Source of the DNA: Glandiceps talaboti | Lineage: Eukaryota > Hemichordata > Enteropneusta > Spengelidae | Assembly (NCBI RefSeq): GCF_964340395.1 | Contig: NC_135555.1 | Coordinates: 1,421,501-1,485,500, forward strand | Direction of reading: 5' to 3' | DNA: 64,000 nucleotides | In this document: positions 1 through 64,000 of the stretch, one piece after another | How positions within the stretch are numbered: position 1 is the first letter of the stretch | How the letters are laid out: the number at the start of each line of letters is the position of its first letter | Program-made: the position numbers and the translations under genes | Notes under the pieces: model-generated | The model's input: the letters and a program-made list of their open reading frames with translations, nothing else | What the model was told of the DNA's origin: nothing | Databases searched by the model: none

Positions 1-1239
1 TTACTACGGCGACCACATTCAACAATGTCCCAGTACAGTACTAGATCTTCCTCACCAGTAAATGAATATGATTCGCTAACACCACGTATTGTTGAGGAGT
101 TAGGGGACCTTGAAAAGTCAACACCATTTTATGATGTTGCTGAGGGGCCCTTCAATACTGTCAAAACTACCTGGTCTGATGACTCTGGTGATGAAAATGA
201 GAAAAATGATGAAGAGAACAGTGATTATGAAAATGATGAATTAGAGAAAGTTAAAGAACAGAGACCAAGAATTCCAGATTTTAGTATTCCATCTGATCTA
301 GAAGATTATGATGATGATATTGATTTTAATGAATCTAACTTGGAAGAACCAGACCAGGAATATCCAGAACCACTATCGGAACCATTCTGTGATATGGATC
401 TCTTCTATCTCTCCTGTCTGGAAGAAGACTGGAAAGAAACCCTGGAACAGAAACCAGAAGAAGAGGACGAACCAATGATGGAAAGATTAGTAGAGCTGGA
501 AAGATTACAATGGCTTACTATTAATTGGGAAAATGAGAAACAAAAATCACACAAGAAAAATGGTAAACAAAAGGAAGGTGTCGACAGAGTACAGAGTGCA
601 GGTCTTAGTGGTAGATACAAATCTAAAAACTGTGTTGATGATTGTACACAACCAGCATGTGCAGGTGACTGTCCATCAAAACGTGTACATTCAGCTAAGG
701 GGTGTTACCATTGTAAAAAGAGAACTTGTGATGGTAGTTGTACAGAGTACGGTTACCAACACTTTGTACGGTCACCAAGAACAGACAGTGATGATGAAAG
801 TACGAAAAGACCAAAGTCTTGTAACAGTTGTACACGGAAGAATAGAGTTCAGACTATCAACAAAAATAACACTCTACTAGGGAGGCCTAAGTCTTCTTTT
901 GCTACGTATAGTACAGCAGAGCTGTATAGTGTTGATCCCAGACGTATAAACCCAAATGGTAAAATTAATGGTGCCATACAATCAGCTGATCAAGTCATCA
1001 TCTCACCTAGTCCCAGCTCAACACGTCCTAACACTCCATTTTCAACTAAATCACCATCACGTCCGGCCACTGCTAAACCTGTACGAGGAGCAAAAGGAAG
1101 AGATTCCGTGCTTTCCGGGAAAAGTTACACTTCCCAACGTAGGAACTCTATCACTAAGCCAGTTAGTGTCAATATAGTAAAAGCCAATTCTAGGGCTAAG
1201 TCTGCAAGGAAAAGGAGACCAAGGACTGCAAAGAAATAA
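1..1239 (+). CDS. Unrecognised acidic, Cys-rich protein with basic tail; 3' part of gene
   Basis: The frame is open from base 1 to the TAA at 1237-1239. The first ATG is at 25, but the frame has no stop before it, so the protein may begin upstream of the window. From that ATG it is 404 aa. Residues about 50-120 are very acidic (Asp/Glu/Asn runs). A short conserved-looking stretch with CDMDLFYLSCLEEDW and RLQWLTINW follows at about 122-170. A Cys-rich segment at about 203-270 has repeated CxxxC-type pairs (CVDDC, CAGDC, CYHC, CDGSC, CNSC) that could bind metal. The C-terminal 130 residues are Ser/Pro/Arg/Lys-rich with RPKS/RPNT/RPAT motifs and end KSARKRRPRTAKK, a likely nuclear or RNA-binding basic tail. 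I do not recognise the family and assign no function. Frame length and composition support real coding sequence. Confidence 0.75.
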   Translation, partial: LLRRPHSTMSQYSTRSSSPVNEYDSLTPRIVEELGDLEKSTPFYDVAEGPFNTVKTTWSDDSGDENEKNDEENSDYENDELEKVKEQRPRIPDFSIPSDLEDYDDDIDFNESNLEEPDQEYPEPLSEPFCDMDLFYLSCLEEDWKETLEQKPEEEDEPMMERLVELERLQWLTINWENEKQKSHKKNGKQKEGVDRVQSAGLSGRYKSKNCVDDCTQPACAGDCPSKRVHSAKGCYHCKKRTCDGSCTEYGYQHFVRSPRTDSDDESTKRPKSCNSCTRKNRVQTINKNNTLLGRPKSSFATYSTAELYSVDPRRINPNGKINGAIQSADQVIISPSPSSTRPNTPFSTKSPSRPATAKPVRGAKGRDSVLSGKSYTSQRRNSITKPVSVNIVKANSRAKSARKRRPRTAKK

Positions 1240-1448
1240 ATTATGATTTATGTGATAGACCAGTAAACCTGTCTGTTGTGGACAGCCCTGTCAAGTATCA
1301 CCCTGTAGTGATGCATGTCATCGATAATTGACAGGTTTCACTGTGCTTACATTCACACTTTTACTGCTATAAATGCACCTTTACATTATCAATATAATGT
1401 CTGTATTGATATATTCAATAGTGTCTATACCTTGCACAGCACTGCGGT

Positions 1449-1454
1449 AATAAA
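1449..1454 (+). promoter_or_regulatory. Candidate poly(A) signal of the first gene
   Basis: AATAAA lies 210 bp past the stop codon and is followed by TG-rich sequence (CTTGTGTAC). It is the first such hexamer downstream of the stop, so a short 3' UTR is likely. A second AATAAA follows a T run near 2131. Confidence 0.5.
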
Positions 1455-2921
1455 CTTGTGTACAAGGCTTGCTTTCACTGGTTGTAAAAATTTATGGTAG
1501 AGTCCAAAAACTGCACACATATTTCCCGTACATTTGGTTCACTTTTGTTGTTTTAAGTAGGATGGATGGCCACACTTTAACAATATAGGGGGGATAGGGT
1601 CTTGATCAATATTGGGTGTAAATGCAGTAACTTAATTTCATTCATTCACTATGATAAGTTCTGGGTAGTGACGGTAACCATGGTGATGTAAGGGAGGCAA
1701 GTAATACAATGCTAAACACAAAGAATTATGCCATCAGCCAATCTCATTAAAATCTGATACGTGAATTTGGCTTAATTGTTGGGGAAGGCACTCACTATCG
1801 GAACAAATTAAAAACAAACGACAATATTTGAAAGAAATAGAGGTAAATAAAGTAATTGAGCTATATTCCCACATCAGATTGGCCATCAGCTGCTGTAGTA
1901 GATGTAAATTAATATTCACCAAGTTAATGCCTGCATTTGTAGTGAACCATTCATTTGTATGACGTCAGTGAGGTAGAATATATTCATATTTATTTCCGTG
2001 GAGTCCCTGGTTATCTTGCCTTGTCAGACTTATAACACTGCATGCTAAAATTTGAACTTATTTTATTGATCCACAGAGTTATCATGAAATATTTGTCATT
2101 TACTTGAAATGTTTTTTTTTTTTTTTTTATAATAAATAGTGTACGAGAGTTGAATTGAGAATATTTAAAAATTGACATACTTGGTAAATAAAGATCATGT
2201 ACTCCTAACGTGAGTTGATTATGTGAGTGTGTAGGAAGCAGCTTTCATTACATGTAATTTGAATTCATTAGATTGGAAAGGTTAAATATACATCATGTCA
2301 TTAAAGATTTCTAAGATCTAGTGTAATTATTATCTTTACCAGTAAATATTGGGACACACTTTAATACCAGTAGTACAGTCATAATTGTGTCATTCTTAAA
2401 TATACAAGACATCTGGTTGTTTTCAAATGGAAATTCATCTGTGTTGATAAACCATAGTGTTCAATTCAACTTCATGTTGTTACATGTATAAGGCTAAGGG
2501 TGACTTTACTTAATTCTATCTTTCTCATTACCTGACTGACCATGTACTAGTATTTCTTCATTCTGGTGAAATTAAAAATTGACATCCTCTATGGCTGGAT
2601 TATTAAAAATTGACATCCTCTATGGCTGGATTATTCAAAAAATTCACAATGTCACTGTTTATCAGATGGCAACCCCATAAAAGCATATCTGAGTGAAAAG
2701 TATCATTTATTGCTGAAATTCAGAAAATTTAAAAAAGCCCATGGTTCAAAGTTGACTTTATTTTTTTTTTATATTTCATTCAGATCATTAAAAGAACAAT
2801 AAATGAATGGAAAATATTACCAACATGTACCAGTACTCATACATTTATATTAAATTATTAATAGACCAATTGACCCATCATTTTTAAGGTGTTACGATGA
2901 GATATATAGAATTACATTTGT

Positions 2922-3240
2922 AAGTCTGGGTGCTGTAACAGAATGAAATACTGCAAACTAGATGTTTCATTTGACTGAAAAACAATGAATTAAGTCTGGG
3001 TGCCCTAATAATGAAATACTGCAAACTAGATGTTTCATTTGACTGAAAAACAATGAATTAAGTCTGGGTGCCCTAAACAGAATGAAATACTGCAAACTAG
3101 ATGTTTCATTTCACTGAAAAACAATGAATTAAGTCTGGGTGTCCTAACAGAATGAAATACTGCAAACTGGACGTTTCATTTCACTGAAAAACAATGAATT
3201 AAGTCTGGGTGTCCTAACAGAATGAAATACTGCAAGCTAA
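2922..3240. repeat. Minisatellite, about 70 bp x 4.5
   Basis: Units start with AAGTCTGGGTG at 2922, 2992, 3060, 3131 and 3201 (spacing 70, 68, 71, 70). Each carries AATGAAATACTGCAAACTAG followed by a TTTCATTT-ACTGAAAAACAATG segment. Copies are more than 90 percent alike by eye, so the expansion is fairly recent. Confidence 0.9.
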
Positions 3241-5943
3241 ATTTCTTAGACATTTCAGTCCACTGTCAGAGAATTATTAGATTAACGTAGTCAAGAATTC
3301 TAAACTAAGATTAACGTTAATGTAACATAATGAGTCAGTGAATATTACTAGTAATTTAATTCAACCAGCATTCCATTTTACCATTATCTACTGCAGATTT
3401 CTTGTTTCTCAATATTTTCACTAAATCAATTTTTTCCATCTCACAATTCTGATTAGATTATTCTAAGCTAGTGTAACTATAATGTACATATGTCAGTCTA
3501 GATAAATTGAAGAAACAAATTACTGGTATATTGTGGTAAGGTGATCATGTCAAGCAGAAATCTGTAGGGTTTTTATGTTTACTTCATAGGATCTCATGTG
3601 TAAGAGAATCAAAATTACTGGTCATTACTGCACAAATTAGAGTGTTTATGTCTGGGGGAAAAATTTACTTTGTTACCATATTTACATACCAAGATATTAA
3701 AATCAAAATATTATAAACACATACTAATTGAAATACAAGTATTTTCTACAGACTATCTCTATGATAACATAATCAGAATTTCTTCTAAAAGTTTATAATG
3801 CTTGTGAAATAGATGACCATTTTCCACTGCCTGAAATTCTACTCCACACACTACATGTATCTGTAAATCAATTATCTGTGCTATACGTATTGCTGGTAAT
3901 TTATACCATCAAACAATTGATAATCTCTTTCGATTTGTCCTGACAACTTAACTCTACTTCAATCTGTCTTAGAATGAAATTCAATATAAATATTCTGTAA
4001 TTCTAGTTTTCTGCTGTGTTCTTCTCAAAGCATTGATTTTTTTTCTATTATTTAAATAAGTCATGTTGTATGGTAGCAGTATTGATCACATCTCTACTGA
4101 ATAGTTGGCTACCTGTGTCCATTCAGTTAGCTCTATAGACCCACTTACAATTGTTGACACATTTCTATACAATTAATCATTCTGTACACATAGTGCAGAC
4201 TTACAGTTATGGGCTTTAACACAGTTTGTTGACTACCTTTGAATAATACATTGGAGCAGTGCAATTAGAAGAGAAGTTGATTTCATAATGTACACATCCT
4301 ACTGATAAGAGATGTTTATAGTATCCTACTGGAAAATCAATAATGGAAATTAACGTCTGGAATATTAAGGTTCCTTCCATGGAACATTCCATTTGATGCA
4401 CAGGTAGATCAGGGTGTATAGTGAGGTGTATTTTGATTGTGGATGTATGACACAACTGCAGGTTGGTTAGTTATGACCTTGAATAATTAAAACCCCTATT
4501 GTATCATTCTAGGCATATACATTGTCCACTTTTTGCCAAGCTGTATTCATGACAACCCCTATTGTATCATTCTAAGCATATACATTGTCCACTTTTAGCC
4601 AAGCCGTATTCATGACAAAAATGAAAATGAAACACCATCTACTAAGCTGTGGTTAAATATCTCTCTAAAACTTTATAATTACATGACCTTCTAAACTTTC
4701 CAAATTGTCTACTTTTTAGATAAATTAAGTATCGGTATAAATTAAGTGGAATTGATAACTTCATTAATAAGTTTTTGAAAACTTTTGTGGGGGTTTTAAG
4801 AATAAGAATTGGTCTTATGAAACATGTGAAAGTTGTTGGAATTTGTTTTCTTGATCCTTTTTTGCCATATTGCTTTTTATGTTCATCACCTCAAAATCAT
4901 TACTGTAGTTATTGACATCACTTCACTTTTAAGACAGCACCAGGTATTTATGTCTCTATGAAGTGCACCACAATAACATGCAACTAATATCCATCTTGTG
5001 TCTCTATCTCTTCTTTTTGTCTTTCTCATTCTCATCCTCCACCTGTCTCAGTACCAGGCTGTGTCCTCTCTGCATCCATTCTAGCCTTCTAGCTACCTAT
5101 GTATGTTTGTCTCTTGTTGTGCTGATGGACAGTTTTACATGTGATGTAATTTTATTTACCTGTACAATTTAGCACTGTAAAAACGGCTGATCTCAAATTG
5201 TTTAATAAACTTGTTTATATGCAGATGATTTTGTGTGAAAGTTGAAGTGTATACCATTAGTACATCAAATACTGATTTATACAGGACAAGGTATCCTACT
5301 AATACTTTTGTACACTGATATTGTGAAATATCTAGTACTACTAAAAACTGCTGTAGCTGTAACTTGAGTAATATTTTTTTCATAATCAAGTTTATTTACT
5401 GAAAATTGTTAAAATTAACAATAATTAGACACTACATGTAACAGTCAATTGTATCCACAAGTATTAAATACAGTAAGCGGTTGAAATCATGATCACCGTT
5501 GAGGGCGCTGTTTTGTTGCGGCCAAAAAAATCAATTCGTCTGAATGTATTACATCATACTATGTGTACAGCTACACAAGTATATTTACCCACAGGTGATT
5601 CAATACTGTACAGGGAGTACAATATTACGAGTATGATATTATACCTTAACAAAACAGTTTCAAGAAACGTTCCAGTTGCACTTAGTGCAGGTTTAACACT
5701 ACTCAAAACCTTTTACACTTGTGGACATAAGGGGAAATGTGTCTGGGCCTGTTCTCCAAATCAAATATGTGACAACACATTACAGCAATATCAGTAGTTG
5801 TACTATAGTTTAATAGGAACATCACAAGGTAAATCTTGTACTTTCCAATACCATGTGTAATAATTTCAAATATACTTTGGGAATGTCAGCTAACATTGAT
5901 TTCCTCAATACTAAATATATGCGATGTATGAAGTGTGTTTGTT

Positions 5944-5973
5944 CACAGACAAGTAAAAACTTACTTGTCTGTG
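5944..5973. repeat. Perfect 13 bp hairpin with 4 base loop
   Basis: CACAGACAAGTAA (5944-5956) is followed by AAAC and then its exact reverse complement (5961-5973). No neighbouring gene explains it. It may be the centre of a worn foldback element. Confidence 0.75.
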
Positions 5974-6829
5974 GTTTGTTGTACAAATCTTTACAAACTA
6001 TTTCACAATGTCATAACTATACAATTACATACATACCTTTATACAAGTATTTGGACAAAAAGGAATTTGGGAGACAATTTCCATTGTTGGAAAGAAAAAA
6101 AAAGTTGTTTTTTTTATCAACAAACATTACATCTAGTGTTGATATAGACACCATTGTTGTTCAAGTACATGGAGATATATAGAGAGTTTGAATCAAAGTT
6201 ACATACTTTGACAATTCCCAGACAGCTATGTCAATCCATCATTAACAGCAATACAGAAAACAAAGTCAATAGGAAAGACTAATCCCTGGTATGCAGACTG
6301 GTATCTGAAATGTGTAGATCTAAAAATCAGTCCATGATACAGACCGAGTGACACACACCCAGCCATTAGACACATATGTATGCATTCATCCATCCATCCA
6401 CACACATACTGTATATACATACACACACACACACACGCACACCCAGCCATCAGACAAGATGGGTTGATGTATGTACAGTTACTATACATTGACAAAGACA
6501 CCCTGCAATCAGACAACATGGGTTGATGTATGTACAGTTTTATACACACTGACAAAGACACCCTGCAATCAGACACTGATAATAATAATATTATTGGATA
6601 CAGACACAGTCATCACTTCAATTTTCAATATTTTTTATTAACTGGATGAAAACTGGAACTAGTTGTAACACTGTTAGGATGAAATAGAAAACAAGATATG
6701 ACATGTCTGTTTTTAATACACCACAAAGCATGCACAAAGACATCACCTTGGAGTACCATCTATCAACAGTATATGGTTGGCATTGTACCAGTACTACAGT
6801 AATACTGTCTGTGCACACACTTTGCTAGC

Positions 6830-6923
6830 CTGAAAGATCTGTCGTTGTGTCTGCTTATGTAATATGCTCCATATCTGGGGTAGAGAATGGTTAAATAAGT
6901 AGACCAACGACTGGATCTTTCAG
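6830..6923. mobile_element. Short foldback/MITE, 94 bp
   Basis: The ends are near-perfect inverted repeats of about 28 bp, beginning CTGAAAGATC and ending GATCTTTCAG, each carrying a GTCGTTG core. There is no coding capacity. This is a non-autonomous DNA element; the superfamily is not assignable from this copy. Confidence 0.65.
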
Positions 6924-7178
6924 ATTAATATGACACCATTATATTATCACCCATGTCACCTCAGCATATTACATGTCTATTTTACTGATCAGCTGTAGAC
7001 TGTCAAATACAACCACTGGTGGCTGTACTAGTTTAAAGTCCATACAGTTGTATAGACTGTAAGAGCAATATTACTCGTAATGACTATATTTCATAGTCTA
7101 CATTAGCTTTACAGTCAACAACACATCATAAAAAAATGTATTTTGCATGATATGGATCCTTTGAGAATGTATTACAGA

Positions 7179-7288
7179 AGTCTGTAAGGTACTCTGTAAC
7201 AGGGCGCCCTTACACATCGGTCAACCCCTCTCACGTCGGGAGAGAGGAGGCCAGTGAGGGCGGAATGACACTACGTATCTTACAGTCT
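7179..7288. mobile_element. MITE family B, copy 1
   Basis: The element runs from AGTCTGTAAGGTAC to GTATCTTACAGTCT, which are imperfect inverted repeats. The interior has GGGCGCCCTTACACATCGG and GAGAGAGGAGGCCAGTGAGGG, also present in the copies at 7722-7819 and 61548-61622. Three related copies in one window show a dispersed family rather than a chance palindrome. Confidence 0.7.
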
Positions 7289-7709
7289 AGTATTATGGTA
7301 AATATCTTCAGTTTCTAGCTTTCAATGCTGAGCAATAGATGGTAGAATTTCTCTTTTATAATATGTAAATGTAAAACAATAGAGAATTTGATGAAGTATT
7401 GTGTAACCTCCATAGTGGGCTGAGGAGTGACCTGACAAAACATTCTCTCTACTTGCTTGCCTGGTCAACAATCCAGCCTCTTACAGAGGTGAAGTCTTTT
7501 GCTGAGGAGACATGAAATGTATCCTTATATGCTGTCATAACTAGACAAATGATAGCATGTCATATCACAACTAGAAAGGAAACGAGTAGAAAATACCATG
7601 AAACTACTGACAACTGACTGGTATGATATTAACTGATAAAAGTCTTTCTAATAACAGTATTTTAACAAATCAAAGAATTCTACTGAACGTTTCTGTTTAA
7701 AATGTGCTT

Positions 7710-7831
7710 CTACAGAAAGATTAGTCTGTAAGGTATGCCGTGACAGGGCATCCTCAAACATCAGCCAACCCCTAGAGAGGAGGCCGGTGAGGGCGAAACA
7801 TCACGACGTATCTTACAGTCTACAGAAAGAT
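7710..7831. mobile_element. MITE family B, copy 2, with flanking 12 bp direct repeat
   Basis: The body (7722-7819) matches copy 1 at both ends and in the GAGAGGAGGCCGGTGAGGGCG interior. It is flanked on both sides by CTACAGAAAGAT (7710-7721 and 7820-7831), which reads as a target site duplication of about 11-12 bp. A duplication this long is closest to Mutator-type elements (usually 9-11 bp), so that is a tentative superfamily call. Confidence 0.7.
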
Positions 7832-8449
7832 CAAATCTTAACAAATCTACCTGATAGTATCATAAGCTATATCTAAACAAGTCAACTTTTAGAATAGAGT
7901 TCTGGACTAAATATTAATGCTGACACTACGCAGTTGTCTGTCGCCCTCTATGGTACATAATTTAACAGGATTCAATCAGAAATCATTCTAGATGATTTTC
8001 TATGGTGTTTTATTCTGATTTTCCTTCATTTCCTGAAATAATTATCTCCTTTATAATATCCATCAATGACTGATATGCAAATTGAACAAATTCAAAATAC
8101 CAAAATGATCCCCCAATTCACAGTTCCTGTATCACACAAGATAAGTGACTGTGTCCAGTTGAATAATTTTACTATGTAACAATGCAGATAAATACCATGA
8201 TGTGAAACGTAATCAAACATTCAAAGTCATTCTTGAACTCATTTATTGCAGATGTATACAGATAAATACAAACTGTAGCCATTGGATTCAGTGTAGAATC
8301 ATCTTTACATGTACATGCATTCATCATTGCTGATATTCTTTAATAAACACCATGTCAACATTAGTTTAGATTTCTGATTCACCTGTAACATTCACAATGA
8401 TGCATATATATCTCCTTCATCAACAAAAGTTGTAAAACAACAAGTCCAC

Positions 8450-9807
8450 TGACTAACTGAGACTGTCAGTTGGAATCCGTATACTGACAAACCCAATCTG
8501 AGACTGTCAGTTGGAATCTGTATACAGACTAACTCAATCTGAGACTGTCAGTTGGAATCTGTATACAGACTAACTCAATCTGAGACTGTCAGTTGTAATC
8601 TGTATACAGACTAACTCAATCTGAGACTGTCAGTTGGAATCTGTATACAGACTAAATCAATCTGAGACTGTCAGTTGGAATCTGTATACAGACTAACTCA
8701 ATCTGAGACTGTCAGTTGGAATCTGTATACAGACTAAATCAATCTGAGACTGTCAGTTAGAATCTGTATACTGACTAACTGAGACTGTCAGTTGGAATCT
8801 GTATACGGACTAACTCAATCTGAGACTGTCAGTTAGAATCTGTATACTGACTAACTGAGACTGTCAGTTGTAATCTGTATACAGACTAACTCAATCTGAG
8901 ACTGTCAGTTGGAATCTGTATACAGACTAAATCAATCTGAGACTGTCAGTTGGAATCTGTATACAGACTAACTCAATCTGAGACTGTCAGTTGGAATCTG
9001 TATACAGACTAAATCAATCTGAGACTGTCAGTTAGAATCTGTATACTGACTAACTGAGACTGTCAGTTGGAATCTGTATACGGACTAACTCAATCTGAGA
9101 CTGTCAGTTGGAATCTGTATACGGACTAACTCAATCTGAGACTGTCAGTTGGAATCTGTATACAGACTAACTCAATCTGAGACTGTCAGTTGGAATCTGT
9201 ATACGGACTAACTCAATCTGAGACTGTCAGTTGTAATCTGTATACAGACTAACTCAATCTGAGACTGTCAGTTGGAATCTGTATACAGACTAAATCAATC
9301 TGAGACTGTCAGTTGTAATCTGTATACAGACTAACTCAATCTGAGACTGTCAGTTGGAATCTGTATACAGACTAAATCAATCTGAGACTGTCAGTTGGAA
9401 TCTGTATACAGACTAACTCAATCTGAGACTGTCAGTTGGAATCTGTATACAGACTAAATCAATCTGAGACTGTCAGTTAGAATCTGTATACTGACTAACT
9501 GAGACTGTCAGTTGGAATCTGTATACGGACTAACTCAATCTGAGACTGTCAGTTGGAATCTGTATACAGACTAACTCAATCTGAGACTGTCAGTTGTAAT
9601 CTGTATACAGACTAACTCAATCTGAGACTGTCAGTTGGAATCTGTATACAGACTAAATCAATCTGAGACTGTCAGTTAGAATCTGTATACTGACTAACTG
9701 AGACTGTCAGTTGGAATCTGTATACGGACTAACTCAATCTGAGACTGTCAGTTGGAATCTGTATACAGACTAACTCAATCTGAGATTGTCAGTTGGAATC
9801 TGTCTAC
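8450..9807. repeat. 41 bp satellite with 35 bp variant units and higher-order order
   Basis: About 33 head-to-tail units of GAGACTGTCAGTTGGAATC-TGTATACAGACTAACTCAATCT type (41 bp), interspersed with a shorter 35 bp form that reads TTAGAATC and TGACTAACT. Each unit contains the inverted repeat AACTGAGACTGTCAGTT (6 bp arms, in short units) and the palindrome GTATAC. Variants (GTTGTAATC, AAATCAATCT, TTAGAATC short, CGGACTAAC) recur in a similar order roughly every six units, about 240 bp. The array lies outside any exon found. Confidence 0.95.
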
Positions 9808-12768
9808 TAACAATATATATGCAACCAAATATCTACATTTGTTTTATCATGACTACTGAGGTAGACATATTGTAACAACAAATTTTGTATTCATAATAAA
9901 ATTTATTACTGATATGCAAATAGTTTACTCTACGTTTCCATCCCATGTGTGAAATTCCATCATTACAAACTTAGTTTGACAACAATTTTCAGTACTTTGA
10001 TGTGAAAACACATTTCAATGCAATGAATTAATACCAGCAGACCAATCTCCCCCAAATTACAAATCTATGCTGCAACAAAGATAACTTGACTCACTACCCC
10101 TCCCCCACCTCTACAACTCAACTCCCCTCCCCCCACCTCTATGTTACATCAAGACATCATGTCTAACTTGCCACTCTGAGTGAAATCATCAAAACACACA
10201 CATCAAACATGATGCTCAACAAACCACAATTGGATATGAACTTTTAGATACATACAGTTAATCTCACTTTACCTTTACAGTATCAAAAGTTACTCAAGGC
10301 TACTATAGACCCTACACTCGTGTAGGGTCCGAGATGCTAATAGCATCTATCCACATCCTAGATAAATTTTCACACGACTACAATAGCATGCACAATGCCC
10401 ACTGTACTCAAGGTAGAACAATTACCAAAAGTACAATGCAAGTCAAATATGGTGGCTGTATCATTCAATGGTTGCTATGTGTGCTTTGATAACACTCAGT
10501 GACAAGTTGATGGAACTGTATCTTGTGGAAACAGAAAACTACTCACAAACACTACACAGCTCTGCAGGACCAACTTTGCACTTACTTCAACACACATAGT
10601 TCCAACTTTTCCCTGTCACTTATATAAACACATAATTTACAATCACATTCCAATTCAGGAACAATTATTGCATTTCAAAATATGGTGTAAATAATGAATT
10701 ATCTGCTTTAAGTAAGACAGATGATGAATGAGTTTTGTACTAAAGCTGAAAGATATGGTAAACTTGTTTTGATTTGTGTATCAATGAGCGTAAGGCTATT
10801 TTGATCCTACCTAGCTGTGTACTTGTTGCATAGTATGTTCCTACAGTTCTTCAGTGCATGCCCACATGGCTTGGTCCAATTCTATGCCTCTCAATATAAT
10901 AACACTCAAGTATTTGTACTTGCCTTGCCTGCAATCATTAAAAGTAGAGAAACAACCAAAGCAACAAATCAGTACAGTTCATACTTCAAATAAAATAAGG
11001 TATTGAAGACTGCAACTATTGTGTGACAAAGCTCTGTTGTACTTTAATCTGCATTTGATATCAATACAAAACAGATGTCTACAGTAAATGTGTTATTTAA
11101 CTATGTTAGTATCTTTAGATACACAAGTGTATTTAAATTGTATATTACATAATATTTTAGCAAAGTCATTTTATTAGCAGCAGCACTTGAAACACTTTTT
11201 AAAAGATTTGTTTTCACACAGTGAGAGTGACATGCATATTATGGATTGTAGTGAATGCTTTGACTATGAAATCAAAGTTTGTGTAAAATAGTATGTTTTA
11301 CACTATGTGTCAACCTTATTGTCTTGGTTCTTGATCTGCCATCTGCTACCAGCTCTGCAGTCATCAGCTACCTAGTTACAAGGTAAGCAAATAGACACAG
11401 TGTCTAGTATATGGGTATAATAGTACAAAATGTAGACATCCTACAATAACTAATAGTTGAAAGTCTTTCTGTCATCTCTTATTCAATTGCTCTTTCAAGT
11501 TGTTAGAATATTACAAAGGAACAGTGTGGACACCAAAAGTTGTGTTTTCTGCACTGATAGGGGAAATGTGTACGTTGTGATGTACTACAAAGCAGAAATC
11601 TACCATGGGATGATATGAAAATAGTCTCAAGAAAATAAAAGGGCCTCTGGAGTCAAAGTATGAATTAACCTTTAACCTGATTTTATGTCTCAAAACGATA
11701 CAATGGCTTACAGGAAAGTTACATCTACATTTCGATGAAGGTACAACCAAACTGATTAGTGACATCACTTACTATCTTTGATAATTTGTTACAATCAATT
11801 CTCATCAGTAAAATTTCATATTCATATTAATATTTCAGTAGTGTATGGCAAAATGTTATTTTTGTACATTGCATACTACATTTAGTAACAGAACATGAAT
11901 GCGTTATACTTCTTGAAACATGAAATGTATTCAACGTAAAGAAAGCAGAAACACAAACATAAAGCACCATCACATTACATGCAAATAGCCTTATTTCCAT
12001 GGCAAAGTCCCTTGTGTTTTGTTTTTGTTTTTTTGTCAACAGCACATACCACAACACCTTTGTTGACCTAGTAACTGCTATCAATCACACATTGAATAGT
12101 GGATGTAGGCTTCACAAGCTTGTCTCCGGACTCTCTCAACGTTATACATCTCCAACACAAAAGAAAAAGCATAGCATAATGGTTAATCTATGGTGGCTGG
12201 ATAGAGTATTGATAGATGTAAACTCCCTTGGAATGTGGTAGACCCTAGAGTCTATAGGTAGACTAACCTAGCTACCAGCATATAGTACATCTTGATGGTC
12301 ACACAGTTTAACTGACACACACACACTATCTGATAGAACGCTTATAGATAGAACATAAACAAATTGTTGTTGCTTCATCATCTCACTCACTGTTCACTTC
12401 AAGTTCAACTTCAAGTTGAGAGATCCACCTATGCATTGTAGTTGGACTTATTCTAGTTTTATCAACAAACTCAAATATTTTGTTTTTATTTGATAAACAT
12501 TGTAACTATGCATCGATATTAGACTGTGTGAATGATTTCAAAATAAACTGAATGATACCAGCTTTCTATAGTCTTTCCACATTCTACCCTGGTTTATAAG
12601 GAAGGAACCAAGTAGTTACAGTACCCTGTGTATGATAGGACGTAGTCAGCAAAGTCAAGAGAGCCACGCTCCCCTGACAATAATGGACTAACCCAACATA
12701 AACAGTATTTCTAAATACTACAAAATATCAACAATCACAAGTACTGTGCATAAAACAGCAGATATGTC

Positions 12769-12774
12769 TTTATT
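12769..12774 (-). promoter_or_regulatory. Candidate poly(A) signal for PRPF4B
   Basis: TTTATT on the plus strand reads AATAAA on the minus strand, about 1.1 kb past the PRPF4B stop. Other minus-strand AATAAA copies exist (for example near 12486), so the site actually used cannot be decided. Confidence 0.3.
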
Positions 12775-13048
12775 TCTAAGCTGTAAGCATGGGAATACAC
12801 TACCAAGGAACATCAATGTATGTCAAAATACTACATCTTGATGTCAGTTGCATCGTTATCAACATGGTATGGTAACAGTCTCTGCTAAAAGCACACTAAA
12901 GGGTTTTGCTTATAAAGCTTCTCATCAATGTAGTTCAAATAAAATGATATTATCATAAAACATTTAATATCTGTGATGCTAGGAAACAAAGGGATAGAAA
13001 GTTCTTTTGGGTAAATGGGTACCAGAAAGTCTAATTAGTAGTAACACA

Positions 13049-13190
13049 AAATAGCTTTTTCGAAAATTCAAAATGTGACTGACTTTTTGTCTTTTATCAA
13101 AATAGAACTAGTTTTAAAGGTGACCATAAAGTCAAACATTTTAAACACAAAATAACTTTTTCTAAAATTCAAATCATGACTGACTTTTTG
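13049..13190. repeat. Diverged 100 bp tandem duplication
   Basis: AAAATAGCTTTTTCGAAAAT followed by GACTGACTTTTTGTC recurs 100 bp later with scattered differences. There are two copies only. Confidence 0.7.
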
Positions 13191-13890
13191 TCTGGATAAA
13201 CTGTCTAGTTACATTGATACTAGCGTTCCTATTGTTCGTAACATCACAGAAGTACTATGAGTTGACACAACATGGCATATTGTATCCATTCTCTGCCTAC
13301 ATAGAAGTATGTCAAGGGTGTAACATTGGAAATGAAAACAGAATGCAACTTACCAGCTGAAAAAACATAACAACAATCTCACCCACCACAATGATTAGTA
13401 TACATGTAAAAATCTGCACTTCATTATTTGAAAATGCTTCATGATCAAACGTTTGAAACTTCCAAGTGAAAAAAAGAAGGAACCTCACAAAACTGAGGTG
13501 GTTATAGTTGTACACTTTTATCTTGCGATTTGAAGAATACATGAGATTGCATTTTTGATGTCAACAAAGTGAACTGTGAAAGGCAATCAGTAGAGACTGT
13601 ACCTGACACTGATCTTGATGGTTGCAGAGATCTTATTGCAGGCAGTGGATTACATAGACCAGTTCACAACTTCAGCGACTGCCTACTACCTTTGGAGTCC
13701 TATTAGTCACAAAACAAAAACAGTCATTTATATATCACCTTCCCTTGGAGGCTTTCTTTGCACATCATACATCAAAGAACAAAAAATGGTTCAAAAAGTA
13801 TTTCTAAAAAACTTGTAAAAGTTAGACGTTTTAGTGAGACAAAGTATGTTCTCGCAAATGAGTTTGGTGTTGCTTTTCAGTTCATTCAGT

Positions 13891-23923
<10,033 letters not shown>

Positions 23924-24049
23924 TTTATTATAAAACGTTGTGCCTACATATTTCGCCCAGGATGCATTGCGGTATGAGGGCGCTCTCTTTTCAAATTCGA
24001 TACACAACCAGGAACGACAGTTTTTATCGTACTGTGTACACAGTACAAA
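23924..24049. promoter_or_regulatory. Divergent promoter of PRPF4B and ANAPC15
   Basis: Only 126 bp separate the two start codons, so both 5' UTRs and core promoters must share or overlap this stretch. It contains several CpGs, unlike the surrounding AT-rich DNA. The PRPF4B start context ATGGCGACG resembles a YY1 initiator site. A perfect 18 bp palindrome sits at 24029-24046. I see no TATA box. Confidence 0.8.
24029..24046. promoter_or_regulatory. Perfect 18 bp palindrome before the ANAPC15 start
   Basis: GTACTGTGTACACAGTAC is fully self-complementary and ends three bases before the ATG. It could bind a dimeric regulator in DNA or fold in the 5' UTR. The spacing to the start codon makes a chance palindrome less likely, but no known factor is assigned. 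Confidence 0.45.
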
Positions 24050-24421
24050 ATGGCATCTCTCTTTCCCAGCCTGTTTCCTCGGCTGTCGGATCCACTGTGG
24101 TTCCGAGTTGATAAGCCATGTGACGACGAAAACGACTTAGCCGAACAAGAGCAAGCTCATTCAGCGTGGCTTCTTACGATATCAGAAAAAGACCACGATC
24201 TTATACCAATAGGTAAGACGGCATCAGAGAATTTTGACGACGAAGATGAAGACGATGAGGATGATGATGAAGAAGAAGATAGTGAAGAGGAATCTGAAGA
24301 TGATCCTGATGACCTTGATGCTGATGAAATGAATGATTATGATCAAGATTCACCAGAAGATGTTGAAATGGATATGGGCAATGAAGCAGACACTGGAGAC
24401 TCTCCACCCTGGATGATATAA
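24050..24421 (+). CDS. ANAPC15: Anaphase-promoting complex subunit 15
   Basis: A single exon encodes 123 aa, close to the human length. The N-terminus [18 protein letters not shown] matches the family signature M(S/A)[16 protein letters not shown]. It is followed by [24 protein letters not shown] and a long acidic tail that contains DEMNDY and ends WMI, all family features. ANAPC15 is a small APC/C subunit that promotes release of the mitotic checkpoint complex and Cdc20 turnover when the spindle checkpoint is satisfied. The gene diverges from PRPF4B. The coding region has no intron, whereas vertebrate copies are split, so this is either an ancestral state or an old retrocopy that became the working gene. 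The intact frame and shared promoter argue that it functions. Confidence 0.95.
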
Positions 24422-25740
24422 TACAACCAACTATGAAATGACAATGGGTTACATTCTAACAAAAAAGCTGACATGGATGATGGAAATTGAAGCAGGATAG
24501 ACCAATGGTTGGTTGACTCTGACACAAATGTGCCACATCAAAATGCTCTCATTGCAAGAGAACTGGCAAAGAAGATGAAAATATATTTGCACTGCCATTG
24601 GTTGCGACACTCATCCAAACCCACATTCCATTAACTGGATCAAGAGGAACATTAACATCATCAAGATAAAAAGCTTGGTGATCAGAAAAGTAAAGTGTGT
24701 GTTAGAATGGAAAGAATCTTTAACACAGACATCTCTAATAATCTAAACTTACTATGGGCTATACTATATACATACATGTATATATCCCACTGAGACATTT
24801 TGTACCATAACAGACAAGACAAGGTGTCAATGTCATCAGCAGAGTACTTGTATATTCTATAATCTCTCATACTTCAGATATATAAAGCTTAGCTGAGAAC
24901 TGATGGATTAGGTTATGAACTACATGGTATATAGTCTGGAACCATAACTCCATTTCAAGACACAATAGTCCTTTCACGTTTACAAGGAAAGGTTGGCTAC
25001 CAAGCTAGATGGTGTTGGGCAGTCTTGGTCAATAATCTCAACCCAAAGTTCATGTACATATATCTAGATGTTAGGATTTAGTCTGTACACAGGGAGTTTA
25101 CATGTAGGAAACTTCCCTACATCTTTAACATTTTGTGTACCATTACTTGGTTGTTGTGAGAGCATGTGCTAGTATCAACTAATGCTTGACAACATTCTAT
25201 AAATAGCCAGCCCAACGTGCACATACGCACACAAAATCATCTTGTCAAACATTCTCACTCTCATAAACAAAGCCCAGACTAAATATTTGTTATTTATTTT
25301 ATTTTATTTTAGTTAAGTGTATGTTTAAAACATTTATAGAACATTTTAACAGAAGAGATGGCCTGTATAGTTGCAGACACAGTATACACAGTACACATTT
25401 GCTACCAAAATGGTTAACATTTCTCCATAGTTGATGAGTACAGTTTCTGTAAGGTCAGGTTTGAGTAAGATATATTTCACTGTTGGGTGATCTTTACATA
25501 GTCATCTCACAATGTGTGTGCTTAGACAACTCAGTCAATCATATACCATCATGCAAGATTGGATTGAAAGCAAACCACAACTATATACGTGTAAAGTGGT
25601 AAATAGCTGACAAGATTAGTCACAGAAACTGTACATTAGTATTTATGTTCTGTAACTGAAAAACATTGTATACTTATACTGTAAGAGAGGCCTGACTTAA
25701 TAAATAAATTTTACATTACCAGGTTATGATTTCATCCCTA
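24422..25740 (+). other. ANAPC15 3' UTR (probable)
   Basis: No coding exon follows the stop. The first convincing poly(A) signal is at 25699, which would make the 3' UTR about 1.3 kb. Nothing else is recognised in it. Confidence 0.45.
25699..25708 (+). promoter_or_regulatory. Poly(A) signal of ANAPC15
   Basis: Two overlapping AATAAA hexamers (AATAAATAAA) are followed about 50 bp later by a long GT run at 25760, a good downstream GU element. Confidence 0.6.
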
Positions 25741-25758
25741 TTTGTTAGTAAGATTCTA

Positions 25759-25793
<35 letters not shown>

Positions 25794-26365
25794 GTATGAT
25801 TCTGTGTCACTGTCTGTTAGTATGATTATATTTGTGATCATAAGATTCTATTTGTTTGTTAGTAAGATTCTATTTGTGTGTGTTTGTTAGTAAGATTCTA
25901 TTTGTGTTTGTTAGTAAGATTCTGTGTATGTTAGTATGATTCTATTCGTGTGTGTTCATAAGATTCTGTGTGTTTGTTATTATGATTCTATCTGTGTTTG
26001 TTCGTAAGATTCTGTTTGTTAGTATGATTCTATTTGTGTGTGTTTGTTAGTACAATTCTATTTGTGTTTGTTAGTAAGATTCTATGTGTGTGTTTGTCAG
26101 TAAGATTTTATTTGTGTGTGTTTGTCAGTAAGATTCTATTTGTGTGTGTTTGTCAGTAAGATTCTATTTGTGTGTTTGTTAGTAAGATTCTATGTGTGTG
26201 TGTTTGTTAGTAAGATTTTATTTGTGTGTGTTTGTTAGTAAGATTCTATGTGTGTGTTTGTCAGTAAGATTTTATTTGTGTGTGTTTGTCAGCAAGATTC
26301 TATTTGTGTGTGTTTGTTAGTATTAAAGACTATTTGTGTGTGTGTGTGTGTGTTTGTTACTAAGA
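25741..26365. repeat. Degenerate GT-rich minisatellite
   Basis: About 25 imperfect units of 20-30 bp built on TGTTAGTAAGATTCTATTTG plus a variable TGTG stretch. The array separates the convergent 3' ends of ANAPC15 and BRD7/9. Unit length varies mainly through the TG count. Confidence 0.9.
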
Positions 26366-26435
26366 TATCTCCAATAATTATGGTTGGATAGATGAAATTT
26401 TACTCCCTACACACACTACATATACATTACAAAAA

Positions 26436-26521
26436 GGCTTGTGAATAAGTCGACCTTCCTGGTCTATTTTGACCCTCAGGCTTGTGAATAAGTCGACCTT
26501 CCTGGTCTATTTTGACCCTCA
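26436..26521. repeat. 43 bp tandem duplication
   Basis: GGCTTGTGAATAAGTCGACC and the next 23 bases occur twice in a row without visible differences, suggesting a recent duplication. Confidence 0.9.
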
Positions 26522-26578
26522 GGTTCTAGCTTGAAATACTATAGCAGCTACTGAAAATGGATAAGTAGATGTATTTCA

Positions 26579-26683
26579 CCAATATTTTTCTTCGTTCAGC
26601 GGCTGACCTAAGGGGCCTTAGCGTCTCATAGTGACAACCCTTAGGGCATGAGTCTTTTCCAGTTGAATGAAGAAAAATATTGG
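26579..26683. mobile_element. MITE family A, copy 1
   Basis: Begins CCAATATTTTTCTTCGTTCA and ends with the inverse form TGAATGAAGAAAAATATTGG, then AGAATAAC. The interior has GACCTAAGGGGCCTTAGCG and CATAGTGACAACCC. It shares ends and interior with copies near 31733, 47899 and 48420. The 105 bp copy lacks part of the interior seen in the others. Confidence 0.8.
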
Positions 26684-26971
26684 AGAATAACATAATTATA
26701 CTAAGCTTCAACTCATACATCACAACATTCACACAATCCAACATCAATGTCCTTGACACTGTGCTATCAGATCTTACCATACAGAATCTACAGTTGTAAG
26801 AAATGACCAGAGACTAACATTTGTGCATTCCAATGTCAGGAAGAAGTTTATTTTGTAAACCATTTATACTCAAGAATAAGTTTTAAAATTACCTTTGAAA
26901 ACACACTTTGACAACACTATTTATTTCAGGCAAAATACTGAAGTGGTAAAAAAAAGTAACCATGAACCATC

Positions 26972-26993
26972 TTTTATTTTTTTTCCCTTTTAT
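26972..26993 (-). promoter_or_regulatory. Candidate poly(A) signals for BRD7/9
   Basis: Two TTTATT stretches (AATAAA on the minus strand) lie about 600 bp past the BRD7/9 stop. Which one is used is not decided by the sequence. Confidence 0.35.
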
Positions 26994-27592
26994 TTTGAAA
27001 AGTGCAAACAATGGTATTTTTAAATACACTTATCTTTGAGGTACACTTCCCAATTATCTATTCATACAAAACATTCTTTGTTCAAATCCACACTTCTTAC
27101 ATGTTGAAATAAGCCGATACCTTGGTCTCCATTTGATTGGCCCACTCATGACCTTTGACCTTTACTTGGACTAGGCTACAAGTCGTGAACTGTTGGCAGT
27201 AAATTTTTTGCATTTGAATGGATTTATGGCGAGGCACATTATTTAAAAATGACTTGTTATACTTGCTAAGTCTTGATTATATTCACCCATGTTATGACAG
27301 AGTATCTACAAAAGTGACCGTTATTATTTTTTAGCAAATTTAGACTTTAGTGAAAAGAGTACCGATGTAAAAGACTCGTGAGAATCTTTGAAGGCTCAAA
27401 TAACTAGTAAGTGTAGAAAGTTCAAAGATGGCACACATCATGCAAGCTCCCCGCTAAAAGCACAGTCCAGCAAATTTTTTATACATTTCTTTCGCTCCAT
27501 CTGTCCTGCAACATGACATTCCTACGTATCACAAACAAGAAATAAGTTACAAATAATCTCATAAATAACTGTTGAAAAATAATTTCATTCAT

Positions 27593-39858
<12,266 letters not shown>

Positions 39859-40562
39859 ATTAATTGTAAGATTAATGACAATTTTGATATAATAACGCTA
39901 AAATATTTTCAATTGACTCGAATAACAAGGATTTTGGACAAAAATTAGCGATGAAGCACTTCACACACAGCTTTCCCTGCAAGTCGCCATCTTGTTTTAA
40001 TAGCCGCACAAAAATTATCATTAGTTACACAAAATTTTGAAATCATACTTTTTCTCATACACGAAAACACGCATGATTGCTTAAATTTTCGAATGTTTCT
40101 CTTATCATATCGCCACATGATAACTGAATATTTCAGAAAAACTTATAAGAATCTGAACTCGCATGAATTTATTTGTGAAGGATTTGGCATAAATTGTAAT
40201 GTTACATGTTCAGTAACATAAGGAATATTTTGATTTTCTTACCCACAATGCAATGTTCGGTTTCCCCCAGATGGCGGATTGTTCAAAATTTTGATCGACT
40301 GCTGTACTTCATGTACTACACTTTACTGGTACAAAAGTTACTAAGCTTGCCTTGGTGTAGCAGTTGTGTATGGGCAATGATTTCGAATTTGACACACTAG
40401 TTTTATCTCAATTGTCCATTGCATTGACGATTTCATTGAAAGTGTACTAGGAAGTTGTCAATATTTAAGATCCGTGGCCACATCATCTTTGATCTCGTAG
40501 TGTACTGAATGCAGGTACATGGTAGTGTGCCATCGTTGTAATATTGTGCCCGCATTTTTGTT
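39859..40562. promoter_or_regulatory. Divergent promoter of BRD7/9 and TRIP13
   Basis: About 700 bp separate the two start codons. The stretch is richer in CpG than the introns around it. GTCGCCATCTTG (39983-39994) is a YY1-type site on the BRD7/9 strand (CAAGATGGCGAC) about 130 bp before its start codon; CAGATGGCGG occurs at about 40268 on the TRIP13 strand. No TATA box is obvious. The same head-to-head pair is found in human. Confidence 0.75.
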
Positions 40563-43500
40563 ATGGATCAAGTTGGTGATATTGGCAATGCTCTTCCTGA
40601 CCCTCTTGAGTTGTGCATTCATGTAGAAGTTTGTCAAAATCCATACAGGTAGGCTATATAATATTTAAGGATTATTGAGCGCTAATTTTGATCAGCAAAG
40701 TGTTTACAAAATTACATAATTAATTATAATATATTGATTTCGTAAAACATTTTGAATCAAAAGTGTCTTGTCTGTACTGACTACTGTCACCAAATGTTTA
40801 TCAATTAATGGTCATTTCATTTACATTGCTTATATTGTAAAATATATTTTTTTCAGAATGCTCAATCTTAATTAACAAAGATATAAATCATGTACAACTT
40901 TAATGACTTCTGACATTTTCCAGTGTAGCTAGATAATTAACCAAATATTCAAAGACAGTTGATTTTGTCTCAAAATTACTCAACAAAACAACACATAAAT
41001 ATATAATATGTTTGAAGAGTTACATATGTACAAACCATATTGTCTTTAATGTACACTCGCTGGTATAAATCATCATCCTAACAGCAGAAATGGGAGGGAA
41101 GGTTGTTTGATTTCATCATTTGTCACACAGCAACTCGTAATCTTGCCTGGATATTAAAGTGAATTTATACCAGTGAATACTATTACTAATACAAATAATG
41201 TTGCTATGAATCAGTGTATTTTATATGTATTCTCATTTTTTTCGTTTGCTGCTGGTCAAATTATAAAAAGTGGGTGTCATAACACATTGTATATGCAGTA
41301 AGGCATTGTGGGAAACAAAATCTGTTCATCACAAGAATTTGATATGCCTTAGTTGACTCAGTGGCATATCAAATTCACTGAGACAGAACACTCATTTGAA
41401 TACATTATGTGCAAAATAAGAGAATAAAAGTACTATTAAAGATATGATTTTCTATTTTCTATTATTGTGCTTTTGATAGATTTATATTGTTTTTCTCTTT
41501 TCATTTCTTTAATCTCAGCACCTTAGGAAAGGATATAATCAAGAGTCATGTAACACAATTACTACATAGACATCAAGAATCATTTGGTGATGTCCTGATT
41601 ACACAGTTTGATGACGCTGTGCTAAATGAACATGTCAAATCAGTCGCAATATTTGACACTGATCTCAATAAACCAGACAGACAGGTATGCATAGCTATAA
41701 TATCGTACTCATGATGTAAGAAATATTTCTAATGAAAGAAAAGTAAGGACTGTAATGTATTCATAGTTAATGGTTATGATAATTATTGTGTTTTGTGAAT
41801 CAAGAAAAATGGTGCAATTTGGTGAACTGAAACAAAAGAAAAGAAAATGCCTTCCAAATTTGACACTTTTTTGTACTAAACAATAGCATAACTTATTGAA
41901 TATCCTCATGTATGGTACATCATTTTACTGGCATATTGCCAGTTGTTGTGATGCCATGGTTTAATGAGAAATATTTTATAATATATTGTAAGTATTACTC
42001 TCAATAAACTAGATGTGTACTTAGTCAGTAGTCATAGTAAATGTACTCAGTTAACTTAACCATGGCAATCAGTTGAATGCATGTTATTGTTCTATTGCTA
42101 TCTGTATTGTGTTTTCTTTATACATCTATAGGTGGTTGATTTGTGTACGGCTAAACTCTGCCTACATGTATTTCAATTACAAGGAGAAGGTTCAGCAGCA
42201 GAGGAGATTGATGATGATGATGATATATCAGCTGCTAACCACTGGGTATTACCATCAGGTACAGCTACTGGTCATTATATGTATACTGTTTGTGTCTGTA
42301 TGTCTGTGTATCTGTGTCCATATGTGTGTCTGTGTCTGTCTGTGTCTGTGTCTGTGTCTCTGTCTCTGTCTGTGTCTGTGCATGTGTGTCTGTGTCTGTG
42401 CATGTCTGTCAGTCTGTCTGTCTGTGCATGTGTCGGTGTCTGCCTGTGTGTGTATGTATGTGTGTGTGTATGTGTGTCTGTGTGATAGCTAACAACTACA
42501 CTTAGTCTACTACTTACCCTCCAAATTATGTTTATATAATGACTATCAACTATTTCCCCTATCTTATGCTCTTCATCCAACCTATTTGAGTGTCGTTCTC
42601 CCCAATCCATCCAGTTCTTTCTCATACATTTTGAAATATTTAGATTACAATTCCTGACAAAAAGAATGTTTAACTGTAAAAGATTTACCATGATATGCAG
42701 CAAAGTGAATTAGTTATTACTGTTATGTTTAAAAGTTAATCTTTGTGAAGAAATGATGAAACCACAAATGAATTTGTGCATTTCTTTTGTTGTTGATGAT
42801 TATGTTTGTTTTTTACATAGAACTTCCATTGACTTTGGAAGAATAACAACTAAGCGTAATGATGATATGTTTGTTTTTACAGAGGATTTTCATGGACTTT
42901 GGGAGAATCTAATATTTGATTCTAATGTGAAAGGAGAACTTCTACAGTATGCTGAAACAACATTGTTATTTTCTGACAAGAAAGTAGATTGTAATGTAAT
43001 ATCTTGGAATAGAGTTATTCTATTACATGGACCCCCTGGTACTGGTAAAACATCACTAAGTAAAGCATTGGCACAAAAATTATGTATACGCCTCTCTGAC
43101 AGGTAGGAGTTATACATATATAATACATATATCATTTTTGTCTTTGTACTATTGTTTATTTGATTTTTATATGGAAGGTTCATTTTCAAGCTTGAAGGAC
43201 ACTGAACCTAGCTTATATGTTGTGTACCCTTAGCTACCAAAAGAAAACTTAGAAGTCACTGAATAGAGTGTCAATCTCTGCCAACACTGAGTTCTGATAA
43301 GCCAGTTATACTATTCAAAAACCAAACAAGGGTGCCCTCAAGGGTTCATGCTCTATAGCTTTTGTTAGTGCATTACATGTAATGCCATGGCCTTTTGGTA
43401 AGTAGACTTCGCTAAAATGTACATGTACCCATGATGATATTAATCAGATCTCTATCAAAATCTAATCAACTGGTCCTTGTGTTATAGACATCTAAATCTG

Positions 43501-46500
43501 CAGGTGTGCTAGTTCACTGTAAGGAGACTGCAGTATATTCCATCTCTCAGCTGACTTCTCATCTTTATGGACAATGTGCATCGTGAAGAGGATAATACAA
43601 CCAGTGACAGGCAAGCATTTACAAGCAGAACCCGTCACAAACAGAGAAAGTAAATAAATGAAATGGATTTATAACTCTTGGCACAGCATGTTGGAAATAC
43701 AGAGATAGTGTATACATTTCATAGTTTGATGAGAACAGTTTTATGGACTTTCCACATGTACATGAAATGCCAGGGGAACTTAAAATTGTCTGTAAATGTG
43801 ACCTATTGTGTAAAGAGGCTAGAAAATTGTTCTTATCAAACCCTGAAATGCAATACACAGTCTCTGTACTTCCAACACGCTGAGCCAAGTGTTAGTAATC
43901 CAATTAATTTGTTTACGTTCCCTGTTTGTAACAAGTTCCACTTGTAAATGCTTGCATGTCACTGGTTGTATGTCCAAATCTACAGTGACTGAACAGAACT
44001 ATTGTTAACACTCTTATCAAAGCTGATAATGTGATAAAGTCACTATGGTTTCATTTGTGTTTTTCACAGGTATAGCTATGGACAACTTATAGAAATCAAC
44101 AGCCACAGTTTATTTTCCAAATGGTTTTCAGAGGTAAGGAAAAAAAACCAAGGAATTCTTCCCTACCCTGTAATAATATTTATTGAATTATGTATAATAA
44201 TTTACTATCAGTGTCTTTTTGAATTCTTTCAAATGTCATTGATATGAAATCAAATCAGTTATTATTTTCAAGTTTCATTCTCATTATTCCATATCATTTT
44301 GTATTCATTTCAGAGTGGAAAACTAGTGATGAAAATGTTTAAAAAGATCCAAGATTTGATAGATAACCAAGATTCCTTGGTTTGTGTTCTTATTGATGAG
44401 GTGAGGGACAATTAATTTATAATGATATTATACGTTGTTGGTTTATATCCCCTCTACTCCTTCCAGGTTCCTTTCTGTTGTATTTTTTTCAAATAAAGGA
44501 AACTTAGAATTGATATCATACATAGACATGATATGTGTAGTCATTTGAGATCATATGTTGGTGGTTTATATCTCCTCTCCTTAGTTCCTTTGTTTTATAT
44601 TTTAAAAGAAGACAAGAATTGAGATATATTGTAATATTAAATACATACACATATGTAATCATAAAAGACCATACATTACTGGTTTATGTCCCCTCTACTC
44701 CTTGTTTCCTTTGTTTTATATTTAAAAAAAGAATTGATATATATATACACATAATAGTTATTAGAAACCATACACAATTGTTTTTTTTTATTTGTATTAC
44801 ATAGGTTGAGAGTTTAACCTCAGCCAGGAAGAGTGCATTGAATGGTACAGAGCCATCGGATGCTATCCGAGTAGTAAATGCACTGTTGACACAAATTGAT
44901 CAAATCAAAAAGTAAGTCAGACTTTCTGCTCTGAAAATCATTATTTTCTATTACAGAACAATATAGTTATTTTAGAATGGTAAATTGGAAACTAATGTGA
45001 TGTTTCGATCCATCTACTACAGACCTTGATCATGCAATGATTTGATTATTCAGCGTTAATGTTTCTCTCTGAACTGGTGGAATAATTGTTTTTTAGCTGT
45101 ACAGTTAAATTTGTTTCATCAAACAAATTTGAAATCTTAAGGTATGAATTAACTTATACACAACCAGAATACTTACATGTAATACATTGATAATTTCTGT
45201 TAATTGACAGACACCCCAATGTGATCATCCTTACAACATCCAATGTAACTGGTGCGATAGATCTAGCTTTTGTTGACAGAGCTGATATCAAACAGTTTAT
45301 TGGAATGCCTTCTCCAGCTGCAGTCTTCAAAATCTATCATTCATGCCTCAATGAACTCATGAGAGTAAGTACAATATATATAAAGTAAGAAAGTATTTTA
45401 ATTCTCCATATTTAATTTGGGTTATATTTCATACTTTGATTGTTATGCCAGATGAAACACTGCAAAATTATCAATACAATGTCAAGTACTTCTTTGGTGA
45501 AAATGTAATGAATGCCTCAAGTACTTACCATATTTTAACACAAACTGTATCATCTTCATCAAGAATTTAATGAAATATTCTAACTTTAGTAGGTAGAGTA
45601 AGGTTACTGCACCTATCACATCTATGAATTTATTGTTTAAACTCCTGCCATTGCTCTTTGAACCCATACATGTAACTAAATGTTGCAATGCAAGGCAGTG
45701 ACTATTTATTACTTGGTTGATTCAGACATAGGGAATATTTGTCAATGTGAGTATTCCCTAAAGGCTGGTTTTTTAAATGAGTGACTATAAACAAGAGTGC
45801 CCACAATGCCACTTTTCAAGGCCCAATGTTGGTGTTATGAAGTCAAGTTGATCTGCCTATTTCCAAGGACATCCACCTCAAAAAGACTGAATTGCTGATA
45901 AAAAATGTAATTTTAGTAGCTACATCTTTTCATCAACAAAGTGATACCACAGTTGTTTAAGGAAAATAAATTCTAAATAATTTAACATTGTTCAGATCTG
46001 TAACTTAACATGCAATCAAAATAGTATTCATCATGATCAATTTTTCATTTCTGATTGCCTTCTACAGACTGGTATTATAAGTCCAGCACAACAGTTAATG
46101 GATATGAGGGGACTGGAAGTGATGCGATTTATTGAAAATGATGCTACAAGACTTAGTCTTAAACTCAGGGAAATTGCCATGTAAGTCTATAATACAAGAC
46201 TTAGTCTTAAACTCAGGGAAATTGCCATGTAAGTCTATAATACAAGACTTAGTCTTAAATTCAGGGAAATTGCCATGTAAGTCTATAATACAAGACTTAG
46301 TCTTAAATTCAGGGAAATTGCCATGTAAGTCTATAATACAAGACTTAGTCTTAAATTCAGGGAAATTGCCATGTAAGTCTATAATACAAGACTTAGTCTT
46401 AAACTCAGGGAAATTGCCATGTAAGTCTATAATACAAGACTTAGTCTTAAATTCAGGGAAATTGCCATGTAAGTCTATAATACAAGACTTAGTCTTAAAT

Positions 46501-48365
46501 TCAGGGAAATTGCCATGTAAGTCTATAATACAAGACTTAGTCTTGCGATGTAAGTCAATCACTGTCACACCATAGACCTTCCAACCTCCATTGAGTGGAG
46601 GGTCTATGGTCACACCTTACACTTTAACAAATCATGCCAGTCTGACAACATGTAATACTGATATACAATCCTTGTATGTAAAGTGAAAGAAGTTGATGCA
46701 AAGTCATTATGACTTCTTGGTCAAAGTTGTCTCTGTAATGCCTAGCCTGTCTATAATCATTAGTTCCAATCTGTCAGACTGAGTATGTTCTATTTGACCC
46801 ACTCCACACCAGTACTGATTGTTTCCACTGATAAGTAATTACGGTATATAGTGAATGTTTACAGTGAAATAGTTCGGTTATAACAATATTAGGAGAAAAA
46901 TACTGGATGTACAGATGAAGAGGAATAGTAACAAAGAATCTCTAAAAGGGATATGATAATATACTTAATTTATTAGAAATAGTTGACATGAATACTTATA
47001 AGCAGTGACAGGTGTTGACTAAGAATATTGAAGTACTGTAGAGAAAATAGCAAGGGTTAAAAAAATATACAACACTAGATTACAAGTAAAGACCTCTAGC
47101 TAGATGACAATAAAGCGTAAATGCTGCAATGAAGAAGGTGAAATGTTTCTCCTTCGGAAAGGTTTTGTCTACTTTAGTATATAATCATTTGCAAGCCTTG
47201 TATGGCATCATGTGTTGGTTTGTACTGCACTGTACTGTACTGTACTGTACTGTACTTTACTGTACTGTACTGTACCACACCATTCAGTGATGAGTACACA
47301 GTAGATGAATTATTTATATGATTATTCTTTCATACTATGATGGTATGTATGTGTGTATGGCCATTTATTAGAATGGCAGACTTGTTTGTTAAAGGAATTC
47401 CAAAACTCCTAAATCTCTCTTTCTTTGGTTTGGTTTGCTTTGATTTCAGTAACAGTTATGGTCTCAGTGGTAGAACACTCAGGAAATTACCATTTTTGGC
47501 ACATGCAATGTACTTACAGGTAAGACTTTGTTGTGATTATCATTTTTGGCACATGCAATGTACTTACAGGTAAGAGTTTGTTGTGATTATCATTTTTGGC
47601 ACATGCAATGTACTTACAGGTAAGAGTTTGTTGTGATTATCATTTTTGGCACATGCAATGTACTTACAGGTAAGAGTTTGTTGTGATTATCATTCACTGA
47701 TACCTAAATTTACAGTATTTAAACATTACTAGGAACAGAATTAGAGTAGAAAATCAGTCAAGTAGAATGTTGTATTTGGTAAGGAAAGATTTTAATCTTG
47801 ACCCACCCAGAATTCTCAATCACAGGCATGGGAAGAATATATGTGCTTCCATGATAAACATACTTTGTTTTCTTTGTTCACCATACCAGTACTATTCGCC
47901 AATATTTTTCTTTGTTCAGCCAAGGAAAATACAAGTGACCTAAGGAGCCTTGTCACTATGAGTCACTAGATGAGTTGTGACAAACCCATAGGTCATGAAT
48001 ATTTTGCTGTTGAATGAAGACAAATATTGGGGGATAATTAATATATCTCTTCAAGCACAAATCATGAATAATCGGCAGAAATAATGATTGATTGGACCAT
48101 TTAGACTCATATTTTGAGTACTGCAGAACCAGTGATGTCATGATGGTATATAATCCATATTTTCTGTTCAAAGACAATAACTTGTCTTGTGCATGGTAAA
48201 ATGAATATTATTCTTAATTATGTCTCTACAATAAATATACTCACCATATGACATTGATATCTATTTCAGAGTTCATCGACAACACTAGAAGATTTCCTAC
48301 TAGCGTTATCCCATGTAGTAAAGAGACAATTCCAAGAAAGAGAGCACTTAGAAGAACCCAAGTAG
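40563..48365 (+). CDS. TRIP13: Pachytene checkpoint protein 2 homologue, AAA+ ATPase
   Basis: Eleven coding exons joined in phase: 40563-40648, 41519-41684, 42132-42258, 42883-43102, 44070-44133, 44314-44400, 44805-44911, 45211-45364, 46068-46180, 47450-47519 and 48270-48365 (TAG). The protein is 429 aa; human TRIP13 has 432. The N-terminal domain binds p31comet and HORMA substrates. Walker A is GPPGTGKT (176-183), followed by [10 protein letters not shown]; the pore-loop region is [16 protein letters not shown]; Walker B is VCVLIDE with Glu250; sensor 1 is TTSN with Asn297; the arginine-bearing DRADIKQ and the C-terminal [20 protein letters not shown] are conserved. With p31comet it remodels closed MAD2 and HORMADs, silencing the spindle checkpoint and controlling meiotic recombination. 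The last two introns begin with tandem copies of the preceding exon ends. Confidence 0.98.
42285..42484. repeat. Compound TG/TGTC microsatellite, TRIP13 intron 3
   Basis: 200 bp of TGTGTCTG-type repeat beginning about 27 bp after the exon 3 donor. The transcript is UG-rich here, which could attract CELF or TDP-43 type proteins. Confidence 0.95.
43596..43970. mobile_element. 375 bp foldback element in TRIP13 intron 4
   Basis: The left arm begins TACAACCAGTGACAGGCAAG (43596) and the right arm ends with its inverse, GTCACTGGTTGTA (43970). Inverted similarity continues for at least 110 bp on each side, through CATTTACAAG, ACAAACAG and the LAVG-type GGCACAGCATGTTGGAA block. Mirrored open frames on both strands are a consequence of the palindrome. 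It is a non-autonomous DNA element. Confidence 0.85.
46146..46549 (+). repeat. 48 bp tandem array built from the TRIP13 exon 9 end and its splice donor
   Basis: Eight full units and a partial ninth, starting ACAAGACTTAGTCTTAAA at 46146 and every 48 bp after. The first 35 bases of unit 1 are the true end of exon 9; each unit then has CAT|GTAAGTCTATAAT. GT donors therefore lie at 46181, 46229, 46277, 46325, 46373, 46421, 46469 and 46517, with a ninth in changed context at 46550. Only the first keeps the TRIP13 frame: past it the sequence reads ATG TAA in frame, so use of any later donor would end translation. Copies differ almost only at AAACTCAGG/AAATTCAGG, so the array is young. Confidence 0.97.
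46565..46616. repeat. Short inverted repeat next to the 48 bp array
   Basis: ACCATAGACC and CAACCTCCA are mirrored by TGGAGGGTCTATGGT, a hairpin of about 45 bp ending the array region. Confidence 0.7.
47222..47276. repeat. CTGTA microsatellite
   Basis: About eleven ACTGT units with two changes, in TRIP13 intron 9, about 170 bp before exon 10. Confidence 0.95.
47491..47690 (+). repeat. 50 bp tandem array built from the TRIP13 exon 10 end and its splice donor
   Basis: Four units start CATTTTTGGCACATGCAATG at 47491, 47541, 47591 and 47641. The first 29 bases of unit 1 are the true end of exon 10 (FLAHAMYLQ). GT donors occur at 47520, 47570, 47620 and 47670, in units 2-4 as TTACAG|GTAAGAG. That string joins an AG acceptor-like end directly to a donor, the form of a recursive splice site, although the pyrimidine tract is weak. 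Fifty is not a multiple of three, so later donors shift the frame. Confidence 0.97.
47899..48030. mobile_element. MITE family A, copy 3
   Basis: Begins CCAATATTTTTCTTTGTTCA and ends TGAATGAAGACAAATATTGG, with GTGACCTAAGGAGCCTTGTC and ACTATGAGTCACTAGATGAG inside. At 132 bp it is among the fullest copies. It lies in TRIP13 intron 10. Confidence 0.85.
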
Positions 48366-48416
48366 AAGACTTTACAAAAACACATAGTGTTATATGACCA
48401 CTGCCAACAGTTAGAT

Positions 48417-48556
48417 ATTATTCCCCAATAACTTTCTTCATTCAGCCAATGAAAATATGTGTAACCTAAGAGGCTTTGATTATGAGTCAAAAGACAATGA
48501 AACCCTTATGTCATGAGTATTTTTAAAATGAATCAAGAAAAATTATCAGGGAATAA
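48417..48556. mobile_element. MITE family A, copy 4, in the TRIP13 3' UTR
   Basis: ATTATTCCCCAATAACTTTC at the left and AAATTATCAGGGAATAAC at the right are diverged family ends. The interior keeps GTAACCTAAGAGGCTTTGAT and TATGTCATGAGTATTTT. It starts about 50 bp after the TRIP13 stop codon, so it is probably transcribed as part of the 3' UTR. Confidence 0.75.
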
Positions 48557-48780
48557 CACTCATACCTACACAACCATAATTTATGAAAAATCAGGAAAAA
48601 TAATGTCATCATTATGTTTGGATAAAATGATATATTTCTAGCATTTCAGAACCAATGACTTAGATTCAAGTTGTCATAACATAAAACAACCAGGGTTCCA
48701 ATGCATTCAAACTGGTTTGTGTGTGGTACAATATATTTTATTGCCTATGCCAATAATTACTGGTAGCTGAGTACCATGGA

Positions 48781-48963
48781 GTCATGATGGGTGAATGGTT
48801 AGCGTGACCGGCTTGGAATCTACAGGTTGCAGGTTCGAGCCCTGTCGCTGCCTGCTGTTTGTTTCTGAGTGGCTAAAGATTATATCACACCACATCACAT
48901 CATATCATGTTATCATATCATATATCACATACCAGATACCATTATATCATATCACGTCACATT
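48781..48963 (+). mobile_element. tRNA-derived SINE of a second family
   Basis: A-box-like TGGTTAGCGTGACCGG (48796) and B box GGTTCGAGCCC (48832) are followed by a body with TGTTTCTGAGTGGCTAAAG and a long CATAT/CACAT tail. It is unlike the SINEs at 32131 and 35371. The A/T-rich tandem tail, with no RNA polymerase III gene context, argues against a real tRNA gene. Confidence 0.75.
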
Positions 48964-48975
48964 AGTCCTAGCTTT

Positions 48976-48981
48976 AATAAA
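48976..48981 (+). promoter_or_regulatory. Candidate poly(A) signal for TRIP13
   Basis: AATAAA followed by AGTGTGCTTCTTTT, a GU/U-rich downstream element. It would give a 3' UTR of about 630 bp containing a MITE and a SINE. Confidence 0.4.
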
Positions 48982-49379
48982 AGTGTGCTTCTTTTACAGT
49001 TAGTTAGTCTACTCTTTGACTGTCTTGTCCTAATATTGTAATCCTTTCAATTTGTAAGATCACTGCCTTTGACACAAAAATGAATTTTTCACCATGATCA
49101 CAACTTTGATGCACTACGCCACTACCCTGTCAAATATGATGTGATTAGAGAAGACAATGACATGTCCATAAAAACACAGAACAGAACAGAACAAGACATT
49201 TACATTCATTATATTGACAATCCTTGAAATTTGAATTTACTAAAAGACTGTGTGCATAGACTTACCAACAGTCCTGGTAATTGTACATCCCTACTATGAA
49301 AAAATTAACTATTTGAAATTAACCCTAGATTTTGTACTTCAGTGTTCAGTTACTAAATCTTGATACTATAAAACTACCA

Positions 49380-49537
49380 GTTTCTTATTAGTCTATCTGC
49401 TAGACCTCGGATGTTCTTCCGATACAATACGACACACGACCGAAACATCGCTATCAAGGAAGCCCTCACTGCAAACTTCGTTCGCTTATAGTATTGAAAG
49501 AAAGCCCGAATGTCTAGCAGCAAGACTAGTTTCTTAT
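49380..49537. mobile_element. 140 bp MITE with 9 bp target duplication
   Basis: The element 49389-49528 starts TAGTCTATCTGCTAGAC and ends GTCTAGCAGCAAGACTA, inverted repeats of 17 bp that continue weakly inward. GTTTCTTAT flanks it at 49380-49388 and 49529-49537. A perfect 9 bp duplication with terminal inverted repeats fits a Mutator-type origin. Confidence 0.85.
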
Positions 49538-51014
49538 GTGACAATGGTAGTTTGTCTATGCATGCCATTTTAGTATTTATAAAAGTCATGGTTTGTACCA
49601 TTAAATTATAGACCCTACTAAAAACGTTTTATGATTAAATCAACTCTGGTTCCCCATTTTTAATGCGCTATATTGCAGTTATCAGAAAGATAAAACATTT
49701 CCTGGTGTGGCCGCTAGGAGTGCTGTTTGCAAGGTGTTTTGGAGCCATGAGTGAGGGTCAGAATAATTGAGTATTGAAGCATACAGACAGCAGACACAAA
49801 GTAACCACTCATTCTCCCTGTTTTATTAGCAACTACCAGTAATTGAAACATGCCTTACCACTACCGTAATGCTCTCACAAATTTTGTTCACAGCTTCATG
49901 CATTGCCATACAGTCAGTGGACATGACCAAAGTTTTGGCCTTCACTTTGCCAAATCTGGTATGCCCTTTTGTGGTCCTTACATGTGAAATGGCCAGAATT
50001 TCAGTAACTGGTATATTGTGTATTAGATCTTAGCAATTGGTACAGAGTTTTAAAAAAAATCAGTTGTAATTGAGTACAAAAATGGCTTGAATTGTCAACT
50101 AATTTCATACCTTAGTGAGCTTTTTCTCTTAATGGAACCATAAAAATTCCATAAAATAAAAAAACAGCATGTTCTAAAAATATGACATTCCAGATGGTGA
50201 ATCATCTTTATATTTCTTTTGAAACCATTTTGAATCTAACTGCAGAAAGTTTAGTATAGGTTACCTACACTCTCACCGCAGCAAGCTCCACTTTGAGAGC
50301 CCATGTACGAAAATCTGTGGAATGTTATGCAAAGTTTTCCGTACTGGAAGTCACACAGTGCATTTCTTGTATGTCATGAAGCCATTTCTTTATAATTAAG
50401 ATGTATTGGTCACTTGAGACATGCAAACCTGTTGTGAAAGAACCTGGATCGTGAGAATGCATTGTTGGATGTGAAGTATTCCCCAGAATGCATTGCTCTG
50501 GGACACAGATACAGTGCATAAAACACATTTCCCCAGCCTCTCATCTGGGGGGATCTCATAGTGGAGCCCCCAGTGGTGAGAGTCTGGGTAACCAAGACTA
50601 CTGAAACCACCAAAGTGTGGACATTAGTTGTACTGTACTTTGAAGTTGTAAAGTTTTGTTCCATTCAATTTACTGTAGCAGAAATACAGCCAACATATTC
50701 ATTAATTTGTATACATTTATTTATAGTCAAACTAATTATCTGTATATCTAGTGAGTGTAGTACTGAACATTTTGTCACAATTTGTTATAAAATAGAGATG
50801 AATAAAAATTATAGAATCTGGAAATATGTCTGTTGGTGTCTTTGTTCTTAATTAAATGTAGTGTTTGTAATATATTACATCTGTAAATGATATTTTTTAC
50901 AGTCTGTTCATGGCTCTGCAGGCATGTGTGGATTAACATCATTATGAATTAACAAGGGAATGGACAATTCAGACATTATTTCACTTAAACTGTTATAATT
51001 AATTAGATCTCCGT

Positions 51015-51375
51015 TATGCATGAGTGCAAGCGTTGTACACTAAGTGCTTGCAGTAATCTCAGTGGCCGTTCTTTCAGCAAAGTGAATGGCCAGCATAGGA
51101 AAGTGCAAGCACTGGTGTAATACCCTGGATACTGTAAACCATACTGGCACTTCAAAGGCATCACAGGGTTCCTTTACATGTATTATTACATATGTTTATC
51201 TGGAACATCAAATTACATTAAAATATACCGGTACCAGTAACTTTACATGACCTTGTGTAAATCACAGAATGCTTACGTGGTCATTTGTATACAGGTATGC
51301 AATAATATTTTCAGTGCAATCTCCAGTAATATGCACATTCACCGATGCAAGTAATCACTGACACATATATAATAA
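51015..51375. repeat. Dispersed repeat, copy 2
   Basis: Shares ordered blocks with 36070-36400 (see that entry). Both right ends read ATGCAAGTAATC or GTGCAAGTAATC followed by an ACATAT-TAATAAT stretch. Confidence 0.55.
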
Positions 51376-51980
51376 TGATACAGAACTATGAGATTTAATG
51401 TTGAATTGAAATAAGTCATTAATATTACAAAGGTCTTGGTTTCTACAAATACTATATAAAAATATATAAATATAATCATACCTGGCTTTATAGCATTAGG
51501 TTTCAATTACATGTCTTACAAAATCATAAAAAATTTCTCCTAAATCAAATTTCTAAATTATGATTACTCACTCAGCCTAAATTTTCATCATAATCTTCAC
51601 AAATTTTTAATAGTGAAACTAATAATAATTTGTAGATATCTGATAAATTCATAGCTTAATTGTTGCCCCTCTGGTCCATTCTTAATTTTATGCCTTGTTT
51701 GTCAGCTATGCAGAACTTAAATTACCTCACCCCGTATAACATATAAGCCCCCTCTCCAGAATTTTTTCAATATGTCAGAACAGTTTGACATTAAAAATAC
51801 ATGTTTTAGGATCTGATAAGGAATTGAATTCTGTTCCTTCAATCTTTTAATTATTTTACTTCCACTATGATTATATTCGTTGACATTTTTGTTGATATTG
51901 TTCCCTTTCGCCTTTGCAATAAACATTCCTGAAGTACAGCAACAAAACAGTCATAACAAATTTAGCTTTCATTGAAAGTG

Positions 51981-51988
51981 TATAAAAA
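51981..51988 (+). promoter_or_regulatory. TATA box of the DUF445-like gene
   Basis: TATAAAAA lies 43 bp before the ATG at 52024, predicting a start site near 52010 and a 5' UTR of only about 15 bases. Confidence 0.5.
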
Positions 51989-52023
51989 CCAAACACTTGA
52001 GGGGCCTAGAGTAATCGCTGAAG

Positions 52024-55000
52024 ATGGAGGAAGCTGAGAGACGGAGGCTTGCCAGTAGCAGGTATCTTGGAATGTTGATATTAGTATTATAGGATGATTC
52101 TGATAAAACGATAGTTGATTGTTGTAATGCGAGAACCATTTACGATTTTACAATGAATTTAAAAATCTACGTCTGAAACAATATTGTGACCTTTCCATGC
52201 AGTTGAACAGCGCTGCTGGTCCTTTTTCAATGATGTATCGTATTTTGACTAGATGACCGTTCACGTCCCACGATCCGGGACGAGTTCATTTTATGAAAGT
52301 AGCAGTGACGCACGTTATCGTTATCTGCGTTTAGTGAAATGACAAGATTACAATGCCACTTTTATCTCAATTATCACATAATCATAGAGCAATTGAAGCG
52401 ATAAAGCCGCGTAGAACCAGTAGTAAGCCGATTACACAGGCGTGAACATGCTCTCAATGAGCATTCCGAACTCGATGGGAAAAATGTAAACAACGCAACG
52501 TACGGTCGTAAGGTTGGCAACAACCCGCATGTAGTATATTTAATATCATGGATGTACTAGGCTATTATTACATTGTAAATTCACTGAACAGCTGAGGTTG
52601 TTTTCTGTTTGGCTGTCTCTTTCGGTATCATTAGAATCTCTAGGGCATAGATTTATCTGAAATTATCAAATATTAATAACCAACATTAAGTTCCAAATAT
52701 TAAATAACATTTTGAATAAAATGTATCATATTTATTTAAACTGTATTACGATATCTATCAACGGAATGAAATAATTGATGAGTATTTTCTATGCTAGTCA
52801 TAACATTAGTAATATTTCTAAATGAGACACAAGCATATTAAGATTTATATGATGTTTTCATCTGTTTTTGTTATAATATTTTGTTCAGTTTGTTTGTTTG
52901 TTTGTTTGTTTGTTTGTTTTTTGTTTGTTTGTTTGGTAAAATATGAAGAGATGCCCCAGATAGCTCCAAATATAGTCAACAGAAAACATGTTACTGGTAC
53001 ACTTAGTTTATAGATTTGGTCTTTATTGTGAAAGTATAAATAGACAACAAATAAGCCATAGCAATACATATCAAATTTGTAATGTTATAATATTAATTTC
53101 AGAAAACACAATGACTTGAATTTCCAGCACCTAGACATGTTTTGTTTTTTTCAATGTACCACTATTGTGACGTTTGCCTTGTTGTGTTGTAGGTTTGAAG
53201 TAGTGCGGGTAGATGAAGCTGAACCAGTCCAGAAAAGATCACTGGTGGACATCATCCATGCTGCCAATAATGAAACACCACTGGAAACTAGACAGCCTGC
53301 TGTCAACAGTCCTGTTACTACGCCAACCATTACTATCACTGATGAAGCAGACTTTACAACCAGTAGAACTAACAGTTATAATGGCATAGATTCAGAAAGT
53401 ACTGTACTCATACCGGGGGAAGAACCCTTTGTTGTCCTACAACAGAAAAAGGTAAAAATAATAGCATAATTTTGTTAGATAAGAGAAAGGAATCAAGCTA
53501 GGAGGTAAGGGTAAGGGTAAGTTTTGGGTTAAGAATTAGTGAGGACCCTTAACTTAAGGTTTAAACCTGACTTTTTTAATCTAATGGCATACACTAATCT
53601 TTATGGACAGTTATGGGTTTTGTGGATTGGTGTTTGTGACGGAACTGTCCTACTTTAGGAGGGGCATATAACTTAGCCTTACTACCGAGGACCATAAAAC
53701 CCATATCTGGGATGTAAAGGTATTATCATATGCCCTATGTAGCTTTACACTGGGTTTGGAAACATCATTTCAGTGAATCACATAACCACATAAATTGAGT
53801 GAAATGCTATTTTATGCACAAAATGTAAAGATAGTGAGAAAAAATGCAAAGCCAGATCTCTGAGCAAACTGATTTGGATGAGTACACTTAACTTGCCATA
53901 TTTGGGCATGTCAGTAATTGTCAGGGTGTGCTACAGGTTTGATGTGCACGTTTTCCATTGAATTACTTTGGAAGTGATACTGGGTATATGATAATGTTCT
54001 TTATCTGCCTCTAATCAGTAATATTAATTAATTCCATAAACTACTTGCCTGTATACTTGTGATAGACAATTCAGAAGATTTATTTACAATAATACTTTTC
54101 CAGCCATCCTTCAGGGCTGTACTATTAAAAAAAAAACTTTTCATATCTGTTTGCCATGACCTGAGAAACCTTTGATATTTTACTCTGAAAGAAACACTCG
54201 GTGTAAATTGTTGTTGTTGTCAAAGAATTTCTGTAACAGCTGCAATGGGTGTGTCTATGGTATGAATATACTGCAATGGGTGTGTCTAATGGTATGAATA
54301 TAGTGATAGTGCAACAACTTTAACCTAACAGATAAATGTATTCCAACATTTTTCTCTGACTAATGTAGCCATAATGATCATTTCAAAGGTCTTCACTAGT
54401 ATGGAGTAACATTTTTAAAATTCTACCCATATCAAATAACAATTCTTTGATAATGGTAACTGTTGTGCACATTTTCATCATAAATTACAGACCATTCAAG
54501 TTGCCATGTGGATGAAAATTGGCTATTTATTTGGGATATCAAAACAACTCTACTAGGTTTTTTCTAGTTTAATAGAAACACGATGTAGAAGAATATATAT
54601 CTGATCACTGTAACTCGATAAAAAATGTGTAAAATGGTTGTTATTGTACATACGATAACAAACTTTTTACACACTTGTTTAGTTTTTTGTAATTTACTGA
54701 GTGTCAAACAAGGACTAGATATATGTCTATTTCCAAGTAGCAAAATTAGTAGAAAAATCCAAAATAAAAATAGGCAATTTTCATCCACATGGCCACTTGT
54801 AATACATACATGTACATGCTACACACAAAGTTGTGATTAATATAGTACATAGTACCCCTTAATAAAACCATTTCAACACTTCTAGCATTCCAGAGATTAA
54901 TTTTGTAATTTCATTAATATTTGAAAAGAAACATGAACAGGAAGGAAAATAGAAGGTTTAATTTATACTAAAAGGCCAGAACTTTAAAAAAAAAGTTTTA

Positions 55001-58000
55001 GACACACCTTAGATTTCAATTGTTAGTTTTATCGTAACATTTAAACCTAGGAAATTTGTCAATATTGTGTAGCTGTTGATATTGTCAAACTTCTGCCTCG
55101 ATAAAAGATGTTGTTTTTTGTATTTTGTAGACATCCAATACTTGGAAGAAACAGTGTCTGTGTGTGACTGTTTTCTTTGTGATACTTGTAATTGGCATTA
55201 CATTGGTTGAAATATTACATGTACATAGGGAGATGCCATTACAAGGTAAGCAAAACAAAGATGATTAAGTTAGGGGGTCTAACTCTTCCTGTCTCTGGTC
55301 TGGTTCCAGCTTTATCATAATGACTGCTGTCTGCACAGTGCTCACAGCAGAGTCAGGTACACATATCCACATCAGTTGAGATCGAACTATTCTAATGAAA
55401 TATAACGATGTCACGTGCTAGTTGAGTAAGCTGATCAATTCATATAATGCAGTGGCCACCCTGTATGGGGGGGGGGGGGGGGGGTTTACTCACACAGAAA
55501 AGTATAGGCCCAAGGGTATAAGGGTATGTGCCACCCGTACCCAAATGGGTCACTTTTTCATGAAAAAATCCCTAAACATAGGTCAACTTTTCATGCTTAA
55601 TCATGAGGTCGTTAACTTGTGAAACATCTCCATGCTTTAGAAATACCATCACAGCATCAGAATAAAGGTAATTGACTGGGTAATTGTGACAGGAAATTCC
55701 TAACAATGGGTCTGTTTTTTGGATTATATTGGGTAGATGTTTTGTACTTTTGGTTGCGCACAGGGGTTTCCATATTGTGATAACACATCTGTATAATGTA
55801 ATTTGTCGGTCTACCATTTTTTACTCTTACCAGATAGTACAACCACAAATTGATGCATTATTTTCTCAATTAAATGTGAAAGCACTGTGATTATGATTTA
55901 TTATTATGATAGACGGTTAAATGATGTGATAAAATGATTGAAGATAGCCATAATTGGTGTTCCTGACATGTGTATAATTTCATTAAAAATTGACCACAAA
56001 ATTATACAAATTATTAAGTGCTATTATGTTAATCAAATTTTCAAAACAAAACCAAAAGTGTAGATGATAAAATACAAAGATGTTTCCTTTTCAAATTCTT
56101 GGAATTTTACCTGCGAGAATGAATGTTCATGGACTGTGGGTTCATACGTAGTAATTAATATTTCTACTCACAGAGTCAAAAAATTTCTTGGAAGCGTCTC
56201 GTCAGCATGATGCCCATCAGGGGTGTACTAGAATTTTACTTCATGCTAGAGGCATGCATGGTCAAAATAGAACAAGAAGGTCAATTTATTGTTTTACCCA
56301 CGTATAGTAAATGTTTTCATGGAGTAAAAGTCATGATGTCAATCAAGAAATTGAATAACGGTTAAATCTCATAACATACCTTGATGGTAAATTCTATTTC
56401 TGGTACCAAGAATTAGTTTAAAATTACAAATGAAAAGTTTTGCTCACAAAGGCCAAAAAAAAGTTTTGGAAGCAAGTCTCAAATTTTCACCGATGTCTCA
56501 TCAGCATCATCAAGGGATTACTACAAAGACTCTGTAAGGTGAAATTTCATTTGAAATTATGAATCCAAAGCCATGAACATTTATCTTTTCGTTAGTCCAA
56601 GATTGATTGTCAAAACTCATATATTTATGTATGTATATATTATGTGTTTAATATTTTGTAGCCATGAATTTCCTGTATGTATTCCGTGCTATTGGTATCT
56701 ATGGATTCTCTGGTGGAATTATCACCTGGATATCAATCAGACTTGTGTTCCATAGAATTCCAGGTTTTATCGGAAGGTAAAGTCTGATTTTGGGAATTCA
56801 CATTAACAGTGGATAGGATAATAGTACCCTGTAACATGTGACTCATTTCCTGTTTTTATCCTTGAAAACAATGACTTCTATGATATGATTATAAAACTGT
56901 AACTAAACCTAAAAGTGGATTTGTTCCTTATTTTCCATCTGTTCATGTATTACAGAGTAACATAATAAACACACAGACTTAGCAGAAAGTTGAATTCTTA
57001 TATATCAAACTATAGTTAATTCTTATCAACATTCATTGTCACAAATGCCATGTTTTATCTGTGAAATTAAAAATAATCATGAACATCATTGAATGACAAT
57101 GTTCGTATTATTAGAAATTAAAAAAGATTCCTCATTATCATAAAAATTGTCATTACATTGTATGTTACCAATAAAAGTTTATGACTTCAGTTTTGAGAGC
57201 ATGTTAACTTAGTATTGAATAAAAAATATAGAATTGAACTTCAAAATTTGCTGGTCAAATGCAACTAAAGTTAAAATTTCACCTTTTAAATGCTTGTAAA
57301 TTTACAAATGTCACCTGCTGAAAGCAAGTATTTACAGAAATTTACCTGCAATGGTCAATCTGTTAACCTGCACATGCCAGTAATTACCGACAACTTCTTA
57401 GCTGTGAGGTGACATAATATACTTATCAACTAATTTTGTCTTCTTCATGTTTCTTAAACAGTGGATCAATTCCAAGTCAATACAAAGAAATAAAGCAAAC
57501 ACTTCGGTCTACAATAATACAAGTCTTTTTTGATCAAGAGTTTCTGACACAATATCTAGAAGTAAAGGAAGACGATATAGCTGCAGCTATAAACTTAGGT
57601 ATGAGATGGAGTGAAATGTGTGTCTTTTTTCTTCTTCTTTTTAGTAATATTTAGAGAAACATAATACATATCCTTTATTGCTGTCTGCATAAAAATACAG
57701 TTGAAATTGGCTTAATTTTCACATGAAATCTAGAAATGGTGTATTAAAATAAAAAATGAGAAGTTCGATTGATTGCTCAATTATACAAAATCTGAATATT
57801 TTATCTACATTTTCTAATTGAATATTATTAATGTAAAACATTTTGAATTCCAGTCTGTATCTCGGACTTAATATTCACCCAAACAAAAAAAATTGTCAAA
57901 ATTTCAAATTCAATGACTTAGAGCTGTATAGCGCAAAGAAATGTGAACATTTGCATAGCAATCACATGATCACTTATTTAAAGTTGGTTTGCCTACTTCA

Positions 58001-61000
58001 AAATCAAACTACCTGTTGAATGAGATGATTGACAGCTCAATAATTGTACAATACTGTGTGATTTCTTGTGTTGGCACGTATTGACCATTATCGATGTGTT
58101 TGACAAGAAAGATGTATTTTATGTTGTAAAATACATAGAAGTGAATATTATATTTTTAGAACAAAAATTACTTGAAATAAGTGAAAATTTTAATCCATGT
58201 GGGAGTTAAGTTGTCACCAGTGAAGCAATAGAAATCACAAATTAATGAGATTTAACGTCAAAGGACCACTCTAATATATAGTAGAAGTATTAAATGCCAT
58301 GTGGATTAAATGTATTGAAATTTATTAATGCTTAAGTGTTGGAAAATTCAGAAAGTACAAAATACATCCATGAGTTTAGATGGTAATAAAATGAAAAAAT
58401 GATGTATAAAATGCATCCACAAGTATGCGTGGGAATAAAAATAGAAAAATTAATTGTGCACCTGACACATGAGAGCAGCACCCTGGGTCGAAGTAAAATT
58501 ACAAGTCATTACAGACATTAGCTAAGGAAGTTGGGTTTCTTATCTTTCTTATCACTGAATAATGTTTGTTGGCAATATTTACAAATGTGATAAAGCACTA
58601 TTACATAACACATCAGGCAAAGCTAAGCTCAATACCTAAGAGTGAAGACCCTAATGTCATATCAGTTGTTATCAGTTTTACTGACCCATTATCAGTGACA
58701 TTGCAAATAGCTTTAGAGATGCCAACAATTTTTATGACACCCGACTTGCTGGCTCACCAAGTCGGGAAAGTTGCACTTGAACTGCTAATGCAAAGAATCC
58801 GTCATGTTTCATATCCCTGTAAAATAAATCTCACATCAGGTTGTTATGTAGATGTCTTAATGCATTCATAAAGAATGAGAATTCTGCTATAGTCTGATAC
58901 ACACAAGGTTTGGTATTTTAAAATGAACAAAATCCAGTTACTTGAGTAATCGTTGGATGGCGTTGCCATGGCAATATCTGTTGAAAGGCAATACTGAGTA
59001 GCAATGTAATTACCGTATCTATGTTATAAGGTTATTTGAATTAAGTTAAGGGGTCTTACTTCCCTCAGGCACATCTTCAATCAACAGTGAAATTGATTGA
59101 GGAGTTTTAGATTGATAAATATCAAGATTGCCGAGGTTATTTGTCAGGTGTACATATTCAATAACTGTTCATCAAATCAGTAGCATTGCTATGTCTTACA
59201 TTTAATCTCCTGTCTGTTTTTTCTATTCACTTAAATAAAATACTTACAGACATAATCAAATATGTCAGTTTGTACAAAGATTTTACTTTCTGTAGAATTG
59301 TAATTACTTGGCCATAAAAACACAGGAGACAGTGTGGAAACAGACATAACAGTATTTGATTTATTTGAAGGCCCTTTTACCCTCAAGGACCTAATAGCTT
59401 GGCATATACTTGGCTGAAAGTTGAGAGTCTTACTATCCTTGATTACATCGCCAACAGACAGTGAAATTGATTACATGTACAACTTACGATTGATAAATAT
59501 TGAGATTGTCTATCTACTGTCTGAAAATGTGACAAGTGAACAGTGTGCAGTTATCATGTGCAGATCAGTGCCTGTATCAATAGTATGCAGCAATCTAATA
59601 TCATATGTAGAGATTTCCATGATTACCCTGGATGTTACTTTATCACATTATACAATTTACTCATTCTTGTAAACCAGAGGTGTTATTTCTTCCTCAACTG
59701 TGGTTTACGACAATGAATTTACTCTATTGATGATGTCAGGAGATATAAAGACTTTAGTTTGTGTAGAAATTTGATGACTAGTCTTTAAGAAACTATGGAT
59801 ACATTGTGGAAATTAGGAGTTGATTATTTGATTTATTTCAAGGATCTTATAGCTAGACACGAGAGTGAAATGTATTGAAATTATAATGATAGGTATCGAC
59901 AGAGCTGTAGACATGTCTGCTAATTTGACCTTCTAGTAATATGAAAAAATTGCTGAAGCGGTAGATATTATTCACAAGATGAAAGCTAGTCAGAACTTTT
60001 GGAAATTATCCTTTGAGTTGAGTTTTGGTTTAGACTGTCCAGTTTTCAAATTCACATGTTTTTATGATGTGGTTGTTTTATGATGTTGTCTACATTAAGT
60101 TATTGTTTTTTAGGAAATATATGTGTTTCAAATGTACATATACAGCATGTTTATCCATCATGATTTAAAACGGGAATAATTTTTGTAGTATTTCCTGTAT
60201 ACTGTTACTGTATAGTTTATTATTTTCTTTACTTCTTATTTTGATATTTCCACTCTTTTTTGTTCACCTGTTTCAAGTATACTTATTCTCAGTGTATTAT
60301 TACTTTTCAGGTGAAAGAAGGCAAGCAGCCATGAATTCAGAAGACATCAGTTTATTGATAGATAAACAAATACATATTTTGTTAGCTGGATCAGATGGTA
60401 AGAATCATAGAAATATATCTAGATACAGTGAACTGTAAGTGGGTATAGAACTTAAATAGTCACATGACTACAGCTGTATTTTGAGTTATTTATAATTAAT
60501 TGTTTTAACAAATTGGGAATATTATACATATCATGTTGATATTAAAGTTATGATTAATTTGTAAAGTTAATACATTAATACAACCTAATCTGTGTATAAT
60601 ACATACATCTAGGTGCAGCCCTTAGGATGGCAGGTATGGATGGTACTAAACTGAAAGCTATACTTCAATCCTGTTTTGAAAGATTGGCAAATAACATGAA
60701 TCCACAGGTAAGGATTGTCCTCTCACAATAAATGTCATGATCATTGTACTGTACAATCAGTTATTCAATCAATCAATCAATCAAACAGTCGGTCAATCAA
60801 TCAATCAATCAGTCAGTCAGTCAGTCAATAATTCAGTCAGTCAATCAATCAATCGATCGATCAATCAATCAATCAATCATTCAGTCAATCAATCAATCAA
60901 TCAATTAGTCAGTCAATCAATCAGTCAGTCAGTCAGTTAGTCAGTCAATCTGTATCTGTATAAATGAGTCCAATGACCAGATAACTGATATATGAGCCAC

Positions 61001-62079
61001 GCAGAGAGAAGACACTTTGTCATGCTGGATAGATGCCTTAAAGGTATCAACAGATGCAGCTTTAACTATGCTATCTTCAAGATTGTTCAAGTCTGTTATT
61101 GTTCATGGGAAGAATGAGTTTTCCAAGAAGATTGTATTACACTTTGGTATCTGGTAGCAACGAGAAATATGTGTAGCGTATTTTTTCAATCAATCAATCA
61201 ACCACTAACTTATTAACAATCAATTAATTAATTACTCATTTTTTTCTGTAAACAGCAATTAGTGCCTGTTGATTAATCAGTCGGCTGAGCATTCAACCAA
61301 TCATCAATATCAACCACTTCTTCATCCATTTCTTAATGAGTCAGTCAGTCAGTTAATCAAGTTTGTTAGTCAATCAATTAACCAATCAATTACTGTATCA
61401 AATCAAATCAAATGAAGGATCAAGTAATTCACTAATGATTAATAAAGAAATCAAACAATAAGTTTTTCATTCAGTCAATAATAACCATCATTATCTTATA
61501 TATCTTCACTCCATCGATTGGTAGGAATGTTTTACAGCTGTCAGATTAGTCTGTGATGGGGCGCCCTCACACATTGGTCAACAGAGAGGTAGAGAGGAGC
61601 AACACAATGTATCTTATGGTCTACCTGTACAGATTAGTATATATACCACAAGTCTAAGGATATAAATAGTACATGTACAGTTTGATGGCTATTGATTATT
61701 TTTTGAATTTGTAGTATTAAAAATCAAGGGTTCTTTAAAATGAAGTTGAAAATTCACTACTTGATATCATTGAAGCCTCAGCTTGAATTAGGATTAACAT
61801 TTTGCTGATAAAAATATAATTTGAGATTTTAGGATTTCAAATTTTCACTTTCTCTGTTTTATGTATCACTAATTGTTAACACCAAATGGATCAAATCATA
61901 TTATTTTTCCAATGATTTCAGTCTTCAGAAAACTCCATATGTTGTGATTTAATAAATGCTGCTAGTATTCAACGGGAGGTTGATGCAATGATAGTGACCA
62001 AACTGAAAGATGTGTCAGCTAAGCAAGTCACTAAGGTATGAAATCAATCAATTAATCAATCAGTCAGTCAGTCAGTCAG

Positions 62080-62150
<71 letters not shown>

Positions 62151-62414
62151 GTCAGTCAGTAAATCAATCAATCAGGAAGTTGATGCTATGATAGTGACCA
62201 AACTGAAAGATGTGTCAGCTAAGCAAATCACTGAATGTGCATATAGTTTTACTAACAATACCAGGTGGTCAGATTCTAAATAAAAATTATGTTCTTTTTA
62301 TACTTTCAGATGGTACAAGATTTGATTTATGACCCCCTTGGTATGATAGTTGTATGGGCCAGTATTTTAGGTGGAATTATTGGACTCACCACTGAACTCT
62401 TATTAACCCTCTAA
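52024..62414 (+). CDS. Membrane protein resembling bacterial DUF445/YheB
   Basis: Nine coding exons joined in phase: 52024-52061, 53193-53451, 55131-55245, 56662-56776, 57462-57598, 60311-60397, 60613-60707, 61922-62035 and 62310-62414 (TAA); 354 aa. The first ~99 residues are polar, Ser/Thr/Glu-rich and probably cytosolic. Residues about 108-128 (CLCVTVFFVILVIGITLVEI) are a membrane helix. Residues 138-176 (FRAIGIYGFSGGIITWISIR, then LVFHRIPGFIG) are hydrophobic and followed by GSIPSQYKEIKQTLRSTI. About 150 helical residues separate this from a C-terminal helix (DPLGMIVVWASILGGIIGLT). In bacterial DUF445 proteins as I remember them, an N-terminal Gly-rich helix with (T/N)xxxI and an IP-G-IP motif likewise pairs with a C-terminal GGxxGxxxGL helix preceded by a (T/S)xxQVxxMV stretch. 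Homology is inferred by eye. Function unknown. Confidence 0.8.
52240..52520. promoter_or_regulatory. CpG-rich patch in intron 1
   Basis: CpGs are frequent here (for example CGTCCCACGATCCGGGACG, an inverted repeat) in a window where they are otherwise scarce. This could be an unmethylated promoter flank or an enhancer. No alternative first exon was identified. Confidence 0.3.
52890..52937. repeat. TTTG microsatellite
   Basis: About eleven TTTG units with one T-rich interruption, in intron 1 of the DUF445-like gene. Confidence 0.95.
54503..54793. mobile_element. 291 bp foldback element, intron 2 of the DUF445-like gene
   Basis: The left arm starts GCCATGTGGATGAAAATTGG and the right arm ends CAATTTTCATCCACATGGC. 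Inverted similarity continues to the centre near 54650 (TGTGTAAAATGGTTGTTATTG against its mirror). The whole element is one diverged palindrome without coding capacity. Confidence 0.85.
55468..55485. repeat. G homopolymer
   Basis: A run of about 18 G, likely to vary in length and to be a sequencing weak point. Confidence 0.95.
59040..59870. repeat. Diverged tandem duplication, about 380 bp units
   Basis: The block with GTCTTACT, ACAGTGAAATTGATT and GATTGATAAATAT near 59049-59135 recurs near 59430-59510. The block with GTGGAAAC, TATTTGATTTATTTGAAGG near 59330-59400 recurs near 59800-59850. It lies in intron 5 of the DUF445-like gene. Confidence 0.6.
60760..60957. repeat. AATC/AGTC microsatellite after exon 7
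   Basis: About 200 bp of mixed AATC and AGTC units starting roughly 50 bp past the exon 7 donor. A looser trail of the same units continues to about 61390. Confidence 0.97.
61548..61622. mobile_element. MITE family B, copy 3
   Basis: AGTCTGTGATGGGGCGCCCTC at the left and GTATCTTATGGTCT at the right match the copies at 7179 and 7722. It is shorter, lacking part of the interior. Confidence 0.6.
62043..62175. repeat. AATC microsatellite after exon 8
   Basis: About 32 AATC/AGTC units beginning 8 bp after the exon 8 donor at 62036. Confidence 0.98.
62176..62232 (+). pseudogene. Copy of the 3' part of exon 8
   Basis: GAAGTTGATGCTATGATAGT and the next 37 bases repeat exon 8 from 61976, 200 bp upstream, with only three or four differences. 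Two of the differences are silent and one gives Val to Ile. The copy follows AATCAATCAG, a possible AG acceptor, but lacks the donor: ACTAAG|GTATG has become ACTGAATGTG. It is therefore an exon fragment left in intron 8, separated from the original by the microsatellite. Confidence 0.9.
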
Positions 62415-62890
62415 GGACTTGGTTTCTAGTAAGTCTATGTCTGTGTAATATGGCAGCCTTTACAAGGTGCAAATGAAGGTCACATGTACTGGATACATGG
62501 TGATTAGCAAGTCATTAGAGTTTATAACCAAATCTGCAATAATTATCCAATTGCTACTTTGTTGTCTATTTTATGCGATCTCAGCTGAAGATGTAATTCA
62601 GTCAGCTAGATGAGTCTTAAAAAATCACAATTACTTATACGTCCAGGACCAATTTAGCCATCCAAGAGACTATACAAGTTCTTTCTTTCCTATTCAACCA
62701 CCTAAGTGAGTCTTAAATATCACAATAGTTACTAACTTTTAACCCCAGGGACCAATTCAGTCACCTAGGTGATGCTTAAAAATCATACCTGACTTTGGTT
62801 AAATTTTTTGGGCATTAATGAGTTCAATGCAAATAGCCTAGAATTCAGGTGAGTGGGGATTTTGAATTTTGATGTGATGAGGCAAATAAA
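62415..62890 (+). other. Probable 3' UTR of the DUF445-like gene
   Basis: The first AATAAA after the stop is at 62885-62890. The stretch carries the start of a degenerate repeat (next entry). Confidence 0.45.
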
Positions 62891-63120
62891 GAATTCAAAC
62901 CCCCATTTTCATGGATTCCGGGCTATCTTGCAAATAGGGTTCTTGCATAGACTCAGAAGCCTGTCCTCAGCAGCTGTTATTGTGTGGAGAACAGCACCCC
63001 CAAACACACCCTTTACTTCCAGAGCCAATTTTGCCACCTAGGTGACTTGTAAAAATCACAACTTCTTACTTCAGGGCCAATTTTAAGCAATCTATGTGAA
63101 TTTTACAAATGTCAAAACAA
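62570..63120. repeat. Degenerate interspersed units in the 3' UTR and flank
   Basis: A motif of about 60-70 bp recurs about six times with gaps: AATTCAGTCA(C/G)CTAG(A/G)TGA, then CTTAAAAATCACAA-TACTTA, then CCAGGGACCAATTTAGCCA. Several copies centre on the palindrome TCACCTAGGTGA. Copies differ at many positions, so the array is old or the motif is under partial constraint. Confidence 0.6.
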
Positions 63121-64000
63121 CTGCCAGTCCAATTTTTGCAGGCATCAGTGAATTTTACCTAAGAATGACATAACATGTGGTCTTTATAACAATTGTTGTA
63201 GCTCTTGTCAGACAGCGTTCTAATTGAGATGGTGAGGATTGAAAGAGAAAAGTGTCAGAATCAATACTGATGTACACAAGAGTAGAAGTCTTTTCAATCT
63301 ATAAGATTGTACCATTATATTATACTCCAAGAACTATACTGTTTTCAGTGCAACATCTGTCCATTCAGCAACTATGTAATCTAGATAGTTTAGATTAGAT
63401 TAGATTAGATTAGATTAGAATAGATATAACTTTATTACAACCGTATAGAAAATTGTCAATTCTATTTGGGTACATAGTGTAATAAAGATATAAAGAATAC
63501 TACAATATGAAATAGGCTAATTGTTATCAGTATATGTATTACCATAACTTTAAGCTATACAATAAATTCTATACAGCTAGTATAACTAGACTGCCCAGTA
63601 CTATTAATAATATATGTAAGTTATTCAATGTATAAAACAGTACTTCTTGTATGCATAGAGAATGAAGTTGTTTTCCACACATCTACTATGTATTTTATGA
63701 ATGCAATATATATCTTGCCATATATGTTAATGATTTCCAAACATAGAAATGACCCCGAGTATGCTGTGCCACACTTTGCTGTACTTTTGAAACCTGCTGT
63801 AATATTTCTATAGCCATGGTATAACTGAGGTTACTGCCCAAAAGGTCATATACGGTGAAATATTATATTTTCATTTGGAATTTATTACTGTTTTCACAGG
63901 TGTGTTTCACTAAAATAAAACTCGGTGAAAACAGTACTAAGTTTCTACTCCAAGTTACCATCCATACTTTCTTAAATCAGTAAAAAGTTGGCCCTGGTAA
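62891..64000. other. Unassigned 3' flank
   Basis: No exon is recognised. Apart from the degenerate units and a LINE-like tail at 63390-63510, I see only short open frames. Confidence 0.5.
63390..63510 (-). mobile_element. Possible LINE/SINE 3' tail
   Basis: On the minus strand GGTTGTAATAAAGTTATATC runs into five ATCTA-type units (63394-63425 on the plus strand as TTAGA repeats). A TTGTAATAAA end with a short tandem tail is usual for L2-like elements. No coding part remains. Confidence 0.4.

Follow-up and report, generated by a model that had tools for sequence, protein, structure and literature searches.

Tandem copies of a 5′ splice site at the end of TRIP13 exon 9, a probable mirage with decoy donors

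Exon 9 of TRIP13 ends in a run of nine GTAAGT donors, which raises the question of whether the array regulates the gene or is a repeat that happens to cover a splice site. We examined it in a window of 64,000 nucleotides (the whole stretch of DNA analysed) and in the 264 kb around that window. Tandem repeats reportedly modify gene structure in human, and intron gain through tandem duplication is said to occur in potato.

Structure of the TRIP13 arrays

Homology, a domain match and frame joins bear out the preliminary description in its naming of TRIP13 and its placing of the exon 9 end and donors. Joined exons 9 and 10 match human TRIP13 (E = 4.1e-16), the AAA_lid_TRIP13_C domain is matched across exons 8–11 (1.8e-33), and exons 8-9-10-11 joined through their first donors are open up to the natural stop, the exon ends being set by homology and phase-consistent joins. 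The introns flanking exon 9 measure 703 and 1269 nt. TRIP13 looks single copy in the genome, because 8 of the 10 best matches in a protein search fall in its own locus; the other two lie elsewhere, are 34% and 39% identical, and are presumably other AAA ATPases. The features at this locus are as follows.

46068..46180, + strand: TRIP13 exon 9, 113 nt, acceptor ..TTCTACAG, end AT/GTAAGT, phase 2
46146..46529, + strand: array 1, eight full 48-bp units of 35 nt exon 9 end plus 13 nt intron start, donors at 46181+48n
46182..46184, + strand: in-frame TAA, reached with any exon 9 donor past the first
46530..46556, + strand: truncated ninth copy of array 1, donor GAT/GTAAGT at 46550
47450..47519, + strand: TRIP13 exon 10, 70 nt, end CAG/GTAAGA, phase 0
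47486..47694, + strand: array 2, 50 bp × 4.2, unit of 34 nt exon 10 end plus 16 nt intron, donors at 47520, 47570, 47620 and 47670
48270..48365, + strand: TRIP13 exon 11, the final coding exon, containing the stop

The nine donors of array 1 lie at 46181, 46229 and so on to 46517, plus 46550. Tandem Repeats Finder (TRF) reports the array at 46145–46544 with a period of 48, 8.3 copies, 99% match and a score of 779, which rules out a chance match; together with unit alignment and donor positions this establishes the nine-donor array that had been described. The unit length given earlier, 48 bp, was right, but its composition, '35 + CATGTAAGTCTATAAT', counted CAT twice. Units 1–8 differ at 0 or 1 position in all 28 pairs, and their sole variable site is an exonic C/T that reads C C T T T C T T from the first unit to the eighth. 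The sequence around donors 1–8 is identical. The ninth unit keeps the first 15 nt, has a net loss of 15 nt and ends in GAT/GTAAGTCAATC. The near identity of the units fits recent turnover and is consistent with the recent expansion or sequence upkeep suggested before.

Use of the first exon 9 donor completes the TRIP13 frame. Donors 2–9 all yield ..LREIAM*, the immediate stop that had been predicted, and this one shared stop lies at least 44 nt ahead of the exon 9/10 junction and at least 114 nt ahead of the exon 10/11 junction.

The array 2 unit has an imperfect direct repeat of 9 bp at its borders, ATTACCATT on the exonic and ATTATCATT on the intronic side, as expected under slippage or microhomology repair. 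The hexamer TCACTG occurs just 3′ of each TRIP13 array, probably by chance. Genome searches with arrays 1 and 2, which skip very common words, returned one match each, the array itself; an introner or transposable element was rejected on this absence of dispersed related copies. Intron gain by tandem duplication was likewise rejected, the frame through exons 8–11 being intact with existing introns only.

Arrays in neighbouring genes

The array is not the one-gene curiosity it had seemed; the preliminary description mentioned neither array 2 nor the BRD9 array. In the 264 kb, six donor-spanning arrays of 2 to 80 copies occur in four genes: two in TRIP13, one in BRD9, one in ACOT8 (acyl-CoA thioesterase) and two in VAC14. 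The BRD9 array lies inside the window.

33954..34123, − strand: array in BRD9, 85 bp × 2.0, exon end plus donor AAG/GTGAGAG

A DUF3512 match (1.8e-25) covers the BRD9 array exon and the next exon, with a bromodomain upstream, a pair that we take to denote BRD9. Units in the neighbouring genes measure 24, 28, 85 and 91 bp, and the 24-bp unit of ACOT8 keeps its frame open for ~13 copies. Copies number up to ~80, and in ACOT8 and one VAC14 case the array makes up ~9/10 of the intron. In each of the seven arrays inspected by eye, the unit takes in a short piece of intron, ~7–20 nt. For array L033 the frame was read by eye, and its exon gave only an unusable Pfam match (0.013).

The same region holds 85 minisatellite loci covering 24.6 of the 264 kb. 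Within it no nameable acceptor-spanning array was found, the acceptor-side rows having been assessed by eye without a homology search for each row. None of 31 chaperonin exon pieces carries an array. Such arrays may mislead gene predictors.

Decoy donors and the alternatives

We propose, with a probability of roughly three in four, that the TRIP13 array is a mirage whose first copy works as the exon 9 end and whose extra donors are near-neutral decoys. Such a mirage would be a minisatellite that arose when a segment covering, by chance, the exon 9 5′ splice site was duplicated locally in tandem; unequal exchange or slippage would later have expanded and homogenised it. The copy furthest upstream would still form the exon 9 end, and the remaining copies, sitting in intron 9, would be spliced out with the intron. 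The first donor would be picked if cross-exon splice-site pairing prefers the donor closest to the exon's own acceptor, and the extra donors would therefore behave as near-neutral decoys. This reading is supported by the near-identical units, the intact frame through first donors, the other arrays in the region and the amphioxus precedent. Near-neutral decoys are the most likely outcome because, in a study of human exon-definition minigenes with long introns, the upstream of two identical CAG/guaagu donors was used exclusively (PMC9225289). The suggestion of harmless decoys is thus favoured by these minigenes, by the 703 and 1269 nt introns and by amphioxus mirages, which reportedly leave splicing normal (PMC3087553, PMC3902484); neutrality itself we infer. 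The same minigene study reports that weakening both donors led to exon skipping in larger constructs, and that among human events the downstream donor was favoured (~60%) when strength was unmatched and the upstream donor at near-equal strength, but in 60% only (PMC9225289).

Alternatively, the array might act as a dose rheostat, more copies giving more later-donor transcripts with TAA after LREIAM, which would be degraded, so that array length would set the TRIP13 level. The early stop shared by 8 of 8 later donors, its distance from the downstream junctions and the identical surroundings of donors 1–8 are what this would call for. However, the closest experiment and the amphioxus reports just cited point the other way, and unrelated genes have similar arrays in other frames, the open ACOT8 unit among them. 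Tuning of TRIP13 dose by copy number, as raised in the preliminary description, is thus unsupported and in our judgement highly improbable; any TRIP13-specific role is unlikely because BRD9, ACOT8 and VAC14 have similar arrays. Tandem arrays are often mis-sized in assemblies. One amphioxus mirage apparently was mis-assembled in the B. floridae draft (PMC3087553), and here too the true copy number might be one or two. That would be barely credible, however, for an array in which the C/T differences follow no period and the last copy stands apart by its truncation, lying inside a 28 Mb contig and accompanied by more independent arrays of the same design.

A question of origin is whether a mutational process directed at 5′ splice sites, for example through transcription-linked breaks, makes the arrays, as against random minisatellites surviving with an intact first copy. 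The six donor-spanning against no nameable acceptor-spanning arrays and the short intronic part of the units point towards such a process. So does AGGTAAGT: sought three times with gaps of 22–52 it gave 3097 matches, against the 1054, 410 and 765 of three 8-mers matched to it in composition, although as a single motif outside arrays it is not clearly commoner (14 versus 25, 7 and 11). Matches are not arrays, however, and one array accounts for about 65 of 100 AGGTAAGT matches listed. Counted by eye as arrays, in small numbers and from the matches listed starting at C1 (except TTTTCAGG, whole genome), AGGTAAGT gave 5 (first 5.05 Mb of C1), CAGGTAAGT 10 (C1–C3 and the start of C4), TGAATGGA 12 (C1; about half TGGA-type microsatellites), AAGTGGAT about 12 (C1–C6 to 25.7 Mb), TTTTCAGG 16 and TTTTACAG 12 (C1 and 3.4 Mb of C2). 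Acceptor motifs are split, with TTTTCAGG depleted (53 versus 159) and TTTTACAG enriched (1955 versus 725). The 75 array consensus units from the 264 kb show no clear enrichment of 5′-splice-site-like motifs: scored with a donor matrix, 24 pass the lowest cut-off where random sets average 16.2; as high a count turned up in 2 of 100 such sets, and permuted matrices gave 15–26. A codon-based scan for arrays next to exons, which had too little power to tell donor cases from acceptor cases, shows no significant excess either (at score 5, donor 2 of 150 versus 0.96 expected, acceptor 0 versus 1.04). The arrayless chaperonin exon pieces count against the process as well, and the donor bias could arise from selection alone. 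Across the genome, tandem arrays seem enriched in donor motifs, on mixed evidence, and a donor-directed process seems rather unlikely.

It is possible, and we suggest it tentatively, that 5′ splice sites are tandem-duplication hot spots in this hemichordate lineage, hundreds of introns starting with, or being nearly wholly, copies of their own donor through a process tied to exon ends. If so, the trait would be shared with amphioxus, as an old deuterostome trait or by convergence, and nature would provide a lasting experiment on how one donor is chosen from 2 to 80 sites that are nearly alike.

Comparison with amphioxus mirages and other systems

In the mitochondrial genes ATA fits Ile better (five genes scored) and AAA occurs once against 49 AAG (nine genes), which we take to be the hemichordate pattern. 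An amphioxus host, which the mirage literature had brought to mind, was rejected on these codon data. GFP genes, sought as an amphioxus marker, gave no hit, a result without weight because the control gave none either. Under that name, mirages turned up in our literature searches only for amphioxus.

Amphioxus mirages are minisatellite-like tandem duplications of exon–intron boundaries, described for Adh3, troponin C, the globins BflGb6 and BflGb9, and PGBD5, with units of 10–72 bp in Adh3, 150–160 bp in the globins and 60 and 108 bp in PGBD5 (PMC3087553, PMC3902484). Arrays 1 and 2 likewise have units that span an exon–intron boundary, their 48 and 50 bp lie within the reported lengths, and one intact copy is kept as the putative exon edge, the first completing the TRIP13 frame. 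The likeness extends to boundary-spanning units of tens to about 160 bp, most with a splice signal, and to a single intact edge copy beside homogenised inner copies. The present arrays differ in belonging to another phylum, in affecting two successive exons of one gene and in reaching about 80 copies; amphioxus mirages occur at donors and acceptors, whereas all six named cases here are at donors. Mirages thereby extend from amphioxus to an apparent hemichordate, with several cases in a single 264-kb stretch.

The Rogers model, as cited in PMC3087553, has introns gained through tandem duplication of an AG/GT stretch. Array 2 resembles it in repeating CAG/GTAAGA, each unit copying an AG/GT, but here an existing intron is merely lengthened and no new intron is seen. 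The human competing-donor minigenes, as far as described (PMC9225289), share identical donors behind one acceptor with long flanking introns, and differ in having two engineered donors where this genome has 4 to about 80 natural ones. Exons with 4, 9 and about 80 near-identical donors would allow a direct test of the choice between equal 5′ splice sites without engineered constructs.

Donor arrays at two successive TRIP13 exons

The TRIP13 gene carries a tandem array of donors (5' splice sites) at the end of exon 9 and a second one at the end of exon 10. The two exons are placed as follows (slashes mark exon–intron boundaries).

46068–46180, plus strand: TRIP13 exon 9, 3' end AT/GTAAGT
47450–47519, plus strand: TRIP13 exon 10, 3' end inside the second array

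The exon 9 array has a 48 bp unit, made of 35 nt of exon tail and 13 nt of intron start, and comprises eight complete units followed by one truncated copy, with nine occurrences of GTAAGT across 46181–46550. Units 1–8 vary at a single C/T site, so that any two of them (28 pairs) are either identical or differ at one position. Donors 1–8 share the 9-mer CAT/GTAAGT; donor 9 reads GAT/GTAAGT and scores slightly lower on a donor consensus matrix. Joined exons 9 and 10 match human TRIP13 (entry name Pachytene checkpoint protein 2 homolog; E 4.1e-16), and the chain of exons 4–11 from the window gives profile matches to AAA_lid_TRIP13_C (1.8e-33) and AAA (6.8e-26). The repeated exon end with its donors, the near-identity of the units and the TRIP13 assignment, all proposed in the preliminary description, are thus borne out. 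Among the best candidates scored, eight of ten genome protein matches to TRIP13 fall on this locus itself and the other two (34% and 39% identical) lie elsewhere, so that TRIP13 looks to be single copy as judged from sequence. Directly past the last exon 9 donor lies a strong hairpin (46569–46610; z-score −4.6 against shuffles).

The exon 10 array, absent from the preliminary description, consists of 4.2 copies of a 50 bp unit (34 nt of exon end and 16 nt of intron) and carries four CAG/GTAAGA donors. It is bounded by imperfect 9-bp direct repeats, exonic ATTACCATT and intronic ATTATCATT, from which the initial duplication could plausibly have started. The motif TCACTG occurs within a few bases 3' of both arrays (46556–46564 and 47694–47700), probably by chance.

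Predicted outcome of donor choice

Translation of joined exons shows that the frame stays open to the natural stop when exon 9 and exon 10 are each spliced from their first donor, whereas all eight later exon 9 donors give a product ending in LREIAM followed by a stop, in agreement with the earlier proposals that only the first donor yields full TRIP13 and that any other meets a stop at once. This stop lies at least 44 nt 5' of the exon 9/10 junction and at least 114 nt 5' of the exon 10/11 junction, and the product would be missing roughly 43 residues of the 99-residue lid match (residues 195–293 of 304). All three later exon 10 donors also stop early, one via a shifted frame.

A study of human splicing describes a preference for the upstream of two near-equal donors under exon definition; when CAG/guaagu was placed twice in each of five minigenes, splicing used the upstream copy exclusively (PMC9225289). 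Given this upstream-donor use in human minigenes and TRIP13 introns 8 and 9 of 703 and 1269 nt, the first TRIP13 donor is expected to be used. By this analogy, the array would most likely be near-neutral for splicing.

Donor arrays at other loci

Across 264 kb (the window plus 200 kb around it, 5,000 nucleotides of which are N) there are 85 minisatellite loci with units of at least 15 bp, totalling 24.6 kb. Nine with motifs resembling 5' splice sites were inspected first; the 75 loci with units of at least 20 bp were then scanned by script at both edges and on both strands, and the rows read. Six named donor-spanning arrays were found, the two in TRIP13 and the following four, the last three on contig C8 outside the window.

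33954–34123, minus strand: BRD9 array, 85 bp x 2.0, exon end and donor repeated
C8:1492662–1494567, minus strand: ACOT8 array, 24 bp (8 codons) x ~80, exon end repeated
C8:1379846–1382047, minus strand: VAC14 array, 28 bp x 79, exon end repeated
C8:1376661–1377350, minus strand: VAC14 array, 91 bp x 6.7, exon end repeated

The BRD9 array, also absent from the preliminary description, lies in an exon from which a DUF3512 domain (1.8e-25) continues into the next exon, with a bromodomain exon upstream. In the acyl-CoA thioesterase gene, which we take to be ACOT8 from its resemblance to the human sequence, Acyl_CoA_thio (8.6e-17) spans the junction; the array contains 56 exact AGGTAAG and its frame is open through about 13 units, so later donors, if used, could insert RGTIGKRP-like repeats in the protein. 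Vac14_Fab1_bd (1.3e-22) and Vac14_Fig4_bd (6.2e-16) flank both VAC14 arrays on the same strand, and the two array-bearing exons are presumed to belong to VAC14 from their position and their resemblance to the human sequence. Measured by hand, about nine-tenths of the intron is array in ACOT8 and in the larger VAC14 case. In seven donor arrays judged by eye (the six above, of which those of TRIP13 lie at 46146 and 47486, and L033), the unit takes in a consistently short intronic stretch of about 7–20 nt, against 15 to about 84 nt of exon.

No nameable acceptor-spanning array was found at the 75 loci, both edges and strands, of the 264 kb, in which unnamed exons may hide further arrays of either kind. 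A large minisatellite at 8457–9807 (41 bp x 33.7) could be linked to no nameable exon end. On another chromosome (contig C1, 2934 kb), a 50 bp x 8.2 array follows a clean open exon ending CACAG/GTAAGT; three such loci were sampled, one clear, one plausible and one without clear assignment. None of 31 chaperonin exon loci (five genes; the 31 retrieved of 57 chaperonin-family matches) has an array within 40 nt, which counts against generality of donor arrays.

Genome-wide, AGGTAAGT occurring three times at gaps of 22–52 gives 3097 matches, against 1054 for TGAATGGA (inflated by microsatellites), 410 for AAGTGGAT and 765 for TAGGTGAA, all of the same composition; such matches are not equivalent to arrays, and the counts are dominated by long arrays. 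As single 8-mers outside arrays in 274 kb, these motifs occur 14, 25, 7 and 11 times, respectively. The corresponding genome-wide counts are 508 versus 239 for CAGGTAAGT. Two acceptor-like motifs point opposite ways, TTTTCAGG being fewer (53 versus 159; single-motif baseline 16 versus 7) and TTTTACAG more (1955 versus 725; baseline 36 versus 38). These counts are suggestive of an enrichment of donor motifs in tandem arrays, not necessarily to the exclusion of acceptors.

Mitochondrial contig and comparison with mirages

Contig C40 (51,222 b) is a repeated mitochondrial unit of about 15.4 kb, with COX1 copies that distance apart and a GC content of 53% versus 34% in the nuclear DNA examined. 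Its tRNAs run N-W-A-C-Y ahead of COX1 and S-D behind, and its nine genes use AAA once versus AAG 49 times, and AGA never. Reading ATA as Ile beats Met in five of five genes, by 0.2–5.9 bits per Pfam profile; the two tables compared, 9 and 5, differ in AAA too, which is nearly absent here. This code pattern is of the enteropneust hemichordate type; in amphioxus, ATA is Met. CYTB lies directly ahead of COX3 and follows a putative ATP6, an order that is not known from other deuterostomes.

These arrays gain in interest because several cases cluster, because two consecutive exons of TRIP13 are affected and because some introns are made of about 80 donor copies, all of which makes donor choice directly testable. 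Tandem repeats spanning exon–intron boundaries were named mirages in amphioxus Adh3, with similar cases in globins, troponin C and PGBD5; they reportedly leave splicing undisturbed, vary in length and may give rise to new introns (PMC3087553, PMC3902484). A search of mainly open-access literature found no report of hemichordate mirages. The TRIP13 array is a further member of the mirage kind, in what appears to be an animal group new for mirages.
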